Made by a program: the position numbers and the translations under genes
Assembly (NCBI RefSeq): GCF_018476645.1
Contig: NZ_JAHCTB010000005.1
Coordinates: 62,001-126,000, forward strand
DNA from: Aequorivita echinoideorum
GTDB lineage: Bacteria; Bacteroidota; Bacteroidia; Flavobacteriales; Flavobacteriaceae
Direction of reading: 5' to 3'
DNA length: 64,000 bases
Shown: positions 1-64,000 of the stretch, in pieces
Layout of the letters: every line of letters starts with the position of its first letter
Numbering within the stretch: position 1 is the stretch's first letter
Notes under the pieces: generated by a model
Seen by the model: only the letters and a program-made list of their open reading frames with translations
What the model was told of the DNA's origin: nothing
The model's database searches: none

Positions 1-31
1 GTAGAAACTGGAAATTAATCCATCTGTATTC

Positions 32-60
32 ACCTTCAAGGTTTTCAAAACCTTGAAGGT
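32..60. repeat. Palindromic repeat, CCTNCAAGG family
   Basis: This is a perfect inverted repeat with 14-bp arms around a single C, and the arms begin ACCTTCAAGG. Relatives lie near 7337, 25654, 25704, 26722 and 59276. It probably marks the end of a gene left of the window and could form a terminator-like hairpin. Confidence 0.8.
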
Positions 61-98
61 TTAATAAATCTAAAAAAAAAGAAAAATCAATTGATAAA

Positions 99-1835
99 AT
101 GTCAAATAAACGCATAGTTTTCATTTCAATAATAGCGATTTCAATGTTCAATTTCTCATTGTTTTCGCAAGAGAAAGAGTTGGGAACCGAAGTGGTAAAC
201 ATTGTTAAACCTTACACACCCACAATTTCGGATGCTTTTAAGGTAAAGGAAACACCAAACTTGAATGACAGCATTACCACGCAAAAAAAGGAGGTGAAAT
301 ACAGTATATTTTCCGTTCCGGTGGCTTCCACTTTTACGCCGGCAAAAGGAACGGCAACCAACGTGGAAAAGGCAAAGCCCATAAAATTATACGATAATTA
401 CGCCACGCTCGGTTTCGGAAATTACACCAGTGTTTTAGGCGAACTCTACAGCAATTTTGAGATTAGCCGAACAGACAATGCAGGTTTTTTCTTCAGGCAC
501 AATTCTTCGCAAGGAGATATTGATGGGGTGCGTTTGGACAATAAATATTACGACACCAGCCTTGACGGAAATTACACCAGTAGGCAAAAAGATGCAACCT
601 ACAAGCTGGATGCGGGCGTAGAGCACCAGGTTTTTAATTGGTATGGATTGCCGGAAGATTATCTAAATTTTACTGATGAAATGGTAGCAGGAATCGATCC
701 GCAGCAAACCTATTTAAGCGGCCACGCTGGTGGAAGCATCGCCATTGATGACTCTTTCTTTGAAAAGGCTTCGGTGAATATTCGTTATCTCGGGGATTCG
801 TTTTCTTCTTCAGAATTCAATGCTATTTTGAAACCCGAGCTTTCATTTCCTTTGGAAACTTTAACGCTGAAAATTGATGGCGATATTGATTATTTAAGTG
901 GAAGTTTTGAAAGAAATTATGAAAATACTTCAGAAATAAACTATTCATTTTTGAACGTGGGCATTTCGCCTTCGGTGATTTTTGTGAATAATGATTTGAC
1001 CTTTTCATTGGGTGTTTCGGGGTTTGTGAGCTTGGATTCAGAAAATAGTGAGACTGATTTTTCACTGTACCCAAATATTAACGCTTCCTATAGATTAGTA
1101 GATGAAATTTTGATAGTTTATGCCGGTGCCGAAGGTGGACTTCAGCAGAATACCTTTTATAATTTTAAAGAGGAAAACCCTTTTGTATCGCCCACTTTGG
1201 CAATTGCGCCTACCAAAAATCTCTATGAAGGTTTTGGCGGAATTAAAGGAAAACTTTCAAATTCTGTGGGGTATAATCTGCGCGCGGCATATGGAAAGGA
1301 TGAAAATAGGGTACTTTTTCAAGCCAACCCATTAAAGGTTATTTTGCCTGATTTTAAAGGGTATGAAAACGGAAATTCATTCAATGTGGTGTATGATGAT
1401 GTTAACACGCTATCTGTTTTTGGAGAATTGCAAGTTGCGGTTTCGGATAAATTTTCATTGGGCATCAATGCAAATTATTTCAATTACAGTACAGATTTAC
1501 AGGCCCAAGCGTGGAATTTGCCGGATTTAAAGGCGTCCGTTTTTTCAAATTTCAACATCACCGAACAGCTTTATGGCGGTGCGTCGCTGTTTTTTGTGGG
1601 TGAAAGAAATGATTTGGTTTTTAGTAATGATCCGGTTTTGTCTGGGACAAACTTTGAGGTGACGCTGGATGCATACCTTGATGCAAATGTACATTTTGGT
1701 TACCGTTTTACGGAGCGGCTGTCTATTTTCGTGAAGGGGAGTAATCTTTTGAGCGATAATTATGAGAAATGGCTCAATTACCCAGTTCAGGGCATTCAAG
1801 GCTTGGCTGGGGCTACTTATAAGTTTGATTGGTAG
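99..1835 (+). CDS. Outer-membrane beta-barrel protein, TonB-receptor-like, no plug
   Basis: The product has 578 residues. A signal peptide (about residues 1-23, ending FSLFSQ) is followed by a short linker and a long run of alternating amphipathic strands ending in an aromatic residue (KFDW), as expected for a C-terminal beta-signal. No carboxypeptidase-like domain or plug domain is visible, so although this family is often labelled TonB-dependent receptor, it looks like a barrel without its own plug. It presumably sits in the outer membrane. In flavobacteria such barrels often accompany TPR proteins, but the upstream gene lies outside the window. Substrate unknown. The ATG at 99 gives a good signal peptide. 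Confidence 0.75.
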   Translation: MSNKRIVFISIIAISMFNFSLFSQEKELGTEVVNIVKPYTPTISDAFKVKETPNLNDSITTQKKEVKYSIFSVPVASTFTPAKGTATNVEKAKPIKLYDNYATLGFGNYTSVLGELYSNFEISRTDNAGFFFRHNSSQGDIDGVRLDNKYYDTSLDGNYTSRQKDATYKLDAGVEHQVFNWYGLPEDYLNFTDEMVAGIDPQQTYLSGHAGGSIAIDDSFFEKASVNIRYLGDSFSSSEFNAILKPELSFPLETLTLKIDGDIDYLSGSFERNYENTSEINYSFLNVGISPSVIFVNNDLTFSLGVSGFVSLDSENSETDFSLYPNINASYRLVDEILIVYAGAEGGLQQNTFYNFKEENPFVSPTLAIAPTKNLYEGFGGIKGKLSNSVGYNLRAAYGKDENRVLFQANPLKVILPDFKGYENGNSFNVVYDDVNTLSVFGELQVAVSDKFSLGINANYFNYSTDLQAQAWNLPDLKASVFSNFNITEQLYGGASLFFVGERNDLVFSNDPVLSGTNFEVTLDAYLDANVHFGYRFTERLSIFVKGSNLLSDNYEKWLNYPVQGIQGLAGATYKFDW

Positions 1836-1842
1836 ATTAATA

Positions 1843-2187
1843 TCATAAATCAAGTACAATTTTAATATTATCCTTTATTTTTTTCTGAAACTCTAATGGT
1901 AAAGCAGCTATTTTTTGAACCAGTCTTTTATTATCAATAGCCCTTATTTGATCTATTAAAATTGCACTTTCCTGTTTTAAGTTTGCAGTTCCGGCAGGTA
2001 GGTTTACCCTTAAAATCTCAGATTTTTTAAAAACTTGGGTTGTTATTGGGCAGATAATGGTTGATGTATGTGGTACATCGTTAAGCATATTATTTTGTAT
2101 AACTAAAACGGGTCGGGTTTTTCCAGGTTCTGTACCAATTTGCGGATTTAAATCAGTAATCCAAATTTCAAATTGCTTAATTTTCAT
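1843..2187 (-). CDS. MazF/PemK-family endoribonuclease toxin
   Basis: The 114-residue product has the size and motifs of MazF/PemK toxins. These are a G-x-E-x-x-K-x-RPVLVIQ stretch near residues 13-28 and the TIICPIT strand, which form the dimeric SH3-like RNA-cleavage fold. Family members cut mRNA at short sequence motifs. An alternative ATG five codons upstream (2202) would lengthen the overlap with the antitoxin to 26 nt. I prefer 2187 because MKIKQFEIW matches the usual family N-terminus and leaves an 11-nt overlap. The gene is co-transcribed with, and translationally coupled to, the preceding antitoxin. It is convergent with the barrel gene, whose stop lies 7 bp away. Confidence 0.9.
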   Translation of the reverse strand: MKIKQFEIWITDLNPQIGTEPGKTRPVLVIQNNMLNDVPHTSTIICPITTQVFKKSEILRVNLPAGTANLKQESAILIDQIRAIDNKRLVQKIAALPLEFQKKIKDNIKIVLDL

Positions 2188-2407
2188 TTTCAAAAATTTC
2201 AAATTCTGCCATTATTTCCATTGAATTTGCAGAGACCAGCTTTGATTCTTTTTTAAGTTGATCTTCAAGCAATTTTCTTCTATGGAAATTATTGTAAAAA
2301 TCAATGGCCTCATTAATATAACGGTTGCGGGGTTTTTTTAGATTTTCCAGAATTTTTTCTGTTTCTCCGAAAATAGAGTCGTCAATTTTTAGTGATACCT
2401 TTTTCAT
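2177..2407 (-). CDS. Ribbon-helix-helix antitoxin of the MazF pair
   Basis: The 76-residue protein starts with a short strand (KKVSLKIDD) followed by two helices. This is the ribbon-helix-helix layout of DNA-binding antitoxins. The charged C-terminal tail (from about residue 50) would wrap the toxin. Antitoxin-first order and overlap with the toxin gene are typical of type II modules. As an RHH protein it should repress its own promoter, and two direct copies of an 8-bp sequence lie inside that promoter (2425-2445). The specific family name is uncertain because RHH sequences are short and diverged; the assignment rests on fold pattern and partner. Confidence 0.85.
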   Translation of the reverse strand: MKKVSLKIDDSIFGETEKILENLKKPRNRYINEAIDFYNNFHRRKLLEDQLKKESKLVSANSMEIMAEFEIFENEN

Positions 2408-2420
2408 TTTTTATTTTTAC

Positions 2421-2451
2421 CAAAAGTATATCTTTTTAGTATATCTTCAAA
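2421..2451 (-). promoter_or_regulatory. Toxin-antitoxin promoter with candidate operator
   Basis: Read on the minus strand this is TTTG, 19 bp, then TACTTTTG, an exact fit to the Bacteroidetes -33/-7 consensus. The spacer and -7 box contain two direct copies of GATATACT (2425-2432 and 2438-2445, centres 13 bp apart), a plausible site for two RHH dimers. The -7 box ends 13 bp before the antitoxin ATG, so the leader is only a few bases long. Confidence 0.7.
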
Positions 2452-2478
2452 GTCTATTTTTATTCTGCATATATATTT

Positions 2479-2507
2479 TTTGCACTCCTAGACATTATCT
2501 ATTTTTG
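2479..2507 (+). promoter_or_regulatory. Promoter of the amidohydrolase gene
   Basis: TTTG (2479-2482), a 17-bp spacer and TATTTTTG (2500-2507) match the flavobacterial TTG-N17-23-TAnnTTTG consensus, 18 bp before the ATG at 2526. It is divergent from the toxin-antitoxin promoter in the same 118-bp gap. Confidence 0.65.
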
Positions 2508-2525
2508 CACCTCAATAAATTCAGA

Positions 2526-4157
2526 ATGAAAAAGATACTATCACTCTTTATAGCAATCACCCTGTTTTCCTGCGCACCCGATAAAATTCCCGCAGATTTA
2601 CTCATAAAAAATGCAACTATTTATACCGTAGATAAGGATTTCAGCATTGCAAATGCATTGGTGGTAAAAGACGGAAAAATTCTAGAAATTGGTCTAAAAC
2701 CCGAACTTGAGCTAAAATATAAAATCGAAAAAACCTACGATGCTAAAGGGAATACGGTAGTCCCGGGATTGATAGATGCACATGCGCATCTGTACGGACT
2801 TGGATTGTCATTGCAAAATGTTGATTTGGTGGGTACCAAAAGTTTTGATGAAATTTTGGGCAAGGTGGTAGCCTTTCAAGAAGAGAAAAATGTTGATTAT
2901 ATCATCGGCCGTGGGTGGGATCAAAATGATTGGGAAGACAAAAGTTTTCCCACAAAAAAGGAACTCGATTCTCTCTTTCCAGATACGCCCGTAGCTTTGC
3001 AGCGTATTGATGGCCACGCATATTTGGTAAATTCCAAGGCGCTGGAACTCGCCGGAATTAATTCGAAAACAAAAATCTCTGGGGGTGAAATTGTTCTGGA
3101 AATAGGAGAGCCAAACGGAATATTGATTGACAGCCCAATGGATTTAATCGAAAAAACGTTTCCCAAGGTTACCGCGCAAGTTTCCACCGAGGCACTTTTG
3201 GAAGCCGAAAAAATTTGCTTAAAATATGGACTTACAACGGTTGATGACGCTGGACTGAATCGGGATATTATTGAATTAATAGATACCCTTCAAAAACAGG
3301 AAAAATTTAAATTGAGAATGTATGCAATGGTTAGCAACAGCCCAGAAAATGTTGGTTTTTATTTAGCGAATGGAATCTATAAAACGGATAGATTGAACGT
3401 TCGTTCATTTAAAATCTATGCGGACGGCGCTTTGGGTTCGCGCGGCGCCGCGATGCGTGAGGAATATTCAGATATGCACGGTCATTTTGGGGCAATGATT
3501 ACACCGGCCGATAGTTTAGATTATTTAGCTGAAAAAATTGCAAATTCAGAATTTCAAATGAATACGCACGCCATTGGCGATTCGGCAAATATTGCAGTAT
3601 TGCGGGCTTACAAAAAAGCATTGAAAGGTAAAGCGGGTAAGCGATGGAGAGTAGAGCACGCGCAAATTCTTTCGGAAGAAGATTTTGCGTATTTTGGAGA
3701 AAACATAATCCCATCCGTGCAACCCACGCACGCAACAAGCGATATGTATTGGGCGCAGGACAGAGTGGGAGCGGAGCGCATAAAGTATGCTTACGCATAT
3801 AAAATGATGCTCGAAAAAGCTGGTAGAATTGCTTTGGGTACCGATTTTCCTGTTGAAAATGTGAACCCAATGTACACATTTTATGCAGCTGTGGCGCGCA
3901 AGGATTTGAATAATTACCCTGAAAATGGTTTTCAAATGAAAGATGCATTATCAAGGGAGGACGCGCTGCGCGGAATGACTATTTGGGCCGCTTATGCCAA
4001 TTTTGAAGAAAAGGAAAAGGGAAGTATTGAAGTAGGAAAATTTGCGGATTTCACTATTCTTGACAAGGATATTATGAAAGTGGATGAAAATGAAATTCCC
4101 AATACAAAAGTAGTGGCGACCATCATAAATGGCGAAGTCGTTTTTGAAGCTAACTAG
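2526..4157 (+). CDS. Lipoprotein amidohydrolase, YtcJ type
   Basis: The product has 543 residues and a lipoprotein signal peptide (lipobox LFSC, Cys16). It is a metal-dependent amidohydrolase of the YtcJ/AepA-like branch. The first metal motif is H86-x-H88 in DAHAHL, a HAIGDSA motif lies near residue 348, and LGTDFPVE near residue 437 carries the catalytic Asp. Family members hydrolyse amide or imide bonds; the substrate cannot be told from sequence. The reading frame is open upstream to 2325, but the ATG at 2526 starts the signal peptide and follows the promoter, so the longer form is unlikely. The next gene starts at the base after the stop codon. Confidence 0.88.
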   Translation: MKKILSLFIAITLFSCAPDKIPADLLIKNATIYTVDKDFSIANALVVKDGKILEIGLKPELELKYKIEKTYDAKGNTVVPGLIDAHAHLYGLGLSLQNVDLVGTKSFDEILGKVVAFQEEKNVDYIIGRGWDQNDWEDKSFPTKKELDSLFPDTPVALQRIDGHAYLVNSKALELAGINSKTKISGGEIVLEIGEPNGILIDSPMDLIEKTFPKVTAQVSTEALLEAEKICLKYGLTTVDDAGLNRDIIELIDTLQKQEKFKLRMYAMVSNSPENVGFYLANGIYKTDRLNVRSFKIYADGALGSRGAAMREEYSDMHGHFGAMITPADSLDYLAEKIANSEFQMNTHAIGDSANIAVLRAYKKALKGKAGKRWRVEHAQILSEEDFAYFGENIIPSVQPTHATSDMYWAQDRVGAERIKYAYAYKMMLEKAGRIALGTDFPVENVNPMYTFYAAVARKDLNNYPENGFQMKDALSREDALRGMTIWAAYANFEEKEKGSIEVGKFADFTILDKDIMKVDENEIPNTKVVATIINGEVVFEAN

Positions 4158-4655
4158 ATGGAACAAATTCTAAAACAGCTTCCGCAGAAAGCAAGAGAGG
4201 CCGAAGCCGAAAACAAAAGATTTTTTACGAAACTAAAGAAAAAACCACCGAAGCACCTCGATACGTTGATGCAGGAATTGCACGAAGAGGAATTTCAAAA
4301 AACGGATTGCTTGGATTGCGCCAACTGTTGCAAAACTACCGGCCCGCTTTTCACGGACAAAGATATTGAGCGTATTTCAAAACATTTTCGGATGAAGCCG
4401 CAACAGTTTATTTCAACTTATTTGCGGATTGATGAAGACAAAGATTATGTGCTTCAAAGCGTTCCCTGTAATTTTTTGGGAGCCGATAATTATTGTAGCA
4501 TTTATGATGTCCGGCCGAAAGCGTGCCGCGAATTTCCGCATACAGAACGAAAAAAATTCCAGCAGATTTCAAACCTTACAATGAAAAATGTCGCCATTTG
4601 CCCCGCGGCTTTTAATATTGTGGAGGAAATGAAACGAAGGGTAAATTCCAAATAA
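4158..4655 (+). CDS. YkgJ-family cysteine-cluster protein
   Basis: The 165-residue protein has the YkgJ/UPF0153 cysteine signature. CLDCANCC lies near residues 52-60, then CNFLGADNYC about 45 residues later, then RPKACREFP. The cysteines are thought to hold a zinc or Fe-S centre; the family function is not established. It begins directly after the amidohydrolase stop (TAG then ATG), so the two are co-transcribed and probably translationally coupled. The last four codons and the stop run into a heptad repeat (4644-4685), so the exact C-terminus may have been set by the repeat. Confidence 0.88.
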   Translation: MEQILKQLPQKAREAEAENKRFFTKLKKKPPKHLDTLMQELHEEEFQKTDCLDCANCCKTTGPLFTDKDIERISKHFRMKPQQFISTYLRIDEDKDYVLQSVPCNFLGADNYCSIYDVRPKACREFPHTERKKFQQISNLTMKNVAICPAAFNIVEEMKRRVNSK

Positions 4656-4685
4656 CAAGTACCAAATTCCAAATAAATTCCAAAA
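4644..4685. repeat. Six-unit heptad array overlapping a stop codon
   Basis: Units of exactly 7 bp, such as AATTCCA, AATAACA and AGTACCA, run from the last codons of the YkgJ gene into the spacer. Confidence 0.6.
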
Positions 4686-4707
4686 ACAAAAATCAAAAAA
4701 GAAATCA

Positions 4708-4737
4708 CTCCCTCCCTTTGGGAGGGTCGGGGTGGGC
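4708..4737. repeat. GC-rich short palindromic element
   Basis: A small hairpin (CTCCC TTT GGGAG type) with a G-rich tail, abutting the NamZ stop codon. It belongs to the same family as the copies at 30196-30298 and inside purL at 37199 and 39068. Confidence 0.75.
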
Positions 4738-6081
4738 CTATTGATATAGCAAATACTTTTGCCGAATCTTCATAAAACCCGCAAGCCCTTCTTTCCAGGA
4801 ATTTCTTATTTCCTCAGCAGACATTCCACTTTCAATCTGCTTTTGAAGTTTATCCGTTCCGGCAAGTTTCACAAAAAAAGAATTGAAAAATTCCTTCTTT
4901 TTTCCATTGGCATTGTAGGCGTCAATGAGCCATTCCAAATTTATTTTGCTCAATTTCGGTTCTTTCCGAAGATCTTTTCCATTACAAAGTTGTCCTTTGA
5001 ATTTTGGATCTTTTGCACCCTCATTGGATTTCGGTGTATATTCAAAGGTATATTTTGAGGTGGGCAAACTTGGGGCGCCAAAAATCTGGAATTGCATATC
5101 GGTTCCTCGACCCGCATTGATGAATGTACCTTCAAAAAAACACAGGCTCGGATACAGATTTATTGCTTGGTCATTCGGTAGGTTGGGAGAGGGTTTTATG
5201 GGCAGCGAATAAGAAGTTTGATGCGTGTAATTCTCCATTTTTATAACCGATAGTTTACATTTAGCCTTATTTTTTAACCAACCTTCTCCGTTAATCATTT
5301 GCGCGTATTCGCCAATTGTCATCCCGTGAACAACAGGAATTGGGTGCATTCCCACAAAACTTTCATTTTCCTTTTCTAAAATAGGGCCGTCAATGTAATG
5401 TCCATTCGGGTTTGGCCTGTCAAAAATGATTACCGGAATTCCAGCTTCAGCACAAGCTTCCATTACGTAATGGAGCGTGGAAATATAGGTGTAAAAACGT
5501 GCGCCAACATCCTGAATGTCGAAAACCACGACATCGATTCCTTCCAATTGTTGGGGAGTGGGTTTTTTATTATTCCCATAAAGTGAAATTAGTGGTACGC
5601 CCGTTTTTTTGTCGATGCCATCTTTCACGTGTTCGCCAGCATCTGCCGTTCCGCGAAAACCGTGCTCCGGGGCAAAAACTTTACTCACTTTTATACTGTT
5701 GTCGACCAAAAAATCAACCAAATGCGTCGTGATTTTCTTTGTGTTGTCATCTGCTGAGGTCACTTCATCAATAATTACCGAAGTCTGATTAGCAACAACA
5801 CCTACATTTTTTTCGGCCAGCATAGGTATGTACAATTGCGGCTGTGCGGCACCGGTTATAATTTTATCCACGATGCTGAGTTCGCCCGTTTTAACAATTG
5901 CTTTCTTTGAATCTTCTCGATCTTTTTCCTCGGTAAAAGGTAATTTCATGGGATTGTCTGGGTTGGGTTCTTCCTGAAGCACATCAGACACCAATTTGTT
6001 TTTTTCAGTGGTCTGGCTTCCGCAGGAAAAAAATAGTGAGACTACTATTAAAACCGTATTTTTGACAATTGTTAATCCCAT
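4738..6081 (-). CDS. namZ: NamZ-type exo-beta-N-acetylmuramidase lipoprotein (DUF1343)
   Basis: The 447-residue product has a lipoprotein signal (FFSC lipobox about residue 20) and a DUF1343 body. NamZ enzymes remove terminal MurNAc from peptidoglycan fragments in cell-wall recycling. Visible family landmarks are the APEHGFRG segment, VVFDIQDVGARFYTY, FDRPNPNG and the GRGTDMQF segment. The open frame continues upstream to 6243, but that part overlaps the divergent permease gene. The ATG at 6081 begins the signal peptide. Only 9 bp separate it from the GTG of the permease, so each promoter must lie inside the other gene or further away. Confidence 0.9.
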   Translation of the reverse strand: MGLTIVKNTVLIVVSLFFSCGSQTTEKNKLVSDVLQEEPNPDNPMKLPFTEEKDREDSKKAIVKTGELSIVDKIITGAAQPQLYIPMLAEKNVGVVANQTSVIIDEVTSADDNTKKITTHLVDFLVDNSIKVSKVFAPEHGFRGTADAGEHVKDGIDKKTGVPLISLYGNNKKPTPQQLEGIDVVVFDIQDVGARFYTYISTLHYVMEACAEAGIPVIIFDRPNPNGHYIDGPILEKENESFVGMHPIPVVHGMTIGEYAQMINGEGWLKNKAKCKLSVIKMENYTHQTSYSLPIKPSPNLPNDQAINLYPSLCFFEGTFINAGRGTDMQFQIFGAPSLPTSKYTFEYTPKSNEGAKDPKFKGQLCNGKDLRKEPKLSKINLEWLIDAYNANGKKKEFFNSFFVKLAGTDKLQKQIESGMSAEEIRNSWKEGLAGFMKIRQKYLLYQ

Positions 6082-6090
6082 AATTTTTCC

Positions 6091-7326
6091 GTGAATTTCG
6101 AATTTTTCATCGCCCGGCGCATCATTGCTTCCAAGGACTATAAAAGTAGTATTTCGGCACCGATTATAAAAATTGCGATCACCGCAATTGCCATTGGAAT
6201 TATTATGATGCTTATTTCCATTGCTACGGGCGTTGGGCTTCAAAAGAAAATCCGCGAAAAAGTTTCAGCATTCAACGGCGATATCATTATTACGAATTTT
6301 GACACTAATTTTTCAAACGATTCGCAAAATCCCATTTCAAAAAACCAACCATTTTATCCTAATTTCAAAAATGTTGATGGAATAAAACACGTTCAGGTTA
6401 CTGCTTCAAAAGGTGGCGTAATCCGTACCGAAACCGATTTTGAAGGTGTGGTGGTGAAAGGTGTGGGAGATGATTACGATTGGAGCGCTTTTAAGGATTT
6501 TTTGGTGGAAGGAAAATTACCTGATTTTAGTGGCGATTTGAATGAAGACATTTTGATTTCAGAATATTTGGCGAATAGGCTTCAATTGAAATTGGGTGAT
6601 AAAGTGACCACTTTTTTCTTAAATGATGAGGTTTCAAAAACGCCCAGAAGCCGCGGATTTGTTATCGTTGGAATTTACAATAGCGGCTTTCAACAGTTTG
6701 ATGAACAATTCATTATTACAGACATTCGCCACATCCAGCGTTTGAATAAATGGGAGGATGACCAAATTGGTGCTTTTGAAGTTTTTGTAAATGATTTTGA
6801 TCAAATAATTCCAATAGGAAATGCCGTTTATAACGAAACGGAAAGTACGCTTGATACACAGACCATCCGCGACAAGTATGCTTCTATTTTTGAATGGCTG
6901 GATCTGTTTGATTTTAATATTGTAATGATTATTGGTATTATGATTTTGGTCGCAGGCATCAATATGATTACTGCACTTTTGGTTTTGATTTTGGAACGTA
7001 CCCAAATGATTGGAATCTTGAAGGCGCTGGGCAGCAGCGACTGGAGCGTGCGAAAAGTGTTTCTTTATAACGCAATGTATTTAATTGGCGTTGGCCTCTT
7101 TTGGGGAAATTTGATTGGCATTGGGTTATTGCTAATTCAAAAATATGGCAAGTTTTTCCCGCTGAACCCAGATACATATTATGTTAATGAAGCCCCGGTT
7201 TACTTGAGTTGGGATTACATTTTACTTTTGAATTTTGGAACTTTTTTGCTTTGTCTTTTAATGCTTTTAATCCCTTCGTTTATTATTTCAAAAATTTCTC
7301 CGGTGAAGGCTATTCGGTTTGAGTAA
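6091..7326 (+). CDS. LolC/LolE-type ABC transporter permease
   Basis: The 411-residue product has an N-terminal membrane helix (about 22-45), a large periplasmic domain and three C-terminal helices (about 275-400) with the FtsX domain. This is the four-helix layout of LolC/LolE/MacB permeases, which extract lipoproteins or other hydrophobic cargo from the inner membrane with a separate ATPase. No ATPase gene lies nearby. The start codon is GTG at 6091. The 3' end, encoding ISPVKAIRFE, is repeated at 9550-9582 with synonymous changes only, which marks this gene end as the boundary of an inserted island. Confidence 0.88.
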   Translation: MNFEFFIARRIIASKDYKSSISAPIIKIAITAIAIGIIMMLISIATGVGLQKKIREKVSAFNGDIIITNFDTNFSNDSQNPISKNQPFYPNFKNVDGIKHVQVTASKGGVIRTETDFEGVVVKGVGDDYDWSAFKDFLVEGKLPDFSGDLNEDILISEYLANRLQLKLGDKVTTFFLNDEVSKTPRSRGFVIVGIYNSGFQQFDEQFIITDIRHIQRLNKWEDDQIGAFEVFVNDFDQIIPIGNAVYNETESTLDTQTIRDKYASIFEWLDLFDFNIVMIIGIMILVAGINMITALLVLILERTQMIGILKALGSSDWSVRKVFLYNAMYLIGVGLFWGNLIGIGLLLIQKYGKFFPLNPDTYYVNEAPVYLSWDYILLLNFGTFLLCLLMLLIPSFIISKISPVKAIRFE

Positions 7327-7336
7327 CTTAGCAAGT

Positions 7337-7370
7337 CCTATAAAGGTTTTAAAATCTTTTATAGCTTTTT
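7337..7370. terminator. Imperfect palindrome plus T-run after the permease
   Basis: CCTATAAAGG and its imperfect complement flank TTTTAAAATC, followed by a T-run. It is a diverged member of the CCTNCAAGG palindrome family and is placed as a terminator. The rest of the spacer to 7510 is AT-rich with a 13-T run; I see no gene there. Confidence 0.5.
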
Positions 7371-7510
7371 TAAGTTTCCAATACATAGCTTCCTGTTAAA
7401 ATCAAATTTTTACTCATAAAATTTTTTTGTTCGTTTTTTTTTTTTCTTTATAAACTTTAAAGTTGTTGATTTACATTTAACTAATAAATTTTAACCTTAA
7501 AATTTTTATC

Positions 7511-7966
7511 ATGAAAATATTTTTATCTTATTTTTTTACTTTCCTAACTTTCTTCTACACTTTTATTTCGTGTGCTCCAGAAAAAGAAAATTCTTTAGAA
7601 AACATTAAGGACTATTCAGTCGAGGCTTCGCATTTAGATTATAATCAAGAATCTAAGAATAATGATTATACATTACTGGCTGAAGAGTATATTGCGAGTA
7701 TTGATATTTTACAAAGTCATTTTAATGATCCAAATAATTCTTTACCTGAAGAGTTTGATCAAGCTGCCGTTGATTATTTTACCGTTCTGCTTGGATATGG
7801 ACAAGGAGAACTTTCTTCGGAATTTGTCAATAATGTCATAGAGAAAATGGGTATAGTGAATGAACAAGGTGTTCGGGCTGTACTCGATGATTATGATTTA
7901 GAGGAGTTTACTGTAACATCTATAGAAACTATAGCGACTGGCCAACCAATTAAACGATCTATTTAA
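7511..7966 (+). CDS. Lipoprotein of unknown function, N-terminal part of a frameshifted gene
   Basis: The first 151 codons encode a lipoprotein (lipobox TFISC near residue 21) rich in acidic and helical segments; no family is recognised. The frame ends at 7966, but from 7935 the next frame is open and reads as a natural continuation (ANQLNDLFNNPNYLLLDQDE) into the ORF at 8016-8255. Removing one base around 7934-7937 joins both into a single product of 247 residues. The break is not in a homopolymer, so a sequencing error is less obvious; it may be true decay. The gene lies in the low-GC island. Confidence 0.7.
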   Translation: MKIFLSYFFTFLTFFYTFISCAPEKENSLENIKDYSVEASHLDYNQESKNNDYTLLAEEYIASIDILQSHFNDPNNSLPEEFDQAAVDYFTVLLGYGQGELSSEFVNNVIEKMGIVNEQGVRAVLDDYDLEEFTVTSIETIATGQPIKRSI

Positions 7967-8015
7967 TAATCCTAATTACCTTCTCTTAGATCAAGATGAA
8001 AAAGATCTATTAAAT

Positions 8016-8255
8016 ATGGCAAATACTATACTTCAAGCGGAGCTTAATCAAGGAAGAAGTTATAATAATTCCAATAATACCCATGGAATAGATGCGGGTT
8101 TTGTAGAGCTCAATCAAGCTAGAAGTTGCACTGGTGGCGGAAGTGCTGGGTTTGTGGTTGGAGTTTTGTTGGGTGCTACAGTTTGTTTACTTTGCGCACT
8201 TGGTGCTGGATTAATAGGTTGGGGATTAGGCTGTGGAATTGGCGGGGGTAAGTAA
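8016..8255 (+). CDS. Glycine-rich hydrophobic C-terminal part of the frameshifted lipoprotein
   Basis: As a separate ORF this gives 79 residues: a polar N-terminus with an imperfect repeat (ELNQGRSY, ELNQARSC) followed by a glycine- and cysteine-rich hydrophobic stretch (about residues 40-78) with several G-x-x-x-G spacings. Alone it would resemble a glycine-zipper or bacteriocin-like peptide. However, the same frame is open back to 7935 and fits the end of the upstream gene, so I read it as the membrane-inserting tail of that protein. Whether it can start independently at 8016 is not known. Confidence 0.55.
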   Translation: MANTILQAELNQGRSYNNSNNTHGIDAGFVELNQARSCTGGGSAGFVVGVLLGATVCLLCALGAGLIGWGLGCGIGGGK

Positions 8256-8272
8256 TAATAAATAAAAGAATC

Positions 8273-8890
8273 ATGAAATTATACATATTTATATTTTGCG
8301 GTCTAATAACAAGCATATTTTATGCACAAGAACAACCCTCAAATCTTGATAAAAATGGGGAATGGTTTGTTAATAGTTATTTCGGAACTGTGACCATTGA
8401 AGCAGAGGATTCTTTTAAAGTAAATGGAAATGTTGCTGGAGGAACTGTAGGAAGAGAGTTTATTTTAAATGAAAATTTTTCATTGCTTACGGGAATAGAA
8501 CATTTGAGATCTTGGACTGACTTTCAAAATCAAAATCAACAAATTTTTCTTAAAAATAATTATATTAAAATTCCCATAAATTTTAAACTTGGATATTTAT
8601 TTTCAGAAAAAACCTCGGCATTTGCAGAAGTAGGTGTTTATGGAGGTTATCTTTATACTTCTAAAGTTGAAATAATTTCCGAAAATTTTGAAGATAGGGA
8701 AAAAGGATTGGGATTCAATTTTGGTTTACATGCTGGTGTTGGGATCAAGCACCAGCTAAATGAGTATTTCAGCATGTCATTGGGTTTTATCTCACAGGGT
8801 GATTTTGCCACAACTTTTGATGATGATACACCAGAATATAAATTATCTGATTTATATGCGTATCGCTTAAGCGCATGGGTAAAACTATAA
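8273..8890 (+). CDS. Small outer-membrane beta-barrel protein
   Basis: The 205-residue product has a signal peptide ending FYAQ (about residue 18). It then shows amphipathic strands with Gly/aromatic turns typical of the OmpW/PorT-like outer-membrane barrel group with eight or so strands, ending in AWVKL. It is intact, unlike the genes on either side, starts 17 bp after the upstream ORF and stops 2 bp before the start of the next gene, so the three probably form one transcript. Specific function unknown. Confidence 0.75.
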   Translation: MKLYIFIFCGLITSIFYAQEQPSNLDKNGEWFVNSYFGTVTIEAEDSFKVNGNVAGGTVGREFILNENFSLLTGIEHLRSWTDFQNQNQQIFLKNNYIKIPINFKLGYLFSEKTSAFAEVGVYGGYLYTSKVEIISENFEDREKGLGFNFGLHAGVGIKHQLNEYFSMSLGFISQGDFATTFDDDTPEYKLSDLYAYRLSAWVKL

Positions 8891-8892
8891 AT

Positions 8893-9318
8893 ATGGGCTT
8901 TCGAAATATTTTTGCATTGGGGTTGTGCATAAGCACAGCCCTTTTTTCATGTAAGGGTAAGCACTCTTATGAAGATATTTTAAAAAATGAAAATATATAT
9001 CTCGTTTTTCGAGGTACAGCCACTAAAGAGGGTTTTCTTTCTAAAGAATTTAATTTAAAAAATCCTAAACCCTCACATGTGGGCATTGCAGTATTTGATA
9101 ATAGTTGGAAAATTTATCACGTTTTGAATTCACCGTCAAATATCTCTGCTTTAAAAATGGAAACATTTAACAAATTTTTGAACACTGATGAGATGAAAAT
9201 CTTAAATGCAAGTGTATGGGAGATAAAAAATATCAGCAAATCCCAAAGGAAACTAATTAAAAATGAACTAAACAAACTGGAATCAAAAATTGTAATCTTT
9301 GACCGGGCTTTTTATTAG
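8893..9318 (+). CDS. YiiX-type permuted papain-like lipoprotein, N-terminal part (frameshifted)
   Basis: This is a lipoprotein (lipobox LFSC near residue 19). Its SHVGIAV segment carries the conserved His of YiiX/YaeF permuted NlpC/P60-like hydrolases, a group that cleaves amide or ester bonds in cell-envelope substrates. The frame stops at 9318, while the catalytic Cys segment (LYCSEL) is found in the next frame at 9318-9530. One extra T in the five-T run at 9309-9313 would restore one protein of about 212 residues. ATG 8893 is chosen over 8875 because it starts the signal peptide and follows the upstream stop. As it stands the enzyme lacks its nucleophile. Confidence 0.75.
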   Translation: MGFRNIFALGLCISTALFSCKGKHSYEDILKNENIYLVFRGTATKEGFLSKEFNLKNPKPSHVGIAVFDNSWKIYHVLNSPSNISALKMETFNKFLNTDEMKILNASVWEIKNISKSQRKLIKNELNKLESKIVIFDRAFY

Positions 9319-9530
9319 ATAACGGTCCGTTTAACCTGTACTGTTCTGAATTGGTCAATGATATACTACATAAAACAGATGCAAAGAGATTTAATTTTGA
9401 AATAAAGACCTCGAAATTAAAACCTGTGTATTCAAAATTTCTTCGGAGAGATTCTTTAAAATATTACCCTGTTGATGTTTTTCAATATAACGAAAACATA
9501 AATCTTATAAAAGATTGGGATTTCGATTAA
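9309..9530 (+). pseudogene. Displaced C-terminus of the YiiX-like protein, with catalytic Cys
   Basis: Reading from the T-run at 9309 in the shifted frame gives LLDNGPFNLYCSELV and then a normal-looking tail ending KDWDFD before a TAA at 9528. The F/Y-x-x-x-C-S-E motif is the nucleophile motif of YiiX-like enzymes. It is out of frame with the 8893 start. Confidence 0.8.
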
Positions 9531-9549
9531 TTTTATTCAATATATAAAT

Positions 9550-9582
9550 ATTTCTCCAGTCAAGGCAATTCGGTTTGAGTAA
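9550..9582 (+). repeat. Displaced copy of the permease 3' end
   Basis: Encodes the same ten residues and stop as 7294-7326. It differs at three synonymous third positions, and similarity ends abruptly on both sides. Confidence 0.85.
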
Positions 9583-9611
9583 ATTGTAAAAAAAAGCGAA
9601 GCAATCTTTTG

Positions 9612-9673
9612 AATTTGGCTTAAAGAATTCATAATTCATAATTCTGAATTCAAAATTAAGAATGCTACCTTTG
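9612..9673 (+). promoter_or_regulatory. Heptad array running into the cystathionine synthase -7 box
   Basis: About five 7-bp units starting AATT (such as AATTCAT, AATTCTG and AATTAAG) lie at 9626-9660, with weaker units before. They are followed by TACCTTTG at 9666-9673, a clear TAnnTTTG -7 element 17 bp before the ATG at 9691. No clear -33 box is visible. Confidence 0.6.
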
Positions 9674-9690
9674 CCCATCTAAAATTTGTT

Positions 9691-11049
9691 ATGGAATACG
9701 CAGAAAATATACTAGGTACCATTGGTAACACACCCATGGTGAAAATCAATAAAATAATTGGAGATATCCCTGCTTTGGTGCTCGCTAAATATGAAACTTT
9801 CAATCCTGGAAATTCAGTAAAAGATAGAATGGCCGTAAAAATGATTGAGGACGCCGAGGCTGATGGCAGGCTGAAACCCGGCGGGACCATCATCGAGGGA
9901 ACTTCTGGAAATACGGGAATGGGCCTTGCACTTGCCGCAATTGTGAAAGGGTATAAAATGGTGTGCGTAATCAGTGATAAACAGAGCAAGGAAAAGATTG
10001 ATATTCTAAAAGCCGTGGGAAGCAAGGTTGTGGTTTGTCCCACGAACGTTGCCCCCGAGGACCCGCGTAGTTATTATTCCACTTCAAAAAGGCTGGCTGA
10101 GGAGACACCCAATAGTTGGTATGTAAATCAATATGATAATCTCAGCAATACCAAAGCCCATTACGAAAGCACGGGTCCAGAAATCTGGAAACAGACCGAT
10201 GGTAAAGTCACGCATTTTGTGGTAGGCGTGGGTACAGGAGGAACCATAAGCGGCGTTGGGAAATATTTAAAGGAAAAAAACCCGGACGTAAAAGTTTGGG
10301 GTGTGGATACCTACGGAAGCGTTTTCAAAAAATATCACGAAACAGGAATTTTTGACGAAAATGAAATCTATCCATACATCACCGAAGGAATCGGGGAGGA
10401 TATCCTTCCCAAAAACGTTGATTTCAGTGTGATTGATGGGTTCGTAAAAGTAACGGATAAAGATGCTGCAATCTATACCCAGAAACTTGCAAAAATGGAA
10501 GGTTTCTTTTTGGGTAATTCTGCTGGAGCGGCCATAAAGGGCCTACTTCAATTAAAAGATAAATTCAAAAAAGATGATGTGGTCGTTGTGCTTTTTCACG
10601 ATCACGGAAGCCGTTATGTGGGTAAAATGTATAATGACGAATGGATGCGCGAACGTGGTTTTGTGGAAGATGAAGCGAAAAATGCTTCAGATTTAATTCA
10701 GGATCACGCTGATAAACCGCTCATTACCGTTAAAACTGAAGAGTTGGTGGGCCACGCCATCGAGCGTATGAAAAAGTATCACATTTCCCAAATTCCTGTG
10801 GAAGATACTTCGGGGTTTGTGGGGTCACTGGACGAAACGGGATTGCTCAGAAAATATTTGGAAAATAAAAATATTGCGGAGCTTTCCATAAAAGATGTGA
10901 TGCACAAGCCATTTCCAATCGTAAAAAAAAGTACGCCCATTGAAGAAATTTCAAAATTGATACATAAGGATAACAATGCGGTTTTGGTAAATTTGGGCGA
11001 GGATAAATATCATATTATTACGAAACACGATATTATTAGGGCGCTGTAA
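9691..11049 (+). CDS. Cystathionine beta-synthase (PLP enzyme with CBS-domain pair)
   Basis: The 452-residue product has a fold-type II PLP domain followed by two CBS domains (about 345-450). Lys44 in NSVKDRM is the PLP Schiff-base lysine, GTSGNTG (70-76) binds the cofactor and GVGTGGT the phosphate. The enzyme joins serine (or an O-activated serine) with homocysteine to make cystathionine in transsulfuration. The CBS pair would allow regulation by an adenosyl ligand. O-acetylserine sulfhydrylases lack the C-terminal pair, so cystathionine synthase is the better call, although activity as cysteine synthase cannot be excluded. Confidence 0.9.
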   Translation: MEYAENILGTIGNTPMVKINKIIGDIPALVLAKYETFNPGNSVKDRMAVKMIEDAEADGRLKPGGTIIEGTSGNTGMGLALAAIVKGYKMVCVISDKQSKEKIDILKAVGSKVVVCPTNVAPEDPRSYYSTSKRLAEETPNSWYVNQYDNLSNTKAHYESTGPEIWKQTDGKVTHFVVGVGTGGTISGVGKYLKEKNPDVKVWGVDTYGSVFKKYHETGIFDENEIYPYITEGIGEDILPKNVDFSVIDGFVKVTDKDAAIYTQKLAKMEGFFLGNSAGAAIKGLLQLKDKFKKDDVVVVLFHDHGSRYVGKMYNDEWMRERGFVEDEAKNASDLIQDHADKPLITVKTEELVGHAIERMKKYHISQIPVEDTSGFVGSLDETGLLRKYLENKNIAELSIKDVMHKPFPIVKKSTPIEEISKLIHKDNNAVLVNLGEDKYHIITKHDIIRAL

Positions 11050-11066
11050 ATTAAAATTATTGATTT

Positions 11067-11129
11067 AACCAAAAGCCAAAACTCAATAGCCAAAAGCAAA
11101 AAGCCAATAGCCAAAAATCCAAACACAAC
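11067..11129. repeat. Nine-unit heptad array abutting a start codon
   Basis: Exact 7-bp register with units such as AACCAAA, AGCCAAA, AGCCAAT and AATCCAA. It ends one base before the ATG of the next gene. The AGCCAAA unit recurs, reverse-complemented, in the array at 36117-36231. Confidence 0.75.
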
Positions 11130-11130
11130 A

Positions 11131-11523
11131 ATGATGCAAAAGGATGCAAAGAAATTATTTCGGTTTTTGCGCACCAAGCCGGTGCCGGCAAATACGAATG
11201 AAATCTTGGCACTGGAGCGTACCAAGCTTGCCAACGAGCGCACGTTGCTTTCGTACATTCGGTCATCACTTTATTTGCTATTGGGCGGTATTGGTCTTCT
11301 TCAATTAAAGGATTTTGAGAGAATCAATTGGTTGGGTTACGTAGCACTTGTCGTGTGCGTCATATTTCTCGCCGTAGGCATTTTTAGGTATGTATTGCTC
11401 TATCGCCGACTGTATAAATGGAATCGTGTTCTTTTTGCAAATTCAATTACGGATAAGGTAGAAAAACAAGCGAAAAAAAATGAAGTTGATAAAAATGAAG
11501 CTAAATCTATAGAAAAAGAATAG
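11131..11523 (+). CDS. DUF202 membrane protein
   Basis: The 130-residue product carries the DUF202 signature LALERTKLANERTLLSYIR (about 27-45), then two membrane helices (about 45-66 and 70-95) and a charged Lys/Glu tail. DUF202 proteins are small inner-membrane proteins of unknown function, related to the N-terminal domain of VTC polyphosphate polymerases. Start could be either of two adjacent ATG codons (11131 or 11134). The heptad array before it occupies the position of the ribosome-binding region, which may affect expression. Confidence 0.87.
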   Translation: MMQKDAKKLFRFLRTKPVPANTNEILALERTKLANERTLLSYIRSSLYLLLGGIGLLQLKDFERINWLGYVALVVCVIFLAVGIFRYVLLYRRLYKWNRVLFANSITDKVEKQAKKNEVDKNEAKSIEKE

Positions 11524-11530
11524 TTTTAAC

Positions 11531-11538
11531 TACCTTTG
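11531..11538 (+). promoter_or_regulatory. -7 element TACCTTTG
   Basis: Exact TAnnTTTG match 39 bp before the DUF2851 ATG. A -33 TTG at the right distance is not obvious. Confidence 0.5.
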
Positions 11539-11577
11539 CTCATTCCCCACGGATAACTCCCCTGTTATACATTCGAT

Positions 11578-12852
11578 ATGAAAGAAGATTTTCTACATTA
11601 TGTGTGGAAATTTCAAGTATTCGGTGCATCGGGATTAACGACGGCTGATAAGGAAATTCTACAAATTATTCATCCGGGAAGCCACAACAGCAATGCGGGC
11701 CCCGATTTTGTCAATGCCCAGATTGTACTTGGCGCACAGCATTGGGCTGGAAATGTTGAAATTCACCTAAAATCTTCAGATTGGTATGCGCACAAGCACG
11801 AAATTGATTCTGCCTACGAAAATGTCATTCTTCATGTAGTCTGGCAGCACGATGCGGAGATTTATAGGAAAGATGGGTCCGTAATTCCCACATTTATATT
11901 GAAAAATTATTTGCAACCGCATACGCTGCAAATGTATTCGAAACTTTTTGCGAAGGGAAATTTGTGGATGAACTGCGAAAATGATTTTCCGGGAATTGAT
12001 ACCTTTTTGATTGAAAATTGGTTGGAGCGACTGTATTTTGAAAGACTTCAGGAAAAGCAAGGATTTATTCTGCAGGAATTGAAAGAATCACAGAATCACT
12101 GGGAATCCCTGCTTTTTAGAATGCTTTGTAGAAATTTTGGGCTCAAGGTAAACGGAACATCGTTTCTCAGCATCGCAAAATCACTGGATTTTTCAATTGT
12201 AAAAAAATGTATGCAGGATACGTTAGAACTTGAGGCATTACTTATGGGTCAGGCGGGACTTTTTGAAAAAGACTTGGAAGATTGGTATTTTTCATCGCAA
12301 AAAAAGCGGTACGATTACCAAAAGCGTAAGTATAATTTGGATAATGCCCACGTTATAAAACCTATTTTTTTTAGACTTAGACCGCCCAATTTCCCCACAT
12401 TAAGGCTATCGCAATTAGCCGTGTTGTATGCTGAACGACAAAATCTTTTTCAGGAAATTATTGAAGTGAAAAAACTGGAAGAATTTTATGATATTTTTAA
12501 AGTAGCCGCAAATGAATATTGGGATACGCATTTTAATTTTGGACTTTCCACAATGAGCCGTAAAAAGTGGTTCTCCAAAAGTTTTGTTGATTTGTTGGTT
12601 ATCAATACCATTATCCCATTGAAATTCTGCTATGCTGAAAAAATGGGGACAGATGTTACAGAAGAAATAATTGCGCTTTCCACGGAAATAGCTTCCGAAG
12701 ATAATAAGATCATAAAAAAGTTCAATTCATTGAAACCAATCGCGCGGAGTGCACAACAATCGCAAGGACTTTTGCAAATGAAACATTTTTATTGCGATAA
12801 AAATCGGTGTTTGCATTGTGCAGTGGGAAATTCTTTGCTTAGGCGGGGGTGA
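11578..12852 (+). CDS. DUF2851 family protein
   Basis: The 424-residue protein matches the Bacteroidetes DUF2851 family, with the conserved N-terminal HPGSHNSNAGPDF segment, then GNVEIHLKSSDW, and YENVILHVVW. The C-terminus has a CxxxxCLHC-like cysteine cluster (CDKNRCLHC) that could bind metal. The acidic/His pattern in the N-terminal part suggests a nuclease-like or metal-binding fold, but no function is established. It has its own -7 box and is followed 7 bp later by a convergent gene. Confidence 0.87.
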   Translation: MKEDFLHYVWKFQVFGASGLTTADKEILQIIHPGSHNSNAGPDFVNAQIVLGAQHWAGNVEIHLKSSDWYAHKHEIDSAYENVILHVVWQHDAEIYRKDGSVIPTFILKNYLQPHTLQMYSKLFAKGNLWMNCENDFPGIDTFLIENWLERLYFERLQEKQGFILQELKESQNHWESLLFRMLCRNFGLKVNGTSFLSIAKSLDFSIVKKCMQDTLELEALLMGQAGLFEKDLEDWYFSSQKKRYDYQKRKYNLDNAHVIKPIFFRLRPPNFPTLRLSQLAVLYAERQNLFQEIIEVKKLEEFYDIFKVAANEYWDTHFNFGLSTMSRKKWFSKSFVDLLVINTIIPLKFCYAEKMGTDVTEEIIALSTEIASEDNKIIKKFNSLKPIARSAQQSQGLLQMKHFYCDKNRCLHCAVGNSLLRRG

Positions 12853-12859
12853 TGTAAAT

Positions 12860-14077
12860 CTAACGCTCCAAAAGACTTGTCACAACTTGTGTTTTAGTGA
12901 TTAAAGTACGGTGTACTGGGCATTTGTCCGCAATTTCCAATAACCGCTTTTTCTGTTTTTCATCCAAATTTCCTTCAAAATAAATCTCACGTAAAAAAGT
13001 ATCAATTTTGGAGGCGGAATCTTCACAATTTTCGCAGTCCAGTGCGTGATCTTTATTATAATTTACGTGGACTTCCACATTTTTTAAATCCCATTTTTTT
13101 CTTTTCGCATACATTTGGATGGTCATAACGGTGCAGGACGCCAGTCCCGCCGATAAAAATTCATAAGGAGAAGGCCCAAAATTATTTCCTCCGAATGTCT
13201 CAGGTTCATCTGCAACCAAATAATGATTTCCCAATTTTAAGTTGGTACTATAGCCATCTTCCGCATCAAGACTCGCGGCTACGCTTCGTTTGGTGGAAAG
13301 ATTTACCTCTTCATTTATTTCGACATAATGCGTAGCCCACCCAGCAATTACGCTTCCTATATATTTAGAGTCTTCTTTATTTGAAATTAAATGGTCAACG
13401 CCATTGAGGGAAATAAAACTTTTCGGGTGGTGCGCGTTTTTATAAATTTCTTCCGCGTGATGAATTCCTACCGTGGTATCTTGCGGAGAATGCAGAATCA
13501 AAAGTGCCTTTTTGAAGTCGCGAACAACATTTAACAGTGATTTGGATTCAATATCTTCCAGAAATTGCTTTTTGATTGTGAATTCCCTTCCGCCAAGGTT
13601 CACTAATGCCTTTCCATTTTGTGTGATTTCCTCTCGATTACTTCGCAACATATTGGTTACATGTGAAGGATCACTGGGTGTATTAATGACCGCAACCGCT
13701 TTGATGGAAGGTAACTTTGAAGCGGCAAAAATTGCGGCAGCACCTCCAAGTGAATGCCCAATCAAAAGGGTGGGAGCGCTAAATTCTTTTTCCAAAAACG
13801 CGGCTGCCGCGATAAGATCATCCACATTTCCTGAAAAATTTGTGTTTTCAAAATCTCCTTCACTTTCCCCCAGACCAGTAAAATCAAAACGTAAAACTCC
13901 AAATCCTTCCGCGGCGAGGGCCCGACTTATATTTTTTACTGCTATAAGATTTTTGTTGCAGGTAAAACAATGTGCAAAAATCACAAAGTTATGCGGATGC
14001 CTGTCTAAAGGTAATTCCAGGCGGCCAGCCAAATTTTCATCATTTTTGTTTTGGAATGAGACTTTGTTTAAATTCAT
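12860..14077 (-). CDS. Alpha/beta-hydrolase fused to OsmC domain
   Basis: The 405-residue fusion has an alpha/beta hydrolase (about 1-255; nucleophile Ser109 in GHSLGG) joined to an OsmC-like domain (about 265-405). The OsmC part shows the two redox cysteines in LASCTVMT and DKCPVHRTL, which reduce organic or fatty-acid hydroperoxides. The combination suggests hydrolysis of an ester followed by or coupled to peroxide reduction; substrate unknown. The ATG overlaps the stop of the upstream lipid kinase by 4 bp (ATGA), so they form an operon. Confidence 0.9.
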   Translation of the reverse strand: MNLNKVSFQNKNDENLAGRLELPLDRHPHNFVIFAHCFTCNKNLIAVKNISRALAAEGFGVLRFDFTGLGESEGDFENTNFSGNVDDLIAAAAFLEKEFSAPTLLIGHSLGGAAAIFAASKLPSIKAVAVINTPSDPSHVTNMLRSNREEITQNGKALVNLGGREFTIKKQFLEDIESKSLLNVVRDFKKALLILHSPQDTTVGIHHAEEIYKNAHHPKSFISLNGVDHLISNKEDSKYIGSVIAGWATHYVEINEEVNLSTKRSVAASLDAEDGYSTNLKLGNHYLVADEPETFGGNNFGPSPYEFLSAGLASCTVMTIQMYAKRKKWDLKNVEVHVNYNKDHALDCENCEDSASKIDTFLREIYFEGNLDEKQKKRLLEIADKCPVHRTLITKTQVVTSLLER

Positions 14078-14991
14078 TGATTATCTTTTGTGTAATTATG
14101 CATCTCGCAGTATTCCTGTGGGACGGCCATCAATAAACTTTTGGGTTTCACTGCGGCAGTAATTTCGCTTACTTCTCCTAAAAATTCACCATCTATTTGA
14201 AATGATACTTTCTTTTTTGTGGAAATTATGGCCTTTTTTGTTGAAATGATATCCACGAATTCTGATGACATTTCAGGATTGTCCTGCAATGTTTTTAAAA
14301 TTTCAATAAAATCCAGATTTTTAAAAATGAGGATTTCAAAAATACCGTCATTTATTTTTCCCTTCGGATTTATATTGGCGCCGGTACCAAATTTATTCGC
14401 GTTGGCAATAGCCAATAAAATCCCCGATTTTTCGAAAGTTTCATTTTCGGTTTGAATAGAGAAATCATATGGCCCTCCAGAATTAATGATGGTAGGAATT
14501 GATTGAAGAAAATAACCAAGTTTGCCACGAATGTTGGAACTTTCATAGTTTTTCACCAATTCTGCATTCATACCTAAGTCCGCAATATGCAAACAGATTT
14601 TATCATTGATAATTAGCGTGTCTACCTTCAACAAACAATCTGAAAAGGCGACTTCAATCTGTTCTTCCACGGTTTCTGGAATTTCAAAATTGACGGCCAT
14701 TCCATTCGCGGAACCAGCCGGAATTATTCCCATAACTATATTCGAATTCCGTAAACATTGCGCAACCAGAGATATGGTTCCGTCTCCACCTGCGACCAAA
14801 ACACGTTCAGGATGGTATTCTTTCAAAATATCTTGTATCTGCGAAACATCGTCCCCGCCTGTGGTTTCAAAAATTTTAAGGGAATATCCACGTTGCGCGG
14901 CTTCATAATCTACGCCTTCAATAATATGGTCTTTTTCAGAATCTCCGGCTATTGGGTTGACTATAAGCAGGATATAACTTTTTGATTTCAT
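14074..14991 (-). CDS. Diacylglycerol kinase family lipid kinase
   Basis: The 305-residue protein has the catalytic domain of the DagK/YegS/sphingosine-kinase family. The nucleotide loop GGDGT is at 68-72 and IPAGSANGMA follows about 25 residues later. Such enzymes phosphorylate diacylglycerol or a related lipid alcohol with ATP. It is the first gene of a two-gene operon with the hydrolase-OsmC fusion and is divergent from the App1-type phosphatase, so lipid phosphorylation and dephosphorylation genes sit back to back. Confidence 0.9.
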   Translation of the reverse strand: MKSKSYILLIVNPIAGDSEKDHIIEGVDYEAAQRGYSLKIFETTGGDDVSQIQDILKEYHPERVLVAGGDGTISLVAQCLRNSNIVMGIIPAGSANGMAVNFEIPETVEEQIEVAFSDCLLKVDTLIINDKICLHIADLGMNAELVKNYESSNIRGKLGYFLQSIPTIINSGGPYDFSIQTENETFEKSGILLAIANANKFGTGANINPKGKINDGIFEILIFKNLDFIEILKTLQDNPEMSSEFVDIISTKKAIISTKKKVSFQIDGEFLGEVSEITAAVKPKSLLMAVPQEYCEMHNYTKDNQ

Positions 14992-15056
14992 TAGTAGATA
15001 TTGATTTTAAAATTAATTATTTTGGAAATGCTAAACCGTTAACAAATTCTCAATAA

Positions 15057-16037
15057 GTGAAGCTTGATTTAAAACTGTACCGTGGCTATGTAAATGACGA
15101 ACAATTGGTGGTTTTTGGCCACGTTTTCAGGTCTTGGGCACCGGATAAATATAGATTGGACCGAAAAGGGATTCGGCATGCGGTTTCCATAATTCATATG
15201 TTCCGAATAAAGCCTTTGGAAAATGTGGAGGTACGACTGAAATTCCGAAATATTGAGGTAACCACAAAAACCTTGAAAGATGGTTACTTTCGGTTCACGC
15301 TTCCGTTTACTGAAAATTTGGAAAGTGGCTGGCATACGTACGAGGTAAGTTGCAAAATTGCAGAATTCGGTATTGTGGAAACTTCGGAATTGCTTAAACC
15401 TTTTGAAAGCAAAGTGGGCGTGATTTCAGATATTGACGATACTTTTTTGGTTTCACATAGCCGAAGCTTTTTCAGAAAACTGTATGTGCTGCTTCTTCGG
15501 AATATTAACAAAAGAAAAATTTTCACGGATGTAGCCAGACATTACCAAGCCTTAAGCCACGCGGGCCAAGAGAATGCAGAAATTTTCAACTCCTTTTTCT
15601 TCGTATCCAGCAGTGAATGGAATCTGTACGAGTTTATTGATTCCATTACACGAATGCACGAGTTGCCAAAAGCGGTCATAAAATTGAAAAAGATCAAAAC
15701 GGGGATTTCAGATTTTTTATTTACCGGCCGCGGAAGCCACGATCATAAATTTGAAAAAATCAAGGATATTATTATGTTCTATCCAAAATTGCAATACGTA
15801 CTTTTGGGTGACGATTCGCAACGCGATCCTTTTTTATACGAGCGTATTGTGAAGATTTTTCCAGAAAATATTCGTGCAATCTACATTAGGCAGACATCGC
15901 GGCATCGAAAAAGGGAAACTGTCAAAATTCTAGAAAATATAGAATCGCTGAACGTATCCACGTGCTATTTCAAAAACAGCGAAAAAGCCATTGAGCATTC
16001 AAAAAAGATGGGTATTATTGAAAAGGCTATCTTCTAA
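15057..16037 (+). CDS. App1-type phosphatidate phosphatase domain protein (DUF2183)
   Basis: The 326-residue protein carries the App1/DUF2183 domain. The HAD-like nucleophile motif DIDDT is at 125-129, and FTGRGSHDHK about 90 residues later corresponds to the family lysine region. App1 relatives dephosphorylate phosphatidic acid to diacylglycerol. The first 110 residues form a beta-rich accessory domain. The start is GTG at 15057; no in-frame ATG lies nearby. Position opposite the lipid kinase supports a role in lipid phosphate turnover (inference). Confidence 0.85.
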   Translation: MKLDLKLYRGYVNDEQLVVFGHVFRSWAPDKYRLDRKGIRHAVSIIHMFRIKPLENVEVRLKFRNIEVTTKTLKDGYFRFTLPFTENLESGWHTYEVSCKIAEFGIVETSELLKPFESKVGVISDIDDTFLVSHSRSFFRKLYVLLLRNINKRKIFTDVARHYQALSHAGQENAEIFNSFFFVSSSEWNLYEFIDSITRMHELPKAVIKLKKIKTGISDFLFTGRGSHDHKFEKIKDIIMFYPKLQYVLLGDDSQRDPFLYERIVKIFPENIRAIYIRQTSRHRKRETVKILENIESLNVSTCYFKNSEKAIEHSKKMGIIEKAIF

Positions 16038-16082
16038 TTTAAATTTTAAAATCCAAATTAGATAAGACAGCCTTTAAAAAAT

Positions 16083-16604
16083 TTAATCTCTGCGGTTATA
16101 GCGAGCGCGGTCAAATTCATCCCGCTCATAAAATTTTCCATCCTCGTAAACGTGATCCTGCGGAATATTTCTGTTGAAGGATTTTAAAATTACAGACTCA
16201 TATTCCCTGTTTAACGATTGGCCTTGCTGATATCTTTTAGTTTCGGCAAAAGTTCTGTGGTCAATTCCATTAGTTATTACCGTATTATTTTTTGTGTCCA
16301 AATTGACCATGCCAATAGGTACAATCACGTGGTTTTCACCATCCTTGTTTACAAATTCTCTAATGTCCACATTGTTTGGTCTGCCATAGGGGTCGTGTTT
16401 GGCATCAATTATAGTTTTATCCACGTGTACATCAAGATAAACCACGCGTTTCATTTCTTTGTTTACAAGCAAGTTTTCTACTTTTCCCACAACGCGGTTG
16501 TCTGCATCGCGCACATCCCAACCGCGTACATCCGGATCATCGCTGGCCACTTTGTAATCTGAAAGCTCGTTTAAATTATATAAATGTTTTTCTTCGGTTT
16601 TCAT
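16083..16604 (-). CDS. PRC-barrel domain protein
   Basis: The 173-residue protein has a PRC-barrel-like segment at about 15-75 (DVRGWDVRDADNRVVGKV, then VVYLDVHVDK) and a second, less certain barrel half before a charged tail. PRC-barrel proteins bind partner proteins or RNA; this one resembles the stress-linked stand-alone forms found in many bacteria. It follows a small membrane protein on the same strand after 17 bp and is probably co-transcribed with it. Confidence 0.8.
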   Translation of the reverse strand: MKTEEKHLYNLNELSDYKVASDDPDVRGWDVRDADNRVVGKVENLLVNKEMKRVVYLDVHVDKTIIDAKHDPYGRPNNVDIREFVNKDGENHVIVPIGMVNLDTKNNTVITNGIDHRTFAETKRYQQGQSLNREYESVILKSFNRNIPQDHVYEDGKFYERDEFDRARYNRRD

Positions 16605-16621
16605 AGCTTAAATTTTGTTGG

Positions 16622-16825
16622 TTAATATTGGGTAGTTGAATCTTCTACTGGGGTATCATAATTCTCATCCATTTGTTCAATACTGTTGTTTTCAACTTCA
16701 TTTTGTTCCCTATCGTCCATGGTGTCCTGATAGTTCCAGAAAAAATAAACACCAACGAGTATTAATAGGACTAAGAGAATCCAAGGCCATACCGGTTTTT
16801 TCTTTTCAATTTTTATTTCAGCCAT
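16622..16825 (-). CDS. Small single-helix membrane protein
   Basis: The 67-residue product has a lysine-rich N-terminus, one membrane helix (about 11-30, PWPWILL region onward) and an acidic, Asn-rich tail, so the tail should be outside the cytoplasm. The start is taken at 16825 (MAEIKIEKK); a two-codon longer form is possible. First gene of a pair with the PRC-barrel protein. No known family is recognised. Confidence 0.65.
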   Translation of the reverse strand: MAEIKIEKKKPVWPWILLVLLILVGVYFFWNYQDTMDDREQNEVENNSIEQMDENYDTPVEDSTTQY

Positions 16826-17049
16826 AATCAAAAAATTTTGAGGTTAGAATTAATTTGAATTTTAAAATTAGGGAAAGAATTTTTTCTGAAAATGGATGTG
16901 CTGCCTAAATTACTGTTAACTAAATTGTTAATTATTGCCAACTTGGCTTTATTAAATGGTCATTTCGGAAATGCTGAAGCCGCTGATTTTTGGTAGTAGT
17001 TTAACGTTTCCATTTTTTTTCTGATACAACTTTGTTTTATTTTTAAGAA

Positions 17050-18171
17050 ATGGAAAATAAGAAAAGAAGAGGTGGATTCGTTTTTACGAAGCACCAAGCG
17101 GAAGAACAATCTCCTTTTGAAAAGTTGTTTGAGATTTTTCAAGAATTAATCACCCATACTTCTGGTGATTTTGATGAAGCCATAAATTGGTTGGAGCAAC
17201 TGGATGAAGAATACCAATTGACTACGGATGATTATACCATCGATGATTTTATTGAAGAATTAAAAGAGCGCGGCTACATTCGAGAAGAAATTTTGCCTGA
17301 TGGAAAAGGCGGTCTTGCCATAACCGAAAAAACGGAGCGTGCTCTTAGAAAACGTGCTTTGGAACAAATTTTTGGGAAGCTCAAGCGAAGTGGTGTGGGA
17401 AATCACCGCACAAAATTTACTGGCACTGGAGATGAAAAAGCGGGGGAATTCCGTGATTACAGATTTGGCGATGCACTCGACCAAATTTCGATGACAGAAA
17501 GTATAAAGAACGCTCAGGTAAATCATGGGATTGGCGGTTTTTCCCTCGCAGAGAACGATTTGGTGGTTGAAGAGACTATGTACAAAAGCCAAATGAGTAC
17601 GGTCCTTATGATTGATATAAGCCATAGTATGATCCTTTATGGTGAAGACAGGATTACTCCGGCAAAGAAAGTGGCAATGGCTCTTTCAGAATTTATTACC
17701 ACAAGATACCCGAAAGATACTTTAGATATTTTGGTTTTTGGGGATGATGCCTGGCCCATTAAAATAAAGGATCTACCTTATTTAAATGTAGGTCCCTATC
17801 ATACAAATACCGTCGCTGGCTTGCAATTGGCAATGGACCTTCTCCGCAGAAAGAGAAACACGAACAAGCAAATTTTTATGATTACTGATGGAAAGCCTAG
17901 CTGTATGCGTCTACCGGATGGAAGATTTTACAAAAATAGCATGGGCCTCGATTCCAACATTGTAAATAAATGTTATGGGATGGCGGCCCAGGCCAGGAAA
18001 CTTCACATTCCCATAGTTACGTTTATGATTGCGCAGGATCCTTATTTAATGCAGTTTGTGGATAATTTCACGGCAGCCAATCAGGGTAAAGCATTTTATA
18101 CGGGGCTTCAAGGTTTAGGCGAAATGATTTTTACCGATTACGAGGCAAACAGAAAAAAAAGAATTCGATAA
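17050..18171 (+). CDS. VWA-domain protein partnered with a MoxR-type ATPase
   Basis: The 373-residue protein has a helical N-terminal half and a C-terminal von Willebrand A domain. The metal-ion-dependent adhesion motif D189-I-S191-H-S193 is intact, with later Thr and Asp positions present (MITDGKPS). This arrangement matches the ChlD/CoxE-like partners of MoxR AAA+ ATPases, which together remodel or insert metals into client proteins. The ATPase gene follows after 28 bp. The client cannot be named from the neighbourhood. The 218-bp upstream spacer holds AT-rich sequence and no gene. Confidence 0.85.
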   Translation: MENKKRRGGFVFTKHQAEEQSPFEKLFEIFQELITHTSGDFDEAINWLEQLDEEYQLTTDDYTIDDFIEELKERGYIREEILPDGKGGLAITEKTERALRKRALEQIFGKLKRSGVGNHRTKFTGTGDEKAGEFRDYRFGDALDQISMTESIKNAQVNHGIGGFSLAENDLVVEETMYKSQMSTVLMIDISHSMILYGEDRITPAKKVAMALSEFITTRYPKDTLDILVFGDDAWPIKIKDLPYLNVGPYHTNTVAGLQLAMDLLRRKRNTNKQIFMITDGKPSCMRLPDGRFYKNSMGLDSNIVNKCYGMAAQARKLHIPIVTFMIAQDPYLMQFVDNFTAANQGKAFYTGLQGLGEMIFTDYEANRKKRIR

Positions 18172-18199
18172 TATTTCAAAAATAAATAAGAAGAATAAA

Positions 18200-19663
18200 A
18201 TGAATTTAGAACACATCAAAACCTTCGGACAGTTAAAAAAAGAAGGATATGAATATAAAAGTGTAAAGGAAGAACTTCGCCGAAATTTACTTCAGAAATT
18301 AATGAAGAAAGAAACCGTATTTGAAGGAATTCACGGATATGAATATACGGTAATCCCAGAATTGGAAAGGGCAATTCTTTCAAAACATAATATCAATTTA
18401 TTGGGATTGCGCGGGCAGGCAAAAACGAGGTTGGCCCGGCAAATGGTTAGCTTGCTAGATGAGTATATTCCGGTGGTTGAAGGAAGTGAAATTAATGATG
18501 ACCCCTTCAAACCCATTTCCCGATTTGCAAAAAATCTGCTGGAAGAAAAAGGAGATGACTTGCCCATAAAATGGATGCACCGCGATGAAAGATTCTATGA
18601 AAAACTAGCAACGCCGGATGTTACCGTAGCCGATTTAATTGGAGATGTAGATCCCATTAAAGCTGCAAATTTGAAATTGACGTATGCTGATGATCGCGTA
18701 ATCCATTTTGGAATGATCCCGCGAAGCAACAGGTGTATTTTTGTAATCAATGAGTTGCCGGATTTGCAGGCGCGGATTCAAGTGGCACTCTTCAATATAT
18801 TGCAGGAAGGGGATATTCAGATTCGTGGATTTGCGCTTCGATTGCCTTTGGATATTCAATTCGTTTTCACTGCAAACCCCGAAGACTATACCAATCGCGG
18901 AAGTATTGTGACACCATTGAAAGATAGAATTGGGTCCCAAATTCTTACACATTATCCGGAAAGTATTGACATTGCTAGAACCATCACGCAACAGGAAACA
19001 GCAAAAACTTCAGAAACAAAACCCAATATTTATGTTCCGGAGCTAGCGAAAGATATTTTGGAACAAATAAGTTTCGAAGCCAGAGAAAGCGAATATATTG
19101 ATAACAAAAGTGGCGTTAGTGCTCGACTTAGCATCACGGCCTATGAAAATTTATTGAGCACGGCTGAAAGAAGGTCCCTAAATACGGGCGATGAGAAAAC
19201 CACAATCCGTATGGGTGATTTTATGGGGATTATTCCCGCAATTACGGGAAAGGTGGAACTTGTTTATGAAGGTGAGCAGGAGGGGGCATCCCAAGTTGCG
19301 CAACAACTAATAGCCAGCGCAGTAAAAACCCAATTTGAAAGTTATTTCCCAAAAGTTGAAAAATTGAAAAAACAGACGGATGCCGATCCCTATGCTGAGG
19401 TGGTTGCTTGGTTTTTCGAAGAAAGCAATTTTGAATTGTTGGATTCTTTGACAAATACAGAATATGAAAAAGAGTTAAACAAAATTGAGCCGTTGGATCG
19501 TTTGATCAAAAAATACGCTTCAGATTTTCCTAAAAAGGATGTTTATTTTTTAAAGGAATTTATCCTTTGGGCGCTCGTTGAACTGAAAAAATTGAGCAAG
19601 TATAATCTTAGTTCTGGCGTCAGATTTAAGGATGTTTATGGTAGCTATATCAATGATTTATAA
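18200..19663 (+). CDS. MoxR/Mg-chelatase-like AAA+ ATPase
   Basis: The 487-residue protein has the AAA+ core of the MoxR/ChlI clade. It has a Walker A-like loop GLRGQAKTR (69-77), Walker B-like FVINELPDL and sensor segment FVFTANPEDYTNRG, then a helical lid and a C-terminal helical extension. Walker A ends G-x-A-K-T, as in ChlI-type proteins. It should act with the upstream VWA protein as a chaperone-like pair. Same operon, 28-bp gap. Confidence 0.85.
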   Translation: MNLEHIKTFGQLKKEGYEYKSVKEELRRNLLQKLMKKETVFEGIHGYEYTVIPELERAILSKHNINLLGLRGQAKTRLARQMVSLLDEYIPVVEGSEINDDPFKPISRFAKNLLEEKGDDLPIKWMHRDERFYEKLATPDVTVADLIGDVDPIKAANLKLTYADDRVIHFGMIPRSNRCIFVINELPDLQARIQVALFNILQEGDIQIRGFALRLPLDIQFVFTANPEDYTNRGSIVTPLKDRIGSQILTHYPESIDIARTITQQETAKTSETKPNIYVPELAKDILEQISFEARESEYIDNKSGVSARLSITAYENLLSTAERRSLNTGDEKTTIRMGDFMGIIPAITGKVELVYEGEQEGASQVAQQLIASAVKTQFESYFPKVEKLKKQTDADPYAEVVAWFFEESNFELLDSLTNTEYEKELNKIEPLDRLIKKYASDFPKKDVYFLKEFILWALVELKKLSKYNLSSGVRFKDVYGSYINDL

Positions 19664-19794
19664 TTTTTATGAACTAAATTGAATTATTTTTTAAGCCAAA
19701 ATATTGAAAATCTGAAAGTTGGATTCGCTAAAAAATTTCAAATTTTTAACTTAAAATTAATAGGATTTGGCAAAAACTTTGGCTGACTTCTGTA

Positions 19795-19802
19795 TATCTT
19801 TG
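19795..19802 (+). promoter_or_regulatory. -7 element TATCTTTG
   Basis: Exact TAnnTTTG, 29 bp before the fasciclin ATG. The nearest upstream TTG leaves a 25-bp spacer, slightly long, so the -33 box is uncertain. Confidence 0.5.
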
Positions 19803-19831
19803 GGGCAAACAAAACATCAACTTATAAAATT

Positions 19832-20464
19832 ATGAAACTAAAAACAATCGTAATGTCTATGGCAGTTGTAGCTATGTTATTTGCTAGCTGTGAGGACTCA
19901 AAAAAGAAAGAAGCTGAAGCACAAGCTCAAGCTGAAGAAATGCGCATGCAACGTGAGCAGGATTCCATGATGAGATTGGAAGAAGAAAACAAAATGAAAA
20001 TGGCAGATATGGAAGCTAATTCCATTGCAGCTAAAGCTATGAACAACGAGAAGTATTCTACTCTGGTTGCTGCATTGCAAGCTGCTGAACTTGCTGACAC
20101 TTTCAAAGGTGAAGGTGAGTACACAGTATTCGCTCCAACAAACGAAGCTTTCAGCAAAGTACCTAAAGCAACATTGGATAACCTAATGAAGCCAGAGAAC
20201 AAAGCTCAACTTCAAGCATTGTTGAAATATCACGTAGTAGCTGGTAAGTGGAACGCTGCTGATGTTCAGAACAAAATCAAAGAAAACAATAACAATTACG
20301 AGGTTACTACTTTAGACAACCAAACTTTAACTCTTTCTGAGAAAGATGGTAAAGTTATGATTAAAGATGCTACAGGTAGTATGAGCACTGTTGTTGACGC
20401 TAACATGGACGCATCAAATGGTGTTATCCACGGTATCGACAAAGTTCTTATGCCAAAAAAATAA
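19832..20464 (+). CDS. Fasciclin (FAS1) domain lipoprotein
   Basis: The 210-residue product has a lipobox FASC (Cys20), a charged Glu/Gln/Met-rich coiled-coil segment (about 23-65) and one FAS1 domain (about 72-208) with the typical YTVFAPTNEAF and LLKYHVVAG segments and the VIHGIDKVL ending. FAS1 domains mediate adhesion or bind small molecules; here it would be tethered to the envelope by lipid. It is monocistronic, with its own -7 box and a strong terminator. Codon choice (many GCT, AAC and GTT codons) looks like that of a highly expressed gene. Confidence 0.92.
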   Translation: MKLKTIVMSMAVVAMLFASCEDSKKKEAEAQAQAEEMRMQREQDSMMRLEEENKMKMADMEANSIAAKAMNNEKYSTLVAALQAAELADTFKGEGEYTVFAPTNEAFSKVPKATLDNLMKPENKAQLQALLKYHVVAGKWNAADVQNKIKENNNNYEVTTLDNQTLTLSEKDGKVMIKDATGSMSTVVDANMDASNGVIHGIDKVLMPKK

Positions 20465-20484
20465 TCTAAAAATCTTATTTTTTG

Positions 20485-20512
20485 AAACCCCAGATTTTTC
20501 TGGGGTTTTTTT
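20485..20512 (+). terminator. Rho-independent terminator of the fasciclin gene
   Basis: Stem AACCCCAG / CTGGGGTT with a 6-base loop and a run of seven T. Confidence 0.9.
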
Positions 20513-20519
20513 ATGCCCT

Positions 20520-21179
20520 TTATTTTCGTAGATACCCGAAATCTTTTAAATCGTTAACAGTATCTATGTTGTATAATTTTCCATCATGCATAAGTTTATT
20601 ATTGGTTGAAATTTCGAAGACATCATTGTAGTAATGATCTGTAATTATAATACCTTTAAAATCCAATAAAGAAATTAAAAGTTCTTTTACTTTATCTTTA
20701 TAAATTGGTTCCAGCATTGAGAAGGGTTCGTCCAGCATCATAAATTGATGATCCATTTGAGCTATCAATAATACTTCAAAATAGCGAAGCTCGCCCAACG
20801 AAAGTTTTCCCGTTACTGTATTGCTAATCTTTGCAATAAAAGGATCATAAAATATTCGGTCCTGTTTTTTTTCTTCCGAAAAATAGATAGGAATTATATC
20901 CCGAACTTTTAAATTTTTAGGCAAAAAGGATTCTTGTGGTAGGTATGAGACTATCTGTTCTTTTATTATTTCTGAAGGTTTTATAACTTCATTATTATAT
21001 AAAATATTAATGGAATTTCCCTTCATTTTCCCGAAGATCATTTTCAACAACGTGGATTTACCGCAGCCATTTCTTCCAAAGATTGCAACAATTTCACCGG
21101 TTTTCAGCGTTAGTGAGACATCTTTGAAAATAGATTTTTTTCCAAAGAATTTTGTGGCGTTGGAAATAGCGAGTTCCAT
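20520..21179 (-). CDS. ABC transporter ATP-binding protein
   Basis: The 219-residue ATPase has Walker A GRNGCGKST (35-43), a variant signature LSLGE near residue 125 (LSGGE in most), Walker B MMLDEP near 147 and a switch His in ITDHYY. The Gly-to-Leu-type change in the signature is mild. It is the last gene of a tight four-gene run (M1 peptidase, YdeI-like, small membrane protein, ATPase) and directly abuts the membrane gene, so that 95-residue protein is the probable partner. Too small a membrane part for a classical importer; function unknown. Confidence 0.85.
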   Translation of the reverse strand: MELAISNATKFFGKKSIFKDVSLTLKTGEIVAIFGRNGCGKSTLLKMIFGKMKGNSINILYNNEVIKPSEIIKEQIVSYLPQESFLPKNLKVRDIIPIYFSEEKKQDRIFYDPFIAKISNTVTGKLSLGELRYFEVLLIAQMDHQFMMLDEPFSMLEPIYKDKVKELLISLLDFKGIIITDHYYNDVFEISTNNKLMHDGKLYNIDTVNDLKDFGYLRK

Positions 21180-21467
21180 CTAGAATAAAATATAAAGAAC
21201 AGTGGCAACAAAAGCCAATGGAATGGCCACTAAAAGGTTTATAAAGAATGAGGTTTTAAAGAGTTTAAGTTTCGTCAAACCCAGATTATGATAAAAATAC
21301 CATTTCGATTTATGTAAAATTTGAAAGCTCCAAAATCCTATGAAAATGCCCAAGAAAACAAAAACAAGCATTGCCCAGATTATGTTTGAAAAAGAAGCGC
21401 AAACTGCGGTAAATGCCATTATATATGGAAAAATTGTTTTATAAAATTGCCAATGCGCTCTTATCAC
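21180..21467 (-). CDS. Small membrane protein next to ABC ATPase
   Basis: The 95-residue product has three likely membrane helices (about 10-27, 30-48 and 72-94) and a basic loop between the second and third. It begins with GTG at 21467, one base after the YdeI stop, and its stop directly precedes the ATPase start. That spacing and the absence of another permease make it the likely membrane partner of the ATPase. No known family is recognised; it could be a shortened permease. Confidence 0.65.
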   Translation of the reverse strand: MIRAHWQFYKTIFPYIMAFTAVCASFSNIIWAMLVFVFLGIFIGFWSFQILHKSKWYFYHNLGLTKLKLFKTSFFINLLVAIPLAFVATVLYILF

Positions 21468-21468
21468 T

Positions 21469-22041
21469 TTAGGTTCTATATTTTATATTTTTCTCACAAT
21501 TATCTATTATTTCTAAAATTCGTTTCATTCGTGTTTCGGTCCGTTTTGCTTGATTTAGCCAATAGAGATAGCTCTTCTGCGCACCCCTATTAAAAGTTTT
21601 ATAGTTTTCAAAGGCAATAGGGTTTTCACCAAATGCTTTCTTCAAATCTTCTGGAATAATTAAATTTTCAACATCATCCAGCGCGCTCCAACTTCCGTTT
21701 TTCTTCGCTATTGCTATGGCCTGCTTTCCGCTTTTGTGAATAAGTCCTTGCTTTTGCAATTCTTTTAAATGATTTTTGTTAACCGCACTCCACACACTTT
21801 TGGGTCGGCGTGGGCAAAAATATTGCCGGCGTTTTCCCTCGCCCATACTTTTTGATGTGCTGTCAATCCAACCGTAGCACAGGGCTACCTTTACTGCTTC
21901 TTCCCAACGCATAGTTGGAATATTGGTTTCTAATTTGTACAAGATCAAATAGACACCTTCGGTATGCGTTTGATGATTTTCGTGGAGCCATTCCCTCCAT
22001 TCCGCATCAGTTTTAAAGTAAAGTTCCATTTTGGAATCCAT
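21469..22041 (-). CDS. YdeI/OmpD-associated family protein
   Basis: The 190-residue protein matches the YdeI family. It shows the N-terminal EWREWLHENH segment, the CYGWIDSTSK motif and PRRPKSVWSAVNKNHL, followed by a helical C-terminus (KRTETRMKRI). YdeI-like proteins have been linked to antimicrobial-peptide tolerance in enterobacteria; the biochemical role is unknown. The start shares a base with the M1 peptidase stop (TAATG); an internal ATG at 22029 is an alternative. Confidence 0.85.
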   Translation of the reverse strand: MDSKMELYFKTDAEWREWLHENHQTHTEGVYLILYKLETNIPTMRWEEAVKVALCYGWIDSTSKSMGEGKRRQYFCPRRPKSVWSAVNKNHLKELQKQGLIHKSGKQAIAIAKKNGSWSALDDVENLIIPEDLKKAFGENPIAFENYKTFNRGAQKSYLYWLNQAKRTETRMKRILEIIDNCEKNIKYRT

Positions 22042-23672
22042 TATTTTACTTCTTCAGAATTCACATAGAAATCAGCTTTAATCTTAAGTGAAGATATAGG
22101 GTTGCTCAATTGCTTTTCGGTCCATTCGGCTTTTGGGTAAATCCATTCTTCGCTTCCATCAATGATGGCTATCACGGGCATATCAAAGCCATTAACGATG
22201 TTGGTATATCGAAATTTAACCGAATTATCCTCAAACATATATTCTATTTTTGGCACTTTTATCGTTCTTAAATATTGTTGCCAAAATTCCGTGAGGTCTA
22301 TGTTGCTTTCTTTTGAAATATATTCCTCAAGTTGCTTGCTGCTTATAGTCTGATGGTAAAATTCCTTGTTTAGCCCACGCAGAATTGCCCTCCATTTTTC
22401 GTCATCATCAATCAGTTGCCGTAATGTGTGCAGAATATTGGCACCCTTATAATACATATCACTGCTGCCCTCGCGATTTACATTATAAATGCCTATAATT
22501 GGCCTATCGTTTTGAATATTATTCCGAAGGCCAATAATATATTCTGATGCCGCTTTTTTTCCGAAAAAGTAATCCAGATACAAACTTTCCGAATAATTTG
22601 TAAATCCCTCATGAATCCACATATCTGCCACATCATTATTGGTTATATTGTTCGCAAACCATTCGTGGCCGCTTTCGTGGATTATTATGAAATCAAATTT
22701 TAATCCCCATCCGGAGCCTGAAAGATCGCTGCCCAAATACCCATTCCCGTATCTGTTCCCATACGTTACGCTGCTTTGGTGCTCCATTCCCAAATACGGT
22801 ACTTCTACGAGTTTGTAGCCATCTTCATAAAATGGATACGGGCCAAACCAATGCTCGAAAGCTTCCATCATTTTTGGAGCTTGTTTGAATTGTTCTTTTG
22901 CCTTTTCCTCATTTTCCCGAAGCGCATAATAATCCATATCAAGTGTTCCATTTTCACCTTTGTATTTTTCGCCAAAGTGAACATAATCCCCAATATTTAA
23001 GTTTACGCCGTAAGTATTTATAGGATTTTTTACTTCCCAAATCCAAGTTTTTGAATCCTTATTTTCAATAGTTTTCAGTAATTTTCCGTTGCTCACGTCC
23101 ATCAAATCCTTCGGCGTTGTTACTGAAATTTTTACACCGTTATCTGGTTCATCTGCGGGATGGTCTTTTAATGGCCACCAAATACTCGCACCGATTCCCT
23201 GATTTGAAGTTGCTATAAAATGTTTCCCGTTGCTATCTTTTTTCCAAGTAAATCCGCCATCCCAGGGTGGGCGGATTGCCTCTTTCGGGGTACCAGAGAA
23301 GAAGATGGTTATTTCAAGTTTTTTTCCCTCTTTCTGATTTTTTTGAAGTTTTAGTAAATGTGCATTTCCTTCGGAAGTGAATTGAATTTCTTTTCCATCC
23401 TGTAGCACTTTATCAATCTGCATCGGCTTTTGAAGGTCAATCTGCATTACATTATTCGGCTGTAAAACTTCATAAGAAATAATATTGCTTCCTGAGATAT
23501 TTTTCTCTGAAGGATTTATTTCCACAGAAAGATTATAATGCAAAACGTTCCACCACGCTCTTTCCGGGGTTATGCTACCGCGAAGGGTATCGGCGCGAGT
23601 AAATTTCTCCTGGGAAATTAGAATGCTGGTTGATGCAAAAAACAGAGAAATAATTAGAAGCTGTTTAATCAT
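22041..23672 (-). CDS. M1-family zinc aminopeptidase, secreted
   Basis: The 543-residue product has a signal peptide (about 1-20), an N-terminal beta domain and the M1 catalytic domain. The substrate-recognition motif is GMEHQ (295-299, GAMEN-like), zinc ligands are H332-E333-x-x-H336 and E355 lies in the conserved spacing. It lacks the large C-terminal helical domain of longer M1 enzymes, which is common in Bacteroidetes. It probably trims peptides in the periplasm. First gene of the four-gene run to 20520. Confidence 0.92.
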   Translation of the reverse strand: MIKQLLIISLFFASTSILISQEKFTRADTLRGSITPERAWWNVLHYNLSVEINPSEKNISGSNIISYEVLQPNNVMQIDLQKPMQIDKVLQDGKEIQFTSEGNAHLLKLQKNQKEGKKLEITIFFSGTPKEAIRPPWDGGFTWKKDSNGKHFIATSNQGIGASIWWPLKDHPADEPDNGVKISVTTPKDLMDVSNGKLLKTIENKDSKTWIWEVKNPINTYGVNLNIGDYVHFGEKYKGENGTLDMDYYALRENEEKAKEQFKQAPKMMEAFEHWFGPYPFYEDGYKLVEVPYLGMEHQSSVTYGNRYGNGYLGSDLSGSGWGLKFDFIIIHESGHEWFANNITNNDVADMWIHEGFTNYSESLYLDYFFGKKAASEYIIGLRNNIQNDRPIIGIYNVNREGSSDMYYKGANILHTLRQLIDDDEKWRAILRGLNKEFYHQTISSKQLEEYISKESNIDLTEFWQQYLRTIKVPKIEYMFEDNSVKFRYTNIVNGFDMPVIAIIDGSEEWIYPKAEWTEKQLSNPISSLKIKADFYVNSEEVK

Positions 23673-23684
23673 AGTTTATTTTTT

Positions 23685-23824
23685 AAATCACAAATCACAA
23701 ATCACAAATCACAAATCACAAATCATAAATCACAAATCACAAAATTCAAATCACAAATCACAAATCACAAATCACAAATCCCAAATCACACAGTCTAAAT
23801 CCCAAATTTCAAATCACAAAATCC
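23685..23824. repeat. Twenty-unit heptad array, AAATCAC type
   Basis: Exactly 20 units of 7 bp without a register slip. About eleven to thirteen are AAATCAC and the others vary (AAATCAT, AAAATTC, AAATCCC, ACAGTCT, AAATTTC). It ends 46 bp before the S23-like gene stop. Units of the same type (AAATTAC, AAATCTC, AAATCCC) lie inverted on the other side of that gene (about 24229-24261). Confidence 0.9.
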
Positions 23825-23870
23825 CAATTTTAAAAATCAATTCAGAAAGTAGAAATTAAAGCTTATTGCA

Positions 23871-24227
23871 TTATCTCCTTTTTCTTTTTTCTACAATTGC
23901 TGAGAAGATTTTTCTGAGTTCATCGGCTTCCTTTATCAACTCAAGCAATTCTCTTTGGTGAGCTTTATTAAAATCATTCTGCAAAAGTTTTAACCAAAGT
24001 AATGATTCCTTGGCTTCCTTTCTGCAAATCTTAATTCTAAAGTCAAAATCTTTATCACTTATATGCTCATTGGATTCTATATAATTAGCTGCTACAGAAC
24101 CCGAAGAACGAACTAATTGTTTCAAATCTTCAATATTTGCAATGCTTTTCTGAAAAGTATATGCTAATAGTCGGACAGAATTTGCAAATTGAAAAGTTCT
24201 GCTTTCCAAATCATAAGGTTTTTTCAT
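23871..24227 (-). CDS. S23-like four-helix-bundle protein
   Basis: The 118-residue all-helical protein belongs to the S23 family, first known from intervening sequences in 23S rRNA genes. Landmarks are LLAYTFQKSIA, the GSVAANYIES segment, and KEAKESLLWLKLL. The fold is shared with Avd, the accessory protein of diversity-generating retroelements, and is thought to bind nucleic acid. No rRNA gene or reverse transcriptase is nearby. It is bracketed by inverted heptad repeats, like the paralogue at 28612. Function unknown. Confidence 0.87.
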   Translation of the reverse strand: MKKPYDLESRTFQFANSVRLLAYTFQKSIANIEDLKQLVRSSGSVAANYIESNEHISDKDFDFRIKICRKEAKESLLWLKLLQNDFNKAHQRELLELIKEADELRKIFSAIVEKRKRR

Positions 24228-24276
24228 TTTTGGGATTTGATTTTTTGAGATTTGTAATTTATTTATTCAGAAATCT

Positions 24277-25611
24277 CTATCTAAAAACCGAATTCGGAAA
24301 AACAAACACACTTTCGTGACCATTCTCACCTACCGCGGCCACTCCGAAAAAATAATTGTCAATTACAATCCCTTCCAAAGTAAATTCTGAGACATCGCCC
24401 ACATATCTGCTATACTCCCAAGTTGGGGAAGTGGTATCACGCCAATAAATTGTATATCCCTTTGCGCCGGCAACCTTGTCCCATTTCAATCTTGCGGAAG
24501 CTTCCACCACGCCGCCAATTGCAACATTTTTTGGCTCAGCAGGAGCCCACGCCAAACATGCCATATTTATTGCGTTCACGGCAGTTAGTTTTGCCGCATA
24601 ATCAAAGTTTACGAATTTCAATTTATCCCCATATTCAATCCCGTTTTCGGTGCGAATGTCCTGATGTTGCTGGTTGTAATTTTCGTGCGCTTCCATAATT
24701 CGTATTCCCGCCCAACCCAAATCGTTGAAGGGGCGATGGTGCCCTCCGCGACCAAAGCGATCCAACCGGTAGATGAGCATCGGGTTCATTTCTGGCATGT
24801 AAGTCTTTGTTGTTTTAAAAACGTAACGGGCAAGTTGGCGCGAAATGCCATCCACTTCGCCACCGTAAAATCTTCGCATTTGTCTTTCTTTTTCAGTTTC
24901 AGTTGGCGGAACAGGTTCAGAAAATATTCGAAAATCGCGATTGCTAATTACACCGTCAACACCTTCAATATTACCAATCATATCATTATTGAAAACACCA
25001 ATAATTTCCCAACCTTGTTCCTTTGCAAAATCCGCAAAACCTTTTCCACCAAAAAGACCCTGTTCCTCGCCGCTCAAACCTAAATAAACTATGCTGCTCT
25101 CGAATTTATATTTTGAAAGGACCCGCGCAGCCTCTATAGTTCCAGCCATTCCACTGGCATTATCATTGGCACCGGGCGCATCTTTGGTAAAATCGCTACT
25201 ATCGCTATTTCGTGAGTCTATATCGCCGCTCATTATGATATATCTATTGGGATATTTTGAGCCTTTCTGAACCGCGGCCACATTTACAATCCAAGTATCT
25301 TTTGGTACACGGTCATTGCCTTCGGCCTTGACGAAATCCTTCTGATAAAAAACGTTTAGACAATTGTTGCATTCCTTTGAAACTTTTTCAAATTCAGATT
25401 TAATCCATCTGCGGGCAGCGCCAATGCCGCGCGTACTGCTCACGGTATCGCTGAAGGTATTTCGCGTTCCGAAATTGGCGAGCGTGGTTATATCTGTCTT
25501 AATTCTTTCAGCAGACACAGATTTAATGATATCATATATTCGAGGGTCTGTTTGGGAAAATGAGAGGGCAGAAATGGTGCAGAAGAAGAAGAAGAGAAGC
25601 AATTTTTTCAT
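24277..25611 (-). CDS. M28-family zinc peptidase with C-terminal fibronectin-like domain
   Basis: The 444-residue secreted protein has a signal peptide (about 1-19) and an M28 peptidase domain. The metal and catalytic motifs seen are SGDIDSRN, GANDNASGMA, LSGEEQGLFG and FNNDMIGN. The last 90 residues (ARLKWDKVAGAKGYTIYWR and on) look like a fibronectin type III domain. Probably an aminopeptidase acting in the periplasm or outside. The first metal ligand is in GDIDSR rather than the usual H-x-D; related Bacteroidetes proteins also differ here, so activity is likely but unproven. Confidence 0.85.
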   Translation of the reverse strand: MKKLLLFFFFCTISALSFSQTDPRIYDIIKSVSAERIKTDITTLANFGTRNTFSDTVSSTRGIGAARRWIKSEFEKVSKECNNCLNVFYQKDFVKAEGNDRVPKDTWIVNVAAVQKGSKYPNRYIIMSGDIDSRNSDSSDFTKDAPGANDNASGMAGTIEAARVLSKYKFESSIVYLGLSGEEQGLFGGKGFADFAKEQGWEIIGVFNNDMIGNIEGVDGVISNRDFRIFSEPVPPTETEKERQMRRFYGGEVDGISRQLARYVFKTTKTYMPEMNPMLIYRLDRFGRGGHHRPFNDLGWAGIRIMEAHENYNQQHQDIRTENGIEYGDKLKFVNFDYAAKLTAVNAINMACLAWAPAEPKNVAIGGVVEASARLKWDKVAGAKGYTIYWRDTTSPTWEYSRYVGDVSEFTLEGIVIDNYFFGVAAVGENGHESVFVFPNSVFR

Positions 25612-25653
25612 TGGAATATATTTTTCTTAAATGTACCAAAAATGATGGGAAAG

Positions 25654-25733
25654 ACCTACAAGGTTACGGAAAGCTTGAAGGAGTTATTAGATACTTTGCA
25701 AATACCTACGAGATTTTGGAAACCTTGCAGGAG
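25654..25733. repeat. Two degenerate CCTACAAGG palindromes
   Basis: 25654-25683 and 25704-25733 both read ACCTAC, then AGG/AGA, then CTTG(A/C)AGGAG. They are eroded members of the palindrome family, 50 bp apart, between the M28 and TolB-like genes. Confidence 0.65.
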
Positions 25734-25760
25734 AAATCTTGCAGAAGGGTTTACCTAAAT

Positions 25761-26624
25761 TTACTTGTTCGCTACCAAAGCAAGTTTTTTTGTGTCAGGG
25801 CTTATGGCGAGCCGCGTAATATCTTTGAGTCCGTATTCTTCAAGGGAAGCTACCTGTACCCAATCTGGTTCACCTAAAGTGTCATATAGATAAAGTTTGT
25901 TGCCACTCGCAACAATCACTTGGGTGTCGTTAATCCAGACATAATCCTGAATTCCAATTGGCAATTCAGTAATAAAAAAACTTTCAAAAGAATTCATATC
26001 CAGCATATACATGTCTAGATTGCCTGCATCATTTATTAACGAATAACTCATGGATTGGGTCTTTGGAATTTTTTGAAGCGACCTTCCGGCATTTCGGAAT
26101 AATGTATCTGTCGTATTTTTTTGCAAATCAATAAGTGCCAAATCCATTTTTTCACCATTCAAAACTGTAGAAAGAATGGTTTTATCATTGTAAAATGCAA
26201 AATACGCAACTTGGATATTTTCGATTAAATCTGAAGAATTTCCCATTTCAGAATTGTATTTGTAAAGTCGCTGCAAGCCATCCTTATCTAATCTTACTGC
26301 AGCTAAATCATTATTTGAAGGGAATTTTTGTGGGGAATATTCGCTGCCTTGTGTTATTTTATTTTTCCATTTTGAAGTTTTTGAAATCAAATCATATTCA
26401 GCGATATCTGTTTGGCCATTGTTATTTCCCGCGTATAGCAATGCTTCATTTGAAGCGAAAGAAGGCTGATTGTTATAACCGTCATTAGTTGAAATTTTCT
26501 GTACATTCAATAATTCCAACCCTTCATAAGCCATGGAAAAATCACAAACGTATATGGCTGAATTTTCTTGTGCGAAGTTGAAATAATTGATAAAAAGTAG
26601 GGAAAGAAACAGGAGCTTTTTCAT
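25761..26624 (-). CDS. Secreted TolB-like beta-propeller protein
   Basis: The 287-residue product has a signal peptide (MKKLLFLSLL start, cleavage near residue 19) and repeated segments of the WD40/PD40 type (PSFASNEALLYAG, YSPQKFPSNNDLAAVRL, AISPDTKKLALV). These resemble TolB beta-propeller blades. Such proteins act as protein-interaction platforms in the envelope. The frame is open to 26690, but the start at 26624 gives a proper signal peptide. No partner in the neighbourhood. Confidence 0.72.
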   Translation of the reverse strand: MKKLLFLSLLFINYFNFAQENSAIYVCDFSMAYEGLELLNVQKISTNDGYNNQPSFASNEALLYAGNNNGQTDIAEYDLISKTSKWKNKITQGSEYSPQKFPSNNDLAAVRLDKDGLQRLYKYNSEMGNSSDLIENIQVAYFAFYNDKTILSTVLNGEKMDLALIDLQKNTTDTLFRNAGRSLQKIPKTQSMSYSLINDAGNLDMYMLDMNSFESFFITELPIGIQDYVWINDTQVIVASGNKLYLYDTLGEPDWVQVASLEEYGLKDITRLAISPDTKKLALVANK

Positions 26625-26674
26625 TGTAACATAATTTTCATATAAAATAACAAACACTGCGCCATAAAATGGGA

Positions 26675-26750
26675 AACCACGAAAACGCAAATATCATAGA
26701 ATTTGTGTTTTCGTGGTTATACCTACAAGGTTTTGGAAACCTTACAGGAT
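26675..26750. repeat. Composite hairpin: CACGAA stem plus CCTACAAGG palindrome
   Basis: Arms ACCACGAAAACGCAAAT (about 26676) and ATTTGTGTTTTCGTGGT form one hairpin. It is followed at 26722-26750 by the near-palindrome ACCTACAAGGTTTT. The same two parts recur, nested, at 59253-59321. Confidence 0.75.
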
Positions 26751-26752
26751 TA

Positions 26753-28561
26753 TTAAAAAGGATATTTATTTTCCGCAATCACTTTTTCAGCGATTGTTCT
26801 TCGCAATTCACCAATGTTTGGGGTATTTTGGTATTTGGTAAATCGCTTCAATCCCATCAACATCATTCGCTGTTCATCGCCTTCGGCAAAGGAAAGAATG
26901 GCTTCTTTTGCTTTTATGGTAATAATATCAACCGCGTGGTACAGATACAATTGCGCCATTGCAATCTGTTGTTTTTGTGAATCCTTACCAAAACGTTTCG
27001 CATTTTTATATGCACGCAGAACCCCACTTTCCGCCATGTATATTTCAATAAGAATATCGGCTGCGGCCATCAATGTTTGCTGATGTTCTTCCAGTGCCGT
27101 TCCATACTTTTGAACAGCGCTTCCGGCAACCATTAAAAATACTTTTTTCAATTTGCCGATCATCGCTTTTTCCTCGGAAAGCAATTCAGAATAATCGGGA
27201 GTTTCAAAAGAAGGAATGCCCATTAATTCTGAAGCTACTGCTTGTGCAGGATTCAACAAATCCACGTGGCCTTTCATTGCTTTTTTTACAAGCATTCCCA
27301 CGGCGAGCATTCTATTGATTTCGTTTGTACCCTCGTAAATACGGGCAATTCGCGCATCGCGCCAAGCAGATTCCATTGGTGTATCGGCGCTAAAGCCCAT
27401 TCCCCCAAAAATCTGGATTCCCTCATCGGCACAATTCTGGATGTCTTCGGAAACTGCCACTTTTAAAATGGAACACTCAATTGCGTATTCCTCAACGCCT
27501 TTAAGCTCCGCTTCTTGATGGCTATTGCCTTGTTCCACGCGCATCGAAATTCTGTCTTCAATATTTTTTCCGGCACGGTATGTAGCACTTTCACTCACGT
27601 AGGCATTGGTTGCCATTTCGGCCAATTTCAATTTAATGGCGCCGAAGGAAGAAATAGGCACTTTAAACTGAATGCGGTCGTTTGCATATTTCACCGCCTC
27701 TGTAATCACACGGCGTTGTGCATCCAGACTTGCGGCGGCGAGCTTAATTCGTCCAACATTCAATGCGTTCATTGCAATTTTAAATCCATCGCCGCGCCCA
27801 GCCAACATATTTTCCACCGGTACTTTTGTTTCGTTAAAGAAAACCTGTCGGGTAGAGGAGGAGTGAATTCCGAGCTTCTTCTCTTCCTCACCTAATGAAA
27901 TTCCATTTGAAGGATCATTTTCAACTATAAATCCGGTGATATTTTTGTCGTCTTCAATGCGTGCGAAAACAATAAAAGTGTTGCAAAAACCAGCGTTCGA
28001 AATCCACATTTTCTGTCCGGTAATGGAATAGTACTTTCCATCTTCGGAAAGGACCGCTTTTGTTTTTCCGCTATTGGCATCACTTCCCGCCCCTGGCTCG
28101 GTCAAGGCATACGCGCCAAACCATTCACCGGTTGCAAGTTTAGGAACGTATTTTTTGATTTGCTCCTCGGTACCGTATAACGTAATTGGCATCGTCCCAA
28201 TCCCCGTGTGCGCACCGAAAGCCGTAGCGATGGAGCCCGTAGCGCCAGAAATATAGTCGCAAACCAACATGGTGGTTACGAAACCCATCCCCAGCCCGCC
28301 GTATTCCTCAGGAACGGCAACGCCAAGCAAGCCAAGTTCGCCGGCTTTGCGCATAATTTCTTCCGTGAGTGCATAATCCTTGTGCTCGAACCGCTCTTTG
28401 TTCGGCCAAATTTCACGTTCCACAAATTCCTTGACGGAATCGCGCATCATTTTTTGTTCTTCGGAAAAATCCTCTGGGGTGAAGATGTCTTCGGCATTTG
28501 TTTCTTTTACTAAGAATTGGCCGCCTCTTAATAGTTCGGACTTATTTACTTGTGTCTCCAT
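26753..28561 (-). CDS. Acyl-CoA dehydrogenase
   Basis: The 602-residue flavoprotein has the three acyl-CoA dehydrogenase domains (N-helical, beta with YALTEPGAGSD near 155, C-helical) plus a C-terminal extension of about 170 residues, as in very-long-chain-type enzymes. The YEGTNEINR segment near 420 is the usual FAD/adenine contact. It catalyses the first step of beta-oxidation, transferring electrons to ETF. It is the last gene of a same-strand block with thiolase and the FadB-like protein, interrupted by an S23-like gene. Confidence 0.93.
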   Translation of the reverse strand: METQVNKSELLRGGQFLVKETNAEDIFTPEDFSEEQKMMRDSVKEFVEREIWPNKERFEHKDYALTEEIMRKAGELGLLGVAVPEEYGGLGMGFVTTMLVCDYISGATGSIATAFGAHTGIGTMPITLYGTEEQIKKYVPKLATGEWFGAYALTEPGAGSDANSGKTKAVLSEDGKYYSITGQKMWISNAGFCNTFIVFARIEDDKNITGFIVENDPSNGISLGEEEKKLGIHSSSTRQVFFNETKVPVENMLAGRGDGFKIAMNALNVGRIKLAAASLDAQRRVITEAVKYANDRIQFKVPISSFGAIKLKLAEMATNAYVSESATYRAGKNIEDRISMRVEQGNSHQEAELKGVEEYAIECSILKVAVSEDIQNCADEGIQIFGGMGFSADTPMESAWRDARIARIYEGTNEINRMLAVGMLVKKAMKGHVDLLNPAQAVASELMGIPSFETPDYSELLSEEKAMIGKLKKVFLMVAGSAVQKYGTALEEHQQTLMAAADILIEIYMAESGVLRAYKNAKRFGKDSQKQQIAMAQLYLYHAVDIITIKAKEAILSFAEGDEQRMMLMGLKRFTKYQNTPNIGELRRTIAEKVIAENKYPF

Positions 28562-28580
28562 ATTTCTTATTTTGTATGTT

Positions 28581-28997
28581 GAATTCTAAATTTTAAATGA
28601 AAATTTAGATGTTATTTTTTCTTCAAATTGTCTTGAGCTGTAATTATTATTTTGGTCAAAATGTTTATTATATGTTCTATTTCCATCAAAAAAGGAGAAA
28701 TATTGAGTTGTGTCAAATCAGACTTGTCCAAAAGTTTAAGCCAATATCTTGTTTCGCGTGCTTCCTTTGAAGCGATGGACACTTTATTTATAAAATCCTT
28801 TTTCGATTGGGCTGCCGACGCCTCTTCAACATTAGCGCCTATACTGGTCGCCGAACGTAATAGCTGTTTTGAAAGAATGAATTCCTTTTCTTTTTGAAGT
28901 TTTTTATATAAAGAAATTATATCGAGCGAAAACTTAAAGGTTTTGTCTATTATAATATTTTCCTTCTTCGGCTCCATTCATTCAAAATTTAGAATTC
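28581..28997. other. S23-like gene cassette with 20-bp inverted ends
   Basis: GAATTCTAAATTTTAAATGA at 28581-28600 and its inverted partner at 28978-28997 match at 19 of 20 positions and enclose little besides the S23-like gene. The ends are built of heptads (AATTTAG, AATTCAG). Heptads run on to the thiolase stop codon at 29003. Confidence 0.6.
28612..28977 (-). CDS. S23-like four-helix-bundle protein, second copy
   Basis: The 121-residue helical protein is of the same family as the one at 23871. It shares the features LLRSATSIGANVEEA, SIASKEARETRYWLKLL and a lysine-rich end. The two are distant paralogues rather than recent copies. It sits between thiolase and acyl-CoA dehydrogenase genes, where it has no metabolic logic, inside a 417-bp unit with inverted ends. 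It may move or insert as a cassette (inference). Function unknown. Confidence 0.87.
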   Translation of the reverse strand: MEPKKENIIIDKTFKFSLDIISLYKKLQKEKEFILSKQLLRSATSIGANVEEASAAQSKKDFINKVSIASKEARETRYWLKLLDKSDLTQLNISPFLMEIEHIINILTKIIITAQDNLKKK

Positions 28998-29002
28998 AGA
29001 AT

Positions 29003-30190
29003 TTATAATAGCTCATAGATACCAGCCGCACCCTGCCCAGTACCCACGCACATCGTAACCATTCCGTAGTTGCCCTGTAGATTTCGTTTTCGCATTTCAT
29101 CAAAAAGTTGGACGGAGAGTTTTGCGCCTGTACATCCAAGTGGGTGCCCCAAAGCGATTGCGCCACCGTTTACATTTACTTTTTCCTTATCTAATCCAAG
29201 TTCGCGAATAACGGCAAGTGATTGGGAGGCAAATGCTTCGTTCAATTCAATTAATTCTATCTGATTTTGATTTAATCCAGCTTGCTTCAGGGCTTTTGGA
29301 ATAGCATACACCGGACCTATACCCATTATGGCGGGTTCTACGCCAACGGCGGCAAAACTTACCAATCTGGCGATGGGTTCAAGATTTAGTTCCTTTACCA
29401 TTTCCTCACTCATAACTACAGCGAAGGCAGCACCATCACTCATTTGTGAAGAATTTCCAGCGGTCACACTGCCGCCTTCGGCGAAAACGGGACGCAGTTT
29501 TGATAGCGCTTCCACATTAGTCCCCTTACGCGGGCCTTCATCTTGGTTTACCGTGTACTTTCTGGTTTCCTTTTTACCGGAATCGTTAACAAATGTTTCT
29601 TCCACTTCAATAGGAACAATTTGCTCCTGAAAACGGTTTTCATCCTGCGCCTTTAACGCACGCATTTGGCTGGTGTAAGCAAATTCGTCTTGGTCCTCGC
29701 GGGAAACGTTGTATTTTTTGGCAACCGCTTCGGCAGTCAATCCCATATTCCAATAGTAATCCTCGTGTCCTTCCTTCGCCAACTTATAGTCGGGAACGGG
29801 TTTGTAACCGCCCATCGGGATGTAGCTCATACTCTCCGCACCGCCCGCAATAATGCAATCTGCCATACCACTTTGAATCTTTGCGGCTGCAATGGAAATG
29901 GTTTCCAATCCCGAAGCACAATAACGATTTACCGTCATTCCGGGAATATCAACAATGTCAAGACCCATCAACGAAATCAGCCTACCCATATTCAAGCCTT
30001 GTTCAGCCTCGGGCATTGCGTTACCTACGATTACGTCATCAATTCGCTTTTTGTCGAGTTGTGGCAATTCATTCATAATGTATTTAATGGTTTCCGCCGC
30101 CAGTTCGTCTGGACGCTTAAAGCGAAAAACCCCGCGAGGCGCTTTGCCAACTGCGGTTCGGTATGCTTTTACTATGTATGCTGTTCTCAT
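29003..30190 (-). CDS. Acetyl-CoA C-acyltransferase (thiolase)
   Basis: The 395-residue thiolase has nucleophile Cys91 in NRYCASGLE, the GGAESMS motif, [10 protein letters not shown] with the catalytic His near 350 and the second Cys in MCVGTGQG near 380. It performs the last step of beta-oxidation, releasing acetyl-CoA. Downstream of the FadB/FadN-type gene with a 110-bp spacer occupied by a REPIN-like doublet; the spacer could separate expression of the two. Confidence 0.93.
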
Positions 30191-30195
30191 AATCT

Positions 30196-30298
30196 GCCCC
30201 CTCTAACTCCCCCAAGGGGGAGAAATTATTACGGGGTATTTTTAATTATACATTCGTTTTCATTATTTCTCCTCCCCTTTGGGGAGGTTGGGAGGGGC
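30196..30298. repeat. REPIN-like doublet of GC-rich palindromic elements
   Basis: Two copies in opposite orientation (30196-30226 and 30265-30298), each with a CTCCC...GGGAG hairpin and a CCCCTC tail. They are separated by 38 bp of AT-rich sequence and could pair as one long stem. They fill the fadB-fadA gap. Confidence 0.8.
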
Positions 30299-30300
30299 TT

Positions 30301-32709
30301 TTAATTTCTAAGCGGTTTCCCTTTCTGTATCATATGCTGAAGTCTTTCCAGTGTTTTCCGTTCTCCGGTTAGGCTTAAAAATGCTTCTCTTTCAAGGTCG
30401 AGCAAATATTGTTCGCTTACTTGCGTGGCTTCACTTAAATCGCCACCCGCCATAACGTACGCTAGTTTGTTGGCTATTTTCTTATCGTGTTCGCTGATGT
30501 AATTTCCTGCGAGCATTTGGTCTGTACCCACTAAGAACATCCCCAAGGCCTGTTTTCCAAGCACTTTAATATCTGTTCTTTGAATGGGTTTCGTATAGCC
30601 TTGGTCTGCCATAAACCGGGCAACTTCCTTGGCGGCTGCGATTTGGCGTTTTGGGTTTACAACTACGATATCTTTTCCTTTTTGAAGAATACCCGTGTCA
30701 TACGCTTCGTAAGCTGAAGTTGAAACTTTTGCCATCCCAATTGTGAGGAAATATTCCTGGAGTCTGTTGAGCTCCACATCATCTTTTTTGAAGGAATCGC
30801 TTGCACGGAGCGTCATTTCCTTGGAGCCACCGCCACCGGGAATTACCCCAACACCAAATTCCACCAAACCAATATAGCTTTCCGCAGCGGCTACTACGCG
30901 ATCTGCGTGCAAGGTAAATTCGCAACCGCCGCCAAGCGTCATAGCGTGCGGAGCAACTACCACGGGAATGGAAGAGTATCGCAAACGCATGCTGGTATCC
31001 TGGAAATATTTGATGGCAGCGTTCATTTCATCGTATTCCTGCTCTACGGCCATCATAAAAATCATTCCAATATTGGCACCTACGGAAAAATTCTTGCCGT
31101 TGTTTGCAATAACGAGACCATCGTAACTGGCTTCGGCAATGTCAATAGCCTTGTTAACGCCAGCCAACACATCGCCGCCAATGCTGTTCATTTTGCTTCG
31201 GAATTCAACGTTAAGAATTCCATCGCCCAAATCTTCGACCACCACATCTTTATTGCTCCAAACCTCCTTAGATTTACGGATGTTGTCCAAAATAATAAAG
31301 GCATCCTGGCCGGGAATTTTTTTATGGGTCTTTTCTGGAATGCTGTAATAATAGGTATTGCCCTCACGCACATCGTAAAAACTGTCCACACCATTTTCCA
31401 GCATTTCATTTACCCAAGGTGCGGGCTCTTTGCCTAAATCCTTTATAAGCTCAATTCCCTTTTTAACGCCAACAGCATCCCAGATTTCAAAGGGTCCTTG
31501 TTCCCAACCGAAGCCAGCTTTCATGGCATCGTCAATTTTGTAAAGTTCATCGGTTATTTCTGGAATTCTTTTGGAAACGTAGGCGAACATTGCCCCAAAA
31601 TTCTTTCGGTAGAATTCGCCAGCTTGGTCTTCGCCTTCAATAAGAATTGGGAAACGTTCGGTAACTTTATCCACCGACTTTGTTTTCTCCAACGTATCAA
31701 AAGAAGCCTTTTTGCTTTTTCTGTATTCCATGGTTTCCAGATCCAAGGAGAGGATCTCACTGCTGCCGTCGTCATTTTTTACTTTTTTATAAAAACCTTG
31801 ACCGCTTTTGCTTCCCAACCATTTCTTTTCCATCATGGTATCGATGAATCCGGGGAGCTGGAAAATGCCGTGCTCTTCATCATCGGGCACGTTTTCATAG
31901 ATTCCGTTGGCAACGTGCACCAACGTATCCAGCCCTACCACATCAACTGTTCTAAAGGTTGCGGATTTTGGCCTGCCTATTACCGGACCGGTCAATTTAT
32001 CTACTTCCTCAATGGTAAGACCCATATCCTTCACTTGATGGAAAAGGCTTTGAATGCCGAAAATCCCAATCCTATTTCCAATGAATGCCGGTGTGTCTTT
32101 TGCGACAACTGAAGTTTTCCCGAGGAATTTTTCGCCGTAACCGTTTAAGAAATCAAGTACTTCCTTGGAAGTTTTTGGCCCGGGAATAATTTCAAAAAGT
32201 TGGAGGTAGCGCGGTGGGTTGAAAAAATGGGTACCGCAGAAATGCTTTTGGAAATCCTCACTTCGGCCTTCGCTCATAAATTTAATGGGAATACCCGAGG
32301 TGTTTGAAGTAATAAGCGTACCGGGTTTTCTATGCTTGTCCAGATTTTCAAAAACCTGTTTTTTGATGTCGAGACGCTCCACAACCACTTCAATAATCCA
32401 GTCTGCCGTATTTACTTTTGCAATATCATCCTCAAGGTTTCCTGTGGAAATCCGCTTTGCGAAATCTTTGTGGTAGAGTGGGGCGGGATTGCTTTTTATG
32501 GCCTTTTGCAGATCGCCGTTCACGATTCTATTTCTAACAACCTTATCTTGGAGCGTAAGTCCTTTTTTCTTTTCGTCATCAGTAAGTTCGCGCGGAACGA
32601 TGTCCAGCAACAAAACTTCCACACCAATATTTGCGAAATGGCAGGCAATGCCGCTTCCCATAATTCCGGAGCCGATGACCGCTACTTTGTTAATTCTTCT
32701 TTTTGACAT
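30301..32709 (-). CDS. 3-hydroxyacyl-CoA dehydrogenase / enoyl-CoA hydratase, FadN type
   Basis: The 802-residue protein has an N-terminal NAD-binding Rossmann domain (GSGIMGSG 13-20), two 3-hydroxyacyl-CoA dehydrogenase helical domains and a C-terminal crotonase domain (GKNFSVGANIG, then LGGGCEFTLHAD and the oxyanion segment). Dehydrogenase-first order is that of Bacillus FadN rather than E. coli FadB. It performs hydration and oxidation in beta-oxidation. It follows the MarR regulator gene after 52 bp and is probably controlled by it. Confidence 0.92.
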   Translation of the reverse strand: MSKRRINKVAVIGSGIMGSGIACHFANIGVEVLLLDIVPRELTDDEKKKGLTLQDKVVRNRIVNGDLQKAIKSNPAPLYHKDFAKRISTGNLEDDIAKVNTADWIIEVVVERLDIKKQVFENLDKHRKPGTLITSNTSGIPIKFMSEGRSEDFQKHFCGTHFFNPPRYLQLFEIIPGPKTSKEVLDFLNGYGEKFLGKTSVVAKDTPAFIGNRIGIFGIQSLFHQVKDMGLTIEEVDKLTGPVIGRPKSATFRTVDVVGLDTLVHVANGIYENVPDDEEHGIFQLPGFIDTMMEKKWLGSKSGQGFYKKVKNDDGSSEILSLDLETMEYRKSKKASFDTLEKTKSVDKVTERFPILIEGEDQAGEFYRKNFGAMFAYVSKRIPEITDELYKIDDAMKAGFGWEQGPFEIWDAVGVKKGIELIKDLGKEPAPWVNEMLENGVDSFYDVREGNTYYYSIPEKTHKKIPGQDAFIILDNIRKSKEVWSNKDVVVEDLGDGILNVEFRSKMNSIGGDVLAGVNKAIDIAEASYDGLVIANNGKNFSVGANIGMIFMMAVEQEYDEMNAAIKYFQDTSMRLRYSSIPVVVAPHAMTLGGGCEFTLHADRVVAAAESYIGLVEFGVGVIPGGGGSKEMTLRASDSFKKDDVELNRLQEYFLTIGMAKVSTSAYEAYDTGILQKGKDIVVVNPKRQIAAAKEVARFMADQGYTKPIQRTDIKVLGKQALGMFLVGTDQMLAGNYISEHDKKIANKLAYVMAGGDLSEATQVSEQYLLDLEREAFLSLTGERKTLERLQHMIQKGKPLRN

Positions 32710-32711
32710 TT

Positions 32712-32760
32712 TTTTGAGTTGTAAGTTAAGAGTTCAGAGTTAAAAGCTCTGAATTCTGTA
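32712..32760. repeat. Heptad array between MarR and FadN-type genes
   Basis: Exact 7-bp units from 32719 (TTGTAAG, TTAAGAG, TTCAGAG, TTAAAAG, then two weaker ones), most ending AG. It fills almost the whole spacer. Confidence 0.7.
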
Positions 32761-32761
32761 T

Positions 32762-33205
32762 TTATTTTGTTTCGTATATTTTCTTTGAACTTACCAATTC
32801 ATTAATAGTACTGGCTACTTTTTTGAAAGTCTGAAGATCTTCGGCGGAAACGTTTTTCTGTACGGCCTCATCAAAACCCAGGACTACACCTTTGGAGAAT
32901 TCCCGCATTTCCTTGCCAAAGTGTGTTAAGTGGATTAACACCCCGCGGCCGTCGTCCGGATTTGGTTTCCGTACAATCAACCCTCTTTCCTCCATAGATT
33001 TCAATGTGCGCGAGAGGCTGGTTGCCTCCATTCCCATTTTTGGGCCGAGCGCCGTGGATGGCGTTCCCTCTTCTGGGTCTATGCTTATAAGTGCAAAACC
33101 AGTGGCCATAGTACTTCCCTTTTTCCCAGCTTCCTCATTGTACATTCTGGTAACGTTCATCCAAGTGGAACGGAGAATATAGTCTATGGTTTTTTCCTTC
33201 ATCAA
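32762..33205 (-). CDS. MarR-family transcriptional regulator
   Basis: The 147-residue protein has the winged helix of MarR. The recognition helix lies near GMEATSLSRTLKSMEERGLI (about 75-94) and the wing in RKPNPDDGRGVLIHLT. At the head of the beta-oxidation block, it is likely a repressor released by a fatty acyl-CoA. The start may be either of two adjacent ATG codons. A -7 element lies 25 bp upstream. Confidence 0.9.
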   Translation of the reverse strand: MMKEKTIDYILRSTWMNVTRMYNEEAGKKGSTMATGFALISIDPEEGTPSTALGPKMGMEATSLSRTLKSMEERGLIVRKPNPDDGRGVLIHLTHFGKEMREFSKGVVLGFDEAVQKNVSAEDLQTFKKVASTINELVSSKKIYETK

Positions 33206-33229
33206 CTGATTATCAAAAATGTGAAAACC

Positions 33230-33237
33230 AAAGATAC
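33230..33237 (-). promoter_or_regulatory. -7 element TATCTTTG of the beta-oxidation block
   Basis: Exact TAnnTTTG on the minus strand, upstream of the MarR start. No matching -33 TTG is seen, and heptads begin just upstream at 33254. Confidence 0.5.
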
Positions 33238-33253
33238 AAAAATTTATTATGCA

Positions 33254-33372
33254 CGCATAGGAAAAAGATGTTAGAATTTAGAATTTAGATGTGAGACGTT
33301 AGACAAAAGACAAAAGAAATGAGAACAGAGACAAGAGAGCAGAGAATATAGAAATTACTTAAGAGTAATTAG
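33254..33372. repeat. Seventeen-unit heptad array, consensus ANNNNAG
   Basis: Seventeen 7-bp units in unbroken register. Nearly all end in AG and most begin with A; the middle is highly variable (for example ATGTGAG, ACGTTAG, ACAAAAG, AGCAGAG). Fills the spacer between the MarR and Gdx-like genes. Confidence 0.9.
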
Positions 33373-33376
33373 AACT

Positions 33377-33703
33377 TTAATTGGCAACAAATTTTAGTCC
33401 GATAATTGAAATTATTAATGTTGAGATGAAGAAAATACGCCAAAAGGTGGCGGGTTCATTGAAATAGAATATCCCTATAAGAACAGTTCCCACAGCGCCG
33501 ATTCCTGTCCAGACGGCGTAAGCTGTGCCAATGGGTAAGGATTTGGATGCTTTGATGAGAAGAAACATACTTACAAAGAGGCAAAGCATAAAACCCCCGA
33601 ACCACAATTTGGTGATTAGTCCGGAGGTTTCCTTGACTTTTCCAAGGCAGAAAGCGAAAGCTACTTCAAAAAGACCTGCGATGATTAGTAGGAGCCAGTT
33701 CAT
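33377..33703 (-). CDS. Small multidrug-resistance transporter, Gdx/SugE-like
   Basis: The 108-residue protein has four membrane helices, the conserved membrane Glu13 (LFEVAF) and the SLPIGTAYAVWTGIGAVG segment that marks the Gdx/SugE branch, whose characterised members export guanidinium in exchange for protons. Gdx proteins usually have a Trp three residues after the Glu; here it is Phe, so specificity is less certain. The start overlaps the acyl-CoA ligase stop (TAATG), so translation is coupled although the functions seem unrelated. Confidence 0.87.
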   Translation of the reverse strand: MNWLLLIIAGLFEVAFAFCLGKVKETSGLITKLWFGGFMLCLFVSMFLLIKASKSLPIGTAYAVWTGIGAVGTVLIGIFYFNEPATFWRIFFISTLIISIIGLKFVAN

Positions 33704-35487
33704 TAGTCCCCGCTATGCTCATAAATCTTATCATACAGATTTTTGAACTTCTCTTTAATTACTTTACGTTTCATCTTCATAGTGGGGGTGAGGTGGCCAC
33801 CTTCGATGCTCCATACTTCTGGGGTTAGCTCAAATTTCTTTACCTTTTCCCATTTGCCGAAACGTTCGTTATAGAAATCAATTTCCTTTTGGATTCGTTT
33901 TATTACGGCTTCATTTTTTACCATTTCCGTAGGATCTGATGGAATGTTCTTGCCTTTTTTATTTCCCCATTCCTTTAAAAATTCAAAATCTGGTTGGATA
34001 AGCGCTGCTGGCATTTTCTCGCCTTCACCTACCACCATAATCTGATCGATAAATCGGGATTGCTTCATTGCGTTTTCGAGTACTTGCGGCGCAACGTATT
34101 TACCGCCGCTGGTTTTAAACATCTCCTTCTTGCGGTCCGTAATTTTTAGGAAACCATCTTTATCTATTTCGCCAATATCACCCGTATGGAAATAGCCGTT
34201 TTTGAGGACTTCATCCGTTTGCTCTTGGTTTTTGTAATAACCACACATTACTTGTGGGCCTTTGATTAGGATTTCACCATCCTCGGCAATCTTCACTTCA
34301 GTTTCCTTTAGCGGTTTTCCCACGGTACCGATTTTAAATCCATGGTCGCGCATATCGTTTACCGAAACGACTGGGGAGGTTTCGGTAAGACCGTAGCCTT
34401 CCATTACGGGAATCTGCGCAGCGTTAAATACCCGTGCCAACCGAGGTTGCAGGGCTGCACTTCCGGAAGCAATGGCTTTAAGATTGCCACCCAAGGCTTC
34501 GCGCCACTTGCTGAAAATCAATTTATTGGCTAGTTTCAGTTTGGTTTCGTACCACCAACCGTTTTGTCCGTACGGCTCATATTTCAAACCGAGGTCAATG
34601 GCCCAAAAAAATAGTTTTTTCTTAATTCCCGTAAGTTCGGCACCCTTCCCATAAATTTTATCATACACCTTTTCCAGAAGACGCGGCACGGCGGTCATTA
34701 CATCTGGTTTTACTTCCTTTAAATTATCGCTAATGGTCTCCAGGGATTCAGCGAAGTTTATTTCGACCCCGCAGTATTGGTACATATAAAGAATCATCCG
34801 TTCGTAAATATGGCAAACGGGAAGGAAGCTGAGCGCTTTGGATTTTCCCAATTCTATGGGCAGTCGGTCTGCACTAAAAATACTATTTGAGGCTATATTT
34901 TTATGTGAAAGCATTACGCCCTTAGGCTTGCCCGTAGTTCCGGAAGTATATATTAATGTTGCCAGATCATCTTCGGTAATGGCATCTTTTCTGCTTTCGA
35001 CTTCATTTTGGTTGCTATCATCCTTTCCATCTTCAAGAATTTCCTTCCAGTTTTTCGCCCCTTTAATTTCATCAAAGGTGTACACTTCCTTTAGGGAAGG
35101 CACATTGTTTCTGATTTTTTGCACCTTATCATACACCTCCTTGCAGGAAGCGAAACAATATATGGATTCACTATGATTGAGAACGTACTCATATTCCTCT
35201 TCTGAAATCGTGGGATAGATAGGTACGTCCTGCGCTCCGGTCTGCATAATGCCGATGTCGCAAATATTCCATTCCGTGCGGTTGGTCATGGAGATAATGG
35301 CGATTTTATCGTTCGGTTTTACGCCCATTTTTATAAGCGCGCGGCTTAAGGCGTTTGCTTTGTCTATATATTCCTGAGTGGATGTGGCTTCCCAGGTTCC
35401 GTTAAATTTGGTTACCAGTGCTTTTTGCTGTGGATATTTTTCCAATTGGTAGTAGGGAAAGTCGAAGAGTCTTTTTGGTTCTTTCAT
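33703..35487 (-). CDS. Long-chain fatty acid-CoA ligase (AMP-forming)
   Basis: The 594-residue enzyme has the phosphate loop YTSGTTGKPKGV near 183, the GYGLTETSP motif near 400, and GDIGEIDKDGFLKITDRKK near 450. These are signatures of adenylate-forming long-chain acyl-CoA synthetases. It activates fatty acids for the beta-oxidation block next door. It is the first gene of a two-gene operon with the Gdx-like transporter. Heptad arrays lie on both sides of this operon (33254-33372 and 35557-35703). Confidence 0.93.
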   Translation of the reverse strand: MKEPKRLFDFPYYQLEKYPQQKALVTKFNGTWEATSTQEYIDKANALSRALIKMGVKPNDKIAIISMTNRTEWNICDIGIMQTGAQDVPIYPTISEEEYEYVLNHSESIYCFASCKEVYDKVQKIRNNVPSLKEVYTFDEIKGAKNWKEILEDGKDDSNQNEVESRKDAITEDDLATLIYTSGTTGKPKGVMLSHKNIASNSIFSADRLPIELGKSKALSFLPVCHIYERMILYMYQYCGVEINFAESLETISDNLKEVKPDVMTAVPRLLEKVYDKIYGKGAELTGIKKKLFFWAIDLGLKYEPYGQNGWWYETKLKLANKLIFSKWREALGGNLKAIASGSAALQPRLARVFNAAQIPVMEGYGLTETSPVVSVNDMRDHGFKIGTVGKPLKETEVKIAEDGEILIKGPQVMCGYYKNQEQTDEVLKNGYFHTGDIGEIDKDGFLKITDRKKEMFKTSGGKYVAPQVLENAMKQSRFIDQIMVVGEGEKMPAALIQPDFEFLKEWGNKKGKNIPSDPTEMVKNEAVIKRIQKEIDFYNERFGKWEKVKKFELTPEVWSIEGGHLTPTMKMKRKVIKEKFKNLYDKIYEHSGD

Positions 35488-35556
35488 GGAATTTTTATTG
35501 ATAAAGTGAAAATAGGGATTTTTTTCAAGTTATCTATTAATGGGGGATTAGATTTT

Positions 35557-35703
35557 AGACTCTAGACTAGAGACTAGAGAGCAGAGACTAGACGTAAGAC
35601 TTAAGATGTGAGATCTGAGATGTGAGATCTGAGATGTGAGATCTGAGATGTGAGATCTAAGACGTAAGACTTAAAAAGTATGATGTAAGATGTAGGACTT
35701 GGT
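35557..35703. repeat. Twenty-unit heptad array, consensus ANNNRAG
   Basis: Twenty-one 7-bp steps in one register. Early units are AGACTAG and AGAGCAG, then ACGTAAG and ACTTAAG. ATGTGAG and ATCTGAG then alternate four times each, with ACGTAAG/ACTTAA and ATGTAAG at the end. The same consensus as 33254-33372. Part of a 930-bp gene-free region (35488-36417). Confidence 0.9.
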
Positions 35704-35727
35704 TATTTCTTGAGGCTTAAATTTCAA

Positions 35728-35790
35728 GGTTCAGGGTTCAGGGTTCAGGGTTTAGGGTTTAGGGTTCAGGGTTTAGTGTTCAGTGTTCAG
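35728..35790. repeat. Nine-unit heptad array, GGTTCAG/GGTTTAG
   Basis: Nine units in perfect register, varying at the first base and at C/T of position 5. It resembles telomere-type TTTAGGG heptads, but in this bacterial context it is one more member of the heptad arrays. Between 35791 and 36010 I see only AT-rich sequence without genes. Confidence 0.9.
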
Positions 35791-36010
35791 GTTCAATGTT
35801 TAAAGTTGAAAATTTTTAATTCAAATGTGAAGACTTGATTTTGCTTTTAGAATTTTGGATTAAGGATGTTTGCAATTTTTGCAGCATCTATAGGTGTGTA
35901 TTAAAAAGTGATGGTGAGGTTTTTGTTGCTTGACCATAGAAGGGTGATAATAAGGTAGTGTTATAGTTGAAGTAATCAGGGAGCATCCATAAGGTATCTA
36001 GGGAGTATCA

Positions 36011-36065
36011 TCGGTATAGGGTCGGCATACTATCGGCATATCATCGGCATACAGTCGGCATAGGG
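36011..36065. repeat. Five-unit 11-bp array TCGGCATANNN
   Basis: Five units share TCGG(C/T)ATA followed by a variable triplet (GGG, CTA, TCA, CAG, GGG). Weaker 11-bp periodicity extends upstream to about 35980. Confidence 0.85.
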
Positions 36066-36116
36066 ATTTTTCTGTGGAGGGAAAGTACGGCTAAGATAGG
36101 GAAATGATGTTTGATC

Positions 36117-36231
36117 AGCAATTAACAATTAGCAATTAGTAGTTCTCAGTTCTCGGTTCTCAGTTGTTGGCTTTTGGCTGTTTATTGTTCTCGGTTGTCT
36201 GTTTTTGGCTTTTGGCCTTTGGCCTTTGGCT
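36117..36231. repeat. Sixteen-unit drifting heptad array
   Basis: Units drift from AGCAATT through CTCAGTT and CTCGGTT to TTTGGCT and TTTGGCC, with one 3-bp slip at 36187-36189. TTTGGCT is the reverse complement of the AGCCAAA unit at 11067-11129. Confidence 0.85.
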
Positions 36232-36261
36232 TTTATTGCATTTATAATATTTTTCAGGGAG

Positions 36262-36376
36262 GTCATTGCGAGGCCGATAGGCTGTGGCAATCTCATGAGG
36301 CTACTTGTTATCATGATTGGGACTGCACTTCGGCAGATTGCTTCAGTCGCTCCTAAAGTCGCTCCTTCGCAATGAC
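36262..36376. repeat. GTCATTGCGA inverted-repeat element
   Basis: A 115-bp element starting GTCATTGCGA and ending TCGCAATGAC, with internal segments (GGCAATCTC, CAGATTGCTTC) that pair further. Elements with this terminus are known, dispersed, in many unrelated bacterial genomes. It lies 42 bp from the purL stop. Confidence 0.8.
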
Positions 36377-36417
36377 GTTACTATATATCCAACCATCCAA
36401 TAATCCAAAAAAATCTA

Positions 36418-39400
36418 TTAGGCTTTTTCAATCCACTCCCGCGCATTTACCAGCGCCTGCACCCAAGGAGAGACTTCATCATTTTTTCTGTCTTTTGGGT
36501 AATGCGCCCAATTCCAAGGGAAAATGGATCGCTCCAAATGGGGCATCATTACCAAGTGCCTTCCGGTTTTATCAGTCATCATTGCGGTGTTGAAATTGCT
36601 GCCATTTGGGTTTGCTGGTAAGACGTCGTAGCCATATTTACCTACAATGTTATAGTGGCCCTCTTCTTTTGGAAAACTGAATTTACCCTCGCCGTGTGCT
36701 GCCCAAATTCCCAACGTACTTCCAGCGAAAGAGGATAGCATCACGCTATTATTCTCCTGAATTTTCACCGAAGTAAACACGCATTCAAATTTGCCCGTTG
36801 CGTTGTGGAGCATTTTCGGTTTTTCTTTATCCTCTGGATTTAAAAGTCCCAATTCCACAAAAAGCTGGCAACCGTTACAAACGCCAAGGGAAAGGGTATC
36901 TTTTTTCGCAAAGAAATTTTCCAAGGCCTTTTTCGCCTTTTCATTGTATAAAAACGACCCGGCCCAACCTTTGGCACTGCCCAGAACGTCACTATTGCTG
37001 AAACCGCCTACTGCTACTATAAATTTAATATCTTCCAGCGTTTCGCGGCCTTCAACGAGATCGGTCATGTGCACATCCTTTACATCAAAGCCCGCGAGGT
37101 GCATCATATACGCCATTTCGCGTTCGCTGTTGCTCCCTTTTTCGCGGATAACAGCGGCTTTTGGACGGCCTCCATTTTGAGGAAGTTTGGGCAATAGAAA
37201 TTCTCCTCCTTTGGAGGGGTTAGGAGAGGCGGGAAACTCAAATTTAAGAGGTTGGTTCTTGTAATTGTCGAAGCGCTGTTTTGCCAGTGTTTCGCCGCCT
37301 TGGTTTTTATCCAATAAATACGAAGTTTTATACCAAACATCGCGCATTTCAGAAATACTGAACTCTAATTCTTTATCGTTATTTTTTATTGAAAGCGAAT
37401 TGTTTTCTGAAACGGTTCCTATCTTTTTGAAATCTATTTTATTTGAAGTAAAAAGTTTTTCAACCGAAGCATCATCCGAAGCTTGAATAACCACACCACA
37501 ATTTTCGGCAAAAAGGAGTTTCACCAAATCGTTTTCACCCAAAGTTGAAAGATCTAAATCTGCTCCCAAGTTTATATCGGCAAAGCACATTTCCAGCAAG
37601 GTGGTAATCAATCCGCCCGAGGCCACATCGTGTCCGGCAAGGATTTTTTCATCACGAATTAATTGCTGCAGCGTGTTGAAAACATTCTTCACATATTCGG
37701 CGCTTTTGACCGTAGGCGCATCGTTTCCTACAGAATTTAAAATCTGCCCGAAGGATGAGCCTCCCAACTTGAAGTCGTCCTGCGAAATATTGATGTAATA
37801 AATACTTCCCCTCCCAATGCCTTGGGATCTCTGCAAAACAGGCTCCACCACTTTTTGAATAGCGTTACAATTTGCTGCCGCGGAAATAATCACTGTTCCA
37901 GGAGAAATCACCTCACCGTCCTTGTATTTCTGTTTCATGGAAAGGGAATCCTTCCCCGTGGGGACATTGATTCCCAAATCGATTGCAAATTCAGAAACGG
38001 CTTTTACCGCTTGGTATAAACGTGCATCCTCTCCCTCGTTGTTTGCGGGCCACATCCAGTTTGCGGAAAGGGAAACGCTTTTCAATCCGTCTTTTAGCGG
38101 TGCCCAAACAATGTTGGTCAGCGCTTCGGTGATTGCGTTTCGAGAGCCAGCTTCGGGGTTAATCAGAGCGGTCAAGGGCGAATGGCCAATGCTTGTGGCA
38201 ATACCTTCTTTTCCGTTGAAATCCAACGCCATCACGCCGCAATTATTCAGCGGAAGTTGCAGCGGCCCGGCGGTTTGCTGTTTTGCAACACGTCCGGTTA
38301 CGCAACGATCTACTTTGTTGGTAAGCCAATCTTTACAGGCCACGGCTTCCAATTGAAGCACTTGCGCAACGTATTCTTTTATTTTTGAAAACTCATAATC
38401 CGGATTTTTGTAGTTGCGGTTTATGGTTTTATCCTTCATTAGGGTTTTGGGGGAACTGCCAAACATATCCTCCAACGCAAAATCCATGGGTTTCTCGCCT
38501 TTCTTATTTTCAAAACAGAAGCGTTTGTCTGCTGTTACATGTCCCACTTCATACATAGGGGAGCGTTCGCGGTCTGTGATTTTCTTTAGTTTTTCCAAAT
38601 TCTCTTCACCAATGATCAAACCCATCCGCTCTTGGCTTTCGTTGCCCATAATCTCCTTCGCGGAAAGGGTAGGGTCGCCCACGGGAAGTTTGTCCAACTC
38701 AATTTTTCCGCCCGTGTCTTCCACGAGTTCGCTCAAGCAATTTAAATGGCCGCCCGCGCCGTGGTCGTGGATGGATATAATCGGGTTTTCGTCGCTTTCC
38801 ACCATTGCTCTTATGGCGTTGGCGGCACGTTTTTGCATTTCTGGGTTGCTGCGTTGTATTGCGTTCAACTCAATTCCGCTGTGAAATTCGCCAGTATCTG
38901 CGGAAGAAACCGCGGCACCGCCCATTCCAATTCTATAGTTTTCGCCACCCAAAACAACAATTTTATTTCCTTCCTGTGGCTTCCCCTTAATGGCTTGGTC
39001 TGCTTTTCCATACCCAATGCCACCCGCAAGCATGATAACCTTATCATAACCCAGTTTGCGAGCATCAAGCCCTTCCCTTTTGGGGGAGCCGGAGGGGGCT
39101 TCTTCGTGTTCAAAAGTTAAAACTGAACCGGCAATAAGCGGCTGCCCGAATTTATTCCCAAAATCGGAAGCGCCGTTGCTGGCTTTTATCAAAATATCAA
39201 GTGGCGTTTGGTACAACCAATCGCGTTCTTTCATACTTTTTTCCCAAGGTCTTTCGTTGTTCAATCTAGAATACGAAGTCATATACACCGCGGTTCCCGC
39301 CAAGGGCAGGCTACCTTTTCCACCTGCCAGTCGGTCGCGGATTTCTCCGCCGCTTCCGGTCGCCGCACCATTGAATGGCTCCACAGTAGTTGGGAAATTG

Positions 39401-40158
39401 TGCGTTTCAGCTTTAAGCGAAATAACACTTTCAAAATCGGTTTCGGCGTACCAGTCGGGTTTGTCGGTACTCTTTGGCGCCCATTGCTTCACTTTTGGGC
39501 CTTTTATAAAAGCAACATTGTCCTTGTATGCCGAAACGATATCGTTCGGGTTGGTTTCTGAAGTTTTTTTGATGAGTTTGAAAAGGGAGGTTGGCATTTC
39601 CTTCCCATCAATTTCAAAAGTTCCGTTGAAGATTTTATGCCTGCAATGTTCGCTGTTCACTTGGCTGAAACCAAAAACTTCGCTATCGGTAAGTTTTCTG
39701 CCCAATTTTTTTGAAAGATTTTCAAGGTACTCCACTTCTTCGGCATTAAGCGCCAAGCCTTCCTTTTGATTGTATTCTGAAATATTTTCAATTTCCAAAA
39801 TACCTTCTGGCTGTATGTGGATATCAAAAATTTCTTGGTTCAAATCTTTGTATTTCTGTGAAAGCATGGGGTCAAAAGTCCCTTTTTCAATTGAAGTATT
39901 ATGAAATTCCTCAATGCGTATAATGCCTTCAATGCCCATATTTTGGGTAATTTCAACAGCATTGGTACTCCATGGAGTTATCATTGCCGCACGTGGACCT
40001 ATAAAAAAATCCGCCGCATCGGGAGATAGGGCGGATTTTTCTATTTTGGGTTGGTTGCCGAAAAGCCACGACAGTTTTTTAATGTTTTCCTCTGAAATAT
40101 TACCTTGGGTCTGGACTGCAAAAACGGTATTTTTTACGTCTCCAAAAAAGTGAACCAT
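36418..40158 (-). CDS. purL: Phosphoribosylformylglycinamidine synthase
   Basis: The 1246-residue large-type PurL has an N-terminal domain, two FGAM-synthase halves and a C-terminal glutamine amidotransferase. The nucleophile Cys lies in LGVCNGCQ and the His-Glu pair near the end in MMPHLERS. It makes FGAM from FGAR, ATP and glutamine in purine synthesis. Two stretches look foreign: about residues 352-364 and 976-987 are encoded by GC-rich palindromic elements of the family seen at 4708 and 30196, inserted in frame in a loop and in the linker before the amidotransferase. Catalytic motifs remain intact. Confidence 0.95.
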   Translation of the reverse strand: MVHFFGDVKNTVFAVQTQGNISEENIKKLSWLFGNQPKIEKSALSPDAADFFIGPRAAMITPWSTNAVEITQNMGIEGIIRIEEFHNTSIEKGTFDPMLSQKYKDLNQEIFDIHIQPEGILEIENISEYNQKEGLALNAEEVEYLENLSKKLGRKLTDSEVFGFSQVNSEHCRHKIFNGTFEIDGKEMPTSLFKLIKKTSETNPNDIVSAYKDNVAFIKGPKVKQWAPKSTDKPDWYAETDFESVISLKAETHNFPTTVEPFNGAATGSGGEIRDRLAGGKGSLPLAGTAVYMTSYSRLNNERPWEKSMKERDWLYQTPLDILIKASNGASDFGNKFGQPLIAGSVLTFEHEEAPSGSPKREGLDARKLGYDKVIMLAGGIGYGKADQAIKGKPQEGNKIVVLGGENYRIGMGGAAVSSADTGEFHSGIELNAIQRSNPEMQKRAANAIRAMVESDENPIISIHDHGAGGHLNCLSELVEDTGGKIELDKLPVGDPTLSAKEIMGNESQERMGLIIGEENLEKLKKITDRERSPMYEVGHVTADKRFCFENKKGEKPMDFALEDMFGSSPKTLMKDKTINRNYKNPDYEFSKIKEYVAQVLQLEAVACKDWLTNKVDRCVTGRVAKQQTAGPLQLPLNNCGVMALDFNGKEGIATSIGHSPLTALINPEAGSRNAITEALTNIVWAPLKDGLKSVSLSANWMWPANNEGEDARLYQAVKAVSEFAIDLGINVPTGKDSLSMKQKYKDGEVISPGTVIISAAANCNAIQKVVEPVLQRSQGIGRGSIYYINISQDDFKLGGSSFGQILNSVGNDAPTVKSAEYVKNVFNTLQQLIRDEKILAGHDVASGGLITTLLEMCFADINLGADLDLSTLGENDLVKLLFAENCGVVIQASDDASVEKLFTSNKIDFKKIGTVSENNSLSIKNNDKELEFSISEMRDVWYKTSYLLDKNQGGETLAKQRFDNYKNQPLKFEFPASPNPSKGGEFLLPKLPQNGGRPKAAVIREKGSNSEREMAYMMHLAGFDVKDVHMTDLVEGRETLEDIKFIVAVGGFSNSDVLGSAKGWAGSFLYNEKAKKALENFFAKKDTLSLGVCNGCQLFVELGLLNPEDKEKPKMLHNATGKFECVFTSVKIQENNSVMLSSFAGSTLGIWAAHGEGKFSFPKEEGHYNIVGKYGYDVLPANPNGSNFNTAMMTDKTGRHLVMMPHLERSIFPWNWAHYPKDRKNDEVSPWVQALVNAREWIEKA
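37199..37231. repeat. Palindromic element inside purL (linker)
   Basis: CTCCTCCTTTGGAGG with the GTTAGGAGAGGC tail matches the element family. In the purL frame it encodes PASPNPSKGGEF just before the amidotransferase domain. Confidence 0.8.
39068..39102. repeat. Palindromic element inside purL (loop)
   Basis: CCCTTCCCTTTTGGGGGAG with the GGAGGGGGCTT tail, same family in the same orientation as the linker copy but read in a different phase. It encodes EAPSGSPKREGL between VLTFEHE and the KVIMLAGG strand. Confidence 0.75.
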
Positions 40159-40189
40159 CTTTAATTTTCTGTTTGAAATTAATGTGTTG

Positions 40190-40197
40190 CAAAGGTA
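40190..40197 (-). promoter_or_regulatory. -7 element TACCTTTG of purL
   Basis: Exact TAnnTTTG on the minus strand, 31 bp before the purL ATG. Confidence 0.55.
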
Positions 40198-40325
40198 ATT
40201 TAATTCAAATAAAGATGAAGTGATTTTAAAGGCGCTTCTGTAAAGTTTTTGATTATGCGTTTGGGTCTGGTATTAATTCTTCATTATGTTTTAAAATATG
40301 TGTGAGAATATTTCACATTAAATGA

Positions 40326-40333
40326 TAGTTTTG
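40326..40333 (+). promoter_or_regulatory. -7 element TAGTTTTG of the first nuclease gene
   Basis: Exact TAnnTTTG, 38 bp before the ATG at 40372. No exact -33 TTG. Confidence 0.5.
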
Positions 40334-40371
40334 CAGAAAAAGAAGTGTTTTGCTTCAGAAAAAATTTTAGA

Positions 40372-42333
40372 ATGAAATTGATATTTACTTCCTTTTTAGC
40401 TTGTTTACTTTCCTTGGCAAGCTATTCGCAATTGGTTATCAACGAACTTGATAGTGATACACCCGGTCAGGATTTTCAGGAATTTATTGAACTGAAAAGT
40501 GACACGCCCAATTTTCCGTTGGATGGCTACGTGGTAGTACTATTTAATGGTTCTACAAGCGGAAATGACAGCAGTTATTTTGCGGTGGATCTCGATGGGT
40601 ACCAAACCGACATTAATGGAATTTTGGTAATTGGCAGCACGGGAGTATCCCCAATCCCGGAACTTTTAATACCGCCGCTCGTTATTCAAAATGGGGCAGA
40701 TGCAGTGGCAATCTACTTGGGCGATGCTACGGATTTCCCTGAATTTACACCCGCAACAACTACCAATTTAATTGACGCGCTGGTTTACGATACCAGTGAC
40801 CCGGACGATACTGCCCTTATGGCGTTGCTGGGCGTTACCGAACAGATAAACGAAGATGAAAATGGAAACGCAACCACGGAATCCATCCAAAGAAATAATG
40901 ATGGTACTTACACCGTTACTACACCTACGCCGGGCGAGACAAACGATGGTAGCGGGGTTGATTTGAACGGAATTTCATTTACCACAGACCAGGACGAATA
41001 TGAAGAAGGGGAGGTAATGACCATAACTTTTACCACCGAATTTAATGTTACCAACGACTTAAACCTTGATTTTACGCTCGATAACGAAACCTTTACTACG
41101 GCAGATTTTACCGGGAACACTTCATTTACCATTTCGGCAGGTACAAATTCTGAAGTAGTACAGATACAACTGGTGGCAGATGGAATCAATGATGGCGATG
41201 AATTCTTGGAAATTGATTTGGGATTTATTCCGCAGGGATTCAATAGAATAAGGGACAATGTACAGATTTTGGTAATTGATCAGGATTTTACCCAAGCAGA
41301 TTATGGAACGCCATTAAATCCCACGTATGGAATGGTAGCTTCCACGCAGCCATCAGGCTATTACAGTAGTCTTACAGGCCTTGGCGGGGAAGATTTGAGG
41401 CTGGCGATGCAGGATATTATTTCAGATCCCGCAGTGGTGCGCGCCCAGACGTATGCCGATGTAGTTGATATTTTAAAGGAAGCAGACCAAAACCCGGAAA
41501 ATAGCAATGAGGTTTGGCTTTTTTATACCGAACAGGCGAGGGCAAAATACCTTTATCAAAATACGGGAGGCAGCAACGTTGGGCTTTGGAACCGCGAGCA
41601 TACCTATCCACAATCCCGCGGAGGTTTTTATACCATTGAATACGATGAGGTGGCAGATGGCAGGGACCTATTTTTAGTGAGTTCTGCAGATTCGTTGCGT
41701 CACGGGATTTCTGAAGTGCACGGTCTCCGCGCTGCGGATGGTCCGGAAAATAGCTCTAGAAATAATAGTGATTACGGCGAATATGACGGTCCTGCAGGAA
41801 ATCTGGGCAGCTGGAAGGGTGATGCCGCACGTGCGGTTATGTATATGGCGGTACGATTCAATAATTTGGAACTTGTAAACGGTGATCCAGCAAATACTAC
41901 GGTCGGGCAGTTGGGCGATCTTGAAACCTTATTGGATTGGCACAGAAATGATCCGCCGGATGATTTTGAGATGCACCGAAACAATGTAATCTATACGTGG
42001 CAATTTAACCGAAACCCGTTTATTGATAGGCCAGATTTGGTAGAATATATTTATGGAAATATGATGGGCGAAATTTACAATCCGGGATTAGGCATTGGTA
42101 GCGAAACGCTTTCAGAAATAAATGTATATCCAAACCCTTCCAGCGGAACATTCAACGTAGCTGGAATTTCCGAAGATACCAAACTTACGGTTACGGATAT
42201 TTCGGGTAAAGTTATTCTGAAATCAGAAAGAATTGAGAACGGAACTTTTACATTGAATCTCCCAAGTGGACTCTATATTGCAACTTTTGAAAATGCTGCA
42301 AATGTGGAGACATTCAAGTTGGTGATTGAGTAG
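40372..42333 (+). CDS. Secreted endonuclease I with lamin-tail-like domain and type IX sorting domain
   Basis: The 653-residue product has a signal peptide (about 1-19), a lamin-tail-like beta domain (about 20-190, INELDSDTPGQDFQEFIEL), a Calx-beta-like domain (about 200-300), an EndA/endonuclease I domain (catalytic His in WNREHTYPQS, later SWKGDAARAVMYM and the NRNPFIDRPDLVEYI ending) and a type IX secretion C-terminal domain (INVYPNPSSGTFN). It should be exported to the surface or medium and degrade DNA for nutrients or in biofilm. The ATG at 40345 is nine codons upstream; 40372 starts the signal peptide. Confidence 0.9.
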   Translation: MKLIFTSFLACLLSLASYSQLVINELDSDTPGQDFQEFIELKSDTPNFPLDGYVVVLFNGSTSGNDSSYFAVDLDGYQTDINGILVIGSTGVSPIPELLIPPLVIQNGADAVAIYLGDATDFPEFTPATTTNLIDALVYDTSDPDDTALMALLGVTEQINEDENGNATTESIQRNNDGTYTVTTPTPGETNDGSGVDLNGISFTTDQDEYEEGEVMTITFTTEFNVTNDLNLDFTLDNETFTTADFTGNTSFTISAGTNSEVVQIQLVADGINDGDEFLEIDLGFIPQGFNRIRDNVQILVIDQDFTQADYGTPLNPTYGMVASTQPSGYYSSLTGLGGEDLRLAMQDIISDPAVVRAQTYADVVDILKEADQNPENSNEVWLFYTEQARAKYLYQNTGGSNVGLWNREHTYPQSRGGFYTIEYDEVADGRDLFLVSSADSLRHGISEVHGLRAADGPENSSRNNSDYGEYDGPAGNLGSWKGDAARAVMYMAVRFNNLELVNGDPANTTVGQLGDLETLLDWHRNDPPDDFEMHRNNVIYTWQFNRNPFIDRPDLVEYIYGNMMGEIYNPGLGIGSETLSEINVYPNPSSGTFNVAGISEDTKLTVTDISGKVILKSERIENGTFTLNLPSGLYIATFENAANVETFKLVIE

Positions 42334-42405
42334 CTTTAAAAATTATATTTGATTATAAATAAAACTAACGACGCTATTAATTGGCAATATTTATATAATT
42401 ACACA

Positions 42406-42436
42406 AAAAAAAGTGGACTATCAAGTCCACTTTTTC
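42406..42436. terminator. Bidirectional terminator between the nuclease genes
   Basis: Stem AGTGGACT / AGTCCACT with loop ATCA, flanked by A-run on one side and T-run on the other, so it can serve both convergent genes. Confidence 0.9.
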
Positions 42437-42455
42437 GTTAGCTATAATATTTAGT

Positions 42456-43502
42456 CTATTGTACAATAATTCTTTTAACAACACTCTTTTCAGTAGCATT
42501 CAGTTTTAAAAGATAAACACCACTCTCCAATGAAGAAACGTCCACTTTCTTTTCAGAAGCAGTAAAAATTGCCGATTTTATTTCTCTTCCCGCAATATCA
42601 TAAACTACATAACTTTCTATGGGAGCAGAGGTATTGTCCTGTACCCAAACCACTTCTGAAGCGGGATTTGGATAAACAGAAACAGTTTCAGCCGTAAAAT
42701 CCTGTGTTCCCAGAACGCCCCAACGATCCTCTGCCATGGGTCCGCCCCATATTAGCGTTGCCAAATACGGCTGATCGATAAATGGATTTCTGTTGCCATA
42801 TACGGGTTGTAAATATGCATTGCGTTGGTCCTCAAACTCGGTTACGGGATCCTCGGCATTCCATTGCAAATAAATTTGCAACATATCTGTATCTCCTTGG
42901 AGGGCGCCGGAACCATTGAGGCTTGGCAAACAGCGATTGCCGTAGCGGGTGTACATATACATCATCATTCGCGCTACATCGCCTTTCCACTCATCACCGG
43001 GATACCAGTTTCCACTTCCCACGTTCCCAGCATTGCCGGAGCCTGCTGCAAACTTTTTACTATCGCGATTGTTATTGAATTGCTGGTCTGATGGACGAAT
43101 GTTGTGCGGGTCTGCATTAATCCCCGTCGAGCCATTATTAACATCGCCCATTGTAGGATTTGCATTGGAACGTGCAAAGGTATGCTCGCGATTGTATTCG
43201 CAAGTACTACCGCCAAAATCGTCCTTATCACGGCTGCGGTCTGTAGTACAATTCCCATCTGTATCGTTATAACCATACAGCAATAATACATTGTTATTGT
43301 TGTCTGGATCTTCGTCCGTAATCTTCATCGTGTCGCGCGTATCTCCATAAGTGAAACTCGAGCTTGCCACGTTGATTTTTTGCTGAAGCTCAAAATAAAG
43401 ATCCTGGCCCGTAAGGGTAATATCCACATTGTTGTAATAAGGTTGTTGCGCAAGAATGAGCTGCGCGGAAAGTAAAATTACGAGGGTAACTAATTGTTTC
43501 AT
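42456..43502 (-). CDS. Secreted endonuclease I with type IX sorting domain
   Basis: The 348-residue product has a signal peptide (about 1-18, ending LAQ), an endonuclease I domain with YNREHTFARS (catalytic His), the DPHNIRPSDQQFNNNR metal region and EWKGDVARMMMYM, ending NPFIDQPYLATLIWG. It then has a type IX sorting domain (VSVYPNPASE, then VYLLKL). Compact relative of the convergent 653-residue nuclease. A 9-bp tandem array sits 18 bp upstream of the start and may influence its expression. Confidence 0.92.
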   Translation of the reverse strand: MKQLVTLVILLSAQLILAQQPYYNNVDITLTGQDLYFELQQKINVASSSFTYGDTRDTMKITDEDPDNNNNVLLLYGYNDTDGNCTTDRSRDKDDFGGSTCEYNREHTFARSNANPTMGDVNNGSTGINADPHNIRPSDQQFNNNRDSKKFAAGSGNAGNVGSGNWYPGDEWKGDVARMMMYMYTRYGNRCLPSLNGSGALQGDTDMLQIYLQWNAEDPVTEFEDQRNAYLQPVYGNRNPFIDQPYLATLIWGGPMAEDRWGVLGTQDFTAETVSVYPNPASEVVWVQDNTSAPIESYVVYDIAGREIKSAIFTASEKKVDVSSLESGVYLLKLNATEKSVVKRIIVQ

Positions 43503-43520
43503 TGTTCTTATTTAAATGGT

Positions 43521-43565
43521 GCTATTGATTTTATTGATGCTATTGATGCTATTGATGCTATTGAT
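43521..43565. repeat. Five-unit 9-bp array GCTATTGAT
   Basis: Five 9-bp units (one variant TTTATTGAT) just upstream of the nuclease start, followed by degenerate continuation to about 43630. Confidence 0.85.
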
Positions 43566-43667
43566 GCTGTTTTTGGTGTCACTATAGTTTCTATTGTTAT
43601 TTTTGATGCTATTGTTTCTCTTGTTGCTTTATTATTTATTTTCCCATAGAATCCATAGTATTAATTC

Positions 43668-44879
43668 TTATTCTTTTTTCTGAAGCAAAGAAATATAAAA
43701 TCCGTCAAAACCGCTTTGGCTTGGCATTATTTTTTCGTCGTGAATCAAGGTAAAATTTTTACCGGCTTCCCTGCCTAAAAATTCCTTTATCTGCACCTCA
43801 TTTTCTGAGGGGAGTATTGAGCAGGTTGCGTATAACAATTGGCCTCCCGGCTTAACCATTCTAGAGTAACTATCCAACAGTTCCTTTTGGGTGGCGCGAA
43901 TGGAATCCAAGAATTCGGGTTGCAGTTTCCATTTGGAATCTGGATTTCGCCTTAAAACCCCCAAACCGCTACAAGGCGCATCAATCAAAACTTTGTCGGC
44001 TTTATCCGCTAATTTCTTAATCACTTTAGTGGATTCGATCACACGTGTTTCAATGTTGAAAATATCATTTCTGCGTGCCCTTCTTTTCAACTCATTCAAC
44101 TTATTTTCATAGATGTCCATCGCAATTAGTTGGCCTTTATTCTGCATTAAGGTAGCAATGTGAAGGCTTTTTCCTCCGGCACCGGCGCAGGCATCCACAA
44201 TACGCTCTCCGGGCTGTGGGTTCAAGATTTCAGCGACTTTTTGGGAAGATGCATCCTGAACTTCAAAAAGGCCGTTTTTAAAAGCATCTGTAGTAAACAC
44301 ATTTGTGCGTTCCTTGAGCTTCAGTGCGTTAGGATATCCTTTGAGCGTTTCGGTTTCAATATCCAAATCTGAAAGCTCGTTCTGTAAATTTTCGACCGTG
44401 GTTTTAAGGGTATTTACGCGCAGGACCACATCTGCCAATTCATTTAAGGCTGAAATTTCCCTGTCCCATTTTTTGCCCAGTTCCTTTTGGCCCAGCTCAT
44501 CCAGCCAGTCTGGGATGGACTCGCGATACTTTCTTATTTTTGATAGCTCATCAAATCGACCTTTGATTCTGCGTGTTGGGGTGTCCTCAAATTGCTTCCA
44601 TTCTGGAATTTTAATTCCGTTCAACGTGGCCCAAACGGCAAAAAGTCGAAAAAGATTTGGCCTGTCAAAAGGCTTGCGCACTTCAGCAATCTCCGCATAT
44701 AGTCTTTTCCAGCGCACGATATCATACGTAGTTTCCGCGATGAAGGCCCTATCGCGTGCGCCCCAACGTTTATCGCGCTTCAAGGTATTTTTGAGAACTT
44801 TATCTGCCTGCTTGTTTTCGTTGAAAATGAGGTGTAGCGAGTCTATGGTTGCAAATACAAGGTTACGGTGTAATTTCAT
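43668..44879 (-). CDS. RsmB/NOP2-family RNA 5-methylcytosine methyltransferase
   Basis: The 403-residue SAM-dependent enzyme has an N-terminal NusB-like helical region and a methyltransferase domain with VQDASSQ, SAM loop DACAGAGGKS, DAPCSGLG (base-flipping Cys region) and ATCSILPSEN (catalytic Cys). It methylates cytosine C5 in rRNA or tRNA. Exact target (RsmB C967 type or other) cannot be settled by eye. A TACCTTTG box precedes it. Confidence 0.9.
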   Translation of the reverse strand: MKLHRNLVFATIDSLHLIFNENKQADKVLKNTLKRDKRWGARDRAFIAETTYDIVRWKRLYAEIAEVRKPFDRPNLFRLFAVWATLNGIKIPEWKQFEDTPTRRIKGRFDELSKIRKYRESIPDWLDELGQKELGKKWDREISALNELADVVLRVNTLKTTVENLQNELSDLDIETETLKGYPNALKLKERTNVFTTDAFKNGLFEVQDASSQKVAEILNPQPGERIVDACAGAGGKSLHIATLMQNKGQLIAMDIYENKLNELKRRARRNDIFNIETRVIESTKVIKKLADKADKVLIDAPCSGLGVLRRNPDSKWKLQPEFLDSIRATQKELLDSYSRMVKPGGQLLYATCSILPSENEVQIKEFLGREAGKNFTLIHDEKIMPSQSGFDGFYISLLQKKE

Positions 44880-44938
44880 TTTTCTTCTTTTTGCACAAAT
44901 TCTATACTAGGTTTTTTCCCTTGATGAATTTGCGGACG

Positions 44939-44946
44939 CAAAGGTA
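44939..44946 (-). promoter_or_regulatory. -7 element TACCTTTG of the methyltransferase
   Basis: Exact TAnnTTTG on the minus strand, 59 bp before the ATG. The hexamer array (44959-45024) lies where the -33 box should be. Confidence 0.5.
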
Positions 44947-44958
44947 TCTTTTTAAATC

Positions 44959-45024
44959 GAAAGTGAAATCGAAATCGAAATTGAAATCGAAGCTGAATTT
45001 GAAATCGAAATCGAAACTGAAAAT
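44959..45024. repeat. Eleven-unit hexamer array GAANNN
   Basis: Eleven 6-bp units keep GAA and vary the other three bases (ATC most often; also AGT, ATT, GCT, TTT, ACT, AAT). It fills the space between two divergent promoters. Confidence 0.85.
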
Positions 45025-45036
45025 CTTTAGAATGAT

Positions 45037-45044
45037 TACTTTTG
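45037..45044 (+). promoter_or_regulatory. -7 element TACTTTTG of the YCF48-like gene
   Basis: Exact TAnnTTTG, 16 bp before the ATG at 45061, directly after the hexamer array. Confidence 0.5.
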
Positions 45045-45060
45045 CCCAAAAATATTCTTG

Positions 45061-46104
45061 ATGCGTTATTTGGTAAGCCTTCTTTTTGTTTTCTCCCTTT
45101 TTTCTTGTGAAACAAAGCCTGATTACACTTTTTCTTCGGTTGAAATTAGCCCGGTATTTATTGATAGCCTTAGCATTCGTGCCATTGAGCCCATTAATGA
45201 AAATATGGTGTGGTTTGCGGCAGACAAGGGCAGGGTTGGGGTAATTGATGGCGATACGCCGCGGCTCGCCAACATAAAATACGGTGATTCTCTGCTACAT
45301 TTTCGTTCCATAGCTTCAACGAAAGAGGCCATTTTTGTATTGAGTATTGCAAATCCCGCCGTTCTTTATAAAATTGGAGTAGATGGTGCAAAGGCTACAA
45401 ATATTGAGGAAGTTTACACTGAAAAAGGTGAAAATGTTTTTTATGATTCCATGAAATTTTGGAACGAAAAGGAAGGAATTGCCGTTGGCGATCCCATAAA
45501 TGGTTGCTTGTCCATAATAATCACGCGTGATGGCGGAAACCATTGGAATAAATTGGATTGTTCAAACCTTCCTTCGGCTGAAAAAGGCGAGGCGGCTTTT
45601 GCGGCAAGCAATTCCAACATCGCGGTTTATGATAATCAGGTATGGATTGCCACGGGCGGCAAGCGGGCGCGCGTGCTTCATTCTGCCAACAAGGGTGAGA
45701 ATTGGGAGATTTTTGAAACTCCAATTATTCAAGGGAAGGCGATGACGGGAATTTACAGCATCGATTTTTATGATGCCAAGACGGGAATCATTTTTGGCGG
45801 GGATTGGGAAAATAAGAAATTGAACGAAGGAAACAAGGCCGTAACAAAGGACGGTGGCAAAACCTGGAAACTTATTGCCAATGGAAAGGAACCAGGGTAC
45901 CGCTCCTCTGTAAAATATGTGCCGGAAACTGAAGGCCAAGGGATTGTAGCCATAGGCTCTCCAGGAATTTCAGTTAGTGGTGATGGTGGGAAAAGTTGGA
46001 ATGAGATTTCAAAAGAAGGTTTTTTTGCCATTGAATTTGTGAACGACAGCGTTGCGTTTGCTTCGGGGAATAATAGGATTTCAAAATTGTTATTCAAAAA
46101 ATAG
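45061..46104 (+). CDS. YCF48/BNR-type beta-propeller lipoprotein
   Basis: The 347-residue product has a lipoprotein signal (LFSC, Cys near 16) and repeated blades with ITRDGGNHWNKL, VTKDGGKTWKL and VSGDGGKSWNEI. These are Asp-box (BNR) motifs of the YCF48-like/sialidase-type propeller. The family is often labelled oxidoreductase in flavobacteria without evidence. A TTG codon just upstream (45058) is in frame, but the ATG is preferred. Likely an envelope scaffold protein; function unknown. Confidence 0.82.
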   Translation: MRYLVSLLFVFSLFSCETKPDYTFSSVEISPVFIDSLSIRAIEPINENMVWFAADKGRVGVIDGDTPRLANIKYGDSLLHFRSIASTKEAIFVLSIANPAVLYKIGVDGAKATNIEEVYTEKGENVFYDSMKFWNEKEGIAVGDPINGCLSIIITRDGGNHWNKLDCSNLPSAEKGEAAFAASNSNIAVYDNQVWIATGGKRARVLHSANKGENWEIFETPIIQGKAMTGIYSIDFYDAKTGIIFGGDWENKKLNEGNKAVTKDGGKTWKLIANGKEPGYRSSVKYVPETEGQGIVAIGSPGISVSGDGGKSWNEISKEGFFAIEFVNDSVAFASGNNRISKLLFKK

Positions 46105-46107
46105 GAA

Positions 46108-47115
46108 TCAATTATTTATTTCATTCATAATCTCCGCAAAAAGCTGTGCTGATTTTATCCTGTCTTCATTATTGTAAAAGCTTGAGGCAACGATTACTTC
46201 ATCTACGTTAGTTTCGGTAAGGAAAGTCTCTATTTGTTTTTTGACTGTTTCCTTGCTTCCCACAAAAGAATATTTCAGCATTTGATGCAAGGCGGGATGG
46301 TTCAATAACTCTTGCATTTCTTCAGTAAAATCAGAGGGCGGTTGCAATGCGGCCCTTGCGCCCGTGAGCACGCCCAAAAACATACGTATTATGGTAGTAA
46401 ATATTCGTTTTGCCTCTTCGTCGGTATCGGCTACGATTACATTTATCCCTGCAATGGTGTAGGGCGTCTTCAAAAATTCTGAAGGCTGAAATTCTGACCT
46501 ATAAATTTTTAGGGCATTCAATAAATGTGCAGAGGCAAAATGGCTCGCAAAAGCATATGGCAAACCTTTTTCGGCAGCCAAATGTGCACTATCCGTGCTT
46601 GATCCCAAAATATACAAAGGCACATCCACGCCTTCGGCTATGGCAGCGCGTACTTTGGAACTTGAATTTTTTTCTGAAAAATAATTTTGGATTTTTCCCA
46701 CTTCATTTGGAAAGGAATGTGCGGCCTGCATAAAATCTGACCGAATGGCCTGCGCCGTTTGGGGATCGGTGCCGGGTGCGCGTCCCAAACCAAGATCGAT
46801 ACGGTTGGGGTATAAATGTGCCAAGGTTCCAAACTGTTCCGCAATGATCAATGGCGAATGGTTGGGGAGCATAATACCGCCAGAACCCACGCGAATTTTC
46901 TCCGTATTTTCAGCAACATAACCGATGAGCAGTGAAGTGGCACTGCTGCCAATGTGCTCTGAGTTATGGTGTTCAGCAAACCAATACCGTTTGTAACTAT
47001 ATTTTTCAGCCTGCTGTGCCAATGCAAGCGAATTGTGCAAGGTTTGTTGAATGGAATTTCCTTCTGAAACAATGGCCAAATCGAGTATGGAGTATGCTAT
47101 TTTTTTTAAATTCAT
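46108..47115 (-). CDS. LLM-class flavin-dependent oxidoreductase
   Basis: The 335-residue protein is a luciferase-like monooxygenase of the YhbW/MsnO8-like group, with a TIM barrel. Seen are YWFAEHHNSEHIGSSATS, RVGSGGIMLPNHSPLIIAEQFG, and IDLGLGRAPGTD, the FMN-binding region. Flavin is supplied by a separate reductase. Natural substrate unknown. Convergent with the YCF48-like gene (3 bp between the ends). Confidence 0.9.
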   Translation of the reverse strand: MNLKKIAYSILDLAIVSEGNSIQQTLHNSLALAQQAEKYSYKRYWFAEHHNSEHIGSSATSLLIGYVAENTEKIRVGSGGIMLPNHSPLIIAEQFGTLAHLYPNRIDLGLGRAPGTDPQTAQAIRSDFMQAAHSFPNEVGKIQNYFSEKNSSSKVRAAIAEGVDVPLYILGSSTDSAHLAAEKGLPYAFASHFASAHLLNALKIYRSEFQPSEFLKTPYTIAGINVIVADTDEEAKRIFTTIIRMFLGVLTGARAALQPPSDFTEEMQELLNHPALHQMLKYSFVGSKETVKKQIETFLTETNVDEVIVASSFYNNEDRIKSAQLFAEIMNEINN

Positions 47116-47165
47116 TTTAAATATTTTTGAACAGAACTATAGGTTGTTCAAGATTTCCGCTTTCT

Positions 47166-48893
47166 TCAAACTTCTGAAGAAATCAATTTTTCCTCATCAT
47201 TTTTGCCCATTACAACCTGAAGAAGCAGTGCAATAGCTATCACCAGTATACTTCCTATTAAATTGAGCCACAAATATGGAACCTTGTCAATACCTCCGTA
47301 ATGTTTTATGGCGAAATAAAAGAGGGCAAAAATGAGCAGTTGCGTAATAATGGCAGCAATAAATACCGCGAAACTTTTTACGTATTTTATGAAAAATGCC
47401 AATAGGAAAATTCCCAGCACATTTCCATAAAAAATGGAACCGATAATGTTTACCAATTGGATTAAATTATCGAATAAATTAGCCGTACAGGCGACCACAA
47501 TGGCCATGATTCCCCATAAAAATGTGAATCCGCGCGAGGCGTTCAAATAATGTTTATCGGCTTTGCCGGGTCTGTTTCTTTTGTAAAGGTCTATGGTAGT
47601 GGTAGAGCCTAGGGCATTCAGCTCAGACGCAGTGGAGGACATGGCCGCGCACAAAATTACCGCAAGCAACAAACCTATGAGCCCATTTGGCAGATTATTC
47701 AGGATAAAATGGATAAATACATAATCCTTATCATTGGTCTCCGCATTTGGGTTGGCTTTTTCAATTACCGCCTTGGATTGTTCACGCAAATCCTTTTCGG
47801 TATTGTTGAGCAATTTTATTTCCTGCATCAAACCCTGTTGCTGGGAAAGTGACTCAGCTTTGGAATAGGCAATCTGTTTCGCCTTAATTTCTTGATGAAG
47901 GGATTTTTTCTCTGTTTCCAAAGCTTTGTAATCTTCGGCATATTCAGATTTCATGACATCCTTTACCGCAGCGGGATTAAAGTGCAATGGTGAATAATTG
48001 AATTGGTAAAAAACAAAAACCATAGTTCCCACCATCAAGATGAAAAATTGCATAGGAACTTTGAGCAAACCGTTCATAATCAAACCCATTTGGCTTTGCT
48101 TGACGTTGCTGCCAGACAGATATCTTTGTACTTGGCTTTGGTCTGTCCCAAAATAGGAAAGCGCCAAAAATGTTCCGCCAATCAGTCCGCTCCAGACCGT
48201 GTATCTATTTTCAAAATCGAATGAAAAATCAAGAATTTTCATTTTTCCGTTGGCTCCGGCAATTTCCAAGGCTTTTGTAAAGGATACGTCCAAAGGCAAA
48301 TAATTTAGAATGAGCAAAAATGCAATCAGCATTCCCAGAAAAATAACGCCCATCTGCTGTTTTTGCGTAACACTCACTGCCTTTGTCCCGCCGCTTACCG
48401 TATATAGAATTACAAGCACGCCGATGATGATATTCAAATACAACAAATTCCACCCGAGTACCGCTGAGAGAATGATGGACGGTGCAAAAATGGTTATGCC
48501 GCAGGCCAAGCCGCGCTGGATTAGAAATAGGATTGCCGTTAACGTGCGTGTTTTTTTATCAAAACGGCTTTCCAAATATTCATAAGCCGTAAAGACTTTC
48601 AACCTGTGATAAATGGGGATAAAGGCCAAACAAATAATCACCATAGCAATGGGAAGGCCTATGTAAAATTGCACAAAGCCCAAACCATCGTGGAATGCTT
48701 GTCCAGGAGTTGAGAGAAAGGTTATCGCGCTTGCTTGAGTTGCCATAACACTTAGGCCAATTGTCCACCAGCGCGCGCTGTTTCCACCTTTCAAATAATC
48801 ATCAACATCTTTGTGGCTACGGGATTTGTAAAGGCCGTAGCATACTATAAAAAGTAGGGTCCCAATTAAAACAATCCAATCAATCTGTTGCAT
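47166..48893 (-). CDS. Sodium:solute symporter (SSS family)
   Basis: The 575-residue protein has about 13-14 membrane helices and the SSS signature (GGNSARWWTIGLSVMATQAS at the start and later GLLLAVILCAAMSSTASELNA). Between two core helices, at about 315-385, lies a long charged helical insertion (ALETEKKSLHQEIKAK and on), predicted to form a coiled coil. Substrate unknown (sugar, sialic acid and others are possible). Its ATG directly follows the stop of a 36-residue ORF, suggesting translational coupling. Confidence 0.9.
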   Translation of the reverse strand: MQQIDWIVLIGTLLFIVCYGLYKSRSHKDVDDYLKGGNSARWWTIGLSVMATQASAITFLSTPGQAFHDGLGFVQFYIGLPIAMVIICLAFIPIYHRLKVFTAYEYLESRFDKKTRTLTAILFLIQRGLACGITIFAPSIILSAVLGWNLLYLNIIIGVLVILYTVSGGTKAVSVTQKQQMGVIFLGMLIAFLLILNYLPLDVSFTKALEIAGANGKMKILDFSFDFENRYTVWSGLIGGTFLALSYFGTDQSQVQRYLSGSNVKQSQMGLIMNGLLKVPMQFFILMVGTMVFVFYQFNYSPLHFNPAAVKDVMKSEYAEDYKALETEKKSLHQEIKAKQIAYSKAESLSQQQGLMQEIKLLNNTEKDLREQSKAVIEKANPNAETNDKDYVFIHFILNNLPNGLIGLLLAVILCAAMSSTASELNALGSTTTIDLYKRNRPGKADKHYLNASRGFTFLWGIMAIVVACTANLFDNLIQLVNIIGSIFYGNVLGIFLLAFFIKYVKSFAVFIAAIITQLLIFALFYFAIKHYGGIDKVPYLWLNLIGSILVIAIALLLQVVMGKNDEEKLISSEV

Positions 48894-49004
48894 TTAGCTG
48901 AAGTTTTGCATTAACAGATAAAAAAGATATATATATAGAGTATTCATTAGAAGCACCAGCGTGTACTTCCATTTCCAGACATATTTTTTTGGATGTTTTT
49001 CCAC
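48894..49004 (-). CDS. 36-residue single-helix membrane peptide next to the symporter
   Basis: This short frame starts with GTG at 49004, 11 bp after the PIG-L stop. It ends with TAA immediately before the symporter ATG. It encodes a basic, Trp-rich N-terminus (KHPKKYVWKWKYT) followed by one hydrophobic helix (LVLLMNTLYIYLFYLLM). The charge pattern predicts an inner-membrane protein with its N-terminus in the cytoplasm. Fit between both neighbours suggests a real gene that could be an accessory subunit of the symporter (inference). A purely chance ORF cannot be excluded because of its size. Confidence 0.6.
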   Translation of the reverse strand: MEKHPKKYVWKWKYTLVLLMNTLYIYLFYLLMQNFS

Positions 49005-49015
49005 CTTTAAAAAAT

Positions 49016-51511
49016 TTATTTTTTTCCTATCGAAAGCATATTGGCAAAAAGTCTATATGCACCGGGAACACCGGCAGGCAATTCCCTAAAAAAACTGAGA
49101 CCTGTATAAATATAGTGGCCTTTGCCATAGGTGGCAATAAGTAGGGCACCCTCACTTTCTGTTTCATTTTTGTCTTTCATTGCAAGCACCGGCGTAAATT
49201 CCTTCGCCCATCCGTTTGGAAAATATAGACCGCGTTCCTGCACCCATCCCTCAAAATCCTTTTCGGTAATTTTATTCGGAAAAGTCATTAGCGCATTGCT
49301 TTTATCAAGAATTTTTACCTTACTGAATTCATCCGTAACCCTATCGCGTGAAAGTTTTAATGGATACGGAGAAAAATTTTCGGTAACCAGACTGTGATTT
49401 GTATTGTATTGCACTATCATAGTTCCGCCATTTTCTACATATTTGTGAAGAATGGGTTGCGCAAAAGCAAGTTCTGGGACGGTGTTATAAGCGCGAATTC
49501 CCACTACAATGGCATCAAAATTTTTCAGGCTCTCAGCGGTGATGGATGAGGGGTTTATGGTCGTGACCGAATAGCCAATTTGCCGCAAATTTTCAGGAAT
49601 TGCATCGCCGGCGCCGGCTATGTATCCTATGTTTTCACCTTTTTTTTGAATATCCAACTTCACAATTTTTGCTTCGGAAGGTAAAAGGACGCTTTGATAG
49701 GGCAGGTGGTCGTAATTGATACTAACCAATTCCTTTTCAAAAGTCTGATTACCAATTTTCAAAATAGATTTCAATGAAGCTTCACTTTGATTTTTAGGGG
49801 GCGTTATTTTGAAATAGAAAGTTTTGGTTTCATCCATTCGGGACAAACTGAAAGTCTGCTGTTGTGGCTCTACCCCCCAACCATTTTGGGTTTGAAGGAC
49901 AACAGTACCCGCAATACTGTCTTTTCCCGCACGTACTAGTACCGGAATTTCTTTAGAATCTTCATTTGCAAAAATGATCACTTTCTCCGGCAGTGATGAG
50001 GTTACTTGGGGCAAGACTTCAAGCGGGCGATAAACCTCTCCCATCACGGGATCGTTGAATTTATAGACAATTTCCCTTTTAAAAGACAAACTGGTTTCAC
50101 CAAATTGCAATTCAATAATTATTTGTTCCAAAGATGGAGTTTCGGGAAGCCCAATAAATTTTTCCGGTGCTTCATACATTCCCACCGTTCCCGTTTCGTT
50201 GAGCCAATAAGGCGAGGAATAGCGCGGATTGTTGCTGCCGGAATTCAGTTTTATTTCAATTTTTTTATCGAAATTAAATGGAAGGGAAACAGATTCGTTC
50301 CAAAGAATTTTTCCATCTGAATTTTTTATGCTTTTTAGAAGAACATTATTGTTGCCGCGGTTGATAGCTTCCACCGTAATCCTAAAGTCTTCATCGGGAT
50401 TTACCGAATTTTTTTCAGAAACGGCTTCCAGAAAAATTCCGCCGCAATCCAAAATCAGCTTTTTAAGCTGCTCCAATTTTATCTTTCGCCAGTGTTCGTC
50501 CTTTAAATTTAAAACCAACGAATATGCGCTCAACAACTGCGGAAGCATAGCTGAAGGATCTTTGTAATTGAAGTTTTCTTCCAAAGGATTCAAAATCGAA
50601 CCAATCTGGGCACCGCCCTCCAAGCGGGACCACGTGGTATTTATACCATCAAAAAGATCGCTTTTTGCAGGCATCGAGCCTTTTAAAAGTTCCAAATATT
50701 CAGTTTCGCTACCTCGGGAACCCGTGCTACCAAAGCCCTGCGACTTGTGCATACTGCGGCTCAAGGAAGCGATTTCGCCATTGGAAAGTCCCAAACTTGG
50801 GAAAAAGTTGCCCGTTTCCACCGCCACCATTTTTGATTTATCAGCCTTTTCAAATTTTTCTTGGCTTCCATAGAACCACCACGACGTATTGAAAAACAAA
50901 CGCTCGGGTTGCCATACGCCAAATTCCTGTGCGCTTTTTGGAAATTTATTTTGGTTGCCAACATCATCAAAAGCATCAACGCTCAACATCGCGGAAAGGG
51001 TATGATGACCGTGTGTACTGCCAGGGCTGCGGTGATCAAACCTATTGATTATTACATCTGGCTTAAATTCGCGAATGGTGCGCACCACATCGCCCAAAAC
51101 TTGATCCCTGTCCCAAAACTCCAATGTTTCATCGGGATTTTTGCTGTAACCAAAATCATTTGCCCGTGTAAAAAATTGTTTTCCGCCATCAATCTTTCGT
51201 GCGGCAAGCAGTTCTTGGGTTCTAATCACGCCCAATAATTCACGGATTTCCGGGGCTATTAGATTTTGTCCGCCATCGCCACGCGTTAATGAAAGGTAAG
51301 CGGTATTTGCGTGAACATCATTGACCAAATAACTGATCAATCGCGTGTTTTCATCATCTGGATGGGCTGCGATATACAAGGCCGAACCAATGAAATTCAA
51401 CTTTTGAAGGGAATGGAAAATTTCTGATGAAGTGGGTTTTTTGGGAGTTTGTGCGCTTGCGAAGGTGGCTATAAAGAGGAGTAAAAACTTCGTAAAAAAT
51501 AATTTTTGCAT
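49016..51511 (-). CDS. PIG-L family deacetylase, long secreted form
   Basis: The 831-residue product has a signal peptide (about 1-20), an N-terminal PIG-L/LmbE deacetylase domain with the zinc motif AHPDDE (49-54) and a later HGHHTLS ligand region. It then has Ig-like beta domains and a C-terminal glutamine-amidotransferase-like domain (YIAGAGDAIPENLRQIGYSV, then VVGIRAYNT). It likely removes acetyl groups from a sugar-containing substrate. The frame is open to 51553, but the start at 51511 gives the signal peptide. Upstream of the 36-residue ORF and the symporter, so uptake of the product is plausible. Confidence 0.88.
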   Translation of the reverse strand: MQKLFFTKFLLLFIATFASAQTPKKPTSSEIFHSLQKLNFIGSALYIAAHPDDENTRLISYLVNDVHANTAYLSLTRGDGGQNLIAPEIRELLGVIRTQELLAARKIDGGKQFFTRANDFGYSKNPDETLEFWDRDQVLGDVVRTIREFKPDVIINRFDHRSPGSTHGHHTLSAMLSVDAFDDVGNQNKFPKSAQEFGVWQPERLFFNTSWWFYGSQEKFEKADKSKMVAVETGNFFPSLGLSNGEIASLSRSMHKSQGFGSTGSRGSETEYLELLKGSMPAKSDLFDGINTTWSRLEGGAQIGSILNPLEENFNYKDPSAMLPQLLSAYSLVLNLKDEHWRKIKLEQLKKLILDCGGIFLEAVSEKNSVNPDEDFRITVEAINRGNNNVLLKSIKNSDGKILWNESVSLPFNFDKKIEIKLNSGSNNPRYSSPYWLNETGTVGMYEAPEKFIGLPETPSLEQIIIELQFGETSLSFKREIVYKFNDPVMGEVYRPLEVLPQVTSSLPEKVIIFANEDSKEIPVLVRAGKDSIAGTVVLQTQNGWGVEPQQQTFSLSRMDETKTFYFKITPPKNQSEASLKSILKIGNQTFEKELVSINYDHLPYQSVLLPSEAKIVKLDIQKKGENIGYIAGAGDAIPENLRQIGYSVTTINPSSITAESLKNFDAIVVGIRAYNTVPELAFAQPILHKYVENGGTMIVQYNTNHSLVTENFSPYPLKLSRDRVTDEFSKVKILDKSNALMTFPNKITEKDFEGWVQERGLYFPNGWAKEFTPVLAMKDKNETESEGALLIATYGKGHYIYTGLSFFRELPAGVPGAYRLFANMLSIGKK

Positions 51512-51561
51512 AAAAAATTTCTGAATTATTGAAATCAATCCAAAGATACCCATTTATAATC

Positions 51562-52125
51562 TTAATCTTCGGGAAGCTTTTCCAGATTTTTATCCGTTTC
51601 TTGGTGCTCATAAAAATCTTCCGCCTTAACAATGCTTACCCCTTTTTGGAGCATCATACTGTTTGGGTAGGTAACAATTTCATTGTTTTGGGTATGCAGA
51701 ATTATGTGGAAGGTTTTAATATCTTCAATAATACCTTCACAGGGAGCTTCCTTATCGTGGATTTTTATATAATCGCCAATTTTGTAGGGAAACGTAAAAA
51801 ACATAATCACCCCACTGGTCACATTGCTCAAAATAGACCACTGCGCAAAAAAGCCGATGCCGATAACCGCAAAAACGGAAGACATAACCACGCCCAGATC
51901 CTTAAATTCCACACCCCAAATAAGTATGAGCCCAAAAATGATGAGAAAAATGGTTGCAAAATCCACGTGTTTCAGGATAAGACCTGTACGGTGCTCCAAT
52001 CTTTCAATTTTTTTGGCATAACTTTTTACTCCTTTGTTCAATATTAATCTTAAAATGAGCAAAATAATTAGGAGTACTACAGATTCTATGAGTTGCACGT
52101 AATGCTGACTAATGTGAAATTCCAT
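51562..52125 (-). CDS. Small mechanosensitive channel (MscS-like)
   Basis: The 187-residue protein has two N-terminal membrane helices, a third amphipathic pore-type helix (SVFAVIGIGFFAQWSILSNV) and the MscS beta domain (TFPYKIGDYIKI, then NEIVTYPNSMML). It lacks most of the C-terminal vestibule of E. coli MscS, a compact form frequent in Bacteroidetes. It would open under membrane tension on osmotic downshock. It follows the lipoprotein gene (52134) after 8 bp. Confidence 0.87.
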   Translation of the reverse strand: MEFHISQHYVQLIESVVLLIILLILRLILNKGVKSYAKKIERLEHRTGLILKHVDFATIFLIIFGLILIWGVEFKDLGVVMSSVFAVIGIGFFAQWSILSNVTSGVIMFFTFPYKIGDYIKIHDKEAPCEGIIEDIKTFHIILHTQNNEIVTYPNSMMLQKGVSIVKAEDFYEHQETDKNLEKLPED

Positions 52126-52133
52126 TTATGACT

Positions 52134-53066
52134 TTATTTTAATCCAAGGGTATCCCGCAGGGTTGTATGTTCGCTTTTGTTTTTATTCCAGTAATCCGTT
52201 CGCATCCGCTTTATTTTAGTTGCGGTGGTGATTAATCTTGTGGTGTCGCTGGGGTGTGCGGCATTCACTTCTTCCCACTTTTCTATTTCATATGGAAAGA
52301 CATTTCTGAAAAATAGTGTCAACTGCCGTTGCAGATCTGGATAATTTAGGGTGTATGAGGTCAAGGAATCGCCTTGTTTTACGCTTGCAAAAGCATTGTG
52401 CTCTGAAATATCTTTATGGTGCAGGCGCAAATATTCAAAAGAGGGAATTACCATCACATCGCCGGTGGGCAATTCCGCGGGGTTGATGCGTACCAAGTTC
52501 CAGATTTCGTTTTCCAGCCAGGTTTTCTTCAGCTTAAAATTTTCATCTGCCTCCTTGGCAAAGTAGGAATGGGACATTACCTCAAAATTTGCCCTGTTAT
52601 TGAGCTGCATATACACGTGGCCGCACCATTCCTGAACCGAATTGCTCACCTTTAAAGCGTGGTTTGCAGTTGCTATGGGATTGAATGTGCTAGTCATAAT
52701 TGAATACGGGTAAATACCCGTAATAAATTTTTTGGTGCTGTTCAGTTTTAGGACCGAAATAGTATTTTCCGTAGCATTATCTGCCTTTACTTGCGCTTCC
52801 GGTAGAAAATCTTCCGTTACAAATATGGTGACCGCAGTCCCTTCGCGAAGTTCACCATAGCGTTCCTGCGTTAAATTATATGAAGTTATTTCAGCCTTTC
52901 CGCTGTACCAATATTCTTTAAATTCTTTTGAAATTGTGCGCGGTTTACTGTTTTCCGAAGAATAATTATCGGTGTTTTTTGAATCCAACTTTTTTTCTTC
53001 CGAAGAATTGCAGCCTATAAAAAATATAGAAATAAAAAACGAAAAGAATAAAGAATGAAAACTCAT
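52134..53066 (-). CDS. Conserved lipoprotein of unknown function
   Basis: The 310-residue product has a lipobox FIGC (Cys near 18) and no recognised catalytic motif. It is beta-rich with a FKEYWYSGKAEITSY segment and a C-terminal part with WEEVNAAHPSDTTRL. Homologues in flavobacteria lie next to maf, as here, and are sometimes mislabelled after it. Start at 53066 is chosen for the signal peptide; the frame is open to 53114, which would overlap maf. Confidence 0.75.
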   Translation of the reverse strand: MSFHSLFFSFFISIFFIGCNSSEEKKLDSKNTDNYSSENSKPRTISKEFKEYWYSGKAEITSYNLTQERYGELREGTAVTIFVTEDFLPEAQVKADNATENTISVLKLNSTKKFITGIYPYSIMTSTFNPIATANHALKVSNSVQEWCGHVYMQLNNRANFEVMSHSYFAKEADENFKLKKTWLENEIWNLVRINPAELPTGDVMVIPSFEYLRLHHKDISEHNAFASVKQGDSLTSYTLNYPDLQRQLTLFFRNVFPYEIEKWEEVNAAHPSDTTRLITTATKIKRMRTDYWNKNKSEHTTLRDTLGLK

Positions 53067-53100
53067 TTTTTGAAGAATTAAGCGTAAAAGTACCAAAAAA

Positions 53101-53688
53101 TCAACGCTTGGCAATTTCGGTTAACGTTTTGTAAACAAGTCGGGTGGGCAGCCCCATCACATTAAAATAACACCCTTCAATTTTTTCGATTCCTATGTAC
53201 CCAATCCATTCCTGAATGCCATAGCTGCCGGCTTTGTCAAAGGGTTTGTAATTGTTTATATAATAGTCAATTTCTGCATCGGTCAATTTTTTGAACCAAA
53301 CTTGGGTTACATCGTGCACGGTTTTTTGGAAATTCTTTGAAGTAAAACAAACTGAGGTTATAACTTCGTGCATTTGCCCGCTCAAATTTTGAAGCATTTC
53401 TTTAGCTTCCTCAGCATTTTTTGGCTTTCCGAGTGCTTTTTGATTATGCCAAACAATGGTATCACTTGTAATCAAAATATCATTTTCATTCAAATTTGAA
53501 AAGGCCGAAGCTTTAAGCTGGGAGAGATAATCCGTTATTTGTGTGCGTTTCAATTGTTCCGAAAAAACCTCGTTTACTTCCTTCACATTGATTGCGAAGT
53601 CAATGTCCAACTCCTTAAAAAATGCCTGTCTGCGGGGCGAACCCGAAGCGAGGATGATATTGTAATCTTTAAGTTTTTCGCGAAGCAT
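53101..53688 (-). CDS. maf: Maf-family nucleoside triphosphate pyrophosphatase
   Basis: The 195-residue protein shows the Maf motifs ASGSPRRQ (14-21), SDTIVWHNQKALGKP with catalytic Asp near 70, and GCYFNVMGLP near the end. Maf proteins hydrolyse non-canonical or methylated dNTP/NTP. Part of a same-strand run with ubiA, kdsC and the DUF2520 gene. Confidence 0.93.
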   Translation of the reverse strand: MLREKLKDYNIILASGSPRRQAFFKELDIDFAINVKEVNEVFSEQLKRTQITDYLSQLKASAFSNLNENDILITSDTIVWHNQKALGKPKNAEEAKEMLQNLSGQMHEVITSVCFTSKNFQKTVHDVTQVWFKKLTDAEIDYYINNYKPFDKAGSYGIQEWIGYIGIEKIEGCYFNVMGLPTRLVYKTLTEIAKR

Positions 53689-53718
53689 ACGTTTGTTTCT
53701 GATTTTAATTTTTCCTTT

Positions 53719-54630
53719 TTAATTCAACATAAATTGGAATAATGGAATGGAGCACATTCCCAATAACATAATGATTTTGAGCAAATTTGAAAGCAATGCA
53801 TAGTTTTTTTTTGTTTTCGCATCCCATACCGCATAACAAAAATAGAGCAGGGGCGCAATTACAAAAAATAAAAAATAGAGCATTAAAAAAGTATGGTTGT
53901 ATAAAAAATTGTACGTATAAAACACACTGCCGAATATTGCCAATACCCCGAGAATAAAGACGATACCGTTGGTACGCTTTCTGCCAATGGCAATGGGCAA
54001 CGTATTTAGATTCCCATTTTTATCTCCATTGATGTCCTGAATATCCTTTACTATTTCCCGAATAAAATTGATTAAAAATGCAAAGAGTGTGTAATGCCAA
54101 ACAATTTTAAAAATTCCAATTTGCAATGGCCGGTTTCCGGCATTTATCACGGGAAGAATATCAAAAACGGGAACTATAAGCAAGCTCATTGCCACCAGTG
54201 CCGAAATAAGAATATTATCAATCAGAAGAATTCCTTTTAAATAGGAAGCGTACAAATAAAGCAAAGCCGAAAAAATGATAAACATCGCTGAGAATGCTGG
54301 CCGACCAATTGCATTTGAGAGATAGAAACCAATGCCAACACCCAGCATATTAAGCAGGATATAGAAACGAAACGCGCTTTTTTCTGAAATTTTCTTTCCT
54401 ATCAGCAGCTTTTCCGGCTTATTGATTCTATCAATCGCAACATCATATATATCATTTATAATATTTCCGCCGGCGGCAATACAGAGAGTTGCAACCAATA
54501 GTAGTATAAATCCAAAGTCATTTAAAATTGTATGCGCACCAAAAGGATTGAAAAGTCCATACTTAATGAAAATTTGAACCAAAGCTATAAGCAGTAAATT
54601 CTGGTACCGGATTAATTTAAGGTAATTCAC
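53719..54630 (-). CDS. UbiA prenyltransferase (geranylgeranylglycerol-phosphate type)
   Basis: The membrane prenyltransferase has about eight or nine helices. The first Asp motif is NDIYDVAIDRINKP (about 70-83) and the second is IVKDIQDINGDKNGN. Bacteroidetes members of this neighbourhood resemble geranylgeranylglycerol-phosphate geranylgeranyltransferases. The frame is open to 54795, but that part overlaps kdsC. A GTG at 54630 gives MNYLKLIRYQN and a normal length of 303 residues; ATG at 54678 is an alternative. Gap to kdsC would be 8 bp. Confidence 0.82.
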   Translation of the reverse strand: MNYLKLIRYQNLLLIALVQIFIKYGLFNPFGAHTILNDFGFILLLVATLCIAAGGNIINDIYDVAIDRINKPEKLLIGKKISEKSAFRFYILLNMLGVGIGFYLSNAIGRPAFSAMFIIFSALLYLYASYLKGILLIDNILISALVAMSLLIVPVFDILPVINAGNRPLQIGIFKIVWHYTLFAFLINFIREIVKDIQDINGDKNGNLNTLPIAIGRKRTNGIVFILGVLAIFGSVFYTYNFLYNHTFLMLYFLFFVIAPLLYFCYAVWDAKTKKNYALLSNLLKIIMLLGMCSIPLFQFMLN

Positions 54631-54638
54631 GTGGTTTT

Positions 54639-55172
54639 TTAATCCAATTTTGATGAAGGACCGCCAGTAATATCCCATTTTCCCTGAACTTTCAGCACTT
54701 GTTCTATAACATCGCGCACGCAACCGCGCCCGCCTTTTTTGTGGGAAACATACTTTGAAACCGCTTTTACTTGTGGCACGGCATCCTGCGGGCAAGTGGG
54801 CAGGCCTATTTCCTGCATCACGGGAATATCTGGCATATCATCGCCCATGTAGAGTATTTCGGCGGCGTTTATGTTATGTTTTTTTAGGATTTCGTGATAT
54901 TTCTCAATCTTTTTGTGGGAACCAAGATAGATATCCCCAACACCCAAATTTTGCAGTCTTACGCGAACGCCTTCATTGGTACCGCCAGAAATTATGCAGA
55001 TTTTATAGCCTTTTTCAATGGCAAGTTTCATGGCGTACCCGTCCTTTACGTTCATGGAGCGGAACATTTCACCTTCGGTATTTACCAACATATTTCCATC
55101 CGTCAGCACTCCGTCAACATCAAAAATAAAGGTTGTAATGTGCTTTAAATATTCTTTATAGCTTTTTTCCAT
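54639..55172 (-). CDS. kdsC: KdsC-type HAD phosphatase
   Basis: The 177-residue HAD enzyme has nucleophile and acid/base Asp in FDVDGVLTDG (D18, D20), and YMGDDMPDIPVM near 118. It matches 3-deoxy-manno-octulosonate 8-phosphate phosphatases, which make Kdo for lipopolysaccharide. It overlaps the DUF2520 gene by 17 bp. The C-terminal GGRGCVRDVIEQVL segment is the conserved KdsC tail. Confidence 0.9.
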   Translation of the reverse strand: MEKSYKEYLKHITTFIFDVDGVLTDGNMLVNTEGEMFRSMNVKDGYAMKLAIEKGYKICIISGGTNEGVRVRLQNLGVGDIYLGSHKKIEKYHEILKKHNINAAEILYMGDDMPDIPVMQEIGLPTCPQDAVPQVKAVSKYVSHKKGGRGCVRDVIEQVLKVQGKWDITGGPSSKLD

Positions 55173-55920
55173 CGTTTGATTTTAGTTGGTTTGTAAAGAG
55201 TTCGTAGAGTTTTTTATGTTCTCCGTTCGTGAGCAAATGTAGATGTTTTTCAATGGTTTTTAAATCGTTTCTGGCTGCGGGACCGGTCTGCGCTTCCCTC
55301 GGGTCTAAATTTTGAATTTTTTCAGAAGTCTCTAAAATTAAGGGTTTCAGCAAATTGAAGGGCAAATTTTCTTCGGCTAAAATTTCATTGCCAATTCGGT
55401 AGAGATAATTGGTAAAATTATTTACGAAAACTGCCGCGAGATGCAGTTTTGCTCTTTTTTCAGAAGAAATTTCAACAACTGTATTGGAGATATAACCTGC
55501 CAATTGTTGAAGCAATTTTAGGTCTGAATCCTTTTCGGCCTCCAAGCAAATGGGAACAGTTTTAAAATCCATTTGCCGTTGCTTTGAGAATGTTTGCAAT
55601 GGATAGAAAACACCGCGCCTATTTTTTTCTGAAATTGTGTTTATATGTACACCACCGGAGGTGTGAACCACCAATTTATTTTGAAATGGCAGTTTTTCGG
55701 AAAAATCGGCAATGGCATCATCCGGGATTCCAATAATGTAAACATCTGCCGTTTCAATTGTTGTCATTTTCTCCACAAACGGAATATTTTCAAAGGGAGG
55801 TTCAGATTTTATAAAATTCCGATTGAATATTTGTTTCACCGTAACATTTTCGCATTGCAGAAAAGCCTTGCACAAATGTTGGTTTACGTTTCCAAAACCT
55901 AAAAAAACAACTTCAATCAT
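55156..55920 (-). CDS. DUF2520 / Rossmann-like oxidoreductase family protein
   Basis: The 254-residue protein has an N-terminal Rossmann domain (VVFLGFGNVNQHL, 4-16; then IIGIPDDAIADF) and a C-terminal DUF2520 helical domain (GPAARNDLKTIEKHL). It resembles ketopantoate/pyrroline-carboxylate-reductase-like dehydrogenases; substrate unknown. First gene of the run to 52134 and divergent from ccsBA, with 23 bp between start codons. Confidence 0.87.
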   Translation of the reverse strand: MIEVVFLGFGNVNQHLCKAFLQCENVTVKQIFNRNFIKSEPPFENIPFVEKMTTIETADVYIIGIPDDAIADFSEKLPFQNKLVVHTSGGVHINTISEKNRRGVFYPLQTFSKQRQMDFKTVPICLEAEKDSDLKLLQQLAGYISNTVVEISSEKRAKLHLAAVFVNNFTNYLYRIGNEILAEENLPFNLLKPLILETSEKIQNLDPREAQTGPAARNDLKTIEKHLHLLTNGEHKKLYELFTNQLKSNDGKKL

Positions 55921-55943
55921 CTGGCTAAATTACGCAAGAGTTT

Positions 55944-58900
55944 ATGAATAAAAAACGCATTAAAATGCCTAAATTTGCGCCAAAATTCCCTGTAATGCAA
56001 AAAAAGCTTGCCGCAGTTCTTTTCTCCACTCGTTTAACCGCCGTTTTATTTCTAGTTTTTGCCGCCGCAATGGCCGCTGGAACCTTTCTTGACGCCTCTG
56101 CTGAAACACCGCCAACAGATTACACCCGCGAACTTATTTACAATGCGTGGTGGTTTGAGGCAATTATGGGGCTTTTTGTTGTCAATTTCATTGGAAATAT
56201 TTTTCGCTACAACCTTCACAAGCGCAAAATGTGGGCTTCGCTATTGCTTCACTTGGCTTTTATTTTCATAATAATTGGCGCATTTGTTACGCGATACATT
56301 GGTTATGAAGGCGTTATGCACATTCGGGAAGGCAAAACGGAGAATTCAATTTTATCTGAACAAACATATTTGACCACATTTATTGATGGCGATTTTGAAA
56401 TTGAAGGCGTTGCGCAAAGGCGTAAGTTGAAACCAAAAAAATTGAGACTGTCAGAACGTTTGGACAATGATTTTTCCATTGAAACCGATTATAACGGTCA
56501 GCCCGTTACCATCAAGTACAAGGATTTTATGAAAGGTGCCAAAGAGGGTCTTATTGAGACTGAAGATGGCGAGGAATATTTGAAAATTGTAGAGTCGGGT
56601 GGGGGAGAACGCCACGAGCACTGGATAAAGTTGGGTGAAATAAGCAATGTGCACAACATCCTGTTTGCCGTGAATAAACCTACTGAGGGTGCTATAAATA
56701 TTACCTATACGGAAGATGGAGATTACACCATTACCGCACCCTTTGAAGGCAGTTTTATGAATATGAGCGAGCTTAGGAATGCGGGGGTAGACCAGAATAA
56801 TCTGGATATGGAAAATGTGCAGGAACTCGCACAGCAATTCAGGAAACCTTTTTACCGCGATAGTTTGCAAACCTTGATGCTGCGTTCGCAATATCAGTTG
56901 GCTGGTATTGCCTTTGTAATTCCTGAACCAGTTGTAAAGGGGAAATTTGGTCCCGTTAAAATTGAAGAGGGCGAAGCTGCAAACCAAAATGCCCTTACGC
57001 TGGAAGTTTCTTCAAAAGATGAAACCAAAACCGTGGAACTTATAGGTGGAAAAGGAACATTTCCAGACCCTACAGAGGTGGAAATTGCTGGATTGAAGGT
57101 GTATTTAAGCTATGGTTCCGAAAAAATTGAACTTCCGTTCAGCCTTACCTTGAATGATTTTATCGCAACAAAATATCCTGGGACTGAAAAAGGCTATGCT
57201 TCCTTTAAAAGTAAAGTAACCGTAAACGATTCTGAAAATGAGCATTTTGATGCTGAAATTTTTATGAATAATGTATTGGACCACCAAGGGTTTCGTTTTT
57301 TTCAGGCTGGTTTTGATCCAGACGAGCAGGGTACTATTTTATCAGTAAACCACGACCGCGCAGGAACTTGGATAACCTATTTGGGTTATTTTTTACTCTA
57401 TTTTGGATTGATGGCAATTCTCTTCAGCAAGCACAGCCGCTTTGGGAAACTGGAAGAAATGCTGGAAAAAATCAAAAAGAAAAAGGCGAAAATGCTTACA
57501 GTTGCTTTGGTACTATTTGGTTTTAGTGGATTCGCACAACATTCGCCATCATCAACCCATACATCTGCAACGAAACAGCAAATAGATTCGCTTATCAAGG
57601 CAAATGTGGTGAGCAAGGAACACGCGGCTAAATTTGGCCATCTTATTATACAGGATAATGGGCGAATGAAACCAGTAAACACCTTTGCCAGCGAATTATT
57701 AAGAAAAATAAGCCGAAGCGATAGCTACGAAGGTTTGGATGCCAACCAGGTTTTTATCTCCATGACTGAATTTCCACGATTGTGGGTTGAAGTTCCATTG
57801 ATTGCGTTAAAATGGCAGAATGACAGTATCCGGCAGATTGCTGGCATTCCAAAAGAGCAGGATGATATTGCCCTATTGGATTTTTTTGATGAAAAGGGAA
57901 ACTACAAACTCGAACCGTATCTGGCCGCAGCTACCAGAACCAATACGCCCAATCAATTTCAAAAGGATTTTATAAAGGCGCACGAAAATTTTTCATTGCT
58001 GAATGCGGCGCTCAGTGGAAGTATTCTGAAAATTTTTCCCATTCCTAATGATGAAAATAACAAATGGGTAGCATATCCTGAATTGGCCAGCGCCAATTTA
58101 AAAGGTATGGATTCGCTTTATTCCAAGAATATTCTTCCCCTTTACTTTGAAAGTCTGAAACAAGCAAGAAGCAGTGGCGATTATTCCAAAGCGGATGAAC
58201 TTTTGGAAAGCATTACCAATTTTCAAAAAAAGTACGGTAGCGATGTAATGCCTTCAGAAACCAAATTAAAAGCCGAAACTATTTACAACAAAGCAGATAT
58301 TTTCAATAGACTTTATAAATATTTTGCAGTTTTTGGCGTATTGATGTTTGTTCTTATCATTTTTCAACTTTTTAGAAATCGTAAATCCCTTCGAATTTTA
58401 ATCAAAAGTTGCAAAATAATTATTTGGGCATTTTTTGTTTTAATGACGCTGGGTCTCGCACTTCGGTGGTATATAAGCGGGCACGCACCTTGGAGCGATG
58501 CTTATGAATCTGTAGTGTACGTAGGTTGGGCTACGGTTTTCTTCGGCCTCGCTTTTGGGCGTAAAAGTGATCTTACCGTTGCATCCACGGCATTTGTGGC
58601 CTCCATAATTTTGTGGGTTGCCCACGAAAATTGGTTGGATCCCGCGATTGCAAATCTGCAACCCGTTTTGGACAGTTACTGGTTGATGATTCACGTAGCG
58701 GTAATTGTGGCAAGTTATGGTCCATTTACTTTGGGGCTTATCTTGGCGGCAACTTCTCTTTTGTTGATGATTTTTACAACCCAAAACAATTTTAAAAGAA
58801 TGGAAATTAACATAAGTGAACTTTCCGTAATTACTGAAATGGCGCTTACCGTAGGCTTGGTGATGCTGACTATTGGAAACTTTTTAGGAGGCCAATGGGC

Positions 58901-59243
58901 AAACGAAAGTTGGGGACGCTACTGGGGTTGGGACCCGAAAGAAACTTGGGCGCTTATAAGTATTATGATTTATGCTTTTGTCATCCACGCAAGATTGGTT
59001 CCCGGATTGCGAGGCCGTTGGATTTTTAATGTACTATCCATGTTTTCGTACGCATCAATAATGATGACCTATTTTGGAGTAAACTTTTACTTGAGTGGAT
59101 TACACTCCTACGCCAGTGGTAATGCGCCAGTTACCCCGACTTTTGTTTGGTATATTGTTGCTTTTGCAATTGTTTTAAGCGTTATATCCTTTTTCAGTTA
59201 CCGAAAATATTATGGGAAAAAGGAGCCAAAACTTCAAAAGTGA
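55944..59243 (+). CDS. ccsBA: Fused cytochrome c biogenesis protein CcsBA (ResB-ResC)
   Basis: The 1099-residue fusion has an N-terminal ResB/CcsB part (helices near 25-50, 70-95, 100-120 and about 475-495 with a large periplasmic domain between). A periplasmic stretch from about 530 carries a signal-like helix. The C-terminal ResC/CcsA part has the heme-handling motif WGRYWGWDPKETW near 988. It exports heme and attaches it to c-type cytochromes (system II). Fusions of this type are usual in Bacteroidetes. Start at 55944 could be late by 7 or 17 codons (55965, 55995). Confidence 0.93.
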   Translation: MNKKRIKMPKFAPKFPVMQKKLAAVLFSTRLTAVLFLVFAAAMAAGTFLDASAETPPTDYTRELIYNAWWFEAIMGLFVVNFIGNIFRYNLHKRKMWASLLLHLAFIFIIIGAFVTRYIGYEGVMHIREGKTENSILSEQTYLTTFIDGDFEIEGVAQRRKLKPKKLRLSERLDNDFSIETDYNGQPVTIKYKDFMKGAKEGLIETEDGEEYLKIVESGGGERHEHWIKLGEISNVHNILFAVNKPTEGAINITYTEDGDYTITAPFEGSFMNMSELRNAGVDQNNLDMENVQELAQQFRKPFYRDSLQTLMLRSQYQLAGIAFVIPEPVVKGKFGPVKIEEGEAANQNALTLEVSSKDETKTVELIGGKGTFPDPTEVEIAGLKVYLSYGSEKIELPFSLTLNDFIATKYPGTEKGYASFKSKVTVNDSENEHFDAEIFMNNVLDHQGFRFFQAGFDPDEQGTILSVNHDRAGTWITYLGYFLLYFGLMAILFSKHSRFGKLEEMLEKIKKKKAKMLTVALVLFGFSGFAQHSPSSTHTSATKQQIDSLIKANVVSKEHAAKFGHLIIQDNGRMKPVNTFASELLRKISRSDSYEGLDANQVFISMTEFPRLWVEVPLIALKWQNDSIRQIAGIPKEQDDIALLDFFDEKGNYKLEPYLAAATRTNTPNQFQKDFIKAHENFSLLNAALSGSILKIFPIPNDENNKWVAYPELASANLKGMDSLYSKNILPLYFESLKQARSSGDYSKADELLESITNFQKKYGSDVMPSETKLKAETIYNKADIFNRLYKYFAVFGVLMFVLIIFQLFRNRKSLRILIKSCKIIIWAFFVLMTLGLALRWYISGHAPWSDAYESVVYVGWATVFFGLAFGRKSDLTVASTAFVASIILWVAHENWLDPAIANLQPVLDSYWLMIHVAVIVASYGPFTLGLILAATSLLLMIFTTQNNFKRMEINISELSVITEMALTVGLVMLTIGNFLGGQWANESWGRYWGWDPKETWALISIMIYAFVIHARLVPGLRGRWIFNVLSMFSYASIMMTYFGVNFYLSGLHSYASGNAPVTPTFVWYIVAFAIVLSVISFFSYRKYYGKKEPKLQK

Positions 59244-59252
59244 AACTAAAAA

Positions 59253-59321
59253 AACCACGAATTCAAAGATAAACACCTACAAGGTTTTAAAACCTTGTAG
59301 GATATTCGTGAATTCGTGGTT
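59253..59321. terminator. Nested hairpins between ccsBA and fumC
   Basis: Inner perfect palindrome CCTACAAGG...CCTTGTAGG (59276-59301) inside arms AACCACGAATTC (59253-59264) and GAATTCGTGGTT (59310-59321). Position between convergent genes suggests a bidirectional terminator. Same components as 26675-26750. Confidence 0.75.
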
Positions 59322-59360
59322 AAGGAAATCATCAATCGAAATTCGTAAATCGATAATCCT

Positions 59361-60746
59361 TTAAATCATATCTTCAGGTTTTACCCATTCATCAAATTCT
59401 TCAGCGGTTACGTAGCCCAAGTTCACCGCTTCTTCTTTTAATGTAGTTCCATTTTTATGGGCTGTATTTGCTATTTCAGCAGCTTTATAGTAGCCAATTT
59501 TTGTATTGAGGGCAGTAACAAGCATCAGACTGTTGTTTAATTGCTTTTTGATAACGTCGTGATTTGCCTCTATGCCTGCTGCGCAATGTTCCTCGAAAGA
59601 AATGCAGGCATCACCAATAAGTTGGGCAGACTGTAGGAAATTTGCAGCCATTACGGGTTTAAAGACATTCAATTCAAATTGTCCCTGCATTCCGCCCACA
59701 GCAATTGCCATATCGTTGCCAATCACCTGTGCGCAAACCATCGTGAGCGCTTCGCATTGCGTTGGGTTCACTTTACCGGGCATAATTGATGAGCCAGGTT
59801 CATTAGCGGGTATTATTATTTCTCCAATTCCACTTCGGGGACCACTGGCGAGCATTCGTACATCATTTGCAATTTTATTCAATGAAACCGCAAGTTGCTT
59901 CAATGCGCCGTGGGATTCCACAAACGCATCGTGTGCCGCAAGCGCTTCAAACTTGTTAGCAGCTGTTATAAAAGGCAGACCAGAAAATTTCGCTATATAT
60001 TCTGCTACTTTTATATCATAACCCTTAGGTGTGTTAAGTCCTGTACCTACCGCAGTTCCGCCCAATGCAAGTTCAGATAAATGTGGAAGTGTATTTTTTA
60101 ACGCTTTGATTCCAAACTCAAGTTGCGTGGCGTAACCGCTAAATTCCTGCCCAAGGGTTAGTGGCGTGGCATCCATAAAATGCGTACGGCCAATTTTTAC
60201 CACATTTTTAAATTCTTCTGCTTTGTCTGAAAGGGTTTTTTGAAGTTTTTCAACTCCCGGGATGGTAACCTCAATCAATTTTTTATAAGCCGCTATGTGC
60301 ATTCCCGTTGGGAACGTATCGTTTGAAGATTGACTTTTGTTTACATCGTCATTCGGTTGAAGTGTTTTATCACCTTCGCCAATGGTTTTTCCTGCCAGTT
60401 GGTGGGCGCGGTTTGCAATCACTTCGTTTACATTCATATTACTTTGCGTGCCACTTCCGGTTTGCCAGATTACAAGCGGAAATTGGTCATCGTGCTTTCC
60501 ATCCAAAATCTCATCACAAACAGCTGCAATGGCATCCCGTTTTTCTTCTGAAAGAACGCCGAGATCGCAGTTGGTATAAGCGGCAGCCTTTTTCAAATAG
60601 GCAAAACCGTAAATAATTTCTAAAGGCATAGATGCTGGGCTTCCTATTTTGAAATTGTTTCTGGAACGCTCCGTCTGTGCCCCCCAAAGTTTATCGGCCG
60701 GGACTTGAACCTCGCCCATGGTGTCTTTTTCTATTCTATATTTCAT
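59361..60746 (-). CDS. fumC: Class II fumarate hydratase
   Basis: The 461-residue protein has the fumarase/aspartase signature [15 protein letters not shown] near 318, [14 protein letters not shown] near 105 and [12 protein letters not shown]. It hydrates fumarate to malate in the TCA cycle. The frame extends to 60794, but [13 protein letters not shown] at 60746 is the usual start. A TACCTTTG box lies 29 bp upstream. Confidence 0.96.
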
Positions 60747-60774
60747 ATTAAAATAATTTTGAAAGGATTGATGG

Positions 60775-60782
60775 CAAAGGTA
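60775..60782 (-). promoter_or_regulatory. -7 element TACCTTTG of fumC
   Basis: Exact TAnnTTTG on the minus strand, upstream of fumC. Confidence 0.55.
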
Positions 60783-60873
60783 ACGAAAAGCCAAAAGTTG
60801 TTCAACCCGCGCAGTTGTTTATTTGTTGTGAATAAATAGGAAATTCCTATAGTGTTTTTTGAAAAAATCCATT

Positions 60874-60881
60874 TATATTTG
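60874..60881 (+). promoter_or_regulatory. -7 element TATATTTG of the small membrane gene
   Basis: Exact TAnnTTTG, 27 bp before the ATG at 60909. Confidence 0.5.
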
Positions 60882-60908
60882 TGGCATCAATTAAAAACCA
60901 GTTACGCT

Positions 60909-61085
60909 ATGTTTACATTTGAACAGTATTTAGGATTTCTTGCATTTTTGGTGATCATCACCCTTGGTTTCTGGTTAATGATTTTTCTTGTGAGTATAAT
61001 TCCTTACTGGATTGGTGGGTCTTTGATGGAGAAATATAAATTGAAGCGCGAAGAGAAGAAGAGAGCTCTGGAAGCTAAAAAATAA
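60909..61085 (+). CDS. Small membrane protein, 58 residues
   Basis: One long hydrophobic region (about residues 9-37), perhaps two short helices separated near the IPYWIGG segment, then a basic, Lys/Glu-rich helical tail in the cytoplasm. Start at 60909 (MFTFEQYLGF) is chosen because it follows a good -7 box; a GTG at 60852 would precede the promoter. Own terminator. No family recognised. Confidence 0.7.
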   Translation: MFTFEQYLGFLAFLVIITLGFWLMIFLVSIIPYWIGGSLMEKYKLKREEKKRALEAKK

Positions 61086-61105
61086 TTCTGTTGAATATAT
61101 TAATC

Positions 61106-61135
61106 AAAAAAGGAAGCTATTTGGCTTCCTTTTTT
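61106..61135 (+). terminator. Rho-independent terminator
   Basis: Stem AAAAAAGGAAGC / GCTTCCTTTTTT with a 6-base loop. It may also serve genes from the right strand. Confidence 0.9.
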
Positions 61136-61248
61136 ATTTTGTGTAAATATTAAGTCTTGTGAAATTTTTCCGAAAGTAGTAAAAAGGAATAGTTTACGGG
61201 TACTTTATTTTGACTGCTTTCAACTAAAAATTTAAAGCTAAAATTTTA

Positions 61249-63744
61249 CTATCCCTCAAACTCGCCATCATCTTCTCCACCATCTCTATTTCCGCGTTGT
61301 TGACGTTGTTTTTGCTGGTTGAATCGATAGGTGAAGGTCAACGAAACCAATCGTTGTCTCCATTGAAATTCATTATCGCTCGTAAATGTTTCAGCGTTGG
61401 TGAACGATCTGCGTATGCGGCTGTTGAATAAGTCGCTTACATTAAGTGCCAATGTTGCGTCTCCATCAATAATGTCTTTGCTCATTGCCATATCCACGGA
61501 AAGAATTGCCTCATTTTCAGTCTGGGCATTGTTTGATGGACCACGGTAAAAACCATTGGTCTGCCAATCAATTTCCCACGGCAATTTGATTTTGGAGCTC
61601 AATCTTGAGAAGTAGCTCGTATTTTCTGCTCCATAATCTATATTGTTGAAGAAACCTTCCGTTTTAAAGAAAAAATAATTGAAACTTCCATTGAGTTGAA
61701 GCCATTTTGCGGGATTGTAAAGTATTCCCAGTTCAAAACCATAACGATCATTCGTTGAAAGATTTATGGGAATTGTTCTAATAATCGGCACCCCGTTACT
61801 GGTAATCTGTCCGGTACTTTCCTGAACGCGCTCGAAAGCATCAGTCTCATGCTGATAATAAACGGACGAAGTAAATGTGAGTTTTTTCCATCGGCGTAAA
61901 TACCCGAGGTCAAAAGCGTTTGAGTAGGCTGGATCCAGTTCTGGATTTCCTTGAAAAACATTCGCCTCGCTGGAACGGGAAGGAAACGGATTGATAAACC
62001 AATTTCGGGGTCTGTTAATCCTTCGGTTGTAACCTAAGGTGATGTTTTCGTTTTCCTTTAATTCATACGTTAAATTTACGGTAGGGAATAGCCCAGTGTA
62101 TTTTCTGTCAAAATCCAAATCAAAGCCATTGTTTGCGGCAATATCTGCTGCTTCAACTTGCCCTTTCAGTTGTGTATGCTCTAGCCGAAGACCCAATAAA
62201 AACGAAAACTTTCCTAGTTTGTTCCCATATTGCGAATAGAATGCATGCACATTTTCATCATATGTGAATATATTTGAAAGACTATCATTTCTTATAAAGT
62301 TTCCAGAGACACCGTCTTCCTCAAGCAGGAGATAATCGGTTTCTGTACTTTCAAAATTACCTCTATAACCTGCTTCAAATTGGGCTTCTTCGCCAATTGG
62401 CAATATATAATCTGCCTGCGCCAAGTATTCTTTCTGGTTTTCCTTATTCCGAATATCCTCTGCGGGCAACACAACAGTAGCGGGAAAAGTGGTGCGCTCA
62501 TCAATAAATGAAAGTTGGGTTTCCCGGTCCCTTGCAAGTTGGAAATCTGCTGTTAACTTTTGGCCATTATCATCTAGATTATTCACATAATTCAATGAAA
62601 ATTGATAACTGGTATCATCCTCGCTTTCAGTTTCTGTTCGGGTAATCTGTTCCGCAACGCTACCATTTTGAAAATTTGAGGTGTTATTTGTGGTTACATC
62701 CGTATCATCGCCCAGACGTAAAAATGCACTTGCGGTAAGCGAAGACTTTTCGGTCAAGAAATATTCGATGCCCAAGTTTGTATTGAAGCCTTGATCCAAT
62801 CGATCATATCTTCGGTCTTCCACGACACGCCCAAATTCTGGCTGGATGGTTGTGGTCTCGCCAGTTTCAGGATTAATTCTATCGTAAGGAAAATAGGTGT
62901 TGTCGAAAAATGCATTTCCGGGTGCATCTCTGTAGCGAATTCCCGTGGTATTGAAAATATTAAATTTATCAGTCCGTAAATTGATGTTTGCCGTAGCGGT
63001 GCTGTTTGTGGGAACACCAATACTCGTAGTTATGGAGCCGTTTAACCCCAGCGTTTTTTCTTTCTTCAGAATAATATTTAAAATACCGGCGGTACCTTCC
63101 GCATCATATCTTGCTGATGGAGAAGTGATTACTTCAACACGTTCAATAGCATCCGCCGGAAGTTGCCGAAGCGCATCGGTAGAGCCGAAACCTGCGATGG
63201 CAGAAGGTTTTCCGTTGATGAGAATGCGCACGTTATCATTTCCGCGAAGCGCAATGGCTCCATCCACATCTACCGTTACTGATGGAACATTATTCAAGGC
63301 GTCACTCACGGTAGCCCCACCAACTGTTAAATCCTTGCCTATATTATATACTTTTTTGTCGAGCCTTATCTGAACCTCTGTAGTCTCTGCGCGCACCACT
63401 ACTTCATCCAAGCTTGAGGCATCCAGCGCTAACGTCATTGTGGGCAGCGTGGTGTTTTTTGTAAGATTCTGATTGGTAAGTTGCTTGGTTTTATATGAAA
63501 TAAATTCAAATTGCACAGTATATCGGCCGGGAGCCACATCAATGGAATAATTTCCATCGAGATCTGTGATGCCACCTGTAACGGTTTTTCCCTGCTGATC
63601 TATAAATGAAACTGTTGCATATTCAAGTGGAAAATCAGTTCCCTGTTCAATAATTTTTCCTTTTACAGTAATCTCTCTATCAGATTGTTGGGCAGAAATT
63701 AGGGAAGATACAAGTAGGCATAGGGCCAATAAATAATACTTCAT
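61249..63744 (-). CDS. TonB-dependent-receptor-like outer-membrane barrel
   Basis: The 831-residue product has a signal peptide (about 1-19), a carboxypeptidase-regulatory-like beta-sandwich (about 23-105, YATVSFIDQQGKTVTGGI), a plug domain (about 115-215, VRILINGKPSAI) and a long OMP_b-brl_3 type barrel ending in a Q/G-rich tail. It lacks a recognisable TonB box at the mature N-terminus, as in many Bacteroidetes members. Ligand unknown; no SusD partner nearby. The start at 63744 gives the signal peptide (frame open to 63768). Confidence 0.88.
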   Translation of the reverse strand: MKYYLLALCLLVSSLISAQQSDREITVKGKIIEQGTDFPLEYATVSFIDQQGKTVTGGITDLDGNYSIDVAPGRYTVQFEFISYKTKQLTNQNLTKNTTLPTMTLALDASSLDEVVVRAETTEVQIRLDKKVYNIGKDLTVGGATVSDALNNVPSVTVDVDGAIALRGNDNVRILINGKPSAIAGFGSTDALRQLPADAIERVEVITSPSARYDAEGTAGILNIILKKEKTLGLNGSITTSIGVPTNSTATANINLRTDKFNIFNTTGIRYRDAPGNAFFDNTYFPYDRINPETGETTTIQPEFGRVVEDRRYDRLDQGFNTNLGIEYFLTEKSSLTASAFLRLGDDTDVTTNNTSNFQNGSVAEQITRTETESEDDTSYQFSLNYVNNLDDNGQKLTADFQLARDRETQLSFIDERTTFPATVVLPAEDIRNKENQKEYLAQADYILPIGEEAQFEAGYRGNFESTETDYLLLEEDGVSGNFIRNDSLSNIFTYDENVHAFYSQYGNKLGKFSFLLGLRLEHTQLKGQVEAADIAANNGFDLDFDRKYTGLFPTVNLTYELKENENITLGYNRRINRPRNWFINPFPSRSSEANVFQGNPELDPAYSNAFDLGYLRRWKKLTFTSSVYYQHETDAFERVQESTGQITSNGVPIIRTIPINLSTNDRYGFELGILYNPAKWLQLNGSFNYFFFKTEGFFNNIDYGAENTSYFSRLSSKIKLPWEIDWQTNGFYRGPSNNAQTENEAILSVDMAMSKDIIDGDATLALNVSDLFNSRIRRSFTNAETFTSDNEFQWRQRLVSLTFTYRFNQQKQRQQRGNRDGGEDDGEFEG

Positions 63745-63829
63745 AGTAGTTTTTAGCAAATTTGACACACGAAAATAGCCTTGGTTTAACGGGCTTCTGC
63801 TAATTTTCTGTTAAATAAAAAAGGTTGAA

Positions 63830-64000
63830 TTATAAAATATCAAGCACCTTCTCGGGCGGCCTGCCGATTACGGCTTTGGTACCTTTTACCGCAATCGGGC
63901 GCTCCATCATTCTAGGGTGTTCAATCATTGCATCTATGATTTGCGAATCACTTAAATTTTGGCCCGAGTAGTTTACCTTCCAATCTTTTTCCTGCGTGCG
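63830..64000 (-). CDS. ArsC-family (arsenate reductase-like) protein, C-terminal part
   Basis: Only the last 56 codons are in the window. They read SDSQIIDAMIEHPRMMERPI and then KGTKAVIGRPPEKVLDIL, the C-terminal signature of glutaredoxin-linked ArsC/Spx-like proteins (the conserved RPI Arg and GRPPE). The catalytic Cys would lie off the window. Either true arsenate reductase or a YffB-like relative. Confidence 0.85.
   Translation of the reverse strand, partial: RTQEKDWKVNYSGQNLSDSQIIDAMIEHPRMMERPIAVKGTKAVIGRPPEKVLDIL

Follow-up and report, generated by a model that had tools for sequence, protein, structure and literature searches.

AGA-anchored heptanucleotide arrays of Aequorivita echinoideorum belong to a class of intergenic repeats of Bacteroidota with facing arms

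Repeats lying between bacterial genes include the heptamer repeats of Cyanobacteria, known as STRR, and the palindromes of the REP and ERIC types, which, like bidirectional terminators, are strand-symmetric hairpins beside gene ends and are not built of heptads. The usual mobilisers of REP elements belong to the Y1_Tnp family: where REP elements occur with a RAYT, the Y1_Tnp gene is present and is flanked by the elements. Intergenic heptanucleotide arrays have already been described. Seven was found to be the favoured long repeat unit in most repeat-rich genomes, and a 7-nt contact of the polymerase was proposed to favour slippage (Mrazek and others 2007, as cited in PMC4679880 and PMC4692102); as cited there, these long simple sequence repeats are repeats longer than expected by chance, and a degenerate anchored form or a facing order is not included. 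The GGGAATC/GGGANTN heptads of Xanthomonas occur in pairs that face each other convergently (70 in one genome and 75 in another), lie almost exclusively nearer the 5' neighbour gene, occur between divergent genes in 7-8% of cases, are about equally frequent on the two strands, and vary in length and sequence between related species; their anchor is a G-tract, and a G-quadruplex has been proposed (PMC4692102).

These Xanthomonas repeats are the closest relative, among the parts of the sources available, of the AGA-anchored heptads described below. The two have in common the combination of conserved and free positions, the facing pairs, the placement by the 5' gene and the rarity between divergent genes, whereas the AGA class has an AGA anchor with a variable tetranucleotide, no G-tract or GGGA, many coexisting unit families and a host in another phylum. 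This likeness holds at the level of the class, since array 1 of the present locus (Table 1) is without a partner and nearer the other gene. Heptamers of the unit TAACTGA were reported in Beggiatoaceae, Cyanobacteria and five Bacteroidetes including Aequorivita sublithincola (PMC4679880). Like the arrays analyzed here, they are intergenic, mixed with other heptamers and strain-specific, and show 7-nt insertions and deletions; they differ in consisting of one exact unit, located in Beggiatoaceae mostly upstream of start codons, and a single indirect repeat, but no facing order, is mentioned in the available parts of that paper (PMC4679880). The TAACTGA unit is not among the units of the present arrays; a run of TGATAAC, a rotation of TAACTGA, occurs in one relative (L200, position 16964). 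The heptads TDNGATT and NNTGAGT of the Nostoc trnL intron, where they lie in stem P6b, resemble the AGA arrays in being degenerate, in pairing into a stem and in changing length by 7 and 14 nt, and differ in being confined to a single locus within a structural RNA (PMC4476775). The available part of PMC4060949 holds nothing further on heptads. Searches of the open-access literature turned up no description of heptads in Bacteroidota that are anchored by AGA or face each other, nor were found the AGA class, its facing order and the recurrence of its words across genera, which are what is new here.

The window analyzed is a stretch of 64,000 nt of contig NZ_JAHCTB010000005.1 of Aequorivita echinoideorum (genome G000, 2.93 Mb), and all the coordinates given are positions in this window. 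The arrays and the features around them are listed in Table 1.

Table 1. Positions of the heptad arrays and of the neighbouring genes and spacers in the window
Feature	Coordinates	Strand	Remarks
Degenerate AAC heptads	32710..32761	-	Directly upstream of the ATG of the next gene; heptads at the same place in several relatives
gdx-marR spacer	33206..33376		Contains array 1; occupied instead by a DUF488-like gene in most relatives
Array 1	33266..33356	+	13 heptads AGA-NNNN between marR and gdx; degenerate continuation to ~33377
gdx (small multidrug resistance family) and fadD (AMP-binding)	33377..35487	-	Between the arrays
purL-fadD spacer	35488..36417		930 bp; holds array 2
Array 2	35550..35700	+	Two registers of AGA-NNNN heptads, shifted by 2 bp (6 + 15 anchors)
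Heptad array TTCAGGG/TTTAGGG	35723..35795	+	10.6 copies; adjoins array 2
AAC-type heptads	36114..36234	-	Words such as AACTGAG, AGCCAAA and AATTGCT; GTT/TTC on the + strand

The initial annotation of this DNA had described two arrays of 7-bp units with a kept anchor and a varying middle, and these are real. In array 1, AGA starts at 33266, 33273 and so on up to 33350, which gives 13 anchors spaced by exactly 7 bp; the three anchor positions are identical in 13/13 units and the other four columns are near-random (entropies 1.74, 1.92, 1.00, and 1.46 bits). The 17 units first counted at 33254-33372 take in the degenerate edges of this array, the strict anchors numbering 13, and the exact register attributed to both arrays is that of array 1, since the anchors of array 2 fall into two overlapping registers (6 at 35550-35585 and 15 at 35569-35667). 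Array 2 contains in addition a higher-order repeat of 14/28 bp, and its spacer carries an 11-bp array besides the TTCAGGG and AAC-type heptads. Rfam gave 0 matches in the window at the gathering thresholds.

Period 7 is strongly over-represented. Among the 70-bp stretches of the window with a lag-matching of at least 0.54, 15 were found at lag 7 and 0-2 at each other lag between 2 and 13; in 464 kb of the same genome, a sample in which the stretches were partly picked for holding AGA runs, 37 arrays were found at lag 7 and 0-4 at the other lags from 2 to 13. The large excess concerns period 7 and its multiples only. At spacing 7, 187 triplets stand in runs of five or more, compared with 0-9 at the spacings 4-6 and 8-12; the leading triplets at spacing 7 are AAC (23), AGA (21), AAT (20), and CAA (16) when the strands are merged. 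Eight sampled genomes of the genus (1.66 Mb) contained 67 arrays; only 18.4% of their 7,948 bp lie in crudely called ORFs, although these ORFs cover 90.5% of the sample, in which one genome (G024, 120 kb) had 0 arrays and that of A. echinoideorum was the richest, partly through the choice of stretches for AGA runs. Lag-7 excess in the intergenic DNA of relatives, the absence of which had been set beforehand as refuting, is present. The pattern AGA-N4 x5 occurs in 27/28 genomes of the genus and in 168/299 genomes of the family (Flavobacteriaceae), AAC-N4 x5 in 28/28 genomes of the genus, and AGA at period 8, searched for with the same pattern, in 10/28. Many arrays with the same conserved positions had been predicted along with differing unit sets; such arrays are present, and the sets do differ between species. 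By their period-7 excess, their location mostly outside genes and their length changes in steps of 7, the arrays are intergenic heptanucleotide tandem repeats, and both arrays of the window belong to a class of these that extends across the Flavobacteriaceae and the wider Bacteroidota. The traits of this class are period 7 and its multiples, a mostly intergenic location, units gained or lost 7 nt at a time, arrays that change rapidly from one sister species to another and, for two arrays that face each other, a strict AGA...TCT order.

One explanation of this class is purely neutral: arrays would expand by 7-nt polymerase slippage, mutate and spread by ectopic copying, and both the anchor and the order would follow incidentally from ancestry and from what is tolerated in spacers. 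We consider it unlikely, although many of the data fit it. Over all the arrays, unit identity falls from 0.72 at a distance of one unit to 0.48 at nine (0.30 off-register), and downstream of marR the copy number of GGAATTA and AACTCAT varies by whole units between species (by eye). When uniform slippage was simulated, 39/48 arrays were not unusual, and the stretch holding array 2 was within expectation (p 0.23). Column heterogeneity was exceptional in 9/48 arrays (p<0.05, about 2 expected), including array 1 (p 0.005, the floor of 200 simulations); uniform slippage as the sole source of the anchor is compatible with the other 39/48. Sister species differ in array length and in most units within the same spacer. 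Ectopic copying is suggested by the composite arrays of one relative, which have a common 22-bp junction at 4 places, and by BLAST-similar arrays at several loci. The DNA preceding start codons is poor in G, and on the neutral explanation this would disfavour AGA there.

The initial annotation had set the arrays apart from ordinary slippage repeats. This holds in so far as AGA arrays are unusually mixed, but not in view of the identity decay, the whole-unit changes and the 39/48 arrays that fit uniform slippage. Units were mostly distinct in 63/82 AGA arrays, compared with 19/43 AAC, 7/25 GAA, and 3/22 TGA arrays; 12 loci in the AGA set of 82 came from a pattern requiring two different words, and before they were added distinct units made up a mean share of 0.74 in AGA arrays and 0.51 in AAC arrays. 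Over all arrays, the observed similarity of neighbouring units was reached by 27 of 500 shuffles for AGA, 2 for AAC and 0 for TGA, GAA, and CTC; in the mixed subsets, which are small for the anchors other than AGA, it was reached by 159 for AGA, 28 for AAC, 141 for TGA, and 314 for GAA (too few CTC arrays were mixed). Adjacent AGA units thus resemble each other only marginally more than shuffled ones in the whole set, and no more than these in the mixed subset. Since the mixed subsets of the other anchors behave alike, missing neighbour similarity was dropped as a proof against slippage. Identity in AGA arrays is 0.66 between units two apart vs 0.61 between adjacent units, which suggests steps of 14 bp. 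In the AGA words, two bases are avoided, G at position 6 and C at position 7, each with a share of 3%.

The recurrence of words is not expected from neutral slippage. The words YGTK and then TTTK between AGA anchors gave 43 matches in 21/299 genomes and 16/236 genera of the family, 15 of them in three Aequorivita, and the backwards control gave 0. The 12 contexts retrieved are mutually different by eye. A single conserved locus was rejected as the source of the shared words: by eye, only one (L254, in G006) of these 12 of the 43 contexts is the locus in question, a gene pair with a first member ending KRR-stop and with AGACGTTAGATTTTAGA-like heptads in many species. Two adjoining word matches of A. 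echinoideorum (contig C11, near 571530) also correspond to this KRR-stop locus.

Nor is the order of the arms expected from neutral slippage. In the 299 family genomes, AGA...TCT was found in 44 matching segments and the reversed TCT...AGA, defined in this whole-genome test as the pattern read backwards, in none (44:0); the 44 segments correspond to 34 distinct loci in 27/299 genomes and 23/236 genera. In a sample of 395 genomes of the phylum, which shares some genomes with the family sample, the summed tables gave 180 vs 2, with positive results in 41/395 genomes and 15/171 genera; of the two reversed cases, one is in G634, where two elements stand in tandem, and one in G356. Within 140 bp of an AGA run, a TCT partner was found downstream in 34/116 cases and upstream in 1/116, every pair being viewed from both strands in this count, and at least 81/116 runs have no partner arm within this distance; array 1 also lacks one. 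The DNA stretches examined gave 21 pairs vs 1 reversed, the exception joining two tandem copies; some of the 21 are orthologous or overlapping, about 13 being independent loci by count. The ratio was 7:0 in the stretches chosen by place and 12:1 at 80 fadD loci. For the other anchors, the stretches chosen by place contained 0-5 pairs each, always in one order (GTT...AAC 3:0, for instance), and at the fadD loci AAT...ATT shows one pair in the opposite order; the strict order is clearest for AGA.

General spacer composition was rejected as the cause of this polarity: array-free spacers are depleted in G before starts, yet AGA does not consistently exceed TCT at their stop edges and does so slightly only 20-60 nt from starts, which likewise argues against neutral slippage. 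Over all the heptad types, GC skew has only a weak outward tendency, with 11 to 7 among 25 cases at stops and 11 to 4 among 18 at starts.

Placement was analyzed in 120 AGA runs, 86 of which were kept after setting aside 24 located mostly in called ORFs and 10 with no flanking gene. The gene on the 5' side is the nearer one in 68/86 runs and the other gene in 18/86, and this holds on both the start and the stop sides; only 3/86 runs lie between divergent genes, compared with 189 divergent spacers among 873. Array 1 is an exception in its placement, lying 60 bp from marR and about 24 bp from gdx. The two arms of a locus agree at unit position 6 more often than arms of different loci (0.67 vs 0.39, 0/2000 permutations, z 4.9), this agreement being weak at positions 7 (60/2000) and 5 (78/2000) and absent at position 4. 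The folding z was below -2 in 18/34 facing loci, although the search pattern itself imposes AGA:TCT complementarity, and in 14/20 folds including the flanks (both strands of 10 loci). In the predicted folds, the paired fraction is about 0.8 at the AGA positions and 0.30 at position 5. When arms were exchanged between loci, all 20 rounds gave poorer folds than the arms proper to a locus, at a mean cost of only about 1.3 kcal/mol; for several of the 21 pairs, shuffled sequence folds at least as well, and some arms differ in word class. Self-folding is predicted for array 2 (z about -3) and not for array 1 (z -0.2).

The explanation we tentatively prefer, at rather less than even odds, is that slippage made the heptad arrays grow and that one class among them, anchored by AGA, is kept in the form of hairpin arms beside gene ends. 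The arrays would arise and change length by replication slippage of 7 nt (or 14 nt) and by point mutation, and AGA arrays would be kept, or would have been founded, in the role of arms in imperfect hairpins (or cruciforms) that are symmetric between the strands. AGA would pair with TCT and the adjoining positions would pair partly, so that the anchor stays and the middle of the unit drifts. Pairing of this kind would account for the kept anchor, the free middle, the strand symmetry and the scarcity between divergent promoters. An array with one arm only, like array 1, would be half of such a hairpin, the partner having been lost or never formed; since array 1 has neither partner arm nor fold, the hairpin explanation fits the class better than it fits this array. 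The hairpins would most likely serve to end transcripts in both directions or to protect RNA, as REP/ERIC palindromes or bidirectional terminators do. The overlap of some facing pairs with coding ends or a signal-peptide region, and the position of others in short spacers that look intra-operonic (by eye), suit a terminator poorly, and these short spacers speak for the RNA-protecting hairpin. Elements of the REP/ERIC type are comparable in hairpin symmetry and differ in not being built of heptads and in their association with Y1_Tnp, which was not found for the present arrays. Multi-frame stop codons acting against stray ribosomes (units ending T-T/G/A before AGA) were rejected as the use of the arrays, being as common in antisense (19/38) as in sense (14/33).

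A wider proposal, which we regard as doubtful, is that facing heptads with the purine arm first on both strands might be a general bacterial element, having arisen in two or more phyla on different anchors, GGGA in Xanthomonas and AGA in Bacteroidota. These would have in common the 7-nt period and the order rather than a G-quadruplex, and an undescribed 7-nt mechanism that makes or reads such hairpins might be shared. The parallel with Xanthomonas questions G-quadruplexes as the reason for the GGGANTN repeats. The strict order in a sample of the whole phylum makes it possible to test why seven is the favoured long repeat unit and whether the arrays act.

It might also be supposed that a single ancestral AGA...TCT palindrome was copied around the genomes as a dispersed family, REP- or MITE-like, the arms of which slipped and decayed and the order and vocabulary of which were inherited. 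The nearly invariant order in the phylum sample, the word class common to both arms at position 6 and the recurrence of composite cassettes at several loci of one genome are compatible with this origin, which we nevertheless find improbable: the loop sequences are mostly unshared across the 34 loci (by eye), and Y1_Tnp, present in 19/28 genomes of the genus, was not found in the other 9/28, some of which bear arrays. Around 30 Y1_Tnp loci, 0 arrays were found in 95,290 bp, a weak test at the density of about 0-8 arrays per 100 kb observed elsewhere, and mobilisation by RAYT as in REP elements was set aside with the same reservation.

The initial annotation had proposed a protein or RNA reading the period. 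A filament or a tandem RNA-binding protein, for example, would bind AGA every 7 nt, selection keeping the anchor. The strictly kept anchor and free middle of array 1, the greater mixing of AGA arrays than of those with other anchors, and the words common to several genera are what such a reader would lead one to expect; other anchors are as common, AAC above all, units are unstable between sister species, and facing arms can explain the kept anchor and free middle with no reader protein. A reader of this kind was not borne out and seems quite improbable. The other process proposed at the outset, copying that mutates units, would do so as it adds them, by re-priming on the 3-nt anchor, and is highly improbable: adjacent units differ greatly (0.27 changes per base per unit step) in arrays that change fast, and the listed AGA arrays of period 8 are mostly uniform and those of period 7 mostly not (by eye; 3 period-8 runs in the stretches examined), but slippage is visible in the identity decay, the whole-unit copy changes and the 39/48 fit, and the strict facing order would need a further rule.

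At the locus itself, the four genes neighbouring the arrays are all on the minus strand, array 1 lying between the MarR-family gene and gdx and array 2 upstream of fadD. The bracketing of fadD-gdx by arrays does not extend to relatives as a general trait: 0/18 of their purL-fadD spacers carry an array (several genomes being counted twice), and in 6 distinct relatives (11/18 rows) this spacer is only 139-144 bp long and includes a hairpin resembling a terminator (by eye). In one relative (G006), heptads are present both upstream of fadD and in the gdx-marR spacer, as in the window. The fadD genes of G006 and of a second relative (G014) are 94% identical, yet their gdx-marR arrays measure 275 bp and 80 bp, respectively, and most units differ, the common part being a TCAATAC-like stretch; since these arrays differ in length and in most units, selection on their sequence, if any, would be weak.

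A DUF488-like gene occupies the gdx-marR spacer in 19/25 rows of relatives (13 distinct genomes) and is absent in 5, these calls having been made by eye in 24 of the 25 rows and confirmed by Pfam in one (L023). Array 1 stands where this gene is missing, as do the arrays of G016 and G014. The idea that arrays are scars of gene loss is suggestive only, since two relatives (L028 and L029) have neither the DUF488-like gene nor an array. In a gene pair found in 27 genomes, heptads fill, in most species, the region between the final codons of one gene and the opening codons of the next, and in 7/27 orthologues the array is replaced by other sequence, partly GC-rich and hairpin-like (by eye).

The gdx-marR spacer of most of the relatives seen carries a DUF488 gene (for example at positions 12193-12714 of L023, a stretch of a relative's DNA); this gene is absent from the spacer in the window genome, where the AGA-NNNN heptad array occupies the same place. 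In three stretches of relatives' DNA (L254, L133, and L301), inspection by eye showed that the second (TCT) arm of a facing pair of arrays overlaps the start of a gene, and that the signal-peptide codons (F, L, and S) of the genes lying under this arm themselves show a 7-nt TTC pattern.

Heptads of several families are combined in the genome of relative G025 (L234-L241), in which cassettes consisting of two or three families were found again at several loci. A 22-bp cassette junction occurs at four places in this genome and at none in the other 27 genomes of the genus set. In another relative (G022, L200 16964), a run of 18 heptads includes at least nine TGATAAC units, a rotation of the TAACTGA heptamer described in Beggiatoaceae (PMC4679880).

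Arrays of other periods are also present. Period-8 AGA arrays occur in the genus genomes, and those listed are mostly uniform, as judged by eye, whereas the period-7 AGA arrays are not. A stretch similar to the 11-bp array of the window was found elsewhere in the same genome (contig C22, 375233-375301). The stretch of about 125 bp with inverted ends, which is matched at many places in the genus genomes, is a dispersed palindromic element.

Repeats and the inverted-end element located in the window
Feature	Position	Copies	Lies within
AAATCAC heptad array	23685-23820	19.4	23669-23892
11-bp array, unit TCGGCATACAA	36022-36062		
~125-bp element, inverted ends GTCATTGCGA...TCGCAATGAC	36262-36387		
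9/18-bp unit array	43520-43628		
6/12/18-bp unit array	44954-45022		

The AAATCAC array fills the spacer separating two minus-strand genes. The TTCAGGG/TTTAGGG heptads at 35723-35795 contain one G-tract per unit and resemble the plant-type telomere repeat.
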